Assembly (NCBI RefSeq): GCF_016629665.1
Contig: NZ_JAEPRQ010000001.1
Coordinates: 868,001-932,000 of the forward strand
Length of the DNA: 64,000 nucleotides
Source of the DNA: Paracoccus caeni
GTDB taxonomy: Bacteria > Pseudomonadota > Alphaproteobacteria > Rhodobacterales > Rhodobacteraceae
Direction of reading: 5' to 3'
Shown: one piece after another, positions 1-64,000 of the stretch
How positions within the stretch are numbered: the first letter of the stretch is position 1
Layout: the number at the start of each line of letters is the position of its first letter
Notes under the pieces: generated by a model
The model's input: the letters and a program-made list of their open reading frames with translations, nothing else
What the model was told of the DNA's origin: nothing
Databases searched by the model: none
Made by a program: the position numbers and the translations under genes

Positions 1-28
1 TCTCAAACTCTTCGGCGTCGATGTTCAT
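1..28 (-). CDS. possible 5' end of a gene cut by the window edge
   Basis: On the minus strand an ATG at position 28 opens a frame reading MNIDAEEFE that runs off the window start; a second in-frame ATG lies at 52. No good ribosome binding site is visible and only nine residues can be read, so neither the function nor the reality of the gene can be judged here. It would be transcribed in the same direction as the AraC gene next to it. Confidence 0.25.
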
Positions 29-110
29 GCTGGAACTTATGTTTCGCCACATGAAAATAGGGGCGATCTGTCGGCAAGACGTGTTTTAGTGAAGGGGCCG
101 GGCAGCCTCG

Positions 111-1145
111 TCAGTGCCGCCGTTGCCGGATGTGGCGTGGGGGATGTCCGAAACGCCTGCGAAACGCGGTCGAGAAATTCGCGGCGCTGCTATAGCCCGC
201 GAGACCGCTTGCCTGCGCGATGTCGATCTCGCCCGATTGCAGTCGGGCACGGACCAGATCAAGACGCAGATTGCGGACATGGGTGAAGACGCCGTTGCCT
301 TCGCATTGGCGGAACAGGGTCTGCAGGCCGCTGACGCTGACGCCCGCGTGACGGGCGATCGTCTCGACGCTGAGATCATCGGATGCGGCATGGGCGGCGA
401 TGAAATCTTTGGCGCGCTTCAGTGCAGCAAGGTGGCGGTCGCTGATGCGCGTCGTAACGGCCTCGGTGCCCGACAGCACGGTGATCGCTTCGGCGATGAT
501 CTCGATCGCATGCGCTTCGGCATGGAGATTGACGAGGGGCAGCGCGGATTGGGGTGGCTGCAAGATCGCCGCGATCAGTTTGCTGATCCGGTGTGAGACT
601 GCCCATTCCATCGATCTCAGCCCCTGACGGGCAGACAGATCGGCGGCACCGGCAGACCAGCCCGGCGCATGACGTTCCAGCCAATCGCTGCTGGCCCCGA
701 CCACCAGATGCGTCACCCGCTGGCGCGCGTCCGATTGCCGCCGGAAGCTTTCTTCGCTGCCGCTGAGCAGGGCCGAGCCCGCGATCCTGCCGCCACCATC
801 GGCGCGGAAGCTGAAATCCTTGCCGCCGATGGCGACATCGACATTGCCGCGCAGGAAGAAGATGCAGGACAGCCCGTCCGAGATGCTGGACTCCACCCGG
901 AATGCCTGCTCTTCGACCGTGTCGCCGCCATGGATCTGCAGACCGTCGGGCAACATCCGCTGGATGATCTGCCCAGAAATCAGCGGCGACGCCTCGGTCA
1001 CGTCAGCATCTACGTTCAGTTGCACCCCGCGACGCGCCGAGATTTCGCCCACGGTGATCCGTCGGGCGGAACTGTCCTCGGGGCGGCTGGTCTGCGGCAA
1101 AGGCTGTTTCCTTGTGAATTGCAGTTGCGCAAAGGTCTTTTGCAT
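111..1145 (-). CDS. AraC-family transcriptional regulator of the siderophore locus
   Basis: A 344-residue protein with a variable N-terminal part and a C-terminal AraC DNA-binding domain over about the last 100 residues. The second helix-turn-helix reads IAQASGLAGYSSAANFSTAFRR and is followed by the family's FG.PP motif. The gene is divergent from the TonB receptor gene, with 84 bp between the two starts, and is the likely activator of the iron-uptake genes, as PchR-type AraC proteins are for siderophore receptors. That role is inferred from position and family. The sensed ligand is probably the ferric siderophore. An 8-bp direct repeat in the gap is a candidate operator. Confidence 0.85.
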   Translation of the reverse strand: MQKTFAQLQFTRKQPLPQTSRPEDSSARRITVGEISARRGVQLNVDADVTEASPLISGQIIQRMLPDGLQIHGGDTVEEQAFRVESSISDGLSCIFFLRGNVDVAIGGKDFSFRADGGGRIAGSALLSGSEESFRRQSDARQRVTHLVVGASSDWLERHAPGWSAGAADLSARQGLRSMEWAVSHRISKLIAAILQPPQSALPLVNLHAEAHAIEIIAEAITVLSGTEAVTTRISDRHLAALKRAKDFIAAHAASDDLSVETIARHAGVSVSGLQTLFRQCEGNGVFTHVRNLRLDLVRARLQSGEIDIAQASGLAGYSSAANFSTAFRRRFGHPPRHIRQRRH

Positions 1146-1176
1146 ATGCTCAAAACCCGGCGCATTGGCGCAAGCC

Positions 1177-1219
1177 TAACGTAGCGCTATGCAGGCCTCA
1201 ATCCTGATTATTAACGTAG
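1177..1219. promoter_or_regulatory. direct repeat TAACGTAG in the araC/TonB-receptor gap; candidate AraC operator
   Basis: The octamer TAACGTAG occurs at 1177-1184 and again at 1212-1219 in the same orientation, 35 bp apart. The second copy ends 10 bp before the receptor start codon. AraC-family activators often bind direct repeats in such divergent promoters. No binding data are available, so this is a position-based inference. Confidence 0.4.
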
Positions 1220-1229
1220 GGTATCTGGC

Positions 1230-3446
1230 ATGGCGGATCGGATTGTGGCGAGGGCAGCGGCTCTTCTTCTGACGACGGCGATCACAACGCTGCTGGCGCA
1301 GCCTGCGATGGCACAGGACGGAGCGGCACAGGATGGTGCGCCGACGGTCCTGCAGACGATCACTCTGAACGCCGAGGGCGACACACGCCGCGGCGACCAG
1401 CTTTTCCCCGAGGCCGCGACAACCGGCACCAAGACCGCAACGCCGGTGGCGGAAGTGCCGCAGGCGATTAGCGTCGTCCCCCGTGCCCAGTTCGAGGCGC
1501 AATCCGCCGATCTGGTGACCGAGGCGTTGCGCTATGCGCCCGGCATCCTGTCGGAATCGAATGGCTACGACATCCGCTACGACTGGTATTGGGTGCGCGG
1601 GCAGGCCGCCTCGGGCATGTGGCAGGACGGGCTGCAATTGCCTAGCGATCCTTCGTCCTATGCCAATCCGGCCATCGATCCCTATACGCTTGAACGGGTC
1701 GAGCTGATCAAGGGCCCGGCCTCGGTTCTCTATGGTCAGACCGTTCCCGGCGGGCTGGTCAATCTGGTCTCGAAACGGCCGGAATGGCAGGCAAGCCGGT
1801 CGGTGAACGTGAAAACCTCGTCCTATGGCGGGTTGCAGACCGGCATCGACCTGACCGGCCCGGTCGCGGGTCGCAGCGATCTGGCATACCGGCTGACCGG
1901 CCTCTATCACAATATGGGCAGTCAGGTGGATCAAGAGCGCAGTCGCCATCTGACCTTCGCGCCCAGCCTTACATGGACGCCGGACGACCGCACCACCATC
2001 ACCGCCTATGCCCATTACCGGCGCGACCGCGATGATTTCAGCCCGCGCTTCTACCCGGCGCACGGCACGCTTTTGCCGAACCCGGCAGGAGATATCCCGC
2101 GCGATCTGTTCCTTGGCGATCCCGCCGCGACCGATTTCAACCGCGATTTCGCTGCCGTTGGATACGAGCTTGAACACCGGCTGGATACGGTCTGGACGTT
2201 GCGCCAGAACCTTCGCTACGCCCGTTCGGCGCAGGATATGTTCCTTGTGCTGGTGAACCCGGCCTTCGCATGGCCCGGCGATTTTCCCGGCACGCCGGGT
2301 GCGGAGATGAACCGGGTCACCGCCGCCTCGGACGACGAACTGCGCAACCTTGCGGTGGACAGTCAGGCCGAGGCGCGGTTCTCGACCGGCGCGGCGGAAC
2401 ATACGCTGCTGATCGGGGTGGATTACAACTGGTCGCGCTTTTCCGGGAAATTCGGCAACTCGGCACCGGGCGTCGTGCCGGGGCTTGATTTCACCGATCC
2501 GCAATATGGGTTGGATGGCGTGGTGCCGCCCGCCTACACGACCTCGGTGCTGCAAACGCGCAAGCAGCTTGGGCTTTATGCGCAGGACCAGATCCGCGCC
2601 GGGGCGTGGATCACCACGCTGGGCCTGCGCTATGACCGCTCTGAGATCGACACGATCAACCGGCTTGCGGGGGATCAACTGACCCAGACGGACGACAACG
2701 CCCTGACCGGTCGGATCGGTGTCGCCTATCAGTTCCAGAACGGCGTCATGCCCTATGCCGCCTATTCGACCTCGTTCAACCCGACGCTGGGCACCAATGC
2801 CGCGGGCGATCCGTTCGAGGCACGCAGCGCCCGGCAGTTCGAACTGGGCGTGAAATACCAGCAGCCGGAAACCGAGAATCTCTTCACCGCCACGCTGTTC
2901 ACCAGCACCGAGGATAACGTCCTCACCCCCGACCCGGATCCGGCCAACGCGCGGTTCTCGGTTCAGGACGGCGAACAGCGGGCACGCGGGCTGGAGCTTG
3001 AGGCGAAATTCGCGCTGACCCCGCAGATCAACGTGATCGCTGCCTATGCCTATACGGATAGCGAGGTGTTGTCCTCGAATGACAGCCGGGTGGTCGGGCA
3101 GGACATGCTGCGCCTGCCGCGTCATCAGGGCGGGCTGTGGGTGCAGTATAACGATGCCTTCACGCCGGGCCTGTCGCTAAGCGCCGGTTTGCGCGGGACA
3201 TCCTCTTATCAAAGCGCGCCGACCTATCTGCCCGAACTTGAAATCCCCGGTCGCGGGCTGGTCGATCTGGGCATCCGCTACGATCTGGCGGAATCGCCAT
3301 GGCGGGTCGAGGGGGCCGTGCTGCAATTGAATGCTGCCAATGTCTTTGACAAAAGGTTCGTGGCGCAATGCCTTAACCTGACCGGCGGTAGCTGCAACTA
3401 TGGCGAGGGCCGGTCCATCGAGGCGAGCTTCGGCTATACATGGTGA
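1230..3446 (+). CDS. TonB-dependent siderophore receptor
   Basis: A 738-residue outer-membrane receptor of the FhuA/FpvA type. It begins with a signal peptide ending near AMAQ, followed by the TonB-box-like stretch TITLNAEG. A plug domain follows (roughly residues 60-165, with VPQAISVVPRAQF and ELIKGPASVLYGQTVPGG), then a long beta-barrel ending in an aromatic C-terminus (FGYTW). It imports a ferric siderophore using TonB energy. It is the first gene of a run whose downstream members supply periplasmic binding, inner-membrane transport and reductive release. The next gene starts inside its stop region. The siderophore class cannot be told from the sequence. Confidence 0.93.
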   Translation: MADRIVARAAALLLTTAITTLLAQPAMAQDGAAQDGAPTVLQTITLNAEGDTRRGDQLFPEAATTGTKTATPVAEVPQAISVVPRAQFEAQSADLVTEALRYAPGILSESNGYDIRYDWYWVRGQAASGMWQDGLQLPSDPSSYANPAIDPYTLERVELIKGPASVLYGQTVPGGLVNLVSKRPEWQASRSVNVKTSSYGGLQTGIDLTGPVAGRSDLAYRLTGLYHNMGSQVDQERSRHLTFAPSLTWTPDDRTTITAYAHYRRDRDDFSPRFYPAHGTLLPNPAGDIPRDLFLGDPAATDFNRDFAAVGYELEHRLDTVWTLRQNLRYARSAQDMFLVLVNPAFAWPGDFPGTPGAEMNRVTAASDDELRNLAVDSQAEARFSTGAAEHTLLIGVDYNWSRFSGKFGNSAPGVVPGLDFTDPQYGLDGVVPPAYTTSVLQTRKQLGLYAQDQIRAGAWITTLGLRYDRSEIDTINRLAGDQLTQTDDNALTGRIGVAYQFQNGVMPYAAYSTSFNPTLGTNAAGDPFEARSARQFELGVKYQQPETENLFTATLFTSTEDNVLTPDPDPANARFSVQDGEQRARGLELEAKFALTPQINVIAAYAYTDSEVLSSNDSRVVGQDMLRLPRHQGGLWVQYNDAFTPGLSLSAGLRGTSSYQSAPTYLPELEIPGRGLVDLGIRYDLAESPWRVEGAVLQLNAANVFDKRFVAQCLNLTGGSCNYGEGRSIEASFGYTW

Positions 3447-4576
3447 CCCCACTTTGCCAAAGACGCGCGTCCCCTCTGCGCGCCAGCGCCGCACTTGTTG
3501 CGGCGCTGATCCTTGTTCCCGCTGCCGGTCTGGCCGAACTGCGCCTGACCGATGCGGCGGGTCGTCAGGTGGTCCTGCCGGAACCCGCCCGGCATCTGGC
3601 GCTGAGCGAGGCCGATCTGATCCTGTCGCTGGCGCTGATCACCCCCGATCCGGTCACCCCGGTCGCCGCCTGGGGCAGCCCGCATCGTCTGGACCCCGGC
3701 ATCCGCGACGCTCTGGCCGCCCGCTTTCCTGACCTTGCCGCGATCCCTGAGGCGGGCTCGGCCACGCCGTCCGACTATGCAGTCGAGGCGGTCGTCGCGC
3801 TGGAACCCGATCTGGCGGTGATCCGCGTTTTCGACCCCGCATGGCAACAGGTCGAGGCACGGCTGACCGCAGCCGATATTCCGCTGATCTATCTGGAAGG
3901 CCCGGAAACGGCCGATCTGCCCCCGGCCGAGCAGATCAGCTTCGCGGTCGAGCTTCTGGGCGATGCAATCGGCGCGGGCGATCGGGCGCGGGACTATACC
4001 GGCTTTGTCCGCGACCACTACGCCCGTATCGCCGAACTGGTCGCGGGGGTCGGCATGCGTCCCGCCGTGCTGGTCGATGGTCATGCGACACCGGATTGTT
4101 GCTGGGTGCCGGGGCGCGACAACCGGCTGGGGCAACTGGTCGAATTCGCGGGTGGCGAGATCGTCGGCTCGGAGATGGTGACGGGTTATGCCGGGCAGCT
4201 TGCGCCGGAATATCTGCTCGCCGCAGACCCGCAGGTGATGATTGCGACGGGCGGTCCGCATCTGGCGCGTTCGGGCGGGCTGGTCATGGGGCTCGACATC
4301 GCGCCGGAGGATGCGGCGCGGTCCTTGCAGGCAGTCATCGACGGCTCGGCGCGGGCAGAGCTGCGCGCGGTTCAGGACGAGCGGGCGCATGGGCTGCTGC
4401 ATCTGCTGACCATCACACCGCTGGACGTTCTGGCGGTCGAACTGTTCGCGGGCTGGATCCATCCCGAGATCGCGGACCAGCTTGACCCTGCCGCGACGCT
4501 GGCAGAGATCAATGCGCGGTTCATGCCGATCACCCTGAACGGTGCCCTTTGGACCGACCTGCCGGAGACGGAATGA
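3440..4576 (+). CDS. iron-siderophore ABC transporter substrate-binding protein
   Basis: A 378-residue periplasmic binding protein of the FecB/FepB type. The N-terminus has a basic start and a hydrophobic stretch ending ...AAGLA, consistent with a signal peptide. The body shows the class pattern of two lobes: RLTDAAGRQVVLPEPARHLAL near the N-terminus and a conserved TGGPH region. The ATG lies within the last codons of the receptor gene (7-bp overlap), and its stop overlaps the permease start, so translation is probably coupled. It should hand the ferric siderophore to the FecCD-type permease encoded next. Confidence 0.88.
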   Translation: MVTPLCQRRASPLRASAALVAALILVPAAGLAELRLTDAAGRQVVLPEPARHLALSEADLILSLALITPDPVTPVAAWGSPHRLDPGIRDALAARFPDLAAIPEAGSATPSDYAVEAVVALEPDLAVIRVFDPAWQQVEARLTAADIPLIYLEGPETADLPPAEQISFAVELLGDAIGAGDRARDYTGFVRDHYARIAELVAGVGMRPAVLVDGHATPDCCWVPGRDNRLGQLVEFAGGEIVGSEMVTGYAGQLAPEYLLAADPQVMIATGGPHLARSGGLVMGLDIAPEDAARSLQAVIDGSARAELRAVQDERAHGLLHLLTITPLDVLAVELFAGWIHPEIADQLDPAATLAEINARFMPITLNGALWTDLPETE

Positions 4577-5610
4577 CCGCATCCGATACCGCGCTGATCG
4601 AACACCGCCGCGCCCGCCGCCGCAGTCGCGGGGCGCTGATCCTGCTGGCGCTGGCCTGCGTCGGGATGCTGTTGCTGTCGCTGCTGATCGGTCCGTCCGA
4701 TCTGCCGCCGGGCAAAGCGGTTGACCTGCTTCTGGGCCGCGATATCGGTCGCGCTGCCGAATTCATCCTGCTGCAACTGCGCCTGCCGATGGCGGTCCTT
4801 GGCCTGCTTGCCGGGGCGGCGCTTGGCCTTGCCGGGGCCGAGCTGCAAACGGTGATGGAGAACCCGCTGGCCGAGCCTTATACTTTGGGCGTTTCATCCT
4901 CGGCGGCGCTTGGGGCGGCGGTGGCGATCGTCTTGGGCGTGGCGGTGCCGGGGATCGGCGCCTTTGCGGTGCCGTTGAATGCGTTCCTTTTCTCCTTCGC
5001 GGCACTGATGCTGGTGCAGGCGCTGATTTCGTTGCGAGGGGCGGGCACGGATATGCTGGTCCTGTTCGGGATCGGTGTCGGGCTGACCGCCTCGGCGCTG
5101 CTGTCGCTGGTGCAATACATGGCCAGCGCCGATGCGCTGCAAGCGCTGATCTTCTGGATGATGGGCAGCCTGACCCGCGCCGATGCCACGACGAACAAGG
5201 TGCTGGCCGTCGTGCTGGCGGTGGCCCTGCCGTGGTCGCTGGCCTCTGCCCGGTCGCTTCAGGCGTTGCGGCTGGGCGCGGACCGGGCCGAGGCAATGGG
5301 CGTTTCCGTCGCCCGGGTCAGGCTGTTTTCGCTGATCAGGATCAGCCTTCTGGCGGGGACGGCGGTCGCCTTCATCGGCATCGTCGGCTTTGTCGGCCTG
5401 ATCGCGCCGCATATCGCCCGGCTGTGTCTGGGCGAAGAGCAGCGACCGCTGCTTTTGGGAAGCGCGCTGGTCGGGGCGCTGATCCTTTGTGCGGCGGGGC
5501 TGGTCAGCGGGCTTCTGGTGACCGGGATCATCCTGCCGGTCGGCATCGTGACCGCCTTGGTCGGACTGCCGGTCTTTTTCATCGTCGTCATGAAACGAGG
5601 CGGGCTGTGA
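4573..5610 (+). CDS. FecCD-family iron-siderophore ABC permease
   Basis: A polytopic inner-membrane permease of the BtuC/FecCD family, 345 residues from the ATG at 4573. That ATG overlaps the stop of the preceding gene as ATGA; an upstream in-frame ATG at 4549 is less likely. Family landmarks are the N-terminal hydrophobic helix, the stretch LRLPMAVLGLLAGAALGLAGAELQTVMENPLAEPYTLGVS, and FVGLIAPHIARL near the C-terminus, which contacts the ATPase. Only one permease gene is present, so the channel is presumably a homodimer. Confidence 0.92.
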   Translation: MTASDTALIEHRRARRRSRGALILLALACVGMLLLSLLIGPSDLPPGKAVDLLLGRDIGRAAEFILLQLRLPMAVLGLLAGAALGLAGAELQTVMENPLAEPYTLGVSSSAALGAAVAIVLGVAVPGIGAFAVPLNAFLFSFAALMLVQALISLRGAGTDMLVLFGIGVGLTASALLSLVQYMASADALQALIFWMMGSLTRADATTNKVLAVVLAVALPWSLASARSLQALRLGADRAEAMGVSVARVRLFSLIRISLLAGTAVAFIGIVGFVGLIAPHIARLCLGEEQRPLLLGSALVGALILCAAGLVSGLLVTGIILPVGIVTALVGLPVFFIVVMKRGGL

Positions 5611-6371
5611 GCGGCGATCTGATCATCCGCGACCTGTCCTGCGGCTATCCGCGGGCAAGGGTGATCGAGGGGCTTAGCCTGCCACCTTTGCCGCCCGGCA
5701 GCATCACCACCATCCTTGGCCCGAACGCAGCGGGTAAGACCAGCCTTTTGAAAGCGATTGCCGGGCAAATTGAGACCGAGGGGCGGATCATGCTGGGCGA
5801 CGAGGATCTGACCCGGCTGACGGCGGCGGCACGGTCCGGGCGGGTCGGCTATATGCCGCAGACGGCCATCGGGCGGATCGGGCTGACGGTGCTGGATTGC
5901 GTGATGACAGCCCTTGCCCGGACCGGCGATGCACCGCTGGATCAGCGCGCGATGCAGGTGCTTGACCGCTTCGGCGTCGCCGATCTGGCGAACCGACCGA
6001 TGCGGGTGCTGTCGGGTGGTCAGCGTCAGGCGGTCAGCCTTGCCGTCGCCGTTGCCCGCAACCCCGTCATCCTGCTGCTGGACGAGCCGACAAGCGCCCT
6101 CGATCTGGCCCGGCGACACCTGATCCTTGGTCATATCCGCGCCCTTGCGGATGAGGGGCATATCGTCCTGCTGGTCCTGCACGATCTGGCCTTTGCCGCG
6201 CAATGGTCCGACCGGATCGCGGTTCTGGGACGCGGGCGGCTGGAGGCTTTCGGCACGCCCGAAGACGTGCTGACCCCCGAGATCCTGCGCCGCGTCTGGC
6301 GGATCGACGCCCGTGTCGAGCGCTGCTCGCGCGGCAGCCTGCAAATCATCACCGACGGAGCGATGCTGTGA
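5607..6371 (+). CDS. iron-siderophore ABC transporter ATP-binding protein
   Basis: A 254-residue ATPase of the FecE/FhuC type starting at a GTG that overlaps the permease stop by four bases. All nucleotide-binding motifs are intact: Walker A GPNAAGKTS near residue 34, the signature LSGGQRQ, Walker B VILLLDEPTSALD and the H-loop in VLHDLAFA. It energises ferric-siderophore import through the FecCD permease. The gene is followed by another overlapping GTG start. Confidence 0.93.
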   Translation: MSGDLIIRDLSCGYPRARVIEGLSLPPLPPGSITTILGPNAAGKTSLLKAIAGQIETEGRIMLGDEDLTRLTAAARSGRVGYMPQTAIGRIGLTVLDCVMTALARTGDAPLDQRAMQVLDRFGVADLANRPMRVLSGGQRQAVSLAVAVARNPVILLLDEPTSALDLARRHLILGHIRALADEGHIVLLVLHDLAFAAQWSDRIAVLGRGRLEAFGTPEDVLTPEILRRVWRIDARVERCSRGSLQIITDGAML

Positions 6372-7453
6372 CAGTCCGACCCCCGACGATCCCTCCGTCC
6401 GCAAACGAGCTTCGTTCGATAGCCGACCTGATCTTGTCCGAGGATGCCGGCCTTGCGGTCGAGGCGATGTGCGAGCATCTGGCCGGGCACGGCGCGCGTT
6501 TGGAAATCACGTCGGGCAGCTTTCGGCTGGGCTTTCCCTTTGGCCGTGCCCTGATTGATCTCGACGGTGCGCGCATCCGCATGCAGGCCATCGCCCCCGA
6601 TGTGGCGCGGCTGTTTCAACTGCGCAGCATTCTGGCCGGTCATCTGGCTGAATTCGCCCCCGATGCCGAGGCGCTGCGTTGGACCGGCGATGCAACCGAT
6701 CTGACGGTGCCGCCGAACTGGCGGGAATTGCGGGTCGAGGCGTTGCACGACCTGACCCCCAGAATGCGCCGGATCAGGTTCCGGGCGGATGATCTGATCC
6801 CGTTCGCAGGACTGCAGAACATTCACGTGCGGCTTGCCTTTCCCCCTTCGCAGAAATCGCTGATTGCGCCGGGCGTTTCCTCCAGCGGCCGGGAAAGCTG
6901 GCCGGATCACATCGACCGGCCGAAACTGCGTCGCTATACGATCCGCGAAATCGATCCTGTGGCGGGCTGGCTGGACGTTGATTTCGTTCTGCACGAGGAG
7001 GCGACCGGGCCGGGCAGCGCCTTCGCAGCCGAGGCCGGTATCGGTGACGTGATCGGCATGATCGGCCCCGGCGGCGGCTCGATCCCGCTCGACCAGGATT
7101 GGTATCTGATCGCGGGCGATGAAACCGCCTTGCCCGCGATTGCCCGGATGCTTGCGCTTTTGCCCCCTGATGCGACGGGGCATGTCGTGATCGAGACCTG
7201 CGACGAGGCCGAGCGGCAGACAGTCGACGCCCCTGCGGGAATGCAGGTCAGCCATATCCTGCGCGCCGAAGGGCTGACGCATACAGTTGCAAAGATTGCC
7301 GTGCCGCAAACCGCCCGGCAACCCTTCGTCTGGATCGGTTGCGAATATGCCGCCTTCCGCGCCCTGCGCCGCCATGTCCGCGACAACCTTCGGATCGAAA
7401 AGGGCGGACACAACATCGTCGCATATTGGCGCGAGGGCGTGGCGGAAGATTAA
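6368..7453 (+). CDS. DUF2218 plus siderophore-interacting FAD-binding reductase
   Basis: A 361-residue protein starting at a GTG that overlaps the ATPase stop. The N-terminal ~110 residues resemble DUF2218. The rest is a siderophore-interacting protein (ViuB/YqjH type) of the ferredoxin-reductase-like fold, with a flavin-binding region RRYTIREIDPVAGWLDVDFVLH and the C-terminal block GCEYAAFRALRRHVRDNL. Such proteins reduce the ferric siderophore in the cytoplasm to free iron. The placement as last gene of the uptake operon fits. DUF2218 fused to this domain is a known arrangement. Confidence 0.9.
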   Translation: MTVRPPTIPPSANELRSIADLILSEDAGLAVEAMCEHLAGHGARLEITSGSFRLGFPFGRALIDLDGARIRMQAIAPDVARLFQLRSILAGHLAEFAPDAEALRWTGDATDLTVPPNWRELRVEALHDLTPRMRRIRFRADDLIPFAGLQNIHVRLAFPPSQKSLIAPGVSSSGRESWPDHIDRPKLRRYTIREIDPVAGWLDVDFVLHEEATGPGSAFAAEAGIGDVIGMIGPGGGSIPLDQDWYLIAGDETALPAIARMLALLPPDATGHVVIETCDEAERQTVDAPAGMQVSHILRAEGLTHTVAKIAVPQTARQPFVWIGCEYAAFRALRRHVRDNLRIEKGGHNIVAYWREGVAED

Positions 7454-7471
7454 GGTCGAAGGGCAGCGCCC

Positions 7472-8287
7472 CTATGCCACCGCGATGATCCGCCCCGGCC
7501 CGCCGGTCCCGCGTTTGTGCTTTGGCGCGCCGACAAAGACCGTGGCCCCGGTCGCTGGCACCTGATCCAGCCCGGCAAGGTTCTCGATCCCGTAGCGGCC
7601 GCCCGGCAGCCATGAATTATGCACCCCGAAATCGGGAGAATTGCCGGGGTCCAGCGACAGCGTATCGACGCCGATTCCCGCAACCTCCATCCCCGCCAGC
7701 ATATCCGTCGCGGCCTTGGAAAAGCCGGGAAAGGCGAAATCGCCCGCCTCGTTGGTGCGATAGGTGGTATCTGCGACCTTCGCCGCCCAGCCCGAATGCA
7801 TCGCGACCAGCGCGCCCGCCGGAATGTCACCATTGGCGGCGATGAAGGCCTCGATATCCTCGGGGTCCAGCGTGGCATTGGCGTCCTCGGCCGCCTTTGC
7901 GGAAATGTCGATGACGCAGAGCGGACAGATAAGCTGCTCGACCGGGATTTCATCGACAGAGATCCCGTCTGCCGAGAAATGCATCGGCGCGTCGATATGG
8001 GTGCCGGAATGTTCGAAAAGGGTCAGCTTCCATAGCTGATAGCCATCGGCCTCGATGGTCTTGTCGGGTTCATAGGTGATGCCGGGCAAGCCGTCGAAGG
8101 TCGGGAAATCGCCGTCCCACGCATGGGTCAGGTCGATCACGCGGCCGGTGGCCTGTGCCAGCGCCGGGCGGGCCGACAGTGCGCCAAGCGCGATGGCGGC
8201 GGCACCCGTGGCGGCTGCACCGGTGAACAGCGCGCGGCGTGACAGCATGGAGCTGCGGACATTTTCGATGACGCAGGCGTGGCACAT
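7472..8287 (-). CDS. Tat-exported cyclase-family (kynurenine formamidase-like) hydrolase
   Basis: The 271-residue protein starts at the ATG at 8287, which has AAAGGAA just upstream. The N-terminus reads MCHACVIENVRSSMLSRRALFTGAAATG..., a twin-arginine signal preceded by a short cysteine-containing leader. The mature part carries the metal-binding cyclase signature HSGTHIDAPMH around residue 112, plus SLDPGNSPDFGVHNSWL. The family hydrolyses cyclic amides and arylformamides using divalent metal. The gene converges on the siderophore operon and is divergent from purA (145-bp gap). The substrate is unknown; the export signal argues against the usual cytosolic tryptophan-degradation role. Confidence 0.82.
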   Translation of the reverse strand: MCHACVIENVRSSMLSRRALFTGAAATGAAAIALGALSARPALAQATGRVIDLTHAWDGDFPTFDGLPGITYEPDKTIEADGYQLWKLTLFEHSGTHIDAPMHFSADGISVDEIPVEQLICPLCVIDISAKAAEDANATLDPEDIEAFIAANGDIPAGALVAMHSGWAAKVADTTYRTNEAGDFAFPGFSKAATDMLAGMEVAGIGVDTLSLDPGNSPDFGVHNSWLPGGRYGIENLAGLDQVPATGATVFVGAPKHKRGTGGPGRIIAVA

Positions 8288-8432
8288 GGAGCATTCCTTT
8301 CCGTCTCTGGGGTGATTTGTTTGCAGGATTCCACGACCTGCGGCTTCTGCCAAAGGAAATCCGCTTTCCCCCGGCAGGCTCATGCGGTAGACCCCTTCGC
8401 GGAGATTTTTCGGGCAACGGAAGGACCGGCTC

Positions 8433-9725
8433 ATGGCCAATGTGGTGGTTGTCGGCGCGCAGTGGGGCGACGAGGGCAAAGGCAAGATCGTCGATTGGCT
8501 CAGCGAGCGCGCCGATGTGATCGCGCGGTTTCAGGGCGGGCATAACGCCGGTCACACGCTGGTCATCGGCAATACCGTGTTCAAACTGTCGCTGCTGCCC
8601 TCGGGGATCGTGCGGGAAAACAAGTTGGCGATCATCGGCAACGGTGTCGTTCTGGACCCGTGGGCGCTGTTCTCCGAGATCGACAAGCTGTCCGGTCAGG
8701 GCGTCAAGATCTCGACCGAGAACCTGATGATCGCTGAAAATACGCCGCTGATCCTGCCGCTGCATCAGGATCTGGACAAGCTGCGCGAGGAAGCTGCAGG
8801 CAAGGCCAAGATCGGAACGACCGGCCGTGGCATCGGCCCGGCCTATGAGGACAAGGTGGGCCGCCGCACCATTCGCGTCGCCGATCTGGGCGATGAGAAG
8901 ACGCTGGACGACCGGCTTGACCGGCTTCTGGCCCATCACGACGCGCTGCGGAAGGGTCTTGGCGCCGAGCCGATCGACCGGGCCGACCTGAAGGCGAAAC
9001 TTTTGGAAGTCGCGCCGAAGCTGCTGCCCTATGCGCAGCCGGTCTGGAAGATCATGGCCGACGCCCGCAAGGCCGGAAAGCGCATCCTGTTCGAGGGCGC
9101 GCAGGGCAGCCTGCTGGACATCGATTTCGGCACCTATCCCTATGTGACCTCCTCCACCACGATGTCGGGCATGGCGGCATCCGGCACCGGTATGGGACCG
9201 GGGGCGATTGATTTCGTTCTGGGAATCGTCAAGGCCTACACCACCCGCGTCGGCGAAGGCCCGTTCCCGACCGAGCTTCACGACGCCGACGGTCAGCGTC
9301 TGGGCGAGCGTGGGCATGAATTCGGCACCGTCACCGGACGCAAGCGCCGTTGCGGCTGGTTCGATGCGGTTCTGGTGCGCCAGACCTGTGCGATCAGCGG
9401 CGTGAACGGCATCGCGCTGACCAAGCTGGACGTGCTGGACGGTTTTGAAACGCTTAAGATTTGCGTGGGTTATGAGATTGACGGCCAGCGTTATGATTAT
9501 CTGCCCACCGCGGCTGCATTGCAGGACAAGGTGACGCCCATCTATGAGGAAATGGACGGCTGGCAGCAATCGACCGCTGGAGCGCGAAGCTGGGCCGATC
9601 TGCCTGCCGAGGCGGTGAAATACGTTCGCCGGGTCGAGGAACTGATCCAATGCCCGGTGGCGCTGCTGTCAACCAGCCCGGAACGGGACGACACCATTCT
9701 TGTAACCGACCCCTTCGCCGATTGA
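8433..9725 (+). CDS. purA: adenylosuccinate synthetase
   Basis: A 430-residue enzyme that joins IMP and aspartate using GTP to make adenylosuccinate, the first committed step to AMP. The N-terminus has the P-loop-like GDEGKGK (catalytic Asp13) and GHNAGHT (catalytic His41). Further family blocks are [22 protein letters not shown] and the GTP-binding end region [13 protein letters not shown]. The length is normal. GGAAGGAC lies upstream of the ATG. It is followed closely by an oxidoreductase gene on the same strand. Confidence 0.98.
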
Positions 9726-9735
9726 GGCCAAGGGG

Positions 9736-10341
9736 ATGCGGGTTCTGCTGATTGACGGACATCCCGACCAAGGCCGTCTTTCGGCGCATCTGCTGGATCA
9801 TTACCAACAGGCGTTGCCTGCAGGCACCAGTATTGACCGGCTGGCGATACGGGATCTGGATTTCAACCCGGATCTGTCGCGCGGCTATGAAAATGTGCCC
9901 CCGCTTGAGCCCGCCTTGGAAGACGCCTTGGCCAAGATCGAGGCATGCGATCATCTGGTGCTGGCCTTTCCGCTGTGGTGGGGGGCCGAGCCTGCGGGGA
10001 TGAAGGGCTTCTGGGACCGGATTCTTTTGCCGCGCCGGGCGTTTCGGTATCATCAGAACGATCCGTTTTGGGACCGGCTGCTGAAGGGTCGCTCGGCCGA
10101 TGTGCTGGTGACAATGGATACGCCGCCACCCTATCTTCGGCTGGCCTATTTCGATCCAATCGGTTGGAGATATCGCCGGCAGGTGCTTGGGTTCGTTGGC
10201 TTTCGACCAATCCGCATGGCCTATTTCGGGATGGTGCGGCGGGGTGGGGTCGAACGTAATCTGTCGCGCTGGCAGGCTCGGATAACGTCGCTTGCCGAAG
10301 GTGCGGTAAAGTTGAAGCGGGGGAAGAAGATATGGACCTGA
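9736..10341 (+). CDS. NAD(P)H-dependent flavin oxidoreductase (quinone-reductase / KefF-like)
   Basis: A 201-residue protein of the flavodoxin-2 fold. The start MRVLLIDGHPDQGRLSAHLLDHY and the LAFPLWWGAEPAGMKGFWDRILLPRRAF block are the FMN and quinone-site motifs of the MdaB/KefF/NQO group. It probably reduces quinones or related electrophiles with NAD(P)H. AAGGGG precedes the ATG 10 bp after the purA stop. Its last codons overlap the start of the DUF2842 gene. Confidence 0.85.
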   Translation: MRVLLIDGHPDQGRLSAHLLDHYQQALPAGTSIDRLAIRDLDFNPDLSRGYENVPPLEPALEDALAKIEACDHLVLAFPLWWGAEPAGMKGFWDRILLPRRAFRYHQNDPFWDRLLKGRSADVLVTMDTPPPYLRLAYFDPIGWRYRRQVLGFVGFRPIRMAYFGMVRRGGVERNLSRWQARITSLAEGAVKLKRGKKIWT

Positions 10342-10544
10342 AGACGCGGAAGCGATTGTCGATCCTGATCCTTTGCATCGGGCTGCCGCTTTACATCGTC
10401 GTCGCGGTCACGCTGATGAATTGGATGGACGCGCGGTGGGGGCGGCAGCCGATTTATATCGAAGTGCTGGTCTATGTGGGCCTTGGTATCCTGTGGATTT
10501 TCCCGTTGAAACAGGTGTTTAAGGGGATCGGGCGCGAGGAATGA
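10332..10544 (+). CDS. DUF2842 small membrane protein
   Basis: A 70-residue protein with two predicted membrane helices (residues ~10-30 and ~43-62). The pattern LSILILCIGLPLYIVVAV...ILWIFPLKQVFKGIG matches the DUF2842 family of alphaproteobacteria. The function is unknown. It overlaps the oxidoreductase gene upstream and the thiamine pyrophosphokinase gene downstream, so the three are probably translated from one message. Confidence 0.82.
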   Translation: MDLKTRKRLSILILCIGLPLYIVVAVTLMNWMDARWGRQPIYIEVLVYVGLGILWIFPLKQVFKGIGREE

Positions 10545-11203
10545 GCGCGCCTTTGGTCAGGTCCGATCAGGGGGTGACCGTGATCGGCGGCGGGGCGGTT
10601 CTGGCCGGGGAATTGCGCGATGCTTTGACAGCGGCGCCGTTGCTGGTTGCGGCTGACAGCGGGGCGGATCAGGCGCTGGAACTGGGGCATCGGCCCGATT
10701 GGGTCATCGGCGATATGGATAGTATCGGCGACGCGGCGCGGCGGGCGATGCCTGCGGATCGGGTCGTCGAAGTGGCCGAGCAGGACAGCACCGATTTTGC
10801 CAAATGCCTGAGCCGGATCGAGGCGCCTTTTGTCATCGCGGTGGGCTTTGCCGGATTGCGGCTGGATCATACGCTGGCCGCGCTGACGACCATGGTGCAG
10901 GACGGGTTTCCGCGCGTTATCCTGTTGGCTTCAAACGATATTGTCTTTGTCGCGCCGGAGGAGTTGCGGCTTCCGCTGACAGCGGGTGTCAGGGTGTCTC
11001 TGTTTCCAATGGGACCTGCGCGGGGGCAGAGCGAGGGGCTGAACTGGCCCATCGACGGGATCGAATTTGCGCCCGGCGGCAGGGTAGGGACATCGAATGT
11101 CGCGACCGGGCCTGTCCGGTTGCGGATCGAGGGCAAGATGCTGGTCATGCTGCCGCGCGACTGTCTGGACGTGGTGTTACAGGCGTTAACCGAACAGCCA
11201 TGA
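10541..11203 (+). CDS. thiN: thiamine pyrophosphokinase
   Basis: A 220-residue enzyme that transfers pyrophosphate from ATP to thiamine. Family motifs are ADSGAD near residue 40, GDMDSIG near residue 60 and EQDSTDFAKC near residue 85; the acidic residues bind Mg-ATP. The ATG overlaps the DUF2842 stop by four bases. No THI-box riboswitch is visible, as expected inside an operon. It is followed by a member of the first dispersed repeat family. Confidence 0.9.
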   Translation: MSAPLVRSDQGVTVIGGGAVLAGELRDALTAAPLLVAADSGADQALELGHRPDWVIGDMDSIGDAARRAMPADRVVEVAEQDSTDFAKCLSRIEAPFVIAVGFAGLRLDHTLAALTTMVQDGFPRVILLASNDIVFVAPEELRLPLTAGVRVSLFPMGPARGQSEGLNWPIDGIEFAPGGRVGTSNVATGPVRLRIEGKMLVMLPRDCLDVVLQALTEQP

Positions 11204-11204
11204 C

Positions 11205-11348
11205 CGGGCCGGGGGCGTTGCATCGGGTGTTTTCGCAACAACGGAATGCCAACGCGGTTTGGGCCAGCAAATGCTGAGGTTTCGCCTGCACAAAGCGTGC
11301 ACCGCGCAGACACCGGATGTGCACAGGGCGTACACCGCTTGCGAACGG
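11205..11348 (-). repeat. dispersed repeat family 1, copy A (11-bp phased units plus 23-nt hairpin)
   Basis: Read on the minus strand this intergenic block starts with a TTCGCAAGCGGT-like lead-in, then four degenerate 11-bp units at 11333-11290 (GTACGCCCTGT, GCACATCCGGT, GTCTGCGCGGT, GCACGCTTTGT). A CAGCATTTGCTGG-like segment follows, and the block ends with a 23-nt hairpin at 11217-11239 with GTTGC/GCAAC arms. The same layout recurs near 54.1 kb and, in parts, near 39.3 and 26.8 kb. It sits between thiN and an unknown membrane-protein gene. The function is unknown. Confidence 0.8.
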
Positions 11349-11368
11349 TCGGGTAAGGAAATCGTTGC

Positions 11369-12916
11369 ATGAGCGAGAAGATGCAGCCGCTGCAACGAAA
11401 GTTCGAGGATACGGCGCAGATTTCTTATGCCTCAGGGTATCTGGGCGGGCGACCGGCGACTGGCGGCGAAACTCGCTTTCTGCGGCGATTTGGCGGGCGG
11501 GTGCGGCTCGTCAGTCTGATTCTGTGCTGGCTGTCGCTGTCGCTGATGCTGTCGCCGTTTCTGCTGGCCGCTGGCTTCATTTTATATCTGTTAAAGATGA
11601 CTTTTAGCTGGCCGCCGGATGGCAGCTTTGTGGCCATGGCGGCCATATTCGTTCCGGCGGTGCTGTTTTTGTATTTTCTCTTGATAAAGGCTTGGGGCCG
11701 GTCGCTGCTGGCTTTTGTGCGCGTCTCTCACAGACTGAGGCTGCCGACAGAGCCTCGGATCGCGTTCTTTGATACTCGTCTTGAGGTGATGTCGCATCCG
11801 ACCGCAGGTTTGCAGAACATCTTCGCTATCAATGGCCGCCCCGTCGATATTCCCAAACATTGGGAAAAGGAAATCATCAAGCGGTTCGGCGAAAACCGCT
11901 ATGGACTTCGCTGCAGGGCCGGACTTCTGCGGCTTGAAGGGGCCTCGGACGAGGTGATCAGGTTCAGCGCCCGGCGAGAGAATGTGTTTGAGCGGATCGA
12001 CAGCGTTTTCCCCGATCTAGGGACGGTGGTGGTCGCGTTGGATGATCTGTCGATCGCCAGCGAGACAGAGGCGCGGTTGCCGCTGATCCGGGCTCAGCAA
12101 CCGATGCTGGCTTTCGGGATCGTTTCCATGATCCTGGCGGGGCTGTTTGCGTGGGTCCTGTGGGCCATGCAGGACATATCGCAGGACAAGGTCGAGGCGA
12201 TGCGGCGGGATCTGATGGGGCAGGCGACGGCGCAGCTTCTGGATGTCGAGGGGCTGGCGCGGCGGGGATTTCGGGATCTGCAGATCGAACCGGGTGAGGT
12301 GCAGTTGATTTCGGGCGCGGCATTCGAAGCCGTGCGGGTGCAGGTTCAGGGCGAGGATCTGCCGCGACTTTTGCTTCCGGGTGAGGCGGAGGCGTTAGAG
12401 AAGGCGCTTGATGGCGACGGGTCCTGGACGGCGCAGCATGCCGACAGGATGCGCCAGAAGCTGAGCGACATGGCGCGGAATTTGCCCGATCCGACCGCGC
12501 AGGGCCTGCTGCGCGACATCGATATGATCCCGGTCGAAATGCTTCCAAGCCTTCTTGGAGGTGAGACCCCTCTTACGCTGGCAGAACCGGATTTGCTGCG
12601 GTCTCTGATGCCAAAGCCCACGGTTTACGCGGTCTGGCCCGGTCCGATGACGCGCTGCCGACCGGATGCCAATTGTCGTCTCGACGCGCAGCCGCAGCTT
12701 TTCGAGGATTGGCGGATCATCGCGGCGAGGGATGGGTATCAGGTGCTGACCGGATGGGAACGCGAGCGCGCCGAGACCAAGATCGAACGAATCGAGGCAC
12801 CGCGCAGCAGATTGCCGATCATCTGGGGCGGCATCGCTGTCGTCGCGGCGTTCGGCCTGTGGCTGGTCCTGTCTTTCTTGCTTGCAAGACGCAGGATTCG
12901 GCGGACGAGAGTTTAA
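11369..12916 (+). CDS. unknown membrane protein with four predicted helices
   Basis: A 515-residue protein that I do not recognise. Predicted membrane segments lie at about residues 46-76, 87-110, 246-266 and 485-505. A soluble region of ~130 residues sits between helices 2 and 3, and one of ~215 residues between helices 3 and 4. The latter contains two Cys in RCRPDANCRL and looks extracytoplasmic. The tail LLARRRIRRTRV is basic, as expected on the cytoplasmic side. No catalytic motif was found. The next gene, a secreted protein, starts 63 bp downstream on the same strand and may act with it. Confidence 0.7.
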   Translation: MSEKMQPLQRKFEDTAQISYASGYLGGRPATGGETRFLRRFGGRVRLVSLILCWLSLSLMLSPFLLAAGFILYLLKMTFSWPPDGSFVAMAAIFVPAVLFLYFLLIKAWGRSLLAFVRVSHRLRLPTEPRIAFFDTRLEVMSHPTAGLQNIFAINGRPVDIPKHWEKEIIKRFGENRYGLRCRAGLLRLEGASDEVIRFSARRENVFERIDSVFPDLGTVVVALDDLSIASETEARLPLIRAQQPMLAFGIVSMILAGLFAWVLWAMQDISQDKVEAMRRDLMGQATAQLLDVEGLARRGFRDLQIEPGEVQLISGAAFEAVRVQVQGEDLPRLLLPGEAEALEKALDGDGSWTAQHADRMRQKLSDMARNLPDPTAQGLLRDIDMIPVEMLPSLLGGETPLTLAEPDLLRSLMPKPTVYAVWPGPMTRCRPDANCRLDAQPQLFEDWRIIAARDGYQVLTGWERERAETKIERIEAPRSRLPIIWGGIAVVAAFGLWLVLSFLLARRRIRRTRV

Positions 12917-12979
12917 CCAATCGGTTCAAGGGTTCTCGCCAAGGGTGCTGGATCGTGGCAGGTTGGGGCCGACATTTCC

Positions 12980-14050
12980 ATGATCGATTACAGGCCCATG
13001 ATGCTGAAAACGCTTTCCACCTCTGTCTCTGCTCTCCTGCTAAGCCTTGCCACTCCCGTCCTTGCCGATAGCGATCCGCTGACCGAGGCCGATTGCCGTG
13101 CCCCTGTCGAACTGATGCAAAGCAGCTTTGCGGGGAGCGATGAAGGGGTCTCGGTGACCTTCGAGGCGCTGGAGGACGGTGTCTGCATTTATCGCGATCT
13201 GGTCATGAAGACCGGGCAGCCCTATGGGAGCAGTGTCGTTGCATCGCGGATCAGGATCGAGGGCGACGGGCTTCGCTGGGCCGCGGCCTATCTGAAGGCG
13301 CTGGCGTTACCCGATCCTGAGGCGCGGAACCATGCTTTGACCGGGATCACGCTTATGCCCGAGCGGCTGAAGCTGCAGGTCACAGGGATGCGACAGGTTT
13401 TGTATACAGACGACTCGTATTTCGATTATGCGCTTGAGGCGCAATCACGGATGAGCATGGCGACCTTGGTGCTGGATATTGGCTGGGATCAGGCGGCCAA
13501 AGAGTTGCAGCTCCACCAAGCCGGAATCGAGATGCCGCATGGGAATATGGTGCGGGTCTCGGGCGTTGTTAAGGATGTCGATCTATCCTCGCTGGCGACG
13601 ATGCAGATGTCGCTTAGCGGTTTTGCGGTGACGGAACTGGATGCCGAGATCCGCTCTTACGGATTGTTTCAGGCGTATGCGCTGCCGATGCTGGCGATGG
13701 CGGTGATCGTTCGGGAAGAGGAACAGGCGCCGGAATTGCAGATGGAGATGGCGTTGAAGCAGGCGTTGGCCGCGGTGGATCAACTGCCTGCCGAGTCGGT
13801 TCCCGATGAAAGCAAGCTGGCGCTGCGCAATCTGATTTCGGATCTGCCCGATCTGTGGGGCGTGCTGAAGCTGAATTTCCGCGCCGATCCGGGCTTTGGG
13901 CCGGTACGGCTTGGGCGGTTTGCGCTGATGGGTCCGCCCGAGGGGATCGAAGATGTGTTGCCGCTGTTCCAGGGCGTGCGGCTGGACGTCGATTGGCAGC
14001 AGGAGACCGCCCCTTGGAAGGTCGAGGGATGCGTGACGCTGCAGTGCTGA
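12980..14050 (+). CDS. unknown secreted protein
   Basis: A 356-residue protein with an N-terminal hydrophobic segment ending TPVLADSD, consistent with a signal peptide. In-frame ATGs at 12998 and 13001 would give a more usual signal sequence ([23 protein letters not shown]), and either may be the real start. The mature part has four cysteines, two of them in the closing VEGCVTLQC. No family was recognised. The position directly after the unknown membrane protein suggests a joint envelope role, but this is only positional. Confidence 0.65.
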
Positions 14051-14180
14051 TTGGCGCGGATGCGGGTTGAGGACGGGTCTGGCGCGGATGCGCCGATCAC
14101 AGCCCCGTTCCCGCATCGGCGATGCGGTTGCCGATTTCGCGCGGATGGCTTATTTCGTGGGGGAACTCTCGGAGGCAAAG

Positions 14181-15314
14181 ATGTCGCTGAACCCGATCCG
14201 TCCGTGGCGCAATATCGAGCGGCGGAAATCACGTCAGATCATGGTCGGTCGCGTGCCCGTTGGGGGCGACGCGCCGATTTCGGTCCAGACCATGACCAAT
14301 TCGAACGGTCATGATGTCAAGGCAACGCTGGATCAGGTGATCCGGGCGGCGGAAGCGGGTGCCGATATCGTGCGGATCAGCGCCCCTGATCAGGAGACGA
14401 CACGGGCGCTGAAGGAAATCTGCCGCGAAAGCCCGGTGCCGATCGTGGCCGACATCCATTTCCACTACAAGCGCGCCATCGAGGCGGCCGAGGCAGGCGC
14501 GGCCTGTCTGCGGATCAATCCCGGCAATATCGGCAGCGCCGACCGGGTGAAGGAAGTGATCAAGGCTGCACGCGATTATGGCTGCTCGATCCGGATCGGG
14601 GTGAATGCTGGCTCGCTGGAGCGGCATCTGCTGGAGAAATACGGCGAGCCTTGCCCGGATGCGATGGTGGAAAGCGGGCTGGATCACATCAAGATCCTTG
14701 AGGATAACGATTTCCACGAATTCAAGATCAGCGTGAAGGCATCGGATGTGTTTCTGGCGGCGGCGGCCTATCAGAAGCTGGCCGAGGCGACGGATGCGCC
14801 GATCCATCTGGGCATCACCGAGGCAGGCGGCTTCGTCGGCGGCACGGTGAAGTCGGCGGTCGGGCTGGGCAATCTGTTGTGGATGGGGATCGGCGATACG
14901 ATCCGGGTCAGCCTCTCTGCCGATCCGGTGGAAGAGGTGAAGGTCGGCTATGAGATCCTGAAATCTCTGGGGCTGCGGACGCGCGGCGTTCAGATCATCT
15001 CGTGCCCGTCCTGCGCGCGGCAGGGTTTCGACGTGATCAAGACGGTCGAGAAGCTGGAAAAGCGGCTGGAGCATATCAAGACGCCGATGAGCCTGTCGAT
15101 CATCGGTTGCGTGGTGAACGGACCGGGCGAGGCGCTGATGACCGATATCGGCTTCACCGGCGGCGGCGCGGGCAGCGGCATGGTCTATATGGCGGGCAAG
15201 CAAAGCCACAAGATGACCAACGATCAGATGGTCGATCATATCGTCGGGCTGGTAGAGGAACGCGCCGAGAAGATCGAGGCGGAAGAGGCTGCGTCGCAGA
15301 CGGCGGCGGAGTAG
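14181..15314 (+). CDS. ispG: 4-hydroxy-3-methylbut-2-enyl diphosphate synthase (IspG/GcpE)
   Basis: The enzyme reduces 2-C-methyl-erythritol-2,4-cyclodiphosphate to HMBPP in the non-mevalonate isoprenoid pathway, using a [4Fe-4S] cluster. I chose the ATG at 14181 because GGAGG lies six bases upstream and homologues start MSLN.IRPWR.IERRKSR; it gives 377 residues. The N-terminal TIM-barrel reads [14 protein letters not shown]. The cluster-binding region has [12 protein letters not shown] and [10 protein letters not shown]. It stands alone, convergent with moaA, with a family-2 repeat between them. Confidence 0.95.
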
Positions 15315-15324
15315 TTTGTGAGGC

Positions 15325-15350
15325 TTCGGTGCGTGCGAAGCACGCACCCT
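15325..15350. repeat. small palindrome of the GTAGGGTGCGTGC type
   Basis: A 9-bp perfect stem (GGTGCGTGC, loop GAA, GCACGCACC) followed by CTACG, just after ispG. The same sequence in either orientation recurs at 57588-57611 and 58813-58837, with a shorter relative at 57558-57575. Palindromes of this type are widespread in Gram-negative genomes and may help termination or mRNA stability. Confidence 0.75.
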
Positions 15351-15367
15351 ACGGTCGTTTGTTCGAA

Positions 15368-15547
15368 GTGCCCGCCCGGAATCAAGTCGCCTTCAGGCGA
15401 CGCCGGGCATTGCCCGACCGCCCGAACGGGCGGGCAATTCGGTGAGGTTTCGCATTACAGATAGCGAAGGCGGGGTGGCACGATAAAGTGTCCGGAATGA
15501 GCGTCGCATTGCCCACCCGCGGTCGGGCAATGCCCTCTGCTCTGATA
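15368..15547 (+). repeat. dispersed repeat family 2, copy 1 (three hairpins)
   Basis: This block between ispG and moaA matches 32917-33093 along its length. Hairpins lie at 15386-15401 (GTCGCC/GGCGAC), around 15411-15436 (CCGCCCG/CGGGCGG inside) and at 15506-15533 (GCATTGCCC/GGGCAATGC). ATAAAG and GGAAT before the third stem, and TGCCCTCTGCT after it, are also shared. Arm sequences differ between the copies while pairing is kept, which suggests selection on structure or a palindromic mobile element. Nothing codes here. Confidence 0.75.
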
Positions 15548-15550
15548 TGG

Positions 15551-16564
15551 TCAGCCGCCGGTATGGCTCATATGCCGGGTCATCTGCCCGGCGACCGTCT
15601 GGCGCGAATAGTCGAAATCGTGGCCCTTGGGTTTCAGCGTGATCGCGTGGCGGATGGCCGCGACCAGCGCCGCATCGTCATCCGAGGCGCGAAGCGGCGC
15701 GCGCAGGTCGGCGCGATCCTCTTGCCCAAGGCACATGTAAAGCTCGCCGGTGCAGGTCACGCGCACGCGGTTGCAGCTTTCGCAGAAATTATGCGTCAGC
15801 GGCGTGATGAAGCCGATCTTCTGGCCGGTCTCGTGCAGGCGGACGTAACGCGCCGGGCCTCCGGTCCGTTCGGCAAGGTCGATCAGGGTAAAACGTTCGG
15901 CCAGTTGGCGGCGCAGGTCGCTGAGTGGCCAATATTGGTCCAGACGATCCTCGTTCCCCAGATCGCCCATCGGCATGACCTCGATGAAGGTCAGATCGTG
16001 CCCCTCGTCCCCGCACCAACGGACCAGATCGAACAACTCGCTGTCGTTCACGCCCTTCAACGCGACGGCGTTGATCTTGACCCGCAGGCCCGCGCGCTGT
16101 GCCGCGGCCACCCCTTCCAGCACCTGCGGCAGGCGGCCCCAACGGGTGATGGCGGCGAATTTGTCGGCATCCAGCGTGTCCAGCGACACGTTGATCCGCC
16201 GGACGCCGCAATCGACCAGTTCGGTCGCGAAACGGGCAAGCTGGCTGCCATTGGTGGTCACGGTCAACTCATCCAGACCCGAGCCGAGGTGTCGCGACAT
16301 CTGCCGGAAGAAGCCCATGATATTGCGCCGGACCAAGGGCTCGCCGCCGGTGATGCGCAGCTTTCTGACGCCAAGGCCGACGAAGGCGGAACAGAGGCGG
16401 TCAAGCTCTTCCAGCGTCAGCAGTTCGGCCTTGGGCAGAAACTGCATATGTTCGGCCATGCAATAGACGCAGCGAAAATCGCAACGATCCGTGACCGATA
16501 CCCGAAGATAGGTGATCGGCCTTGCGAAAGGATCGATAAGCGGAGCGGCGGCTGCGTCATTCAT
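15551..16564 (-). CDS. moaA: GTP 3',8-cyclase, molybdenum cofactor biosynthesis
   Basis: A radical-SAM enzyme that, with MoaC, turns GTP into cyclic pyranopterin monophosphate. The start at 16564 gives 337 residues and places the SAM cluster motif CDFRCVYC at Cys28, Cys32 and Cys35. The C-terminal GTP-side cluster motif [19 protein letters not shown] is present, as is the essential Gly-Gly C-terminus. A longer in-frame start at 16603 would add 13 residues not typical of the family. The gene is divergent from a lipoprotein gene. Confidence 0.95.
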
Positions 16565-16696
16565 CCCGTTAATGTAAGCCTCGGCGGGCAGGGGCACAAG
16601 CATCCGCCGATTGCGCGCTGTTCACGCGACTGCCAATGGACCTTGCCGCAAAGGACGGTTTAGTCTGCCCCGGAATGCGGAAATCAGGGGAAAGAC

Positions 16697-17227
16697 ATGC
16701 GCAACAATCTGACCTTCGTCGGGGCTGGTCTGGGGCTTGTCGTCATGATGGCGCTTCTGCCCGCCTGCACGCCCGGCAGCATGACCAGCCAGCGCCCTGC
16801 CGCTGCGGACGCGGAACCCGAGGCGCCGACGACCAGCCTCAATGCTGAACAGGTGGCGGCGGTGACGGCGATCACCCGCGCACCCGCGCCTCGGGCGGCA
16901 GCGCGGGCCACGGCGGCGCAGCTTGATACAACGACTGCCGAGCAACGTGCGGCGGCGGCCCGGCCCAGCGAGGCGTCCGAGACGAAGCTGGGCACGACCA
17001 TTGCTTCGCTTGGCAATCCAAGCGAGGGGGGCTTCTGGATCAAGACCCCGCTGGTGAAAGAGCGTGGCATCGGGCGGATCGTGAACCCGGCGAACGGCAA
17101 ATCGGCGAAGGTGGATCTGATCCCGCTGGAGGGCAGCGGAACGGGGTCGCAGGTATCGCTGCCGGCGTTGCAATTGCTGGGGGCGTCGCTGACCTCACTG
17201 CCGACGATCGAGGTGTATCGGTCGTAG
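16697..17227 (+). CDS. putative lipoprotein of unknown function
   Basis: A 176-residue protein with a lipoprotein signal: a hydrophobic helix followed by the lipobox LPAC with Cys near residue 24. AGGGGAAAG precedes the ATG. The mature N-terminal ~80 residues are Ala/Thr/Pro-rich and look disordered. The C-terminal half (EGGFWIKTPLVKERGIGRIVNPANGKSAKVDLIPLEG) resembles a small structured domain. No family was recognised. A terminator-like hairpin follows. Confidence 0.75.
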   Translation: MRNNLTFVGAGLGLVVMMALLPACTPGSMTSQRPAAADAEPEAPTTSLNAEQVAAVTAITRAPAPRAAARATAAQLDTTTAEQRAAAARPSEASETKLGTTIASLGNPSEGGFWIKTPLVKERGIGRIVNPANGKSAKVDLIPLEGSGTGSQVSLPALQLLGASLTSLPTIEVYRS

Positions 17228-17304
17228 GGTTTGGGTGAGCATGAAGCGCCCGCCCGAGGCATGCTCCCCGGCATCTGAACGAGGCTAAGTTCTGCAACAA
17301 AGTC

Positions 17305-17341
17305 GGCTGTGCCCTCTTGGCTGGGCACAGCCCCATGTTTT
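17305..17341. terminator. terminator between the lipoprotein gene and DUF1284
   Basis: A perfect 10-bp stem GGCTGTGCCC / GGGCACAGCC with an 8-nt loop, followed after CCATG by TTTT. It lies between two convergent genes (stops at 17227 and 17351) and could serve both. Confidence 0.6.
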
Positions 17342-17350
17342 CGTGATCAA

Positions 17351-17773
17351 TCACACAGGCAAGATCGTCCCTGCATAGCGAGCCCCGGCAATATCGCTGC
17401 ACAGCTCCGCCCAATCGCAGCCGGAACAAGCGGCACGGATCTGCGAATTGACGAAGCCCGCTCGCATCCGGGCGATACTCGCTGCCTCAAGCGGAAACCT
17501 GTCGCCGGGCCGGATCGCCCGGCCCAGCAGCGCGCCGACGTCTTGTGCCGCCTGATCGTCGCGTTGGCAGACGCTTGCATTGCGGCAATGCGCCTGCGGG
17601 TCGGTCAGCATCGGGGCGCAGATATCGTCGGGACCGCTGACGATCTCGACCTCGGCGCCCCGGTGGATACGCCTTGCGATCACCGCGAACCGCGCCACAA
17701 AGAACGGATTGTAGCCTTTGCCCGTGAAGGTCAGCAGGCACAGCAGATGGTGGGCGCGCAGGCGTATCGTCGT
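17351..17773 (-). CDS. DUF1284 cysteine-rich protein, start codon unclear
   Basis: The frame reads (T)TIRLRAHHLLCLLTFTGKGYNPFFVARFAVIARRI..., matching DUF1284 from its usual N-terminus, with eight cysteines including DDICAP, HC, SVC and CSGCDWAELC, so metal binding is likely. No ATG, GTG or TTG stands between the bioY stop (17774-17776) and the conserved HHLLC block. The codons after the stop are ACG ACG ATA CGC CTG. ACG (17773 or 17770), ATA (17767) or CTG (17761) would have to start it; the next GTG, at 17698, would cut off the conserved N-terminus. The coordinates given assume the first codon after the stop. The function is unknown. Confidence 0.7.
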   Translation of the reverse strand, partial: TTIRLRAHHLLCLLTFTGKGYNPFFVARFAVIARRIHRGAEVEIVSGPDDICAPMLTDPQAHCRNASVCQRDDQAAQDVGALLGRAIRPGDRFPLEAASIARMRAGFVNSQIRAACSGCDWAELCSDIAGARYAGTILPV

Positions 17774-18349
17774 TCAGACTTGCCGGGCCCGGCGCCGTCC
17801 GACCAGCCGCAGCGTCATGGCCGCCAGCCCCGATTTCAGGACCGCGCCGACGATGAACGGCAACACGCCCTGAACGATCGCCGCTTTTGCGCCGACCAGC
17901 GTTGCCAGCCATGCCGCGCCGATGATCAGGCACAGCACATTCCCCGCTAGCATGGCAGCGAAAGCCAGCACCAGTCTGCTGCCGTTCCAGCCACGCTCGA
18001 CCAGCCAGCCCGACAAGGCCGCCGCCAGCGGGAAGGCCACCAGGTAGCCGCCCGACGGTCCGATGAAAGTCTCCAGCCCGGAGCGGCCCATCGAGAAGAC
18101 CGGCAGACCCGCCGCGCCTTCGGCCAGCCAGACCAGCAGCGTCACCCCGCCCAGTCGCCAGCCATAAAGCGCACCAATCAGCGTGACCGCATAGGTCTGC
18201 ATGGTGATCGGCACGGGCACCATAGGCACCGCGATCTGCGAGGAAAGCGTCAGCAGCACAGTCCCCAACAGCACCGCCGCGACCTGCAACGCAAGCGGAC
18301 GGTTCTGAAGGTCAAGCGGGCCATAGGCCGCGTTCGTGAGTGTCGTCAT
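17774..18349 (-). CDS. bioY: biotin transporter substrate-binding component
   Basis: A 191-residue integral membrane protein of the BioY family, the S component of energy-coupling-factor biotin uptake. It has about six helices and the family stretches GSQIAVPMVPVPITMQTYAVTLIGALYGWRLG and FIGPSGGYLVAFPLAAALSGWL. No bioM or bioN gene is nearby, so it either works alone or uses a distant ECF module. AGGGACGAG lies upstream of the ATG. A BioR-type box sits 19-37 bp upstream of the start, and the regulator gene is the next one upstream on the same strand. Confidence 0.94.
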   Translation of the reverse strand: MTTLTNAAYGPLDLQNRPLALQVAAVLLGTVLLTLSSQIAVPMVPVPITMQTYAVTLIGALYGWRLGGVTLLVWLAEGAAGLPVFSMGRSGLETFIGPSGGYLVAFPLAAALSGWLVERGWNGSRLVLAFAAMLAGNVLCLIIGAAWLATLVGAKAAIVQGVLPFIVGAVLKSGLAAMTLRLVGRRRARQV

Positions 18350-18367
18350 GATCTCGTCCCTTCTGAA

Positions 18368-18386
18368 TTATAGATTATTTATAGAA
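18368..18386. promoter_or_regulatory. BioR-box-like site upstream of bioY
   Basis: The AT-rich block TTATAGATTA followed by TTTATAGAA lies 19-37 bp upstream of the bioY start and resembles the BioR operator TTATCTATAA. BioR repression of bioY through such boxes is established for Agrobacterium, Brucella and Paracoccus. That this site works here is inferred. Confidence 0.65.
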
Positions 18387-18459
18387 TCAATCACTAAAAA
18401 TAGGACATAGATTGCCCGAAGGGGCAAGAGAGGTTAGAAATCGGCGATTTTGTGAGGGA

Positions 18460-19092
18460 TCAGCCCGCTTTGCGGGGGTTCTTGCCGGTCCATTGGACAT
18501 GGCGGGCAAGCACGGCGGCTGCGGTCTCGGTCTGGCCCGAGCGCAGCGCGGCAAGGATGGCGCGGTGGTCGCGGTCGGTTGGCGCTTCCCATTCCGCCCG
18601 CCAGCCCGAGAACAGGAACCGCGCGCTGGCGACCTGTAGATCGTCGATGGCCTTCAGCAGGCGCGGCATGCCGCAGGGGGTCAGGATCAGGCGGTGGAAA
18701 TGCCGGTTGGCTTCGTCCCAGCTTTGCACATCCTTGGCGCGGTCCCCGGCCCGGGTCGCCTCTTCCGCCTGATCGAGGATCGCGCGGGTCAGATGCGGCG
18801 CCGCCTTGCGCAAAGCAAGGGTTTCAAGAACGGCGCGCATTTCGCAGACCTCTTGCAACTCGGCCAGCGAGAAACTGGCGACGCGGACGCCCCGGCGTGG
18901 TTCGCTGACGGCGAGGCCTTGCGATTCAAGCTGCCGGAAGGCCTCGCGGACGGGGACATGGCTGGCGCCGAATTCGGCGGCGATATGGTCCTGCCGCAGT
19001 CGCGCGCCCGGCGCCAGCGTGCCCGACACGATGCGCTGCGCGAGTTCGCGGCTGATCCGCAGGGCAAGGGGTTCGGCGGGGGCGTTCTGCAT
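18460..19092 (-). CDS. bioR: GntR-family regulator, probably the biotin repressor BioR
   Basis: A 210-residue protein with an N-terminal winged helix-turn-helix (LRQDHIAAEFGASHVPVREAFRQLESQGL, residues ~32-60) and a C-terminal all-helical FCD domain, i.e. the FadR branch of GntR. Its place next to bioY, and the TTATCTAT-like sequences upstream of both genes, point to BioR, the alphaproteobacterial biotin-responsive repressor. The family assignment is secure; the BioR identity is inferred from context and box sequence. Confidence 0.82.
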   Translation of the reverse strand: MQNAPAEPLALRISRELAQRIVSGTLAPGARLRQDHIAAEFGASHVPVREAFRQLESQGLAVSEPRRGVRVASFSLAELQEVCEMRAVLETLALRKAAPHLTRAILDQAEEATRAGDRAKDVQSWDEANRHFHRLILTPCGMPRLLKAIDDLQVASARFLFSGWRAEWEAPTDRDHRAILAALRSGQTETAAAVLARHVQWTGKNPRKAG

Positions 19093-19096
19093 GAGA

Positions 19097-19106
19097 TCAT
19101 AGATAA
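19097..19106. promoter_or_regulatory. BioR-box-like site just upstream of the bioR start
   Basis: On the minus strand this reads TTATCTATGA, eight of ten bases matching TTATCTATAA, and ends four bases before the bioR ATG. It suggests autoregulation, which has been described for BioR in related bacteria. Confidence 0.55.
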
Positions 19107-19370
19107 TTGTTTGAGCAGACCGCGTCCAGAGGCCGTAATTCTGCGATGAAGTCTGGCTTCATTGCGGCGCGATGAAATTAGATTTTCAGTTTCGGCATCG
19201 ACTGGACCGGATGACGCTTTCGCCACAGCTTTCGGGTCGATACCCAGTTCGCGCCCGCAACGCCGCGAGCGATTATGACCAGCCCTTGGGCTGATCTCAT
19301 AATTGCTGCTTTGACGGATTTCGTGGACATCGCGCGCTATGACGAACCTGTCGCGTAGCACCTCTTTCCG
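19107..19370 (-). pseudogene. possible decayed transposase N-terminal fragment
   Basis: No intact gene lies between bioR and the acetyltransferase. On the minus strand, pieces in two frames resemble the N-terminal helix-turn-helix of IS481-like transposases: SVKAAIMRSAQ in one frame, then RELGIDPKAVAK in another, in the expected order and spacing but separated by frameshifts. Stops interrupt both frames and no terminal inverted repeats were found. The rest of the gap up to 19488 shows nothing recognisable. Confidence 0.3.
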
Positions 19371-19488
19371 TTGCGGCGAGAGGATCGCAGCGTCAAAAGA
19401 ACGGACCGAACAGCCAGGGTGGACCCTCCGCGATCTGCTCGAGGGTAAAAACGAGACCTAAAACCTCACCTGGCAAAAATCCGGCGTG

Positions 19489-20136
19489 TCACGGTCGAGT
19501 GACCTGCTTCTGATAAACGGCGCGCTCAATCCCCTCGGCGCGAAGCGCATTTATTTGGTCCAAAGTGCTTTCGATATCGTTGATCGGCATCCCGACAAAG
19601 GCTTCGAGAGGAAGGTCCCACCATTCCGAAGCAAGCAGCTTCGCAACGGTTTCCTCATCAAACCGCATGCGCAGTAGTTTCGCGGGAACACCGCCGACGA
19701 TGGCGTAGGGCGGAACATCTTTCGTGACGATCGCGCCCGCTCCGATCACGGCTCCGGTGCCGACTTTGACGCCCCGCGTGATGACCGCGTTCGCGCCGAT
19801 CCAGACATCGTGTCCGATGATCGGTGGGGTATGTCGCGCCGCGCTGAAATCTCGGGCGACTCCGATCTTGTCGGGTATCCGAAAGCCGTTCGACGCACCG
19901 TAGAAGATCGGATGTGACGACAGCGTATCAACCGGATGTTCCCCCAAGCCAACCTTGACCGAACTGGCAAAGGAGCAGAAGCGCCCAATCCGGCAGCTTC
20001 CGATGACGCAGTCATCCCCGAAATACGAGAATGCTCCGACGAAGACCTTTCCCACGAAAGCAGATGTTAGTGGAGAAACGACCTGCCCTTCGATCTCTAC
20101 CGAAGCGCCTCTTGCCAACGTAGCTTTGTTTGCCAA
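19489..20136 (-). CDS. CatB/XAT-type hexapeptide O-acetyltransferase
   Basis: A 215-residue left-handed beta-helix acetyltransferase. The active region reads [52 protein letters not shown], and an earlier SHPIFYG...[13 protein letters not shown] block is typical of the xenobiotic/streptogramin acetyltransferase branch. It probably acetylates a sugar of a surface polysaccharide, given the large neighbour; drug acetylation is the alternative. The start is a TTG with AGGAA just upstream, and no in-frame ATG gives a better start. It follows the 1344-residue gene on the same strand after 119 bp. Confidence 0.82.
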
Positions 20137-20190
20137 TGTTCCTGACCTTCCTTGAGTCGCAGAAAACCAGTGGTTTGCCGCGCCTTCTTC

Positions 20191-20221
20191 ATGTCGATGT
20201 CATCAGATGTGACATCGACAT
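20191..20221. repeat. perfect 12-bp inverted repeat
   Basis: ATGTCGATGTCA and TGACATCGACAT flank a 7-nt loop in the 119-bp gap between the large gene and the acetyltransferase gene. No T-run follows in either direction, so it is not a standard terminator. It could be an operator, an mRNA processing site or a mobile-element trace. Confidence 0.6.
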
Positions 20222-20255
20222 GGAGAGGATGTTTCCGGATTAATCTCGCCTCAGG

Positions 20256-23200
20256 TCATAGCCCCTTCAGCCACTTTGCAACCCGTCGAACACCGGCAGT
20301 CTGTTGCACGGGTTCGGCCGGTTTGGTCGCGACTTTCGCGGCGGGCATCTTCGGAGGAGCCTCTCCAGCTACCGCCTTGGCCTTGGCAGGCTGTGGTTTC
20401 GCAGCAGGCTGGCTTTTTGCGGCCGCCGGAGCAGATGCAGCAACGGGCGCCGGAGTAGGCTGCGGCTGCGGCTGCGGCTGTGGTGGAGTGGGCGCCGCTT
20501 TTGGCGCGGCTGCCTTTTTCTTGACAGCAGGCTCATTCACAATGCGTGCGTTCGATTCCGTCGCGGCAAAATCAAGGGAAATGAAACGCCAGTAATAGCG
20601 CTGCGAGTCCTTGTCGGGATGTCGCGACAGCCGGAAGGACGGCTGATAGATAACCACCGGGAAAGCGGGGCGTGCGTCGAAGCAGAGCGAATGGATACGA
20701 CTGTCCAGCCTGTCGATCTTGTAGTCGAGTTTGACGCCGTTCTGCATCACCTCGAACTTGCTCACGTCAACATGGCCTTCATAAATGAAGGTCAACGTCA
20801 TCGGACGCACTTCGAGCACATCGGAACTCGCCTGAAACGCCGAAACGTCCTCGTGAATCCAGCAATGATTATATGAAACGCCGTTGATGAGCGCCAGTTT
20901 GCGTTGGCGTGCCCCAAACAGGACACGACCGACGAAGTCATCGTTGACATCAAAAGCCGCGTCATAATCGTGCGAGCAGAAGGCTCCCTCTGCGATCAAC
21001 TGCCTCCGCTGCATGAGCGGCGACAGAGGATGGGCCAGCGCTGCGCCGCCCTCTTTCCAAAGAGCGTTGCCGGAGGCGCGGCCTTTGGGGATGAACAGCC
21101 GAGGTTTGTGACCTGCGAAATCGTTGTCGAATTCCAGATCGACAAGAAGCGTCGCCTCTTCCACCGTCGGGGTTGCCAGAATGTGACCCAACAATTCCAG
21201 CAGCTTGTTCGTTTCGAAGCGGGGTTCTTTGATCGCCCCGCGGAACGTTCCATACCAGTCCTCGGCAAAGCGGACGACGCCGCGATGGACCCGAGAGATG
21301 GTCGTCACATGAGCTTCGGACGGCGCTGCCTGAAGAATGACGTCTGTCGTGGGGCTGATGGTGTTGTTCACGACAGCCACACTACCGACCGGTTCATTCA
21401 ACAGGGTCTCAATGATGAGGTTGAACCTGCGGAACGTGTCGTGCCGGGTTGGTGCCATGCGCTCGTCAAGGAAAGCGCGGCCGTTTTCAACCGGATCGTC
21501 GCCAACCTCGTCGGGATAGGTGACCATGAATAGCGGCAGGACCGGCGCGGTAAAGAAGGTGCTGACGATCTTGGTGATCGTGCCCATGTAGCCGATATCC
21601 ACCAAAGCGGAGGGCTGGGTCGTGTCGATACCAAGTTTTTCAAGGTGAGCGGCATAGGCCGAACGCCGGCTGAGAATATCGGCCGAAACAGTCTCCCAGT
21701 TTTGCGAGACGTGCAGATATACAAGCCGGTAAATCGCGGCGAGCGATACCTGACGAATCTGCTGTTCCTTGTCCCGGATGCCAGCCTCTCGCCAGACGCT
21801 TTCGTCGATCTGTTCCGCCTGAAGCATGAACCGGCGCCACAGCAGTTCGCCGACCGTTGCGGAGCCCGCGAATCCGGTGATGTTGACCTTGAACACGTCA
21901 AGCGGATGCAGCAGATCAAGCGCCTTGGTCGCCATGCGCGAAGCCGGGACGTAGAAGCAGGAAATCCCGTCCAACAGGCCCTGCCGCTCCATCACCTTGA
22001 GCACCTTATAGGGCAGGATACAGTCGCGTGCGAAAAGCAGGATCTGCTTTGCCCCGGCCTGTTGGGCCTGTTCCTTGATCCAGCGCGCAAACGCTGTGAT
22101 CAGCGGTCCCAGGACCAGGTGTCCAAGCTCTTGCCGACTTTGGATCAGCGACGGAACCCGGTTGTTCAGTTTCGGTGTCAGATCGGCGCTGACGAACCTG
22201 TTCGCGAACAGATTAAGCGCCGTGCGGAAGGCGAGAGAGCTTGCGAACGAACCAAAATCCACGCCTCGCGCGGTCAACAGGTTCTGCAACTGGACCTTGG
22301 GCAGTTCAATCAGAACCGGCTGCCAGCCCTGCTTTTTCGCGCCCTCGATATCGCCATGAAGATTGTCGCCGAAATGAACGATCCGCTTTCCCTTGATGTC
22401 CATCAGCTTTTCGACATGCGGGAACAGGTTGCCCGAATGCTTCTTGTGACCATGCTCGGACGACACAAAGAGCGTGTAGCCTTCATATCCAGCCGCTCTC
22501 AGCCGCTGGTCAACAAAGTTGGTGCTGTGGCAGAAATCCGAAACAATAATGATCGGCTTTTTCAGCTTTTTCGCATGTTTGAACAAGAAACTGCCAAGCA
22601 CAGTCGGTTCAAGCAATGCCGACTCGACGTCCTGTTCGAGGTTCATCAGGTTCTGCGCCATCAGGTCGGTATCGACGCTTTCATCCAGCGTCAGAATATT
22701 GGCCAGCCGCGCAAAGATTTCTTCGGTGGTGATCTCTTCGGTGACCGACAGATCATCTTGCCAGATTTCGTCGCGTTCCAGACGCACAGCGCGTTCGGTG
22801 GACTGCCGCAGAGAGCTGTAGATCGCCGGCGTCAGGTGACGATCATTCTGCCCGCCGATATTCACGAACCGCTCTTGCGGCGTCAGTAAGAACACATCCG
22901 AGGGGTGGAACACGCGGCGCTGCAAGAGGGTGTCGAAAACGTCGAACGAGACGACATCGGCGGTTTCAATCGCCGACAGCATGCTTCTGACTTTCGCGTT
23001 CGCGACACGCTCCGTTGGGTCCTCGGTGCGAGAAAGCATCTCTTGGGCGCGTTCGAAATTGGCTTCGGCAAAGTAGATCCGGCTGTCCGGTTGCAGGGGC
23101 CAATTGCGATAGGCTTCAAGCAAGCCTTCCTTTTTATAGGCTCTGAAATGCTCCACCAGCTCAACGAAATATTTCGGTGTGCTGACGATATTGGTCCATG

Positions 23201-24290
23201 GCAAAGAATACCGCGACATGACCAACGCGGCGCTGTCCTGGGCGCCCAGAAGATCGATTGACCGCTCCACATAAGGCAGATGCGACGTGGAGGGCGACGA
23301 CACCTTGCGACCGAAGAAATGCGCCTGCAGCGCAACGGTGCTGGAAATCGAGATCGTTTCGTCGGCCCAGGGGGCGATGAACTGGGAAATATTGTCGAGG
23401 CTGTTCAGCGTCGGCGAATAAAGCAGGTTCGGATAAGCAGTTTTCAGAAACTCGACGTTGTCCTTGTTCAAGACATTGTCGGCAAAGAAATTGCTGATGT
23501 ATTGCGTAACGATGACCCCTGTCGTCGGGGGCGTCTTTCTCATGACGGCATGCAGCAGGTCGTATTGCGACGTGAATGAGCAGTTATCGCGATACCCGAA
23601 ATAAGAGCCGACCTGCAGCGGCAGCAGCGCATACTGCTTGAATTTCTTTGTCGAACCAACAAGATCCAAGACCTTGCGGCGTGCCTCGATCCTGTCGAAG
23701 AATCCGGCAAACTCGTTCGAGACCGTGCGCCAGGTATCCACCTCGTCAAGGGTCGGCCGGATCTCACCGCCCAAAAGCACTTTGAGCGCGGAATCCTTGT
23801 AGATCCCCGCTGGATCGAAGGCGACCATCTTGCCGTATGGCGGCCGCATGAACGTGCCGGGCATCAGGTCGATCACGACCGCGTCCGGGAAGATCGCGCG
23901 CAAGGTGGTGGTGGGGAACTCCCAGCAAACGATTGTGTCCGGGACGAAACCGTCCAGCGCATCAAGATAAGCCTGCCTCAACCGCGCCTCATCGGCCTCG
24001 CTCAGCGTGCCGTTGTAAACGTCCGACACGGCACTTTCACCGAAGACGCGGTCTTCGAAGACGCTCATGGTCGGGAAAGAGACGAATTCATCGAAGCCGC
24101 GCTTCAGGAACTCCGGATCTCGTGCCATGATATTGCGGACATTGTCGCCTGCCATGAAGCGGCAAACAGCCTTTTTGACATCTGCCATGATCCGGTCGCG
24201 GAGGGGGAACAGGTAGGTCTTATAGGTTCCGAGCCGAAAATCTGGTCGCCCCATGTCAACGCCGGGGTTGGTCAGAAAGAGGAAGTTCAT
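20256..24290 (-). CDS. 1344-residue surface-polysaccharide/HAD multidomain protein
   Basis: Residues ~1-400 resemble capsule-type glycosyltransferase or export domains. Residues ~445-670 form a HAD phosphohydrolase-like domain with motif I FDVFDTLL (Asp450, Asp453), motif II IIIVSD and motif III/IV HFGDNLHGDIEGA. Residues ~720-970 match the second domain found with such HADs in COG5610 proteins (LLFARD in place of the usual LARDG, then VDIGYMGT). Residues ~1000-1250 were not recognised. The last ~90 residues are an Ala/Pro/Lys/Gln-rich tail ending in basic RRVAKWLKGL. Glycan synthesis or modification is inferred. The gene and its acetyltransferase neighbour look like an accessory island; AAAGGGA precedes the ATG. 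Confidence 0.7.
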   Translation of the reverse strand: MNFLFLTNPGVDMGRPDFRLGTYKTYLFPLRDRIMADVKKAVCRFMAGDNVRNIMARDPEFLKRGFDEFVSFPTMSVFEDRVFGESAVSDVYNGTLSEADEARLRQAYLDALDGFVPDTIVCWEFPTTTLRAIFPDAVVIDLMPGTFMRPPYGKMVAFDPAGIYKDSALKVLLGGEIRPTLDEVDTWRTVSNEFAGFFDRIEARRKVLDLVGSTKKFKQYALLPLQVGSYFGYRDNCSFTSQYDLLHAVMRKTPPTTGVIVTQYISNFFADNVLNKDNVEFLKTAYPNLLYSPTLNSLDNISQFIAPWADETISISSTVALQAHFFGRKVSSPSTSHLPYVERSIDLLGAQDSAALVMSRYSLPWTNIVSTPKYFVELVEHFRAYKKEGLLEAYRNWPLQPDSRIYFAEANFERAQEMLSRTEDPTERVANAKVRSMLSAIETADVVSFDVFDTLLQRRVFHPSDVFLLTPQERFVNIGGQNDRHLTPAIYSSLRQSTERAVRLERDEIWQDDLSVTEEITTEEIFARLANILTLDESVDTDLMAQNLMNLEQDVESALLEPTVLGSFLFKHAKKLKKPIIIVSDFCHSTNFVDQRLRAAGYEGYTLFVSSEHGHKKHSGNLFPHVEKLMDIKGKRIVHFGDNLHGDIEGAKKQGWQPVLIELPKVQLQNLLTARGVDFGSFASSLAFRTALNLFANRFVSADLTPKLNNRVPSLIQSRQELGHLVLGPLITAFARWIKEQAQQAGAKQILLFARDCILPYKVLKVMERQGLLDGISCFYVPASRMATKALDLLHPLDVFKVNITGFAGSATVGELLWRRFMLQAEQIDESVWREAGIRDKEQQIRQVSLAAIYRLVYLHVSQNWETVSADILSRRSAYAAHLEKLGIDTTQPSALVDIGYMGTITKIVSTFFTAPVLPLFMVTYPDEVGDDPVENGRAFLDERMAPTRHDTFRRFNLIIETLLNEPVGSVAVVNNTISPTTDVILQAAPSEAHVTTISRVHRGVVRFAEDWYGTFRGAIKEPRFETNKLLELLGHILATPTVEEATLLVDLEFDNDFAGHKPRLFIPKGRASGNALWKEGGAALAHPLSPLMQRRQLIAEGAFCSHDYDAAFDVNDDFVGRVLFGARQRKLALINGVSYNHCWIHEDVSAFQASSDVLEVRPMTLTFIYEGHVDVSKFEVMQNGVKLDYKIDRLDSRIHSLCFDARPAFPVVIYQPSFRLSRHPDKDSQRYYWRFISLDFAATESNARIVNEPAVKKKAAAPKAAPTPPQPQPQPQPTPAPVAASAPAAAKSQPAAKPQPAKAKAVAGEAPPKMPAAKVATKPAEPVQQTAGVRRVAKWLKGL

Positions 24291-24875
24291 GCGAATGTCC
24301 CTTTGGATTTATCCCGCCGCGCAATGATCGGGAAAGCGCCGGCGAGGGATTCGGTTGCACGCTTACCGTGTGTTTTTTCCATTTTCAACACGCTGAACCG
24401 ACAACTGAGCATGGACTTTGATGCCGTGTCGCAACGGCTTAAACGGACCGTATTGGTGAAACTGAAGACCGGGTCAAAAGAGCCTGATCCAACAGCATTG
24501 AACGAGTGGGAGGTAGCCCGATGGTAACTGTCAGGCGTCAAATTCTGCTGTTCGTGGACGACTATCTCCATGCTCCGCAACGGTCAATTCCTCATCTGGC
24601 ACCTTCGGCGCAGGTCCGCCGGCCTCAACGACATGTGATATCTGCTCTGCCCGCGGCGACCGAAGATTGGCCGGGACGGCGCTTCACATCCTATTTCCCC
24701 TGCATATGCTGTAGTTGTGACTAAAGGATATCATTCGCCTGTTCATTGAGGCGTGCTCTTTGCGACTGCCTGTGACGAGGAAGCGGAACGCCTAAAAACT
24801 AAGCGTAGATTTGCCCATCGCACAAAATTGTTGCGACTGAACTTATGGGTCTGGTTTTCCGACTGTCCGCCTGCC
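24291..24875. other. 585-bp gap without a convincing gene
   Basis: This stretch separates the large island gene from the HTTM gene and appears less GC-rich than its surroundings. Short open frames of 60-97 codons exist on both strands, but none has a ribosome site with family resemblance or codon usage like the neighbours. It presumably holds the promoter of the large minus-strand gene. I see no tRNA, repeat or recognisable insertion-sequence remnant. Confidence 0.5.
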
Positions 24876-26270
24876 TCAATCCGCTGCGATCTGAACCCGA
24901 TTGTCGCTGACGCCCCAATGAGCTCGCGTCATCGGCAAGACCCAGTCATCTGCGGTGAAGCGGTTCACGCGAACCTGTGTCAGATCGGTGTTCGGGTCGA
25001 TGAATGACTGGCACGGGCGGCCATTAAGCGATTTGCAGATTTCGGCTCTGACGGCCACGTCCCGGCCACGGGTCCGCCAAAGTACGCCCAGATGATTGGC
25101 GAACTGATGAACCATGTCGGCGCGGACCAGCATCTTGTCGGCTTGGCGGGTGGTCAGCATCTCGTAGGGATCGACGATCCATTCCTCGCCGCTGTCCCGG
25201 TCCGTGACGATAAAAACGCCCTCGGCCTGCCGGTCGTAAATCCGCATCCGCCAAGAGAAGCGGTGCCCGTCACCGCTCCAGCGGGTTTCGCTGTCGAAGA
25301 TCACACCGCGCACAGGCAGGACGATCTGCACCGCAATCCATAACGCCAGTACGCCAAGCACCAGTCGTGGCAGGTGGCGAGGGGGCAGTGGCGTAAGGGG
25401 CGTAAGGGTCGGGGCGCTGGTCCCGGCGATGCGGGCGGCAAAGCGGTTTGGCCAGTCGGGGGCGAAGAAGATTGTCGAGGCGGCGATGGTCAGCCACGGA
25501 AAGATGCCAATGTTGAAGAAATAAGCGTTGGCGCTGTGGAAGAAGCAGTAGATCAGGAAGACGGGCAGCCGGGTTCGCGCGATCATCAGCAGCGGTGCGC
25601 CCAGCACATGCAGCGCGATCACAGCCCAGCAGGCGGCGATGATCAGCCAGTCCTGCTGGAAGACTGGCTCCAGCCATGTGTCCTCCATGCGGTCGCGGAG
25701 CCAGAGGCCAAGGGGTTCACCGCGCAGCCAGTCGGGGGTGATTTTCACGAGACCCGCATAAAGCAGCACGATCTCGGTCTGAACCCGAAGGGCGAAGACG
25801 GCGGCATAGGGGACCGTGGCGGGCCGGGGTTTCCGGCGGGCGTCGAGGGACCAGACCTGAGCGGCAGGAAGCGCGCAGAGCAGGGCAGCGTAAAGCAGGA
25901 CCAGATAGAAATGGTTCAGATACTCCGCCGCGTCGATCAGGAAAAAATAGGTGAAAAGCAGGGTCAGCGTCAGGATCGCGACGCGATAGAACAGGCCCAG
26001 CATCACGAAAAGCGCGGCAAGACCCATGGTGAGCCATGCGAGATGGATCCACGGCTCGGGCAGAGCAGCGACCCAGCCAAAGCCGGGATAAGAGAAGTGG
26101 AAATCCGGTTGGACCCAGTAGCGCCAGATGCGGTCGTAGTGGATGAACCGCCAGCAATCCCACACCAGAAGCGCGCCGAAGAGGATGCGGAAAACCGCCA
26201 GCGAATATGCCGCGACGGGGCGCGACAGGCGGTCTTCGAGGCGGGACAAAGTGGTCATGGTGGCCATCAC
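24876..26270 (-). CDS. HTTM-domain membrane protein (vitamin K-dependent carboxylase-like)
   Basis: A 464-residue protein with about seven to eight membrane helices in the N-terminal two thirds (first helix YSLAVFRILFGALLVWDCWRF) and a soluble C-terminal domain of ~150 residues. The pattern WVQPDFHFSYPGFGWV...LAALFVMLGLFYRVA...NHFYLVLLYA fits the HTTM family, distantly related to gamma-glutamyl carboxylase. The bacterial function is unknown. ATGs at residues 1, 2 and 5 compete as start. The gene is divergent from a DCC-family gene, a pairing often seen for this family. Confidence 0.8.
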   Translation of the reverse strand: MMATMTTLSRLEDRLSRPVAAYSLAVFRILFGALLVWDCWRFIHYDRIWRYWVQPDFHFSYPGFGWVAALPEPWIHLAWLTMGLAALFVMLGLFYRVAILTLTLLFTYFFLIDAAEYLNHFYLVLLYAALLCALPAAQVWSLDARRKPRPATVPYAAVFALRVQTEIVLLYAGLVKITPDWLRGEPLGLWLRDRMEDTWLEPVFQQDWLIIAACWAVIALHVLGAPLLMIARTRLPVFLIYCFFHSANAYFFNIGIFPWLTIAASTIFFAPDWPNRFAARIAGTSAPTLTPLTPLPPRHLPRLVLGVLALWIAVQIVLPVRGVIFDSETRWSGDGHRFSWRMRIYDRQAEGVFIVTDRDSGEEWIVDPYEMLTTRQADKMLVRADMVHQFANHLGVLWRTRGRDVAVRAEICKSLNGRPCQSFIDPNTDLTQVRVNRFTADDWVLPMTRAHWGVSDNRVQIAAD

Positions 26271-26364
26271 GCAAATCCTTGCATATCCGGGTTTGTGATG
26301 GAATTACGCTGGACCGGCTGCGTTATTCCCCGGATGATCGAATAAATCCCGGAAAGGGTGCGTG

Positions 26365-26721
26365 ATGGCGATGGAGATCTATTACGACGGCGAATGTCCG
26401 TTCTGCAGCCATTATGTCGGGCTGCTGCGGCTGCGGGAAAATGTCGGGCCGGTCGAGTTGATCGACGCGCGCTCGGGCGATCCGAGGGTTGCCGAGCTGC
26501 GGGCTCAGGGGCTGGATTTCGACGAGGGGATGGCGGTACGCCATGGCGACAGGCTCTATCACGGGGCCGAGGCGGTGCGGATTCTGTCGGTTCTGTCACA
26601 GAAGGGCGGGGTGATGCTGGCGCTGATGCGCTCGCCCCGGCGGGCGGCGCTGTTTTATCCGCTCATGCGCGCGATGCGCAATCTGACGCTGAGGGTGATG
26701 GGGCGCAGGCCGATCGGCTGA
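26365..26721 (+). CDS. DCC-family (DUF393) thiol-disulfide oxidoreductase-like protein
   Basis: A 118-residue thioredoxin-fold-like protein with the DCC motif DGECPFC near the N-terminus (Cys11 and Cys14). The ATG at 26365 is preferred over the GTG at 26362; GGAAAGG lies upstream. The family has a predicted redox role. Its gene is divergent from the HTTM gene, 94 bp apart, and the two may act on the same substrate. Its C-terminus is basic (MGRRPIG). Confidence 0.85.
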   Translation: MAMEIYYDGECPFCSHYVGLLRLRENVGPVELIDARSGDPRVAELRAQGLDFDEGMAVRHGDRLYHGAEAVRILSVLSQKGGVMLALMRSPRRAALFYPLMRAMRNLTLRVMGRRPIG

Positions 26722-26749
26722 ATGCCCCGGCGGGCGATGCGCAACATGG

Positions 26750-26858
26750 CGGGTGTTGCTATCGGTACTTATGCAACGAAGAAACCGCAGGGATGCGCCC
26801 GGTTGGCAAATGCCGGGGATTGGGTCGCACAGCGCATACGCCGCTTGCGTAGGGTGGG
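26750..26858 (-). repeat. dispersed repeat family 1, copy D (shortened)
   Basis: On the minus strand the block reads CGCAAGCGGC, a single 11-bp unit GTATGCGCTGT (26839-26829), then CCCGGCATTTGCC, a TTTCTTCGTTGC segment and the 23-nt hairpin at 26755-26777 with GTTGC/GCAAC arms. Compared with the copy at 54.1 kb it lacks three of the four 11-bp units, as if they were deleted or never amplified. It lies in the gap between the DCC gene and the repeat-protein gene; the rest of that gap shows nothing. Confidence 0.7.
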
Positions 26859-26955
26859 CGCTGGGCGGGACCGCTTATGGAGAAAGGAGCGCGCCCGGTC
26901 CGGGTGGGGAAGGGGCGCGATCCGGTGCTGTGTTTTGTGGTCCGGTCAGGCTGGA

Positions 26956-27351
26956 TCAGTCGTCGTCGTCATTGTCGTTGCGGCCACCGCCGCCACCGCG
27001 ACCACCCCTGCCGCGACCGTTATCGTCGTCGTCGTCACGTCCTCCGGCACGGCGACCACCGCCGCGACGTCCGTCATCGTCATCATCGTCGCGCGAGAAG
27101 TTGGTGCCGCGACGACCGCCGCGACGGCCATCATCATCGTCGTCGTTGCGAGAGAAACTGGTGCCGCGACGGCGACCGTCATCATCGTCGTCATTCCGGT
27201 GGGCGCGGTGCCCGGCCCAGCCTTGGCGGTCGAAATTGCCGGTCAGAACGCTGCGGAAGAGCCGGTCGAACGGATCGTCGGCAGAGGCCATGGCGGGAAG
27301 GGCAAGCGCGCCGATCAGCGTGGCGAGCGGTAACACACGAAATTGTTTCAT
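26956..27351 (-). CDS. secreted Asp/Arg/Gly repeat protein
   Basis: A 131-residue protein starting at 27351, where AAGGAGACGAAC stands directly before the ATG. It has a clear signal peptide (cleavage near MASA-DDPF). After ~30 ordinary residues it becomes a run of imperfect repeats, each with five or six Asp followed by GRRGG/RRGT.FSR, ending in Asp/Asn. The alternation of acidic runs with Arg-Gly-rich runs predicts a disordered polyampholyte, perhaps calcium- or surface-binding. It was not assigned to a family. The DNA is correspondingly repetitive (GAC and CGC codons). Confidence 0.7.
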   Translation of the reverse strand: MKQFRVLPLATLIGALALPAMASADDPFDRLFRSVLTGNFDRQGWAGHRAHRNDDDDDGRRRGTSFSRNDDDDDGRRGGRRGTNFSRDDDDDDGRRGGGRRAGGRDDDDDNGRGRGGRGGGGGRNDNDDDD

Positions 27352-27757
27352 GTTCGTCTCCTTGTGACGGGCGACCCTTCTTGGGCGCCTCACAGGGTTT
27401 ACGGACTGGAAGGGAGATTATTCCCAAGCGCTCGTGAGAGCGGATGACGAACCTTGAAGGCGAAACCACCAGCTATCGCCCCTCAAGGGCCAAGTTGCTG
27501 ACCTCGCCCGACCGAATGGTGATAATGAAGGGCCGCCTCGTATCGGTCCTAGGGCTGGCCCGGATGATCGGAGGCTTCGGCCGTGGTGCCGAGCCGCGAA
27601 CCGGCCTCATGCGGCGGCCTAGTTTGGGGTTGGCCTTCCGTCGCCGCAAGGACGGAAGACGCTTTGCCACCACGCGACGCGAAAGGTTTACTGTCAGTTT
27701 CGCCTCGACCACCATTACCGCCCCAGCAATCATATGGCGGGCGGTTGAGGCTCGGAC
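27352..27757. other. 406-bp gap without a convincing gene
   Basis: The gap lies between the start of the repeat-protein gene and the 3' end of the SDR gene. It contains overlapping open frames on both strands of 86-105 codons, rich in Arg/Pro and without ribosome sites or family resemblance. I see no terminator, repeat or RNA gene. Confidence 0.5.
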
Positions 27758-28522
27758 CTAAGCCTCTTCGTTCACCCGCCGCAGCGCGGGCAATCCAACG
27801 CCGGTTGCATCGAAACCGCCATCGACGGCCAGTGTCTGTCCGCTTACAAAGCTGGCCTTGTCCGAGCAGAGGAACACGATCGCCTCGGCAATCTCGCGCG
27901 CTTCGCCATAGCGGTTCAGCGGGATCGCATCGTAATAGGCGGCGATGATTTCGGGGGCATGGACGGCCATCGCCAGTTTGGTCCTGACCGGGCCGGGGGC
28001 CACGCAATTCACCCGGATGCCCAATTCCCCCAACTCTGCCGCGAATTGCTTGGTCAGGTGGATCACCGCTGCCTTTGAGGTGCCATAGGCCACCCGCAGC
28101 GTCGAGGCCCGCAGCCCCGAGATCGAGGCGATATTGACGATGCTGCCGCGCGTCTTCGCCAGTTCCGGCACCGCCGCCTGCGTGCAAAGAAACACCCCGT
28201 CCAGATTGGTGCCCATCACCTCGCGCCAGGCCTCGAAACTGGTCTGGCTTGCGGGTGAAAACAGCGCCACCCCGGCATTGTTGACCAGCGCATCGACATG
28301 GCCGAACTGCTCGACCACCTTGCGGATCACGCCATCGACGCTTTGCGGATCCGAAATATCCGCCTCGATCGGCAGGACGCCCTGAATGCGGTCCAGCGCG
28401 CGGTGCAGTTCCTCGGCATCGCGATCCACGACGGCCACGCGCCAACCCTGTTCCAGAAAAATCTCGGTCGCGGCCAGCCCGATGCCACGGGCGCCTCCGG
28501 TGACGATGGCAACCTTGCTCAT
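27758..28522 (-). CDS. short-chain dehydrogenase/reductase
   Basis: A 254-residue classical SDR. It has the NAD(P)-binding VTGGARGIG near residue 8, Asp in VVDRDAEE after beta-2 (favouring NAD), NNAGVALF near residue 87, and the catalytic Ser and Tyr-x3-Lys in SISGLRASTLRVAYGTSKAA. The ATG at 28522 overlaps the stop of the upstream gene. It is the last gene of the minus-strand catabolic cluster and probably oxidises a hydroxy-acyl or alcohol intermediate. Confidence 0.9.
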   Translation of the reverse strand: MSKVAIVTGGARGIGLAATEIFLEQGWRVAVVDRDAEELHRALDRIQGVLPIEADISDPQSVDGVIRKVVEQFGHVDALVNNAGVALFSPASQTSFEAWREVMGTNLDGVFLCTQAAVPELAKTRGSIVNIASISGLRASTLRVAYGTSKAAVIHLTKQFAAELGELGIRVNCVAPGPVRTKLAMAVHAPEIIAAYYDAIPLNRYGEAREIAEAIVFLCSDKASFVSGQTLAVDGGFDATGVGLPALRRVNEEA

Positions 28523-29340
28523 GTCTTGTCCTCTGTCGGTTCGATGATGAGTTCCAGCGTCACACCCACAGGGTTTGCCCCCCGCGTAAGTGTGCCGCGA
28601 TGGATGAGGCCGTCGATATCGACGACCTCGATGGGAATGGTGGCCGTGCCGTCGGCAAGGGTGGCGCCGTCGAAGCGCAATTCGGTCGCGTGGCAATGGA
28701 CGCGCTGGCCGTTGGCGAAGTGGATATGGTCGATGCTGCCGACCGCGTGCAGGCGGGCATTGCCGATGCCGTGGCGGGCGGCCAGTGTCTCGATGGCGGT
28801 CACGACGTCCTCACCCGGCAACAGCCGCGCGAAGAGGGCAGGGCCGTCGTCACCGCCCTCGGGGGTGAATAGCGTGAAGGCGGTCTCAGTATCCGGCAGC
28901 GCCTCGAACCATGTCGAGGCGGCACCCAGTCCGGTGACGCGGATATCCGTGGCAATGATCGAGTCGAACGGCAGCAGATGGCCCATCTGCGGGGTGCCGC
29001 CATCCGACCAGATGCCGTGGCAATGCAGGAACGGCGCGCCGTCCTTCAGCCCGACCGAGGCGGTTGCGCTGTGGATCGTCCAGCGCCCGGCGGGGGCATG
29101 CGTGTCGGAATACCATGCTGCATGCAGGCCGTCGGTTGAAGGCGCGGGCAGGACGTAGCGGATCGGGTCGCAGGTCACGCCGTTCAGCCAGACCACGCCG
29201 CCCTTGCAACCATGTGTCGCGAAAAGATCGCCGACCGCTTGCATCACCGTCTGCCCGGCAGGCAGCACGCCCGCGACCGGGCGCAATGTGGCGCGGCGCG
29301 ATTGCACGCGATCAGCCGTACGGGGGCCGGGATGGATCAT
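28519..29340 (-). CDS. tandem PPC/DUF296-domain protein
   Basis: A 273-residue protein from the ATG at 29340. The N-terminal half (QTVMQAVGDLFATHGCKGGVVWLNGVTCDPIRYVL...HCHGIWSDGGTPQMGHLLP) has the pattern of the PPC/DUF296 domain, including the His-x-His and GHLLP segments. The second half (GEDVVTAIETLAARHGIGNARLHAVGSIDHIHFANG) looks like a diverged second copy. In bacteria such domains are trimeric and of uncertain function, sometimes metal-binding. Here it is translationally coupled to catabolic enzymes, suggesting an enzymatic or ligand-binding role rather than DNA binding. Confidence 0.7.
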   Translation of the reverse strand: MIHPGPRTADRVQSRRATLRPVAGVLPAGQTVMQAVGDLFATHGCKGGVVWLNGVTCDPIRYVLPAPSTDGLHAAWYSDTHAPAGRWTIHSATASVGLKDGAPFLHCHGIWSDGGTPQMGHLLPFDSIIATDIRVTGLGAASTWFEALPDTETAFTLFTPEGGDDGPALFARLLPGEDVVTAIETLAARHGIGNARLHAVGSIDHIHFANGQRVHCHATELRFDGATLADGTATIPIEVVDIDGLIHRGTLTRGANPVGVTLELIIEPTEDKT

Positions 29341-29348
29341 CCTTTGCC

Positions 29349-30941
29349 TCACGCCGGAGCCTGTTCCAGCAGGCCGCGCGCGTCCAGTTCCTCGCGGATC
29401 ATCTTCTTGGTGATCTTGCCATAGGCGGATTTCGGCAGGCTGTCCCAGAACAGGAACCGTTTCGGCAGCTTGTAGCGCGACAGTTTCGGGCCGATGAAAG
29501 CCATCAGATCTTCCTCGGTCACCGGGGCGCTGGCGACGCAGATCGCCCAGCCGACCTCGCCCCACATCGGGTCGGGAACGCCCAGCACCGCGACTTCGGA
29601 GATCGCCGGATGGGTCAGGATCTTCTCTTCGATCTCGCGCGGATAGACGTTCGAGCCGCCCGAGATGAACATGTCGGATTCGCGCCCGGTGATATACAGA
29701 AACCCGGCCTCATCCATGTGGCCCAGATCGCCGGTGCGGAACCAGCCGTTGCGGAAGGATTTCGCATTGGCCGCCGGGTTCTGGTAATAGCCTGCGAAAA
29801 CGGCGGGGCCGATGACACAGATCTCGCCGGTCTGACCGGGCGGAAGCTCTTGGCCTGTTTCGTCCTGCACCTGTATCTCGATGCCGGTGCGGGGATGGCC
29901 GCAGGTGCCGATGCGGGTGGTGGGGCCGTCTTCGGTCTGGTGCAGATGGGCGGGCAGGACGGTGATGTTGCCGGTCACTTCGCCCAAGCCGAAATACTGG
30001 ACCAGAACCTTTCCAAGCGTGTTCAACGCCTTCTGCTGATCCACCCGATACATCGGCGCGCCTGCATAGATCACGTAGCGCAAGGACGAGGTATCGGCAT
30101 CGGCGGTCGAGGGATGTTCGACCAGCATCTTCAGGATCGTCGGCACGGTGAACATGGTCGAGACCCGCCACTCCCGCACCAGTTCCCAGACCTGCGCCAC
30201 ATCGAAGCGCTCGGACGGCAGCAGCACCGTCTTTACCCCCCGCGCGATCTGGGTCAGTTGATGCACGCCTGCGCCATGCGACAAAGGCGCCACCACCAGC
30301 GAGGCATCCGCCCCGGTCAGCCCCGGCATCAGATCGGCAAGATGGTTCGTCACCACGAAGGCCATCTGACCGTGGGTCAGAACCGAAGCCTTGGGCCGCC
30401 CGGTCGTGCCCGAGGTGAAGAAAAACCAGCACGGATCGTCGCGATCAACCGCCGCGACTTCGGGGCGCTGGCCCATATGATCTTCGGTGATCGCTTGCAG
30501 CGACGGCCCGAAACCAGCCTCGCCGATCGCGATCATGGTCGTGCCGGGAACCGCCGCCGCGTGATCGGGAAAGGCCGCGTTGCACAGCATCAGCCGCGCG
30601 CCCGATGCCTTGGTCAGATAGGCGACTTCCTCGGGCGTCTGGCGGAAATTGGCGGGCACCCAGACACCGCCCGCGCGCCAGACGGCAAACATCGCCTGCA
30701 TCATCTCCAGACAATTCTGCGACTGGCACATCACCCGGGCGCCCTTCGCCAGCCCGAAACGGGTCTGCAAGGCATGGGCCAGCGCATTGGTGCGGGCCTC
30801 GAACTCGGCCCATGTCCAGCGCGTCTCGCCCATGACCAACGCAATCCCGTCAGGATCGCGCCGCGCCGATTGCGACAGCAGCGTGGCCAGGTTCATCACG
30901 CGGGTCGAGACCGGGCTTTGCCCGCCGGCGGGATCGCTCAT
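29349..30941 (-). CDS. acyl-CoA synthetase (AMP-forming)
   Basis: A 530-residue member of the ANL adenylating family. It has the AMP-binding loop FFTSGTTGRPKASVLTHG, the core GLGEVTGNITVLP, the hinge region GWFRTGDLGHMDEAGFLYITGRESDMFISGG and the C-terminal catalytic lysine in PKSAYGKITKK. The ATG at 30941 overlaps the upstream thiolase stop as ATGA. It activates a carboxylic acid to its CoA ester; the neighbouring TRAP transporter could import that acid. The substrate cannot be read from the sequence. Confidence 0.92.
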   Translation of the reverse strand: MSDPAGGQSPVSTRVMNLATLLSQSARRDPDGIALVMGETRWTWAEFEARTNALAHALQTRFGLAKGARVMCQSQNCLEMMQAMFAVWRAGGVWVPANFRQTPEEVAYLTKASGARLMLCNAAFPDHAAAVPGTTMIAIGEAGFGPSLQAITEDHMGQRPEVAAVDRDDPCWFFFTSGTTGRPKASVLTHGQMAFVVTNHLADLMPGLTGADASLVVAPLSHGAGVHQLTQIARGVKTVLLPSERFDVAQVWELVREWRVSTMFTVPTILKMLVEHPSTADADTSSLRYVIYAGAPMYRVDQQKALNTLGKVLVQYFGLGEVTGNITVLPAHLHQTEDGPTTRIGTCGHPRTGIEIQVQDETGQELPPGQTGEICVIGPAVFAGYYQNPAANAKSFRNGWFRTGDLGHMDEAGFLYITGRESDMFISGGSNVYPREIEEKILTHPAISEVAVLGVPDPMWGEVGWAICVASAPVTEEDLMAFIGPKLSRYKLPKRFLFWDSLPKSAYGKITKKMIREELDARGLLEQAPA

Positions 30942-32107
30942 TTCACCCGCTCCAGGATCGAGCAATAGCTGGCGACCGCCGCCCCGCCCATGTTGAAGAC
31001 ACCGCCCAGCCGCGCATCTGCCACCTGCATCGCGCCCGCATCCCCGGCAAGCTGCATTGCCACCATCACATGCTGCGAGACGCCGGTCGCGCCAATCGGA
31101 TGGCCGCGCGATTTCAGCCCGCCCGAGGGGTTGACCGGCAGCGCGCCGTCAAAGCGGGTCACGCCATCGCGGATCGCCCGCCAGCCCTGACCACGCGGGG
31201 CAAGGCCCATCGCCTCGTATTCGATCATCTCGGCGGTGGTGAAACAATCATGCGTCTCGACCAGCGACAGGTCCATGATCTGAAGCCCCGCCTGATCCAG
31301 TGCTGCCGCCCATGCCCGGTGCGGCCCCTCGAAGGCAATCGGATCGCGGCGGGACAGCGCCAGCAGATCGCCCGCCTGCGCCCGTGCGCGAAAGGCGATG
31401 GCGCGCTGCAAATCCGCCGCCACCTCGGCCGAGGCCAGCACGATCGCCGCCGCTCCGTCCGAGACCAGCGAACAATCGGTCCGCCGCAGCGGCCCGGCAA
31501 CGCGGGGGTTCTTGTCCGAGATGGTGTTGCAGAAGGCCAGATCGAACGGCTTCTGCATATGGGCATAGGGGTTGCGCATGCCGTTTTCGTGGTTCTTGGC
31601 CGCGATCATCGCCAGCTCTTCCGAGCGGTCGCCGTGGCGCTGAAAATAGCTTTCGGTGATCCGGCCAAAGACGCCCGCGAAGCCGCCGGGAATATCACCT
31701 TCTTCCGGCACATAGCTGGCCGACAGAAGAATATCGCCGACCTGATCGCCGGGTGTCGCGCTCATCTTTTCGGCGCCGATGACCAGCGCCACATGACCGC
31801 GCCCCGAGGCGATGAAATCGGCGGCGGCGTAAAGCGCGGCAGAGCCGGTGGCGCAGGCATTCTCGGTCCGCATGAAGGGGACGCCCGCCAGTTCCGGCGT
31901 GCCCATCGCGACCAGCGCGCCCTGAAAATCCTGCCGCGAGAAGCCGTTATTATAGACGCCGGTGAAGATGCCATCGACGGCATCCGGGGTAAGGCCCGCA
32001 TGATCCAGCGCGGGCAGGGCGACCTCGGCCATCAGGGCCATGGTGTCGGGCGCGTCGGACTTGCCGAATTTCGTATGCGCCCAGCCGACGATAAGGGGAT
32101 CGGTCAT
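30938..32107 (-). CDS. thiolase-superfamily acyl-CoA acetyltransferase (SCP-x-like)
   Basis: A 389-residue thiolase-like protein with the nucleophilic Cys85 in ENACATGSAAL, the His block in ETHDCFTTAEMIEYEAMGL and GGLKSRGHPIGATG near the C-terminus. The sequence is closer to the SCP-x/lipid-transfer type than to FadA. It probably cleaves a beta-keto acyl-CoA made from the acid activated by the neighbouring synthetase. Its ATG overlaps the stop of the IclR gene. Confidence 0.88.
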   Translation of the reverse strand: MTDPLIVGWAHTKFGKSDAPDTMALMAEVALPALDHAGLTPDAVDGIFTGVYNNGFSRQDFQGALVAMGTPELAGVPFMRTENACATGSAALYAAADFIASGRGHVALVIGAEKMSATPGDQVGDILLSASYVPEEGDIPGGFAGVFGRITESYFQRHGDRSEELAMIAAKNHENGMRNPYAHMQKPFDLAFCNTISDKNPRVAGPLRRTDCSLVSDGAAAIVLASAEVAADLQRAIAFRARAQAGDLLALSRRDPIAFEGPHRAWAAALDQAGLQIMDLSLVETHDCFTTAEMIEYEAMGLAPRGQGWRAIRDGVTRFDGALPVNPSGGLKSRGHPIGATGVSQHVMVAMQLAGDAGAMQVADARLGGVFNMGGAAVASYCSILERVK

Positions 32108-32895
32108 GCGGTGCTCCTTCGCGGTTCGGGTTGGGTGTCAAGCGCGGTCAGCCGCGCCTCGATCAAACGGGCTTCGCGGTTCAGCAGGGCGACCAGTTCG
32201 GCCTGCCGCTCCGGGCGCATGCGGTTTTCGATGGCGGCGATGGACAGCGCGCCTGCCGGGCGGCCATCGGGCCACAGGATAGCGACGCCAAGCCCCCATG
32301 ATCCGGCGATGACCCGACCGGGGTTCAGCGCATGACCGCTGTTGCGGGCGGCGGCCAGATCCTCGGCGATGGCCGGGGCAAGATCGCCGATCTGCGCTGC
32401 GGCGCGGGTCAGCAGACGGTCGGCTTCGGCGCGGGGCAGGACGGCAAGGATCGCCAGCGCGCCCGCACCGACCCCTGCGGGCTTGCGGTCGCCGCGCATC
32501 AGGGCATGGGTGCGGACCGGGAAATCGCCCTCGATCCGCTCTATACAAAGGGTGTGGTCGTCCTGCGGGATGGTCAGCAGGATCGTATCCGCCGTCTCGC
32601 GCGCCAGCCGCAGCATGGATTCGCGGGCGTGGTTCAAGAGGCCGTGGCGGTCGGTGGCGAAGGTGGCCAGCAGATAGGCTTCGGGGCCAAGGTGATAGCG
32701 GCGGGTCTGGCGGTCCTGTTCGACCATGCGCGCCGAGGACAGCGCCAGCAGCAGGCGGCGCGCGGTCGGGCGGGCAAGGCCAGCCGAGTCGGCCAGTTGC
32801 GCAAGCCCAAGCCCCGCGCTGCCGCCGCGTCCGACCAGCGACAGCAGCGCAAGGGCGCGGTTGACCGCTTGCGAGCCGTTAGCGGGGGCAGGCAT
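32104..32895 (-). CDS. IclR-family transcriptional regulator
   Basis: A 263-residue regulator starting at 32895. It has an N-terminal winged helix (NRALALLSLVGRGGSAGLGLAQLADSAGLARPTARRLLLAL, residues ~10-50) and a C-terminal IclR effector domain ending in the ALSIAAIENRM...AELVALLNREARLIEARL block. It is translated with the thiolase gene (4-bp overlap), so it probably controls this catabolic cluster and possibly the TRAP genes upstream. Longer in-frame starts run into the family-2 repeat and give a non-family N-terminus. Confidence 0.88.
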   Translation of the reverse strand: MPAPANGSQAVNRALALLSLVGRGGSAGLGLAQLADSAGLARPTARRLLLALSSARMVEQDRQTRRYHLGPEAYLLATFATDRHGLLNHARESMLRLARETADTILLTIPQDDHTLCIERIEGDFPVRTHALMRGDRKPAGVGAGALAILAVLPRAEADRLLTRAAAQIGDLAPAIAEDLAAARNSGHALNPGRVIAGSWGLGVAILWPDGRPAGALSIAAIENRMRPERQAELVALLNREARLIEARLTALDTQPEPRRSTA

Positions 32896-32916
32896 GATGC
32901 ACCTCGAAGACAGGGC

Positions 32917-33093
32917 GCCTGCCCGGAACAAAGGTGCCTGCAAGGCACCGCCGGGCAGTGCCCGTCCGCCCCCCGGACGGGCACTTTGTTGCCGTCTTGC
33001 GGGCCAGACCTGGACGGCGGGAAGGCACCATAAAGCACTTTGTCGGAATCGTTGCGGTGCCCGACCGCGGACGGGCACTGCCCTCTGCTTCAT
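32917..33093 (+). repeat. dispersed repeat family 2, copy 2 (three hairpins)
   Basis: This block fills most of the gap between the IclR gene and dctP and matches 15368-15547. Its hairpins are at 32933-32949 (GGTGCCT/AGGCACC), 32957-32985 (a perfect 12-bp stem AGTGCCCGTCCG/CGGACGGGCACT) and 33057-33078 (GTGCCCG/CGGGCAC). ATAAAG, GGAAT and TGCCCTCTGCT are shared with the other copy. The remaining ~110 bp to 33204 contain a further GGGCGG..GCCC-type palindrome and no gene. Confidence 0.75.
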
Positions 33094-33204
33094 GGGGCGA
33101 GGTCAAAGGGAAGAGTCTCGACCGGATGCGCATTCCGCACCTTGATTCCGGGCGGACGCCCAACCTTCCGGGCAATTCGGACTGAAGGGCGACCGCCTTT
33201 GACA

Positions 33205-34221
33205 TCACGCCAGCGACCTGCCGACCGCAGCTTCCAGAATGGCCCAGGCCTCGTCGCCATAGGTCTTCTTCCATTCGGCATAGAAGCCCTGTTCGCGCAG
33301 CTTGTCCTCGAAGGGCTTGGGGTCCACATCGTTGAAGACGAAGCCCTCGCTTTCCAGATCGCTGCGCAGACTGGCGTTCAGCTCCATCACATCTTTGCGC
33401 TGGTTCATCGCGCCTTCGTTGAAATGACGGGCGACCACTTCCTGATGGTTCTCGGGCAAAGCCTGCCATGCGCGACGGTTGCCCAGCAGCCAGAAGCCGT
33501 CCCACATGTGGTTGGTCATCGACAGATATTTCTGCACCTCCCACATCTTCGCGACCTTCATGATCGCCAGCGGGTTTTCCTGCCCGTCAACGATGCCGGT
33601 CTGCAAAGCGGTATAAACCTCGGCGAAGTTGATCGATGCCGGGGCCGCGCCGAAGGCCGTGAACAGCGAGGTCCAAAGCGGGCTGACCGGGACGCGGATC
33701 TTGAAGCCCTCGTAATCGGCGGGGGTCACGATGGGCTTTGACGAAGATGTGGTCTGGCGGAAACCGTTGTCCCAGATCTTTTCCATCACCACCAAACCGG
33801 CATTCTCGATCTGGCCGCGCTCATAGGCGCCAAGATCGCCGTCCATCGCCGCCCAGACCGTGTCGTAATCCGGGAAGGCAAAGCCCACGCCGTTGATTGA
33901 GGCATTGGGCACCAGCGTTGACAGGATGATCGGCGAAAGCTGGAAGAACTCCACCCCGCCCGAGCGCAGCTGGCCCAGCACATCGGTATCCGCGCCAAGC
34001 TGGTTCGACGGGAAGATCTGGATATCGACCGCGCCTCCGGTCTCATCAAGGATTGCCTTCACCGCCTCGGCCAGCCGGATATTGCTTGGATGCTCCAGCG
34101 GCTGGTTATTGGCGATCTTGTAGTTGAATTCGGCAGCCATCGCGGCGCGTGGCCGGATGAACGGCGCGGCAAGCGCCCCGGCGGCTGCGCCCAGCAGGAT
34201 CGTGCGGCGTTTGATCGTCAT
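33205..34221 (-). CDS. dctP: TRAP transporter solute-binding protein, DctP type
   Basis: A 338-residue periplasmic binding protein. Its signal MTIKRRTILLGAAAGALAAPFIRPRAAMA looks twin-arginine-like. The DctP-family core is visible in NNQPLEHPSNIRLAEAVK near the N-terminus, KIRVPVSPLWTSLFTAFGAAPASINFAEVYTALQTGIVDGQENPLA (the ligand carboxylate-binding region) and EVQKYLSMTNHMW. It delivers an organic acid to the DctQM permease encoded just upstream on the same strand, 30 bp away. Confidence 0.92.
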   Translation of the reverse strand: MTIKRRTILLGAAAGALAAPFIRPRAAMAAEFNYKIANNQPLEHPSNIRLAEAVKAILDETGGAVDIQIFPSNQLGADTDVLGQLRSGGVEFFQLSPIILSTLVPNASINGVGFAFPDYDTVWAAMDGDLGAYERGQIENAGLVVMEKIWDNGFRQTTSSSKPIVTPADYEGFKIRVPVSPLWTSLFTAFGAAPASINFAEVYTALQTGIVDGQENPLAIMKVAKMWEVQKYLSMTNHMWDGFWLLGNRRAWQALPENHQEVVARHFNEGAMNQRKDVMELNASLRSDLESEGFVFNDVDPKPFEDKLREQGFYAEWKKTYGDEAWAILEAAVGRSLA

Positions 34222-34251
34222 GGGTTTCCTCCTCCCCAGAAGGTTCAGTTG

Positions 34252-36129
34252 TCAAAGCAAAGCGGTCGAGAACCACGGCACGGCGGCGATCAGCAACAGC
34301 CCGATCAGCAGCGCCGCCAGATAGGACCAGATCTTGCGCATCACCTGATCGGCCGGAACATTGGCGATCTTGCAGGCGATGTAGAAGCCGATGCCGATGG
34401 GCGGGGCCATCAGCCCGATATTCATCGCGGTAACGATGACCATGGCATAATGGATGTCATGAATGCCAAGGCCGCGCGCGATCGGGAACATGATCGGGGC
34501 CAGCAGAACGATGGCAGGCAGCCCCTCCAGCACGCAACCCAGGATCAGGAAGATCAGGATCGAGGCCAGCATGAACACGATCCAGCCGCCCGGCAGGCCG
34601 GTGACGATATTCATCAGATCACGAGCAAAGCCCGATTGCGTCAGCGCCCAAGCCATGGCGCTGGCCGCACCAAGGATCAGCAGGATCGCCCCGGACATGG
34701 CGGCGGTCTCGACCAGCATCGTGCCCATCCGGCGCACCGGAATCCCGCCATAAAGGACGATGCCGATGAAGAAGGCATAGACGACGGCGATGGTGGACAC
34801 CTCGGTCGCGGTGGCGACGCCGCCGCCGACAAGGCTGCGGATCATGAAGGGCAGGACCAGCGCGGGCGTGGCGATCAGCATCGCCTTCAGGATGAACTGA
34901 GCGCTGGCGACGCGCACGCCCGACATATCCTCGTTCCGCGCCTTCCAGCGCGCAAGAACCGCCAGCACCACCAGCAGCACGAAGGCGATGGCAAAGCCCG
35001 ATGTGAACAACCCGGCAATCGACACCCCGGCGACCGAGCCCAGCACGATCAGCACGATCGACGGGGGCACCGTATCGGCCATCGCGGCCCCGGTGGCCAG
35101 CAAAGCGGTCATCTCGGACGGGGAATGACCCCGGCGGCGCATCTCGGGGAACAGCGCCGGGGCGACGGTGGCCATGTCCGACACTTTCGACCCCGAAATC
35201 CCCGAGACGAGGAACATCGAGCCCAAGAGTACATAAGACATCCCCGCCTTCACATGGCCCAGCATCGAGGCAAGGAAGTTGACGATAGCCTTGCCCATGC
35301 CGGTCGCATCCAGAATGCAGCCCAGCAGCACAAAGACCGGCACTGACAGCAGGATCAGCGAGGACATCCCCTCATCGATCCGCCCCATCATCACGAAGAT
35401 CGGCGCATGGCTGGCAAAGGTCAGATAGGCCAGCGTCCCAAGCGCAAAGCAGAACGCAATCGGCACCCCGATACACAGCAGCACGGCGACCAGCAGCCCC
35501 AGCCAGATCGGCAGGTTCCAGTTGCCGATGCCCAGCAGCGCGGGCTTGGCGAACCAGCACAAGGCGATTAGCGCGGCGGCCACGATCAGCACACTGCCGA
35601 TGATACGCCACTCTCGCGTCCTCAGAAGCGAGACCACCGACAGCAGCGTCATCAGCCCGATTCCGATTGGCAGCGCCGAGGCCCGCCACGACATCGGCAA
35701 TTGCAGCGCCGGCGAGACGACGAAACTTTCCTCATAAGCATATTCGACCGCCACCGGCAGCAACCGCAGCAGCAGCAGGCAGACCAGAACCTGCCCGGCG
35801 ATTTCGGCCACTTTCGCCACCCTCTCGGGCAGCAGCGGCAGAAAGACGGTCAGCTTCATATGTTCGTGCCGATCCACGGCCAGCGCCGCGCCCAGCATCG
35901 CCATCCAGATGAAGCTGATCGAGGCGACCTCATCCCCCCAGATCAGCGGCTTGGCCAGCACGTAGCGGAAGAACACATTCGCCAGAACGACGATGATCAT
36001 CACCATCAGCAATGTGGCGGCGGCGATCTCGACAGGCCGCATCCAGGGTTCGGCCCGCTTCGGCTCGGCCATGGATTCAATTCCGCCAAGGGCGATTTCG
36101 CCTTCGGGGGGCGTGTCGGTAAGCTGCAT
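34252..36129 (-). CDS. fused TRAP transporter permease DctQM
   Basis: A 625-residue membrane protein combining both TRAP permease subunits. Residues ~30-190 are the four-helix DctQ part (ANVFFRYVLAKPLIWGDEVASISFIWMAMLGAALAVDRHEHMK). The rest is the 12-helix DctM part (GRIDEGMSSLILLSVPVFVLLGCILDATGMGKAIVNFLASMLGHVKAGMSYVLLGSMFLVSGISGSKVSDMATVAP). GAGGAGG stands before the ATG at 36129. It uses a sodium or proton gradient to import the DctP-bound acid. Q-M fusions are known but less common than separate genes. Confidence 0.92.
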   Translation of the reverse strand: MQLTDTPPEGEIALGGIESMAEPKRAEPWMRPVEIAAATLLMVMIIVVLANVFFRYVLAKPLIWGDEVASISFIWMAMLGAALAVDRHEHMKLTVFLPLLPERVAKVAEIAGQVLVCLLLLRLLPVAVEYAYEESFVVSPALQLPMSWRASALPIGIGLMTLLSVVSLLRTREWRIIGSVLIVAAALIALCWFAKPALLGIGNWNLPIWLGLLVAVLLCIGVPIAFCFALGTLAYLTFASHAPIFVMMGRIDEGMSSLILLSVPVFVLLGCILDATGMGKAIVNFLASMLGHVKAGMSYVLLGSMFLVSGISGSKVSDMATVAPALFPEMRRRGHSPSEMTALLATGAAMADTVPPSIVLIVLGSVAGVSIAGLFTSGFAIAFVLLVVLAVLARWKARNEDMSGVRVASAQFILKAMLIATPALVLPFMIRSLVGGGVATATEVSTIAVVYAFFIGIVLYGGIPVRRMGTMLVETAAMSGAILLILGAASAMAWALTQSGFARDLMNIVTGLPGGWIVFMLASILIFLILGCVLEGLPAIVLLAPIMFPIARGLGIHDIHYAMVIVTAMNIGLMAPPIGIGFYIACKIANVPADQVMRKIWSYLAALLIGLLLIAAVPWFSTALL

Positions 36130-36297
36130 TCATTCCTCCTCGCGACAGCGGGGCTCCTCTTCCCCGATCTGCATCCACCATATGGACGCAGATTTTGTCG
36201 CTTCCTGCTGCATGACGTGCAAATTCATCAGCTATTGCAAGTGAAAAATCGAAAAATATGACGAGACAGGAAAAATAATCGACAATAATACATAAAT

Positions 36298-36316
36298 CAT
36301 TTCACAATATGGAATG
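36298..36316. promoter_or_regulatory. imperfect palindrome upstream of dctQM, possible IclR operator
   Basis: CATTTC, seven bases, then GGAATG: five of six arm bases are complementary, inside an AT-rich promoter-like stretch (36240-36320) upstream of dctQM. IclR operators often contain TGGAA/TTCCA arms. This is a weak match and position-based. Confidence 0.25.
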
Positions 36317-36368
36317 ATGTAAACGGCCCCTCACGACGCTTTCATTGCCGCCGACACGCGGGGCAGGG

Positions 36369-36396
36369 TTGAAATGCACTGACCTGCGGGATAGAT
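36369..36396 (+). promoter_or_regulatory. candidate secE promoter
   Basis: TTGAAA at 36369-36374 and ATAGAT at 36391-36396 with a 16-bp spacer, close to a sigma-70-type promoter. A start near 36403 would leave a short leader carrying AAGGAG before the GTG at 36425, which supports that GTG as the secE start. Confidence 0.35.
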
Positions 36397-36424
36397 GGGC
36401 AAGGCAATTCTGAAGGAGCCGCCC

Positions 36425-36619
36425 GTGGCCAATCCCGTCCAGTTCATCAATCAGGTCCGCGCCGAGGGCGCCAAGATCGTCTGGCCGACGCGCCGCGAAG
36501 TGATCACGACGACGATCATGGTGTTCATTCTTGCCGCGCTGTTCAGCGTGTTCTTTTTCCTCGTGGATCTGGCGATCCGCTTTGGAATCACCGAAGGCCT
36601 GCGCCTGATCAGCGGCTGA
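36425..36619 (+). CDS. secE: preprotein translocase subunit SecE
   Basis: A 64-residue single-helix SecE starting at a GTG with AAGGAG six bases upstream. A longer frame from 36395 lacks such a site. It contains the conserved cytoplasmic segment FINQVRAEGAKIVWPTRREVITTT and one membrane helix TIMVFILAALFSVFFFLVDLAIRFG. SecE bridges SecY in the translocon. It opens the secE-nusG-ribosomal protein region, the usual bacterial order; the tRNA-Trp often found upstream in this order is absent here. Confidence 0.93.
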   Translation: MANPVQFINQVRAEGAKIVWPTRREVITTTIMVFILAALFSVFFFLVDLAIRFGITEGLRLISG

Positions 36620-36792
36620 TCGGGGCTTGCATTCGCGAGCAGGGGGCGTTATTCGCGCCTGACTGTCCGGCGAACGGCGTGCATCCACTGCGCATGCGCG
36701 CCGATTTCAATTTGCCCGGACGCATTTGAATTTCCGAGGGTTGCATGCAAGACGTGTGATTCTCTCAGGACGAACAGGGGTCGATCGGAAAC

Positions 36793-37329
36793 ATGGCAAA
36801 GCGTTGGTATTCTGTCAGCGTCCTGTCGAACTTCGAAAAGAAGGTCGCCGAGGCGATTCGTCAGGCCGTCGCCGAAAAAGGTCTGGAAGACCAGATCGAC
36901 GAGGTGCTGGTCCCGACCGAGGAAGTGATCGAGATCCGCCGCGGCAAGAAGGTGACTTCCGAGCGTCGTTTCATGCCCGGCTATGTGCTGGTGCGGATGG
37001 AGATGTCGGACCGGACCTACCATCTGGTGAACTCGATCAACCGGGTCACCGGGTTTCTGGGCGCGCAGGGCAAGCCGATGCCGATGCGCGACGATGAAGT
37101 GAATGCGATGCTGAACCGTGGCGGTTCGGGCGAGGCCGCAGCGCCACGCAACCTGATCCGCTTCGATATCGGCGAAAAGGTGAATGTGACCGACGGCCCG
37201 TTCGAGGGCTTCTCGGGCATGGTCGAAGAGGTTGACGAAGTGTCGGCCCGGATCAAGGTCACCGTCTCGATCTTTGGCCGGCCCACGCCGGTCGAACTGG
37301 AATTCACGCAGGTCGCCAAGTCCGCGTGA
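36793..37329 (+). CDS. nusG: transcription termination/antitermination factor NusG
   Basis: A 178-residue protein with an N-terminal NGN domain (MAKRWYSVSVLSNFEKKVAEAIRQ) that binds the RNA polymerase clamp, and a C-terminal KOW domain (GEKVNVTDGPFEGFSGMVEEVD) that contacts Rho or ribosomal protein S10. It is standard in length and lies between secE and rplK. Confidence 0.97.
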   Translation: MAKRWYSVSVLSNFEKKVAEAIRQAVAEKGLEDQIDEVLVPTEEVIEIRRGKKVTSERRFMPGYVLVRMEMSDRTYHLVNSINRVTGFLGAQGKPMPMRDDEVNAMLNRGGSGEAAAPRNLIRFDIGEKVNVTDGPFEGFSGMVEEVDEVSARIKVTVSIFGRPTPVELEFTQVAKSA

Positions 37330-37431
37330 TGGGTCGCGGGAGGTGCCGGTCCTTTGGGATCGGGCCGCACCGCTAAGTCTGCCCCATGAAGCCCAATGAC
37401 GGGCGGGGCGTGATGATAAGGAGAAGGCCAG

Positions 37432-37884
37432 ATGGCCAAGAAAGTCGTCGGGCAGCTTAAGCTGCAAATCAAGGCGGGTCAGGCGAACCCGTCGCCCCCC
37501 GTTGGCCCCGCACTGGGTCAGCGCGGTATCAACATCATGGAATTCTGCAAGGCGTTCAACGCCAAGACGCAGGAAATGGAACAGGGTTCGCCTGTTCCGG
37601 TCGTGATCACCTATTACGCCGATAAATCCTTCACCTTCGACACGAAGACGGCGCCTGCCTCGTTCCTGTTGAAAAAGGCCGCTGGCCTGAAGCCGGTCGG
37701 CAAGCGTAACCGCGCCAAAGGGTCGGAAAAGCCGGGCCGTGCGGTTGCCGGTTCCGTGACCGTCAAACAGGTTCGCGAGATTGCCGAAGCCAAAATGGCT
37801 GACCTGTCGGCGAATGACGTTGATCAGGCCATGAAAATCATCATGGGCTCGGCCAAGTCGATCGGTATCGAGGTGAAAGGCTAA
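37432..37884 (+). CDS. rplK: 50S ribosomal protein L11
   Basis: A 150-residue L11. The N-terminal domain [37 protein letters not shown] is the thiostrepton-region part; the C-terminal part [22 protein letters not shown] binds the 23S GTPase centre. AAGGAGAAGG precedes the ATG. rplA follows three bases after the stop. Confidence 0.98.
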
Positions 37885-37887
37885 GCC

Positions 37888-38586
37888 ATGGCAAAGATTT
37901 CGAAAAAGAAAGCTACGGCCCGCGCCGCCTTTGACGGCAAGTCGAACCTGAGCGTTGAAGATGCGGTCAACCTGGTCAAAGGCGCTGCCTCGGCCAAGTT
38001 CGACGAAACCGTCGAGATCGCGCTGAACCTGGGCGTCGATCCGCGCCACGCCGACCAGATGGTCCGTGGCGTTGTCACCCTGCCCGCAGGGACCGGCAAG
38101 GACGTTCGCGTCGCTGTGTTCGCCCGTGGTCCGAAGGCTGACGAAGCCAAGGAAGCTGGTGCGGATATCGTTGGTGCGGAAGACCTGATGGAGACCATCC
38201 AGTCGGGCAAGATCGAATTCGATCGCTGCATCGCGACCCCGGACATGATGCCGCTGGTCGGCCGTCTGGGCAAAATCCTTGGCCCGCGCAACCTGATGCC
38301 GAACCCGAAAGTCGGCACGGTGACCGTGGACGTGGCCAATGCCGTGAAAGCTGCCAAAGGTGGTGAAGTCCAGTTCAAAGCCGAAAAAGCCGGTGTGGTT
38401 CACGCTGGTATCGGCAAGGTGTCGTTCGACGCCGACAAACTGGCTGAAAACCTGCGCGCCTTCGTGGACGCGGTCAGCAAAGCCAAGCCCTCGGGCGCGA
38501 AAGGGACTTATCTGAAGAAAGTCTCGATCAGCTCGACGATGGGGCCGGGCGTTTCGGTTGATGTCGTTTCGGCGACCGCCAACTGA
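37888..38586 (+). CDS. rplA: 50S ribosomal protein L1
   Basis: A 232-residue L1 with conserved [25 protein letters not shown] and [19 protein letters not shown], forming the L1 stalk with 23S rRNA. In many bacteria L1 also represses its own operon. It is followed by a terminator-like hairpin. Confidence 0.98.
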
Positions 38587-38610
38587 TCGCAGATCAGATG
38601 ATTTTGAAGG

Positions 38611-38635
38611 GGCGGGCCGAAAGGTCCGCCTTTTT
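38611..38635 (+). terminator. intrinsic terminator after rplA
   Basis: Stem GGCGGGCC / GGTCCGCC with a GAAA loop and one G-U-type pair, followed directly by TTTTTCTTTT. Confidence 0.85.
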
Positions 38636-38745
38636 CTTTTGCCGGTCGTCGCGCGGGCGCGGCGGGGGCGAAGAAGAATCCAGTGGCGGGAAACCTGGGC
38701 CGGTCATAGCGTCAGCCTCAGTATTCTTTGAGGGCTGATTCTATC

Positions 38746-39234
38746 ATGATGCAGACTGGCTTGGGCCTGATGCCCCGTCTTGGCGCGATGCTGATGGCGG
38801 TGGTGGTGACGCTGATCCCGATCGCCTCGGGCGCGCAGCAATTGGCGGCATTGCGCGCCAGCGATGCGATGAAATATTTCGACGCGATCTGCGGCGGCAC
38901 GCTTCCGAATTTCGAGAATGCGCCTGCCGCGCTTCAGCAGAACGGCTTTCAGCAATATAGCACCGGGACATGGTATCTGCCGGATCAGTCGGTCTCGATC
39001 AAAATCATTGAGGGGCCGGGTATGGGGCGGACCTGCTCGTTCGTGGCCAATTCGACGGATGGCGAGGCCGGGATCAAGGCCGCTGTGGCGGCGTCCCTGC
39101 CGGGCATCGATCAGACCGCTCCGGGTCTTGCGCTTTATCCGAAAACGCAGGCGCTGGTTCAGTTGAACCCGCAGATGGGGCGGATGGGCGACGTGACGAT
39201 CTTTGGCCTGCAGATGCTGTCCGACCGGAAATAG
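38746..39234 (+). CDS. unknown secreted protein between rplA and rplJ
   Basis: A 162-residue protein with a hydrophobic N-terminal signal ending SGAQQLAAL. The mature part (MKYFDAICGGTLPNFENAPAALQQNGFQQ...GRTCSFVANSTDGEAGIKAAVAASLPG) has two Cys that could form a disulfide. I recognise no family. The ATG at 38746 has GAGGG ten bases upstream; the frame is also open from a TTG at 38728. It breaks the usual direct succession of rplA and rplJ and is separated from both by its own flanks. Confidence 0.7.
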   Translation: MMQTGLGLMPRLGAMLMAVVVTLIPIASGAQQLAALRASDAMKYFDAICGGTLPNFENAPAALQQNGFQQYSTGTWYLPDQSVSIKIIEGPGMGRTCSFVANSTDGEAGIKAAVAASLPGIDQTAPGLALYPKTQALVQLNPQMGRMGDVTIFGLQMLSDRK

Positions 39235-39299
39235 GGCGGGGCGCGGCCGGGGTTGCATGATTGCCACGGCCAAGCGCAATCCTTGCCCCGGCAACGGCC

Positions 39300-39412
39300 A
39301 GCGCGCGTTGTCGGTGTACGCGCTGTGCACATCCTGTGCATGCGCGGTGGACGCCCTGTGCCGCGGTTTTCCCAATAATTGCTGGTGCCAAGCGAAATCT
39401 GCATCGACAAGC
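39300..39412 (+). repeat. dispersed repeat family 1, copy B
   Basis: Four 11-bp units run from 39316 to 39359 (GTACGCGCTGT, GCACATCCTGT, GCATGCGCGGT, GGACGCCCTGT), followed by CCCAATAATTGCTGG. The terminal hairpin of the other copies is not recognisable here. The block ends about 20 bp before the candidate rplJ promoter. Gap 39235-39690 otherwise holds only that promoter and the rplJ leader. Confidence 0.75.
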
Positions 39413-39432
39413 GCGCAATCGCGGAGATTCGA

Positions 39433-39461
39433 CTTCACATTCGCGCGGAATCTGTCTAATT
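39433..39461 (+). promoter_or_regulatory. candidate rplJ-rplL promoter
   Basis: TTCACA at 39433-39438 and TAATTA at 39456-39461 with a 17-bp spacer, about 230 bp before the rplJ start, which leaves room for a structured leader. Confidence 0.5.
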
Positions 39462-39599
39462 AAGCCCCTTGATCCGCGCGCAGGTAGCAATCTGCGCGTG
39501 TATCGATTCGTCCGAGACGGTGGGTGCCGGCCCTTAAGCCAGCTTAATTTCCTGCCTGAGATGGGAACAAGCATTTTTCCGAAGGTCAAGACTTTCGGG

Positions 39600-39690
39600 C
39601 GATCTTGTCCCTTAGCGGACTCGCCCCGGTCACAGTCGTGCCCGGGACAAAGTGAGAGCCGGGGGGAAACCCCCAACTTGGAGTGAAACC
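39600..39690 (+). ncRNA. rplJ leader, candidate L10 autoregulatory structure
   Basis: A long stem TTGTCCC (39605-39611) / GGGACAA (39644-39650) is followed by a perfect GGGGG-GAAA-CCCCC hairpin at 39661-39674, 17 bases before the rplJ start codon. In many bacteria the L10-L12 complex binds such a leader to repress translation. The hairpins are seen; the L10 role is inferred from position and analogy. Confidence 0.5.
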
Positions 39691-40206
39691 GTGGATAGAG
39701 CACAAAAAGAACAGGTGGTCGAGGAACTCGGCCAGATCTTTGAAAGCTCTGGCGTCGTGGTGGTTGCCCACTACGAAGGGATGACGGTTGCACATATGCA
39801 GGACCTCCGCTCGCGCATGCGCGAAGCCGGTGGTTCGGTTCGCGTTGCCAAGAACAAGCTCGCCAAGATCGCCCTTGAAGGTAAGGCCTGCGCAAGCATC
39901 GCCGACTATCTGACGGGCATGACCGTAATCACCTATTCGGAAGATCCGACCGCTGCAGCGCGGATCGCCGACAAATACGCCAAGGACAACGAGAAATTCG
40001 TGATCCTGGGCGGTGCAATGGGTGACTCGGCCCTTGATCCGGCCGGTGTGAAAGCCGTCGCCTCGATGCCGTCGCGTGAAGAGCTTATCGCTCAGATCGT
40101 GTCCGCCATCGGCGCGCCTGCCAGCAACATCGCCGGTGCGATTGGCGCACCTGCTTCGAACATCGCGGGCATCCTCACGACTCTGGAAGAGCGTGAGGCT
40201 GCGTGA
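39691..40206 (+). CDS. rplJ: 50S ribosomal protein L10
   Basis: A 171-residue L10 starting at a GTG (TTGGAGTGAAACC upstream), giving [21 protein letters not shown], as in related bacteria. A longer in-frame start at 39652 would run through the hairpin leader. The C-terminal helix region ([35 protein letters not shown]) carries the L12-binding part and contains an internal repeat of GAPASNIAG. Together with rplL it forms the ribosomal stalk. Confidence 0.96.
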
Positions 40207-40270
40207 CGCAACCTTTTCCCGTCGAGGACTTGAAACCCGACGTTGGAACATTAACTGAGAGAACGGAAAA

Positions 40271-40645
40271 ATGGCTGATCTGAAAAAACTCGCCGAAGAA
40301 ATCGTGGGCCTGACCCTGCTGGAAGCCCAGGAACTGAAAACCATCCTGAAAGACGAATACGGCATCGAGCCCGCCGCTGGTGGTGCTGTCATGGTTGCCG
40401 GTCCGGCTGCTGGTGGCGCTGAAGCCGCTGAAGAAAAAACCGAATTCGACGTCGTTCTGACCGACGCCGGCGCGAACAAGATCAACGTGATCAAAGAAGT
40501 TCGCGGCATCACCGGTCTGGGCCTGAAAGAAGCCAAAGACCTGGTCGAAGCTGGCGGCAAGGTCAAAGAAGGCGTTTCGAAAGCCGAAGCAGACGACCTG
40601 AAAGCGAAGCTGGAAGCAGCTGGCGCGAAAGTCGAACTGAAGTAA
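40271..40645 (+). CDS. rplL: 50S ribosomal protein L7/L12
   Basis: A 124-residue stalk protein with the N-terminal dimerisation helices ([35 protein letters not shown]), an Ala/Gly-rich hinge and the C-terminal factor-binding domain ([38 protein letters not shown]). It is normal in every respect. Confidence 0.98.
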
Positions 40646-40670
40646 TCGGCCTTTTGGCTGGTTGAATAAG

Positions 40671-40699
40671 GGCAGGGTCCGGTTTTTCCGGTCCCTGCC
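40671..40699 (+). terminator. hairpin between rplL and rpoB, probable attenuator
   Basis: Stem GGCAGGGTCCGG / CCGGTCCCTGCC with one mismatch and a TTTTT loop, but no T-run after it. A partial terminator or processing site between rplL and rpoB is a common way to lower polymerase expression relative to ribosomal protein. Confidence 0.6.
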
Positions 40700-40883
40700 G
40701 AACCTGTCTTGAAGGACGGTTTGCGGCTTTCGCAGCGTCAGACCTTCCCTCAGGGCATGTTCGAGGTTCGGGAGTTGTGCGGTGGGACGCACGACACGAA
40801 TGGAACCTCACCCCTACATTCGTAGGCGCAATCCGGGGGCCCCGACCCGGAATGCGCGCGAAGACGAAAGGTGACGAGACCCC

Positions 40884-43800
40884 ATGGCGCAAGCTTATGT
40901 CGGCCAGAAGCGTATCCGGCGCTACTATGGCAACATCCGTGAAGTTCTGGAAATGCCGAACCTCATCGAGGTTCAGAAATCCTCTTACGACCTGTTCTTG
41001 AACTCCGGTGAAGGCATCGGACACAATGACGGCGACGGGATTCAGGGCGTTTTCCAGTCGGTTTTCCCGATCAAGGATTTCAACGAAACCGCAACCCTGG
41101 AATTCGTGAAATACGAGCTGGAAAAGCCGAAATACGATGTCGACGAATGCCAGCAGCGCGACATGACCTACGCCGCACCGCTGAAGGTGACGCTGCGTCT
41201 GATCGTGTTCGATGTTGACGAAAATACCGGCGCGAAATCGGTCAAGGACATCAAGGAACAGGACGTGTTCATGGGCGATATGCCCCTGATGACGCAGAAC
41301 GGGACGTTCATCGTGAACGGGACCGAACGCGTCGTCGTGTCCCAGATGCACCGTTCGCCCGGCGTGTTCTTTGACCACGACCGCGGCAAGACTCATTCCT
41401 CGGGCAAACTGCTGTTCGCCTGCCGCATCATTCCCTATCGCGGCTCGTGGCTGGACTTTGAATTCGACGCCAAGGATCTGGTATTCGCGCGGATCGACCG
41501 CCGCCGGAAACTGCCGGTGACGACCCTGCTCTATGCGCTTGGCATGGATCAGGAAGCGATCATGGACGCCTTCTACGACACCGTGGATTACAGCCTGCGC
41601 AAATCGGGGCGCGAGCAAGGCTGGGTCACGCGCTTCTTCCCGGAACGCGTGCGCGGCACCCGTCCGGCCTATGATCTGGTCAATGCCGATACCGGCGAGA
41701 TCATCACCAAGGCTGGCGAGAAGGTCACCCCGCGTCTGGTGAAGAAATTCGTTGAATCGGGCGAAGACGTGAACCTGCTGGTCCCGTTCGAGCGGATCAT
41801 CGGCCGTTTCGTCGCCAAGGATCTGGTCAATGACGAGACCGGCTTCATCTATGCCGAAGCCGGTGACGAAATCACCGCAGAATATGACCGTGATGGCGAA
41901 TTGAACGGTGGCCTGCTCAAGGTTCTGCTGGACAATGGCATCACCGATGTTCCGGTTCTGGATATCGACCACGTCAATGTCGGTCCCTACATCCGCAACA
42001 CCATGGCTGCCGACAAGAACATGGGCCGCGAAGGCGCGCTGATGGATATCTATCGCGTCATGCGTCCGGGCGAGCCGCCCACAGTCGAGGCTGCCTCGAC
42101 CCTGTTCAACAGCCTGTTCTTTGACAGCGAGCGTTATGATCTGTCCGCCGTTGGCCGGGTCAAGATGAACATGCGTCTGGATCTGGATGCGCCGGACACG
42201 CAGCGTACGCTGCGTCACGAAGACATCGTGGCCTGTGTTCGCGGTCTGGTGGAACTGCGCGACGGCAAGGGCGAGATCGACGATATCGATCACCTCGGCA
42301 ACCGTCGTGTCCGTTCGGTCGGCGAGCTGATGGAAAACCAGTATCGCGTCGGCCTGTTGCGTATGGAGCGAGCGATCCGCGAGCGGATGTCGGGCGTCGA
42401 GATCGACACCGTCATGCCGCAGGATCTGATCAACGCGAAACCGGCGGCTGCGGCTGTCCGCGAATTCTTCGGCTCGTCGCAGCTGTCGCAGTTCATGGAC
42501 CAGACTAACCCGCTGTCGGAAGTGACGCACAAGCGTCGTCTGTCGGCCCTTGGGCCGGGCGGTCTGACGCGCGAGCGTGCAGGCTTCGAGGTTCGCGACG
42601 TTCACCCGACCCATTATGGCCGGATGTGCCCGATTGAGACGCCGGAAGGTCAGAACATCGGTCTGATCAACAGCCTTGCGACCTTTGCCCGCGTCAACAA
42701 ATACGGCTTTATCGAGACCCCCTACCGCAAGGTTGTGGAAGGTAAGGTCACCGATGACGTGGTCTATATGTCCGCGACCGAGGAAATGCGTCACACCGTG
42801 GCGCAGGCCAACGCGACGCTGGATGCCGATGGCAACTTCGTGGATGAGCTGATCTCGACCCGTCAATCGGGCGACTTCATGCTGAACCCGGTCGATGCCG
42901 TCGATCTGATCGACGTGTCGCCGAAACAGTTGGTGTCGGTCGCTGCCGCGCTGATTCCGTTCCTTGAAAACGACGACGCCAACCGCGCCTTGATGGGCTC
43001 GAACATGCAACGTCAGGCCGTGCCGCTGCTGCGGGCCGAGGCTCCGTTTGTGGGCACCGGCATGGAAGCCGTGGTTGCGCGTGACTCGGGTGCGGCAATC
43101 ACCGCGCGTCGTGGCGGGATCATCGATCAGGTTGACGCACAGCGGATCGTTGTTCGTGCGACCGAAGATCTGGGTGCGGGCGATGCTGGCGTCGACATCT
43201 ATCGTCTGCGCAAGTTCAAGCGTTCGAACCAATCCTCGACCATCAACCAACGTCCGTTGGTCAAGGTCGGTGAAAAGGTCGCCAAGGCTCAGGTCATCGC
43301 TGACGGTCCCTCGACCGATCAGGGCGAACTGGCCATCGGCCGGAACGTGGTCGTCGCGTTCATGCCGTGGAACGGCTACAACTACGAGGACTCGATCCTG
43401 ATTTCCGAGCGGATTCACCGCGACGACGTGTTCACCTCGATCCATATCGACGAATACGAAGTGGCGGCCCGCGACACGAAGCTGGGGCCGGAAGAGATCA
43501 CTCGCGACATCCCGAACGTCGGTGAAGAGGCGCTGCGCAACCTTGATGAGGCTGGCATCGTCTATATCGGCGCCGAGGTTGGGCCGGGCGATATTCTGGT
43601 GGGCAAGATCACTCCGAAGGGCGAAAGCCCGATGACGCCGGAAGAAAAACTTCTGCGCGCCATCTTCGGGGAAAAGGCGTCCGACGTGCGCGATACCTCG
43701 CTGCGTCTGCCGCCGGGTGCCTACGGGACCATCGTTGAGGTTCGCGTCTTCAACCGCCACGGCGTCGACAAGGACGAACGTGCGCTGCAGATCGAGCGTG

Positions 43801-45029
43801 AGGAAGTCGAGCGTCTGGCCCGTGACCGGGACGACGAATTGGCGATCCTTGACCGCAACATCTATGCGCGTCTGAAGTCGCTGATCCTTGGCAAGGTTGC
43901 CGTGAAGGGTCCGAAAGGCATCAAGCCGTCCTCGGACATCACCGAGGATCTGCTGGGCACGCTGAGCCGTGGTCAGTGGTGGCAGCTTGCCGTCAGCGAA
44001 GAGGACACCGCCAAGGAAGTCGAGGCGCTGAACCAGCAATACGACGCCCAGAAAAAGGCGCTGGACAACCGCTTTGACGACAAGGTCGAAAAAGTCCGTC
44101 AGGGCGACGACCTGCCGCCGGGCGTGATGAAGATGGTCAAGGTGTTCGTGGCTGTGAAGCGCAAGCTTCAGGCCGGGGACAAGATGGCCGGTCGTCACGG
44201 CAACAAGGGTGTGGTGTCGAAGGTTGTCCCAATCGAGGACATGCCGTTCCTTGCGGATGGTACCCCGGTTGACCTGGTGCTGAACCCGCTGGGCGTGCCG
44301 TCGCGGATGAACGTCGGTCAGATCCTTGAAACCCACATGGGTTGGGCATCGCGCGGTCTTGGCATCAAGATCGACGAGGCACTGGAAGATTATCGCCGCA
44401 ATGGCGACATGACACCGGTGCGCGAGGCGATGAAGATCGGCTATGGCGACGACATGTATGCCGAGACCTTCGAGGGTATGGATGATGCAACGCTGGTCGA
44501 GCACGCGGATACCGTGCGCGCCGGTGTGCCGATCGCCACGCCGGTCTTCGACGGTGCCAAGGAAGCCGATGTCAACGACGCGCTGACCCGTGCAGGGTTC
44601 GACACGTCGGGTCAGTCGGTGGTCTTCGATGGCCGCACGGGCGAGCAATTCGCCCGCAAGGTCACCGTCGGGATGAAGTATGTCCTGAAGCTGCACCACC
44701 TTGTCGACGACAAGATGCACGCCCGTTCGACCGGCCCGTACAGCCTTGTGACCCAGCAGCCGCTGGGCGGTAAGGCGCAGTTCGGTGGCCAGCGTCTTGG
44801 GGAGATGGAGGTCTGGGCTCTGGAAGCCTATGGCGCCGCCTATACCCTGCAAGAGATGCTGACCGTCAAATCGGACGACGTTGCCGGACGGACCAAGGTC
44901 TACGAGTCCATCGTCAAGGGCGAGGACAATTTCGAGGCTGGCGTCCCTGAGTCGTTCAACGTGCTGGTGAAAGAGGTCCGCGGTTTGGGCCTCAACATGG
45001 AGCTGTTGGATGCGGAGGAAGAAGAGTGA
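40884..45029 (+). CDS. rpoB: DNA-directed RNA polymerase subunit beta
   Basis: The full 1381-residue beta subunit. The rifampicin region reads [53 protein letters not shown] and carries no evident substitution at the residues usually linked to resistance. The C-terminal clamp contact ([32 protein letters not shown]) is intact. Its stop overlaps the start of a small lipoprotein gene rather than being followed directly by rpoC. Confidence 0.99.
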
Positions 45030-45376
45030 GGGCATTTTCCGCTATAGCGGGAACGACCACGGTGCTTTTTGTTGCCAGCTGCTCCAGTGTCCCTGACTGG
45101 AGCGAGCTGGAGCAGAGGCCTCGGGATGCCGCACCGATCGGGGTGATGGAATGCCAGCCGCGAAAGCCGGGAATCGGCGGTGCATCGATCTTCGAGCGGA
45201 CCGAGCCGATTTGCCAAGAGCGGGCCGAGCAACTTTGCGCCAAGGAAGACCGTCCGCTGATCCGTTTCGGCAAGGTCACTGCGCAAGCACAACGGCTGCT
45301 CGGTCCGGATGGCGAAGGGCGTGCGAATGCGACGCATTTCTTCCAGTGCGGCCCCTCGTCAAAGAGGGTGCAGTAA
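45026..45376 (+). CDS. small lipoprotein encoded between rpoB and rpoC
   Basis: A 116-residue protein starting at a GTG that overlaps the rpoB stop (GTGA). The N-terminus [21 protein letters not shown] is a lipoprotein signal with lipobox VASC (Cys19). The mature part has four more Cys (MEC, PIC, QLC, FQC), which may pair in the periplasm, and reads like a compact domain ([46 protein letters not shown]). I recognise no family. Translational coupling to rpoB would give it high, growth-linked expression. Confidence 0.72.
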
Positions 45377-45471
45377 TGGTCCGTCGCCGGTCTTTTCTCA
45401 TCGCTGCGTCCAGCGCCGCGCTTAATGAACCTGAACTCCTGGATGCCGGCTATGCCGGCGCCCATATCTGA
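45376..45471 (+). CDS. possible 31-residue small protein before rpoC
   Basis: An ATG overlapping the lipoprotein stop (TAATG) opens a frame [19 protein letters not shown]... ending at 45471, 14 bp before the rpoC start, with GAGGG upstream. The first 16 residues look like the start of a Tat-type signal that then breaks off. It may be a real small protein, a coupling ORF for rpoC, or a degraded gene. Confidence 0.35.
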
Positions 45472-45485
45472 CAAGGATAGGAAGT

Positions 45486-49730
<4,245 letters not shown>

Positions 49731-49750
49731 TCTTTCCGCAATGAATTGAG

Positions 49751-49779
49751 AAAGGCCCGGCATTGCGCCGGGCCTTTTT
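49751..49779 (+). terminator. intrinsic terminator after rpoC
   Basis: A perfect 11-bp stem AAAGGCCCGGC / GCCGGGCCTTT with loop ATTGC, running into TTTTT, 21 bp after the rpoC stop. Confidence 0.92.
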
Positions 49780-49833
49780 CGTTGGCTGATTGGTATCGTC
49801 AGATCGCCGGGGCGCACCTGTCCTGCCGCGCGG

Positions 49834-50610
49834 TCAGGGCTGTACCTTCGCTTCGGTAGAGGGGTTCGTGTGATAGATCGACGTGTCATAGCAATGTGAC
49901 ACGCAGATATATCCAATGCTGGTCATGAACTCGCGGGTGTCGCTTGTCCGGCCATTCTTGAAATTGAAATCCTCGACGCAGATATAGTCCGGCCGGTATT
50001 TCGACCAGTCATTCGTCTGCAATGCCTGAATGTCGAAGCCTTCGATATCGACGTTCATGATGTCGATATGCTGACCCGGTGGCACATTCGCGTCCAGTAT
50101 CTCGCGCAGCGGAACCGGCGACATTTCCTGCTTCGACAGCACCTCGAACTTCTTCTCAAGCCGTTGGGTCTTTTCTTCATGCGCGGTGCTGCGCGTTTCA
50201 CCTTTGAAGATGGTGAAGGTCAGCGGCTGCTCGGTCCGCTCGCCGACAAGCGCGTGGATATTCCTGTCATTCGGACGGAATTTGTTGAACAGATCAATCG
50301 TGTCCTTGTTGGCGTCGATATTCACGCCATGCCAGCCAAGTTTGTGAAACAGATAGGTGTTGGAAATGCGGATCGGGTGATGCGCGCCGACATCGACGTA
50401 AAAGCCGTCTTTCTTGGCGCCGACAAACCGGCGCAGCACCGCGTCCTCGGCGCTTTGCCCCCAATGGGTGATTGCAAATTTCCGGCGCTTCTTGTTCGGC
50501 GGCCCTTTCGGCTCTGCCCCGGCCTGCGATTCCTTCTGCCCGCTTGCACCGTCTTGCGCCTCATCCTGTGCCGCAGAAGACTCCGCCTTTGGCGTGGGCT
50601 GCAAACTCAT
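49834..50610 (-). CDS. FkbM-family SAM-dependent methyltransferase
   Basis: A 258-residue protein from the ATG at 50610 (GGGAGG upstream). After a charged, disordered N-terminal ~50 residues comes the FkbM pattern: WGQSAEDAVLRRFVGAKKDGFYVDVGAHHPIRISNTYLFHKLGWHGVNIDAN (SAM-binding motif VDVGAHHP), then IDIMNVDIEGFDIQAL and PDYICVEDF. Such enzymes O-methylate sugars or secondary metabolites, often in surface-glycan loci. It stands alone after rpoC, convergent with it. Confidence 0.87.
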   Translation of the reverse strand: MSLQPTPKAESSAAQDEAQDGASGQKESQAGAEPKGPPNKKRRKFAITHWGQSAEDAVLRRFVGAKKDGFYVDVGAHHPIRISNTYLFHKLGWHGVNIDANKDTIDLFNKFRPNDRNIHALVGERTEQPLTFTIFKGETRSTAHEEKTQRLEKKFEVLSKQEMSPVPLREILDANVPPGQHIDIMNVDIEGFDIQALQTNDWSKYRPDYICVEDFNFKNGRTSDTREFMTSIGYICVSHCYDTSIYHTNPSTEAKVQP

Positions 50611-50917
50611 CACGTCCTCCCGGGGCAAATCGCCCGTCAGTTGAAATATGAGGGGAAGTCTATCCACACCCCAACCCATCCACCAATAGCCAGTTTCCCG
50701 ACCCCACATGTTTTCGCCTATGTCGGGTTTCGGTCCGAAGAGGCATTGTTGCAAACGATGCCACCTGATAGCGCTAAAAATTCTCGTTGCATGGACTTTT
50801 CAACCGTGTAGCGTGGCGCTTTGATAGCGAAATCATGCAGACGAATGATGGATCGATCTCGTCCAGGTGGCAGGTGGGAAACGCCGCGCGGATGAGTTTC
50901 CAGGAGTAAACGTAAAG
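50611..50917. other. 307-bp divergent promoter gap
   Basis: The gap between the FkbM and DUF4432 genes must hold both promoters. Longer in-frame extensions of both genes run into it but have weak starts. I see no repeat, RNA gene or clear operator. Confidence 0.5.
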
Positions 50918-52147
50918 ATGAAAGCAAGCGGACCTGAGTTGCGCGAGATGACAGGAACCCTCGTCACCGCTGTGACAGCGCCTCCGACTGCCCTTGCCGA
51001 GACCAGCGAGCTGCTGATCGATGTCGGTCAGAACCGCAATCTTGGCGAATGGCGGATCAGTTCGGACGACTGGGACCCCGCAAGCAGGATCAAATGGTCG
51101 GTGTCCCTGAAGACGCTGCATGGCGGTCGTCAGGAAGGCGTGCAGGTGCTTGAGGTCGATAACGGCAGGATGCGTTTCCGCGTCGTGCCGACCCGAGGCT
51201 TCCACGTCTGGGACGCCCATAGCGACGACATCCGCCTTGGCTGGGATTCGCCGGTGCAAGAGATCGCGCATCCTCGCTATATCGACCTGAATGATCGCGG
51301 CGGGTTGGGCTGGCTGAACGGCTTCGGCGGCTGGATGACCCGCGCCGGGATCGGCTTTTTCGGCGCGCCGGGCAATGACAACGGCACGCCGCTGACGCTG
51401 CACGGCAATATCGACAACACCCCGGCCAGTTTGGTCGAGGTCAGCTTCCGCGCTCTGCCAGAGCCGACCATTGTGGTAAAAGGCATCGTCAACGAGACCC
51501 AGATGTTCGGCCCGGCCCTGCGCCTCACCAGCGAGATTTCGACCCCGGTCGGCTCTGCCTCGATCCGCTTCGAGGATCAGATCACCAATCTGAAGGGCAT
51601 CCCGCAGGAATACGGCAATCTTTACCACACGAATTTCGGCGCGCCGTTGCTGGGCAAGGGCGCAAAGTTCATTGCGCCGGTCCGGACGATGGCCCCCCGA
51701 AATGCCCGCGCTGTCGAGGGCATGGCGGGGTGGAGCGATTTTGCCGGTCCCGGCGATGCCGATTATACTGAACAGGTCTATCTGGCCGAGCTTTTCGCCG
51801 ATGCGGATGGCATCAGTCAGGTCATGCTGAAATCGCCCGACGGCACCAAAGCCGCGCGGATGAGCTTCGATCTGGCAGGCTCGCCCTATTTCAGCCTCTG
51901 GAAGAACGAGGGGCCGGAAGGCACTGGTTATGTCACCGGCCTCGAACCCGGCACCGGCTATCCCTATAACCGCAGCGTCGAGCGGGCAGGGGGGCGCGTT
52001 CCGGTTCTGCAATCCCATGCAAGCGCAAGATCGACGCTGCAGGTGGACCTGCTGACCAGCGCCGCCGAGGTGGCAAAGGCGCAGGCAGAGATCGAGGCGC
52101 TGCAGATCGCGGAGCCCCGGATCAGCAACACGCCTCTGGTTCCGTAA
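50918..52147 (+). CDS. DUF4432 (aldose 1-epimerase-like) protein
   Basis: A 409-residue protein from the ATG at 50918, with AGGAG 12 bases upstream. Its body has the DUF4432 pattern of the galactose-mutarotase-like beta-sandwich: QVLEVDNGRMRFRVVPTRGFHVWDAHSDDIRLGWDSP, GWLNGFGGWMTRAGIGFFGAPG, LHGNIDNTPA and YHTNFGAPLL. The last ~40 residues form a helical tail (SAAEVAKAQAEIEALQ). It probably isomerises or binds a sugar; the substrate is unknown. Confidence 0.85.
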   Translation: MKASGPELREMTGTLVTAVTAPPTALAETSELLIDVGQNRNLGEWRISSDDWDPASRIKWSVSLKTLHGGRQEGVQVLEVDNGRMRFRVVPTRGFHVWDAHSDDIRLGWDSPVQEIAHPRYIDLNDRGGLGWLNGFGGWMTRAGIGFFGAPGNDNGTPLTLHGNIDNTPASLVEVSFRALPEPTIVVKGIVNETQMFGPALRLTSEISTPVGSASIRFEDQITNLKGIPQEYGNLYHTNFGAPLLGKGAKFIAPVRTMAPRNARAVEGMAGWSDFAGPGDADYTEQVYLAELFADADGISQVMLKSPDGTKAARMSFDLAGSPYFSLWKNEGPEGTGYVTGLEPGTGYPYNRSVERAGGRVPVLQSHASARSTLQVDLLTSAAEVAKAQAEIEALQIAEPRISNTPLVP

Positions 52148-52272
52148 CCCGCCCGTACCGCCGGGATCGTCCGGCACATCATGGCGAAGATGTGTCAGGA
52201 CAATCTTGGGACTTGCCCAAATCTTCGGCATTTCCTAACGCTTGCATAATCTGCAAGTAGCGGTCCCCAAGC

Positions 52273-53211
52273 ATGCGCACGCCCATCATCTCTCCCATCC
52301 GGCGCGTGCGCCCTGCCTCGATCCGCCCCGAGGGTCCGCAGCCGGGTGAAAACCTGCGCGGTGCAGCGCTGATGACGCTGTCGATGATCAGCTTTACCTG
52401 CAACGACACGGTGATGAAGTTCGTCACGCAGGACATGCCGCTGTATCAGGCGATCTTCCTGCGCGGGCTGGTGGTGATGGCGCTGCTGTTCGTGCTGGCA
52501 TACCGCGATGGTGGCCTGTCGATGCGGCTTGGGCCGGGCGACCGCTGGCCGATGGTGCTGCGGCTGATCGGAGAGGTCGCCTCGACCGTGCTGTTCCTCA
52601 ACGCGCTGCTGCATATGGCAATCGGCGATCTGTCGGCGGTGATGCAGTCGCTGCCGCTGGTCGTGATGGTCGCGGGCGCGCTGGTCTTTGGCGAGCAATT
52701 GGGCTGGCGCCGGATCAGCGCCTGTATCGTGGGCTTTCTGGGCGTGATGATCATCCTGCGACCGGGCGGCGCGGATTTCGATGTCTGGGCGGTGGTCGCG
52801 CTGGCCTCGATGCTGATGGTGGCCCTGCGGGATCTCTCCACCCGAAAATTCAGCCGCAACGTCGCCTCGACGACGATCTCTTTCTATGCCGCCGCTGCCG
52901 TTGTCGCCATGGGCCTTGGCGGCACACTGATCGAGGGCTGGATCACCCCCGATCTGCAACATCTGCTGCTTCTGCTGCTGGCCGGTGCGTTTCTTGCGGT
53001 CGGCTATATGTCGGCGGTCAGCGCCATGCGCGTGGGCGAGATTTCCTATGTCGCGCCGTTCCGCTATACCTCGCTCCTGGTGGCGATCATTGCGGGCTTG
53101 ATCGTCTTTGGCGAATGGCCTGATATCTGGACATGGCTTGGCGCGGCCTTGGTTGTCGGCGCGGGTCTTTATACGATCCTGCGCGAGGCGCAGTTGGGGT
53201 GGAGACGCTGA
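52273..53211 (+). CDS. EamA/DMT-family transporter
   Basis: A 312-residue membrane protein with about ten helices in two EamA repeats (residues ~35-165 and ~175-305). Characteristic stretches are MTLSMISFTCNDTVMKFVTQDMPLYQAIFLRGLVVM and, in the second repeat, AVGYMSAVSAMRVGEISYVAPFRYTSLLVAIIAGLIVFGEWPD. It is probably an exporter of metabolites or amino acids. Its stop overlaps the start of the next gene. Confidence 0.9.
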   Translation: MRTPIISPIRRVRPASIRPEGPQPGENLRGAALMTLSMISFTCNDTVMKFVTQDMPLYQAIFLRGLVVMALLFVLAYRDGGLSMRLGPGDRWPMVLRLIGEVASTVLFLNALLHMAIGDLSAVMQSLPLVVMVAGALVFGEQLGWRRISACIVGFLGVMIILRPGGADFDVWAVVALASMLMVALRDLSTRKFSRNVASTTISFYAAAAVVAMGLGGTLIEGWITPDLQHLLLLLLAGAFLAVGYMSAVSAMRVGEISYVAPFRYTSLLVAIIAGLIVFGEWPDIWTWLGAALVVGAGLYTILREAQLGWRR

Positions 53212-54026
53212 TGAAGGTTCAGATGCTGGGACTGTGCCGCTTCTCCTATCTGGGGCTGCGCGGGTTTCAGACCGACCATGACAGCATCGAGGCCCGTCGC
53301 GCTTATCTCTACGACCCTCTGCGTCTGGCCCGCCGCTGGCTGTGGTTCACCGAGGTGGCGCTGCCCGCATGGGCCCGTCAGACCGATCCCGATTTCACGC
53401 TGGTCATCATGACCGGCCCCGACCTGCCCGAACCTTACCTGTCGCGGCTGCGCGAATTGACCGAACAGATCCCGCAACTGCGGCTGGAGCTGGTGCGGCC
53501 AATGCAGCACCACCTGCCAGCCTGCCGCGCGGCGATTGCCCCCCATATCGATCCCGAGGCCGAGGTGATCGGCCATTTCCGCCATGACGATGATGACGCG
53601 GTGGCGGTCGATTACATCGCCTCGGCCCGCAAGGACTTCAACCGGGTCAAGGGGCTGTGGAAGGTGGAACAGCGTCTGGCGCTGGATCATTCCCGGGGGC
53701 TTATCCTGAAAGCCGGGGCAGGGGGGCTCACCCTGACGCCGCGTATCTGTCACAATATGGGCGTGGCACTGACCATCTTCCTCGCGCCGGACATGGCCGA
53801 GACGGCGCTGACCTATGACCACAGCAAGCTGCCGCAATGGATGCCGGTCGTCTCGATCACCCGGCCGGTAATGTTCCTGCGCTCGATCCATGCCGACAGC
53901 GATTCCGGCGATATCGGCCCCGGCCTGCCATGGGAGATCGAGGAAGGCGGCACCGACCGCCTTCTGAAACAGCGCTTCGGCCTGAAGCGCGCCGCGCTGG
54001 AAAAGTCGCTGACGGGACTTAGCTGA
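53211..54026 (+). CDS. putative rhamnosyltransferase
   Basis: A 271-residue protein from the ATG at 53211, which overlaps the EamA stop. The pattern LGLCRFSYLGLRGFQ near the N-terminus, WARQTDPDFTLVIMTGPDLPEPYLSRLREL, and the acidic cluster GHFRHDDDDAVAVDYI (a DxD-like metal/sugar-nucleotide site) match the putative rhamnosyltransferase family. With the FkbM methyltransferase two genes away it may modify surface glycans. Confidence 0.82.
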   Translation: MKVQMLGLCRFSYLGLRGFQTDHDSIEARRAYLYDPLRLARRWLWFTEVALPAWARQTDPDFTLVIMTGPDLPEPYLSRLRELTEQIPQLRLELVRPMQHHLPACRAAIAPHIDPEAEVIGHFRHDDDDAVAVDYIASARKDFNRVKGLWKVEQRLALDHSRGLILKAGAGGLTLTPRICHNMGVALTIFLAPDMAETALTYDHSKLPQWMPVVSITRPVMFLRSIHADSDSGDIGPGLPWEIEEGGTDRLLKQRFGLKRAALEKSLTGLS

Positions 54027-54069
54027 ACTCGGTCATCACGGCGCGGTAAATGATGCCCTACGCAACACC

Positions 54070-54212
54070 CACCGTTCGCAAGCTGTGTACGCCCTGTGCA
54101 CAACCTGTGCATGCGCGGTGGACGCCTTGTGCAGCCAAATCCCCAGCATTTGCTGCCTGAAACCACATGGCCGCTTCTTCGTTGCAAAAATACCGGATGC
54201 AACACCCGCAAC
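54070..54212 (+). repeat. dispersed repeat family 1, copy C (most complete)
   Basis: A lead-in CCGTTCGCAAGC is followed by four 11-bp units from 54087 to 54130 (GTACGCCCTGT, GCACAACCTGT, GCATGCGCGGT, GGACGCCTTGT), then CCCCAGCATTTGCTGCC, a TTCTTC segment and the 23-nt hairpin at 54181-54203 with GTTGCA/TGCAAC arms, ending in ACACCCGC. It lies in the 531-bp gap before rpsL, ~105 bp upstream of the candidate promoter. Confidence 0.82.
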
Positions 54213-54316
54213 CCCTCGCCACGCCTCTTGGAAAAGCCCGGACCAGCGCCTAGATGGATCGGGACGGCACGCCATATGGGCGCGTCCGGCACCCTCGGCA
54301 TGGCCGGGTGGTTCTG

Positions 54317-54345
54317 TTGACAGCACCCATGATTCCCCATATATC
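54317..54345 (+). promoter_or_regulatory. candidate promoter of the rpsL-rpsG-fusA-tuf operon
   Basis: TTGACA at 54317-54322 and TATATC at 54340-54345 separated by 17 bp: a near-consensus sigma-70 promoter. The message would have a leader of about 205 nt before rpsL; no clear regulatory fold was recognised in it. Confidence 0.7.
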
Positions 54346-54557
54346 CCGCGCACCCGCCGGGAAACCGTATCGGGGACCAGAACCTTTGTTGGTCACGATC
54401 CGGGCCTTCTAACGCCCCGATCCTCTGGAATTATCCCGTCCAACCCTGGAAAACCGGGGCCGGGCGGGTTTGGCATTTCGTGATTCGCACGGAATGCCGT
54501 CGAGAAGCAGTGCAACCGATGGTTGCGAGTATTGACGAAAGCAAGACGGGGAACCGA

Positions 54558-54929
54558 ATGCCGACGATTCAACAGCTGATCCGCAAGCCGCGGCAGCCCA
54601 AAGTGCAGCGCTCGAAGTCGCAGCACCTTCAAGGATGCCCGCAAAAACGCGGCGTCTGCACGCGCGTCTACACCACGACGCCGAAGAAACCGAACTCCGC
54701 TATGCGTAAGGTCGCCAAGGTGCGCCTGACGAATGGCTTCGAGGTCATCTCCTACATTCCGGGCGAAAAGCACAACCTGCAGGAACACAGCGTCGTGCTG
54801 ATCCGTGGCGGTCGTGTAAAAGACCTTCCGGGTGTCCGTTACCACATCCTGCGCGGTGTGCTGGATACCCAGGGCGTCAAAGATCGTCGTCAGCGTCGTT
54901 CGAAATACGGCGCCAAGCGTCCGAAATAA
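54558..54929 (+). CDS. rpsL: 30S ribosomal protein S12
   Basis: A 123-residue S12. The decoding-centre loop [17 protein letters not shown] and the later [14 protein letters not shown] are unchanged from the usual bacterial sequence, so no streptomycin-resistance substitution is evident. A longer in-frame start at 54480 is not credible against the family N-terminus [12 protein letters not shown]. Confidence 0.98.
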
Positions 54930-54941
54930 GGAGAGGCTTCC

Positions 54942-55412
54942 ATGTCACGTCGTCACGCTGCTGAGAAGCGCGAAGTCCTGCCCGACGCCAAATTTGGCGA
55001 TCGCGTGCTGACCAAATTCATGAACAACCTGATGGTTGACGGTAAGAAATCTACCGCCGAGCGCATCGTTTACAGCGCTCTGGACCGCGTCCAGACCCGT
55101 CTGAAGCGCGAACCGATCGAAGTCTTCCACGAAGCCCTCGACAACGTGAAACCCTCGGTCGAGGTTCGTTCGCGTCGCGTTGGTGGTGCTACCTATCAGG
55201 TCCCGGTCGAGGTTCGCCCGACCCGTCGCGAAGCGCTGGCAATCCGCTGGCTGATCACCGCGGCGAAAAACCGTAACGAAAATACCATGGAAGAACGCCT
55301 TGCAGGCGAGCTGGCCGATGCCGTCAATGGCCGCGGTACTGCCGTCAAAAAGCGCGAAGACACTCACAAGATGGCCGACGCGAACAAAGCGTTCAGCCAT
55401 TACCGCTGGTAA
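54942..55412 (+). CDS. rpsG: 30S ribosomal protein S7
   Basis: A 156-residue S7 ([47 protein letters not shown]) that organises the head of the small subunit around the exit site. AAGGAGAGG stands upstream. fusA follows after 17 bp. Confidence 0.98.
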
Positions 55413-55429
55413 CGGAAGGAAGGCCCTTT

Positions 55430-57553
55430 ATGGCACGCGAATATCCGCTAACGCGGTACCGGAACTTCGGGATCATGGCCCACATCGATGCGGGCAAGAC
55501 CACGATGACCGAACGCATCCTGTTCTATACCGGCAAGAACCACAAAATCGGTGAGACGCATGACGGCGCCTCAACGATGGACTGGATGGAGCAGGAAGCC
55601 GAGCGCGGCATCACCATCACCTCGGCGGCAACGACGACCTTCTGGCAGCGCCACGAAGATACGGAATTCACCGAGGATCAGGCACAGCGCAACCGCTTCA
55701 ACATCATCGACACGCCGGGCCACGTTGACTTCACTATTGAGGTTGAGCGTTCGCTGGCTGTTCTTGATGGCGCGATCTGTCTCTTGGATGGTAACGCTGG
55801 CGTCGAGCCGCAGACCGAAACCGTGTGGCGTCAGGCTGACCGCTACAAGGTTCCGCGGATCGTGTTCGTCAACAAGATGGACAAGATCGGCGCGGATTAT
55901 TTCAACTGCGTGCGCATGGTCAAAGACCGCACCGGCGGCACCCCGTGCCCGATCGCTCTGCCGATCGGCGCCGAGGACAAGCTGGAAGGCATCATCGATC
56001 TGATCAAGATGGAAGAGTGGGTCTGGAAGGGTGAAGACCTCGGCGCCAGCTGGGTTCGTCAACCGATCCGCGAAGAACTTCAGGATCTGGCAGTCGAATG
56101 GCGCGCCAACATGATCGAACTAGCCGTCGACATGGATGACGCTGCCATGGAAGCCTATCTGGAGGGCAATGAGCCCGACGAGGCGACCTTGCGGGCTCTG
56201 ATTCGTAAGGGAACGCTGTCGCTTTCGTTCTTCCCGATGATGGCTGGTTCTGCGTTCAAGAACAAAGGTGTGCAGCCGCTGCTGAACGCCGTTGTGGACT
56301 TCCTGCCTGCGCCGACCGACGTGCCTGCCTATCTGGGCTTCGCACCGGGCGACGAGACCGAGACCCGCAACATCGAGCGTTCGGCCTCGGACGATCAGCC
56401 CTTCTCGGGTCTGGCGTTCAAGATCATGAACGACCCCTTCGTTGGTTCGCTGACCTTCACGCGCATCTATTCGGGCGCGCTGAAGAAAGGCGATCAAATG
56501 CTGAACTCGACCAAAGGCAAGCGCGAGCGCGTTGGCCGGATGATGGTCATGCATGCCATCAACCGCGAGGAAATCGAGGAAGCATTTGCCGGCGACATCA
56601 TCGCGCTGGCAGGTCTGAAAGACACCACCACGGGCGACACGCTCTGTGATCCGGCCAAGCCGGTGGTTCTGGAAACCATGACCTTCCCCGAGCCTGTGAT
56701 CGAAATCGCCGTCGAGCCGAAGTCGAAAGCCGATCAGGAAAAGATGGGCCTCGCCCTTCAGCGCCTGTCTGCCGAAGACCCGTCCTTCCGCGTCGAAACC
56801 GACATCGAGTCGGGCCAGACGATCATGAAGGGCATGGGCGAGCTTCACCTCGACATTCTCGTCGATCGCATGAAGCGCGAGTTCAAGGTCGAGGCGAATA
56901 TCGGTGCGCCGCAGGTGGCTTACCGCGAGACCATCTCGCAGCAGGCTGAAATCGACTACACGCACAAGAAACAGTCCGGTGGTACCGGTCAGTTCGCGCG
57001 TGTGAAGCTGGTCATCACGCCGACCGAGCCGGGCGAGGGTTACTCGTTCGAATCGAAAATCGTCGGTGGTGCGGTTCCGAAGGAATACATTCCGGGCGTC
57101 GAGAAGGGCATCAAGTCGGTCATGGATTCCGGTCCGCTGGCAGGCTTCCCGGTCATCGACTTCAAGGTCGCGCTGATCGACGGTGCGTTCCACGACGTCG
57201 ACTCGTCGGTGCTGGCCTTCGAAATCGCTGCTCGTGCAGGGATGCGTGAAGGTCTGCGCAAGGCCGGTGCGAAACTGCTGGAACCGATCATGAAGGTCGA
57301 AGTTGTGACGCCGGAAGAATATACCGGCTCGATCATCGGCGATCTGACCAGCCGTCGTGGCATGGTTCGTGGGCAGGACAGCCGCGGCAACGCGAATGTC
57401 ATCGACGCCTTCGTGCCGCTGGCCAATATGTTCGGCTACATCAACAATCTGCGCTCGATGTCTTCGGGCCGCGCAGTGTTCACGATGCAGTTCGACCATT
57501 ACGAGGCCGTGCCGCAGAACATCTCGGACGAGATCCAGAAGAAATACGCATAA
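55430..57553 (+). CDS. fusA: elongation factor G
   Basis: A 707-residue translocase GTPase with G1 AHIDAGKTT (residues ~17-25), G2 [12 protein letters not shown]3 DTPGHVDFT and G4 NKMDKIGAD. The remaining domains II-V are complete, including [18 protein letters not shown]. The preference for GCC/GGC codons is that of neighbouring highly expressed genes. Confidence 0.98.
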
Positions 57554-57557
57554 CGGC

Positions 57558-57611
57558 GGTGCGCTTCGGCGCACCCTACCAACCCCGTAGGGTGTGTGCT
57601 TCGCACGCACC
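57558..57611. repeat. two adjacent palindromes between fusA and tuf
   Basis: A GGTGCGC-TTCG-GCGCACC hairpin (57558-57575, followed by CTACC) and GTAGGGTGTGTGC-TTC-GCACGCACC (57588-57611) fill the gap. They belong to the same family as the palindrome after ispG and the one after tuf, and could tune expression or stability of the operon message. Confidence 0.7.
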
Positions 57612-57632
57612 GTCATTGAAAGGAGCTTTGCA

Positions 57633-58808
<1,176 letters not shown>

Positions 58809-58812
58809 TCCC

Positions 58813-58837
58813 GTAGGGTGCGTGCTTGGCACGCACC
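58813..58837. repeat. GTAGGGTGCGTGC palindrome after tuf
   Basis: GTAGGGTGCGTGC, loop TTG, GCACGCACC. It stands between the tuf stop and its terminator. Confidence 0.75.
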
Positions 58838-58851
58838 TTGCTATCAACCAG

Positions 58852-58881
58852 AAAAGGCCGCTCCATCGGGGCGGCCTTTTT
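58852..58881 (+). terminator. intrinsic terminator after tuf
   Basis: Stem AAAAGGCCGC / GCGGCCTTTT with a 9-nt loop, ending in TTTTT, about 45 bp after the tuf stop. Confidence 0.9.
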
Positions 58882-58911
58882 CGATTCGATCCGATGGATG
58901 AGCACTTGCCG

Positions 58912-59508
58912 ATGACCTATCCCGACCTCTACCTGATGCGACATGGACAGACCCTCTGGAATGCAGAGCAGCGAATGCAGGGGCGGCTCGATTCCGCGCT
59001 GACCGAACTTGGCAAGACACAGGCCGCTGCGCTTGCCCCGCTTGTCGCGCCGGTCGAAGGGCAGCGTTGGGCCAGCCCGCAGGGGCGCGCGATGGCGACC
59101 GCTGATCTGGTTTTTGCGGGCAGCGATTACCGCACCGATCCGCGACTGGTCGAGATCGATGTCGGCGACTTCTCGGGCCATCGTTTCGACGATCTGCGGA
59201 CCCGCCATCCCGAAACCTTCGCCGGGGATCACTGGGCCTGGTATGACCGCGCGCCGAATGGCGAACATTTCGCCGGGCTTGAGGCGCGGGTCAGGTCATT
59301 TCTGGACGAATTACAGGGACCAGCGGTGATCGTCACCCATGGGATCACGCTCAGAATGATGCGTCTTGTCGCGATGGGCCGGTCGGTCGCACAGATCGGC
59401 GAATTGCCATTGGAGCAGGGGGCGGTCCATATCGTCAGGTCGGGGCAGCACGAGACATGGCGGGTTGATCCGCTGAAATCTGCGCCGCCGCCCGATCCCG
59501 CCGGATAA
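58912..59508 (+). CDS. histidine phosphatase (phosphoglycerate-mutase-like)
   Basis: A 198-residue protein beginning MTYPDLYLMRHGQTLWNAEQRMQGRLDSALTELG. RHG contains the phospho-accepting histidine, and the second catalytic His is in VIVTHGITLRMM. It belongs to the small histidine phosphatase branch and the substrate is unknown. An in-frame ATG at 58894 would add six residues; frames further upstream run into the tuf terminator. Confidence 0.9.
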   Translation: MTYPDLYLMRHGQTLWNAEQRMQGRLDSALTELGKTQAAALAPLVAPVEGQRWASPQGRAMATADLVFAGSDYRTDPRLVEIDVGDFSGHRFDDLRTRHPETFAGDHWAWYDRAPNGEHFAGLEARVRSFLDELQGPAVIVTHGITLRMMRLVAMGRSVAQIGELPLEQGAVHIVRSGQHETWRVDPLKSAPPPDPAG

Positions 59509-59515
59509 CCTCAGG

Positions 59516-60667
59516 TCAAGGCTTTTGCGGCATCCCGGCTGCGGCCTTGCGATCCTGCCGGGCCTTCTTCCACGGCGCGCCGTAGGCCAGCCAGATGACC
59601 GACAGCCACCACAGCGTCAGAATGGCCCAGGCATCGACGGTCAGCAAACGCCATAGCGGCTGATCGCCGGGGTTCATCTGGAAAGCATCGCCCACCACCG
59701 ACAACAACACGCACATTATGAAGGACCAAAGCCCGCCCTTGCCAATCTCTTGCAGGGCGACGCCGCCGCGCGTTGCGGCGATCTTCTCCATCACGCTGGC
59801 GAAGGGGACGGCGACCAGCCAGGTCGCGCCCATGATCGCCAGATAGCGGGTGAAATCCATGTTCCATTTGTCGATGGAGCCGCCATAGATCACCTTCAGC
59901 GCATTGCGCACCGGCAGCGCATCCTCGCCGAATTGCAGGGCGATCAGGATCGAGCAGCCGAACAGGAAAAAGCCCGCAGCGACGATGGTGACGATGCGGC
60001 GATAACTGAGCAGCACCGGCATGAAGCGGTGCCGGAACAGGCCCATCGCGACGCCGGAATAGAACAGCAACTGCCAGCCGAACGGGTTGAACAGCAGACC
60101 GCCGCTGGCCCGGTGGTTCGGAACCTGCACGTTCAGATCGATCGCGAACCACCACAGCACAAGCGAACCGGCCGCGAATGCGAACGGCCAGCGTTGCAGA
60201 ACCGGCACCAGCAGCGGCGCCGAGGCGATCAGGATCACGTAAAGCGCCAGCACATCCAGCAGGTTCGGTTGCAGCCACATCGTCGCCAGCGTGCCGAGAT
60301 AGCCGAACGGGTTTTCAAGCACCCAGATGGCGTATTGGAACCAGACGGCGGTATGCTCCAACCCGATATAGCGCAGCCAGGCCGACAAAAGCGCCATGGC
60401 GAAGCCGCCGATGATCAGCGCGCGCCAGACCTCGAACGCGCGCCAGGCAAAGCGTTTTTGCGCGGCGACGCGGCCCTGTTTCTTCTCGACGCTCAACCAG
60501 ACCATGCCGACAAGAAAGCCCGAAAGCAGCACGAACAATTCCGCAGCATCGAAGACCGAGAAATTGGCCAGCGTGAAATTCCGCAGCGGGGACAATGGCA
60601 TATGGTCCACCATGATGCAGACCAACGCGTAGCCGCGCAGCATATCGAGGGCAATCAATCGCTTCAT
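59516..60667 (-). CDS. opgC: OpgC-type membrane protein, glucan succinylation
   Basis: A 383-residue membrane protein with about ten helices starting MKRLIALDMLRGYALVCIMVDHM. The DxxRGYAL...DHMPLSPLRNFTLANFSVFDAAELFVLLSGFLVG pattern is that of OpgC, which transfers succinyl groups to osmoregulated periplasmic glucans. The ATG overlaps the opgH stop by four bases, so the three opg genes form one minus-strand operon (opgG-opgH-opgC), an order also known from Rhodobacter. Confidence 0.92.
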   Translation of the reverse strand: MKRLIALDMLRGYALVCIMVDHMPLSPLRNFTLANFSVFDAAELFVLLSGFLVGMVWLSVEKKQGRVAAQKRFAWRAFEVWRALIIGGFAMALLSAWLRYIGLEHTAVWFQYAIWVLENPFGYLGTLATMWLQPNLLDVLALYVILIASAPLLVPVLQRWPFAFAAGSLVLWWFAIDLNVQVPNHRASGGLLFNPFGWQLLFYSGVAMGLFRHRFMPVLLSYRRIVTIVAAGFFLFGCSILIALQFGEDALPVRNALKVIYGGSIDKWNMDFTRYLAIMGATWLVAVPFASVMEKIAATRGGVALQEIGKGGLWSFIMCVLLSVVGDAFQMNPGDQPLWRLLTVDAWAILTLWWLSVIWLAYGAPWKKARQDRKAAAGMPQKP

Positions 60668-62769
60668 GCGGGTAGGGCGCTCCACTTCTGCAGCAAGGCA
60701 GGGTTGGACACCAACGCGTCAGTTTCTTCCCGGTTCAAAAAGGACAAGGCTTCTGACTGAGTGGAGGCATTGGCGATCTTGGCATCGGCGGTGATCTGCG
60801 GAAGGCGCTGACCGACCGGCAAATCGGTGCGGTCGGGAAGCATCCGCAGATGCCGGGCCAGAAGGTCGGGATTGCGGCCAAGTTGCAGGATCGCCTGCGC
60901 ACCGGCCAGTGGCCGGGGCAGGGCGCGTCCGGCGGCATTGGCGGCGCTGAGGAGCGCAGGAGGATCGCGTTCCTCGGGTGTGACCAGCAGGCCGCGCATC
61001 CGCGCCCAGCGGCCAAAGACCGGGCTGGCCGACAGCCGAGAGGTGAAGGGCGACAGGATCAGCCCGGCGAGGATCGGTGACAGCCAGATCAACTGACCGG
61101 GCGAAAAGCGGGCCAGCACGATCAGCGTGCCGATGCCCAGCAGGACGTGGATCCAGTGGCGGCGGATCACCACAGACCAGTCGGGCATAGAGCCGGCGCG
61201 CACCTGTGCCTGCCAGCCGCTGTCATGGCCGCTGAGGATTTCGTAAATCTGCCGGGTCTGGATCAGCATCTGCACCGGGGCGATCAGCGCCGAAAGCAGG
61301 TTTTCGAACATGGCGCTGGCGAAGATGCGAACCGGGCCGCCCGAATTGCGCGCCAGCGGGCGCATCCATGCGCGGAAGGTGGCGATCAGTTTCGGGATCA
61401 GCAGCAGGCTCATCGCGGCAACGAACAGCCACAGCATGCGGCGGGCGTCAAAGACCGGCCAGTCGGGGAAAAGCTGATAGGCGTTCGGGAAATATTCGGG
61501 CGTGGACAGCAGCACCGTGGCCGACAGGACCAGACCCACCAGCAGCAGCGCCAGCCAGATCGGGCTCATCAGAAAGCCAAGAATGCCGATGATGAAATGC
61601 GCAAGGCTGATGCCGCGCAGGCCGCGCATCCCCATCAGGCGGGAATGCTGCAGATTGCCCTGCGCCCAGCGGCGTTCGCGGGCGGCCATGTCCAGAAGCG
61701 TCGGCGGGCTGCCTTCGTAGCTGCCGCGCAGATCGTGATCCAGCCGCACCTTCCATCCGGCGCGGCACATGGCGGCGGCCTCGACGAAATCGTGGCTGAG
61801 GATGGTGCCGCCAAACGGAGGCTTGCCGGGCAGGCGGGGCAGGCCGCAGGATTCGGCGAAAGCCTGCATGCGGATCATCGCATTGTGGCCCCAGTAATTG
61901 CCGGTATTGCCCGACCATGCCGACACCGCGCGGGCAATCATCGGGCCATAGACGCGGCCTGCAAACTGGGTCAGGCGGGCGAAGATCGTCTCGCCGCCGA
62001 TCAGGATCGGCATGGTCTGGATCAGGCCCATGTCAGGATCGCCGTTCATCCGCGCCGACATCGCCTTCACCGTCTCGGCGGTGATCACGCTGTCTGCATC
62101 CAGCACCACCATCTGGTCATAGCGGCCACCCCAACGACGCACGAATTCGGCCACATTGCCGGATTTGCGGTCCTCGTTGGTGACACGCCTGCGATACCAG
62201 ATCGGCACCGGAGAGGTCTCTCTCGCCGCTGCAACCGCCAATGTCTCATTGACCGCCATGGCTGGGTCGCGGCTGTCAGAGAGGACGAAAAATTCGGTCC
62301 GGTCGGCGATTCCGGCGCGGCCGATATCCTGCGCCAAGGCGGATAGCAGGCCGATGCTTTCCGTCGGATCTTCGTGATAGACCGGCATGATCACCACGAT
62401 GCGGGCATCATTCGGACCATCGGGCGTGGTCAGATTTGGTGCGAACAGTCCCGCAAGGACCGAACAGAACGAAAAGCCCACCCAGCCAAAGGTCGGCACG
62501 AACAGCGCCAGCAACGCCCACTGCATCGGCGTCGGTGTCTCGCCAAAGGTCAGCAGCATCTGTTGCAAGCCGATCCCGGCGATTGCCGCGGCACCGCCAA
62601 AGGCGATCAGCCGGGCCAGCCAGACGCGGATGCCGTTCCGGGGCAGGCGCGCATGCATTACAGGGCGTTTCCCGAAATCCTGCGGCAGCATTTCAAGCGG
62701 CGCTTCCGGTGGCGTCGGCGCCTCTATCGCGGGGGCTTCGGCGTGGTCCTGTTGCAGGGGCACGGTCAT
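60664..62769 (-). CDS. opgH: periplasmic glucan glucosyltransferase
   Basis: A 701-residue inner-membrane GT2 glucosyltransferase that makes the glucan backbone from UDP-glucose. An acidic/proline-rich cytoplasmic start is followed by two helices. The catalytic domain comes next with VLDADSVI, EAAAMCRAGWKV and the RRWAQGNLQH motif, and then several more helices. Its length is somewhat below the E. coli protein. It overlaps opgG upstream and opgC downstream. Confidence 0.95.
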   Translation of the reverse strand: MTVPLQQDHAEAPAIEAPTPPEAPLEMLPQDFGKRPVMHARLPRNGIRVWLARLIAFGGAAAIAGIGLQQMLLTFGETPTPMQWALLALFVPTFGWVGFSFCSVLAGLFAPNLTTPDGPNDARIVVIMPVYHEDPTESIGLLSALAQDIGRAGIADRTEFFVLSDSRDPAMAVNETLAVAAARETSPVPIWYRRRVTNEDRKSGNVAEFVRRWGGRYDQMVVLDADSVITAETVKAMSARMNGDPDMGLIQTMPILIGGETIFARLTQFAGRVYGPMIARAVSAWSGNTGNYWGHNAMIRMQAFAESCGLPRLPGKPPFGGTILSHDFVEAAAMCRAGWKVRLDHDLRGSYEGSPPTLLDMAARERRWAQGNLQHSRLMGMRGLRGISLAHFIIGILGFLMSPIWLALLLVGLVLSATVLLSTPEYFPNAYQLFPDWPVFDARRMLWLFVAAMSLLLIPKLIATFRAWMRPLARNSGGPVRIFASAMFENLLSALIAPVQMLIQTRQIYEILSGHDSGWQAQVRAGSMPDWSVVIRRHWIHVLLGIGTLIVLARFSPGQLIWLSPILAGLILSPFTSRLSASPVFGRWARMRGLLVTPEERDPPALLSAANAAGRALPRPLAGAQAILQLGRNPDLLARHLRMLPDRTDLPVGQRLPQITADAKIANASTQSEALSFLNREETDALVSNPALLQKWSALPA

Positions 62770-64000
62770 GCGGTCCAGCGCGCCAGCCAGGTTTCGCTCA
62801 GCGGCACGCCTTCGCTGTTGGTCAGAACGGCCTGAAGATCGGCCATCGTCGCATCTCCCGGCTCGAACTCGAAACCAAGGCGCAGCACATCCTGTTCCGG
62901 CAGCGGTTTCAGATAGGCATGGACGATATTGCCAGACGAGGTTGTCACCTTCGACTGTGGCAGATCGCCGGTGAACAGCGCCCGGTCAAAATCGACGATA
63001 AAGGTCCGCGTCGTCTCGACATTGACGGTCCGGCCTGACCGCACGTCGCGAACCTTGGCTAAGGGCAGGTCATTCGGCGGCAGGGTCAGGAAACTGAGCC
63101 GATAGCGGAATTCGTGACGGGTGCCGCGCGCCAGCGGCTCTTTCGGCAGCCAGTAGCTGACGATGTTGTCGTTGAATTCATTCTCGACCGGGATCTCGAT
63201 CAGACGAACCTCGCCTTCGCCCCAATCGCCTTCCGGCTGAATCCACGCCGAGGGGCGTAAGTGATAGCGAGCCTCGGCATCCTGATAGTCGATGAATTCG
63301 CGGTGGCGTTGCACCAGACCGAACCCGATCGGGTTCTTGTCCACGAAGGACGAGATTTGCAGGTTCTTCGATGCGCCCAGTGTCCGCCACAGCGCCAGAT
63401 CGCCGCCGGTATGCATCTGCAACCCGTCGCTGTCATGGACGGCGGGGCGATAGTCGTCCACCTGCCGACGGCTGGCCGGGTTGAACCAGAACATCGAGGT
63501 CAGCGGCGCGATGCCGGTATTTTGCAGATCGACGCGCGGGAAGATGGCGGTGCGGACGCGGATCATCGTGACGGCGCCCGGATTGACGTCGAACTGGAAG
63601 GCGGCAGTTGTCGATTTGCTGTCCAGAATGGCGTGGATACGCACCCATTCCGAGGTTTCCGAGGGCTGGTGAATCCAGAAATCGGTGAAAAGCGGGAACT
63701 CCTCGCCGTCCGGGCTACCGGTCTTGATCGCCATGCCGCGCGCCGAAAGGCCGTAAAGCGTGCCACGCGCGACGGCGCGGAAATAGGTCGCGCCCTGAAA
63801 GACCAGAAATTCGTCCATGACGCCGGGGCGGTTCAGCACGGTTCGCAGCCGGAAGCCGGACCAGCCCATATCGCCCACGGTTTCCAGATCTACCCCATCG
63901 GGGAATTGCGACTGGTCGAACTCCAGCAGGTTCGGATCGAATTTCAGCTCTTGCGGAATGCCGTCGCGGACAAGATTGATCTTGACCGGCTCATAGAAGA
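62766..64000 (-). CDS. opgG: glucan biosynthesis protein G (3' part, runs off the window)
   Basis: A 411-codon C-terminal part is visible; the frame stays open to the window end, so the gene starts beyond 64000. The visible part (FYEPVKINLVRDGIPQELKFDPNLLEFDQSQFPDGV...MGWSGFRLRTVLNRPGVMDEFLVFQGATYFRAVARGTLYGLSARGMAIKTG...PLTSMFWFNPASRR) matches the periplasmic OpgG/MdoG beta-sandwich needed for glucan branching. It is coupled to opgH by a 4-bp overlap. Confidence 0.95.
   Translation of the reverse strand, partial: FYEPVKINLVRDGIPQELKFDPNLLEFDQSQFPDGVDLETVGDMGWSGFRLRTVLNRPGVMDEFLVFQGATYFRAVARGTLYGLSARGMAIKTGSPDGEEFPLFTDFWIHQPSETSEWVRIHAILDSKSTTAAFQFDVNPGAVTMIRVRTAIFPRVDLQNTGIAPLTSMFWFNPASRRQVDDYRPAVHDSDGLQMHTGGDLALWRTLGASKNLQISSFVDKNPIGFGLVQRHREFIDYQDAEARYHLRPSAWIQPEGDWGEGEVRLIEIPVENEFNDNIVSYWLPKEPLARGTRHEFRYRLSFLTLPPNDLPLAKVRDVRSGRTVNVETTRTFIVDFDRALFTGDLPQSKVTTSSGNIVHAYLKPLPEQDVLRLGFEFEPGDATMADLQAVLTNSEGVPLSETWLARWTA

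Follow-up and report, generated by a model that had tools for sequence, protein, structure and literature searches.

The window analysed here, a 64,000-nucleotide stretch of a Paracoccus caeni contig, harbors a full copy of a non-coding mosaic element of ~159 bp in front of the rpsL-rpsG-fusA genes. The element runs from CGCAAC to GTTGCG, and its borders were taken from an alignment of the best 30 BLAST matches together with their flanks. The block at 54070-54212 that had been noted in the initial annotation lies inside the element, which starts 9 bp further left and ends 8 bp further right. Four copies are present in the window. The genes preceding them end at 54026, 11203, 26721 and 39234, and two of the copies precede ribosomal-protein operons (by eye). 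The features are as follows.

54061..54220, plus strand: full copy, preceded by the gene that ends at 54026 and followed by rpsL-rpsG-fusA (gene names by eye); its right end is decayed, with CCCCTCGCC in place of CCGTTGCG
54083..54137, plus strand: five-unit 11-bp array of this copy (CTGTGTACGCC, CTGTGCACAAC, CTGTGCATGCG, CGGTGGACGCC, TTGTGCAGCCA)
54143..54156, plus strand: mini-palindrome CCAGCATTTGCTGC (consensus CCAGCATTTGCTGG)
54175..54194, plus strand: 3' motif TTCTTCGTTGCAAAAATACC, in common with a motif dispersed through the family
54181..54203, plus strand: 23-nt hairpin, GTTGC-N13-GCAAC
11201..11359, minus strand: copy flanked by a gene that ends at 11203 (by eye, resembling thiamine pyrophosphokinase) and one that starts at 11369
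11283-11337, 11264-11277 and 11217-11239, minus strand: five units, palindrome and hairpin, respectively, of the 11201 copy
26740..26865, minus strand: decayed copy behind a stop codon at 26721, with most of the array gone (only unit 5, CTGTGCGACCC, is recognisable)
26755-26777, minus strand: hairpin of the 26740 copy
39290..39406, plus strand: copy lacking the 3' cassette and with a degenerate palindrome, its five units at 39312-39366 (read by eye); it follows the gene that ends at 39234 and precedes the rplJ-rplL-rpoB region (gene names by eye)

A covariance model run over the whole genome places the window copies at exactly the four blocks for which one common layout had been proposed. Arrays are present in three of these blocks, as described initially, and each holds five units rather than the four first counted. 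The "CAGCATTTGCTGG-like segment" is there as well and is a short palindrome, and the hairpin of exactly 23 nt attributed to three copies is indeed seen in three of the four, the 39290 copy being without it. A 27-nt three-unit array pattern (up to two mismatches) matched 12 times in the window, all within three copies, compared to 0.03 matches expected from shuffles. The window also contains the Rfam Rhodo-rpoB RNA (RF03074, 67.5 bits) at 40765-40856 on the plus strand, upstream of rpoB.

In a complete element, five 11-bp units (consensus CKGTGYA) are followed by the CCAGCATTTGCTGG palindrome, a linker that varies and a 3' cassette that contains the 23-nt GTTGC/GCAAC hairpin. In plus orientation the consensus reads:

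left end, first segments of the element: CGCAACACCCACCG, then TTCGCAAG
five 11-bp units, after TTCGCAAG: CTGTGTACAGC CTGTGCACATC CTGTGCATGCG CGGTGCACGCC CTGTGCAGCCA
3' of unit 5: AATCC, palindrome CCAGCATTTGCTGG, linker of variable length
3' of the linker: 3' cassette, TTCTTCGTTGCAAAAATACCGATTGCAACGCCCGCA..CCGTTGCG

A BLAST search of the genome itself (4.19 Mb, 20 contigs) with 54070-54215 gave at least 40 matches (every one of the 40 candidates scored, out of 97). The covariance model, which was built from 27 of the 30 aligned copies (two copies with long linkers and one decayed copy were excluded), located 73 places at E ≤ 0.001, a possible floor as 150 of 1745 first-look candidates were scored. 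Scores of at least 115 bits were reached at 52 of the 73 places, and the weaker places include partial and decayed copies. Thus, the tens of intergenic copies with conserved 11-bp spacing that had been foreseen for a genuine repeat are in place. The counter-reading, that GC-biased or low-complexity sequence in a GC-rich genome resembles itself by chance, could draw on the small copy number visible within one window; given E-values down to 1.8e-49 at these 73 places, 12 array matches where shuffles yield almost none and backward-pattern controls of 0, its probability is negligible, and this outcome, named initially as one that would count against the repeat, is ruled out.

The hairpin was used to choose copies for analysis of the array, which avoids selection on the array itself. 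The pattern for the 23-nt hairpin had 54 matches in the genome, as opposed to 0 for its backward control, and 53 of these copies formed the set (C16:46043, which has no model match, is absent from it). GTG occupies at least four of the five canonical phases in 50 of the 53 copies (50 of 54 on the stricter count) and all five in 46. Mismatch to the consensus is 3.9% at GTG compared to 23.9% at other array positions, which bears out the early description of a dispersed repeat with constrained 11-bp phasing. When periods of 7 to 15 were compared, 11 was strongest (z 4.75, permutation p 1.5e-4), followed by 10 (z 2.23). The five array offsets recur unchanged in other species, where clear changes in array length are by whole units (six in L157, four in L185). 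The other exceptions, read by eye, are ~1-nt shifts in the distance from unit 5 to the palindrome, GTG motifs that have lost letters and false palindrome matches; one locus listed with six in-phase GTG (L208) was doubtful on reading and was left out.

Arrays of one genome share an identity of 0.74-0.79, close to the 0.72-0.78 seen across species (124 arrays); inside this genome it is 0.78, and to other genomes it is slightly lower, 0.73-0.75. Full-length identities are inflated for the 63 named loci, as these were selected with units 1-2 and the unit-3 GTG fixed in the search pattern, and GTG figures are likewise inflated in the 167-array set used for composition and covariation, which required at least three in-phase GTG, making the 53-copy figures the fairer ones. 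With the free positions near saturation and the core held, the pattern is that of selected sites and not of copies decaying after a recent burst. The dinucleotide that follows GTG is a pyrimidine-purine step in 50, 52, 33, 39 and 42 of the 53 copies for units 1-5, respectively, and flexible steps of this type (T-G, Y-A) repeated on one helix face would be a hint of DNA bending. The strict 11-bp spacing points to a protein that recognises the DNA along one face.

The ends of the element carry inverted repeats, CGCAAC...GTTGCG, of 6 bp in most copies and up to 9 bp in some (e.g., L010), and the 3' cassette holds a second pair, GCAACG/CGTTGC, in addition to the 23-nt hairpin. The parts of the mosaic also occur separately: the 39290 copy, C11:1227241 and C18:179257 have no cassette, and C13:531240 and C14:470814 are nearly cassette alone. 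Among 22 repeats inspected outside this genome (22 of the 28 loci from the genus model search, as taken into the alignment), most are without TTCTTC..AAATACC inside the element. The cassette motif is also scattered independently of the element: TTCTTCGTTGCNNAAATAC (one mismatch allowed) was found in 32 of 81 genus genomes and at as many as 84 places in a single genome, with 0 matches for the backward controls. A looser form was found in 25 of 41 family genomes, nine of them with at least 16 places and the others with down to one, and at no place in this genome; its backward control matched once overall. By eye, and read in gene sense, the motif often comes after a G/C-rich hairpin as GGGTATTT, and genomes tend to favor their own middle word (GTTGC, GTTCC, TTTGC, TGTGC, TTGGC, CTCTTT), with some mixed. 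As the cassette motif is dispersed alone and the outside repeats mostly lack it, the repeat in this genome combines a Paracoccus array element with a family-wide gene-end motif.

A motif of the form CTTCNTC-N3-GC-NN-AAATAC(C/T)CC is seen at window positions 54175-54194 and 26764-26783 and in many genomes of the genus and family (the family taken to be Rhodobacteraceae), e.g., L252-L281, and motifs of this type are sometimes arranged in inverted pairs. Their middle word tends to vary between genomes and to be largely constant within one, as if it followed a trans-acting partner.

The element is concentrated at gene ends. Gene calls came from a home-made codon scorer, some of whose calls are wrong (a convergent ORF was missed at 26740), and on these calls the 65 of 73 copies that could be classed (the other eight overlap a gene or lack a neighbor) comprise 28 convergent, 33 tandem and four divergent contexts. 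The named Paracoccus loci gave 21 convergent, 14 tandem and one divergent context for 36 of 39 copies, three copies at locus edges being left out and loci with no located array or right end uncounted. Since gene order alone makes convergent and divergent gaps about equally numerous, ratios of 28:4 here (binomial p 1.9e-5) and 21:1 in the named species (p 1.1e-5) are far from even. A comparison with the other gaps of the fetched loci (39 tandem, 32 divergent, 10 convergent; Fisher p 4.7e-5 for 28/65) was dropped as a background: it is biased because the loci are centred on the element, and the gap beside a convergent one tends to be divergent.

Distances to stop codons were compared with random placement of each copy within its own gap, gaps with more than 600 nt of spacer or with an overlapping gene being omitted. 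Of the 41 copies with a gene ending towards their right end, 30 have the stop codon no more than 10 nt from that end, where 13.9 are expected (p 5e-5); in gaps with 40-600 nt of spacer the count is 17 of 28 (3.6 expected). For the left end the counts are 13 of 40 (11.8 expected) and, in the wider gaps, 7 of 29 (3.5 expected, p 0.045). Anchoring on the right with little or none on the left identifies the cassette end as the part that hugs stop codons, so that this association may stem from the 3' cassette, a gene-end motif found across the family in its own right, and not from the array. In the named species, where elements are mostly without a cassette, right-end distances are looser, from -13 to 191 nt (25 copies).

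Another hairpin, GTAGGGTGCGTGC..GCACGCACC, likewise dispersed and of GTAG-REP type, borders many copies on their left in this genome, which is without a Y1 transposase match, and often fills the space where left-end distances are larger. The window holds five matches to it (up to two mismatches; 1.45 expected), including 15340-15352 (minus strand), 57587-57599 and 58813-58841.

The initial annotation had proposed either a bound protein or a structured RNA. Our data favor the protein-on-DNA branch and leave the RNA branch weak, covariation being nearly absent. As an RNA, the element would form a plus-strand chain of hairpins between neighboring units with a role in the 3' UTR (stability, processing or termination), a reading that we regard as improbable. 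RNAalifold does return a structure of 30 pairs in which one-sided changes that keep pairing go mostly to G-U, as would be predicted for an RNA; compensatory change is seen in one of the 30. The top 25 mutual-information pairs listed for the 167 arrays do not join complementary unit halves, none of them resembling a pairing of GTG with YAC. Folding of 40 arrays relative to shuffles shows a mild excess on the plus strand (mean z -1.6, compared to -0.65 on the minus strand), and a location behind stop codons would suit a 3' UTR structure. However, GTG persists without its complementary half: in unit 5 GTG is present in 52 and YAY in 0 of the 53 copies, and in unit 3 the counts are 47 and 28. The element also lies in both orientations relative to transcription, at 17 and 16 of 33 tandem contexts here and 10 and 4 of 14 in the named species (p 0.18). 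One terminator-like site is located on the minus strand at 54208-54194 (the stretch has two such sites, with 0.7 expected), and a scan of the 11201 copy found none inside the element. Rfam gave no family within the element at gathering score and one chance-level match at E ≤ 5. The near-absence of covariation, the retention of GTG without a pairing half and the occurrence of both orientations thus favor direct reading of the DNA.

The model, applied at E ≤ 1e-4 under strict filters that may miss weak relatives (48 and 29 candidates scored per genome in the genus and family runs, respectively), matched 22 of 61 sampled genus genomes, this one included, and, in a family sample of 100 genomes, only this genome, with 0 of 98 genomes from other genera. 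A DNA search of 61 genomes, 37 of them from the genus, gave matches in 16, all within the genus. An exact 33-nt array pattern found 63 stretches in 84,980 named genomes, all titled Paracoccus, the genus of the window. There was no match among 72,556 plasmid and 50,697 phage records, collections that may omit entries from this genome or one very near to it. On a MutL tree of 29 genomes (29 of 30 rows; G017 was dropped by the program), presence and absence are scattered, requiring eight changes by parsimony, at least four of them forced; here "absent" denotes a genome in which the model from this genome's copies, under strict filters and with 48 candidates scored per genome, gave nothing at E ≤ 1e-4, so that a diverged family would be entered as absent. 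Given that scatter, a single origin of the family on this tree was rejected. In G036, closely related by MutL, no member of the family was detected, and this, together with the patchy occurrence, indicates that the element is not essential.

Individual sites have mixed histories. Counting only matches whose neighbors are at least 60% identical (lower-identity, far-off or "other"-orientation matches were uncounted), 17 of the 63 named foreign loci carry the element in a gap orthologous to one occupied here, 15 in the same and two in the opposite orientation; by our estimate, chance would give such a match at roughly 2% per locus (73 sites, some 3,500 gaps). These orthologous sites are concentrated before murB (six foreign loci), in the pepA/holC gap (four) and at C14:115792 (three) (gene names by eye), and the three sites are each common to four to seven species, this one counted. 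Before murB, the elements of seven species can be aligned with one another, unlike the sequence on their left. Copies at orthologous sites are barely more alike than other cross-species pairs (0.79 compared to 0.76 at murB), and at C14:290928, one of four sites, they are less alike (0.67 compared to 0.69). Other sites are lineage-specific. Behind mutL this genome has the element; in G036, which has the same convergent neighbor, the gap is 9 bp, and none of the other 29 mutL loci showed an array within 400 bp (in a few of them, the stop codon was placed wrongly, inside the next gene). In the relative L152, ~20 bp separate the homologous flanks of the C2:5105 site. Copies do appear or vanish.

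A TTAA-N7-TTAA-like pair lies to the left of the murB-site element at C11:1033982 (L110), with variants in several of L132, L136, L139, L145, L161 and L167. The pair resembles a CtrA site, and the element before murB may sit inside a cell-cycle regulated promoter.

These histories bear on whether the repeat is a non-autonomous, MITE-like mobile element that is tolerated at gene ends, its conserved pattern being a requirement of the transposase. The many copies, the terminal CGCAAC/GTTGCG words and the lineage-specific occupancy of the mutL gap and of C2:5105 agree with that explanation, and the depletion from divergent gaps would follow from selection against insertion into promoters. It could likewise account for two sites at which a relative has the element behind the same gene end in the orientation opposite to that found here (L129 versus C14:49003; L159 versus C11:91681), an arrangement that points to repeated targeting or local inversion. 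We nevertheless hold it to be rather unlikely. Target-site duplication left no signal in 50 copies (best 3-mer excess, 5, with 2.4 expected), and no longer parent or autonomous relative with the same right end was seen, all 37 of 37 exact right ends falling in known copies (a search that would miss diverged ends). The Y1 (RAYT) transposase, which is associated with REP sequences and is not required of every REP, had 0 matches in this genome by PF01797, a test of the Y1 family only whose control was positive in 5 of 14 genomes. Moreover, the sites common to four to seven species and the concentration of change in the free positions of the 11-bp units, as opposed to an even spread, argue against this explanation.

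We consider it probable that the repeat is a REP/BIME-like gene-end element of Paracoccus, a kind of punctuation at gene 3' ends that acts mainly as DNA, with its phased array bound or wrapped by a putative protein. The genome has some 70 copies of it in either orientation, in excess in convergent gaps and anchored to stop codons by the right end, with the 11-bp phase under constraint and both shared and lineage-only sites. The five GTG-centred units on one helix face would allow cooperative binding of a putative DNA protein, or wrapping, for which a nucleoid protein or a gyrase-like enzyme would be candidates. The array would then act where transcription from two genes meets, with an effect on topology or termination, and the short palindromes and the 3' cassette may assist transcription ending. 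It is conceivable, and we offer it tentatively, that this DNA platform for a putative protein, built on five GTG sites, marks dozens of gene ends as a nucleoprotein or topological barrier at convergent transcription, that is, as a gene-end insulator. Were that true, it would be an insulator-type gene-end system of a kind for which we found no bacterial description in the open-licence literature. Gene-end repeats are common in bacteria and the reason for their persistence is disputed. The fixed five-site 11-bp code with drifting letters between, the presence and absence among sister species and the coexistence of shared and lineage-only sites make this family a tractable case, suited to asking if such repeats are selfish or serve the chromosome.

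REP/BIME sequences serve as binding or cleavage sites for gyrase, IHF or Pol I. In PMC3733652, they are described as high-copy and intergenic, located mainly in convergent or unidirectional gaps downstream of coding regions, with some touching stop codons; REPs are 20-40 bp palindromes tagged GTAG or CGTC, and those of E. coli are gyrase targets. Our element shares with REP/BIME, as portrayed there, its high copy number, intergenic location at gene 3' ends and preference for convergent or unidirectional gaps, and it differs in its length of ~159 bp, its ends without a GTAG/CGTC tag, its five phased 11-bp units and the lack of a Y1 match in this genome. The CIR repeats (Caulobacter methyltransferase-associated intergenic repeats), according to the available text of PMC2229807, are ~110 bp, alphaproteobacterial and intergenic and contain a conserved GANTC site, and a table in that source enters their target duplication as a question mark. 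They resemble our element in size, intergenic location, alphaproteobacterial host and a target duplication that is not established; by contrast, GANTC is present in just 3 of 73 element copies, and that text does not mention an 11-bp array for CIR. With the MITEs (Correia/NEMIS, ERIC, RUP), as covered in the same portions of PMC2229807, the element has in common that it is short and dispersed with short terminal inverted repeats. Unlike them, it has mostly 6-bp terminal repeats, with no target duplication seen in its copies and no parent transposon found.

Iteron arrays of plasmid or chromosome origins consist of one array at the origin beside the initiator gene. The element has the same kind of direct, binding-site-like units, repeated at one helical turn (the 11-bp phase), and differs in lying at 73 scattered places at gene ends instead of forming one origin array. 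The available portions of the open-licence PMC literature, including PMC2229807, PMC3281130, PMC3733652 and PMC5107571, do not describe this repeat. The initial annotation could name no family for it, which stands for the sequence, and its placement matches that of known REP/BIME-type repeats. The element looks like a relative of the known bacterial gene-end repeats that is itself new.
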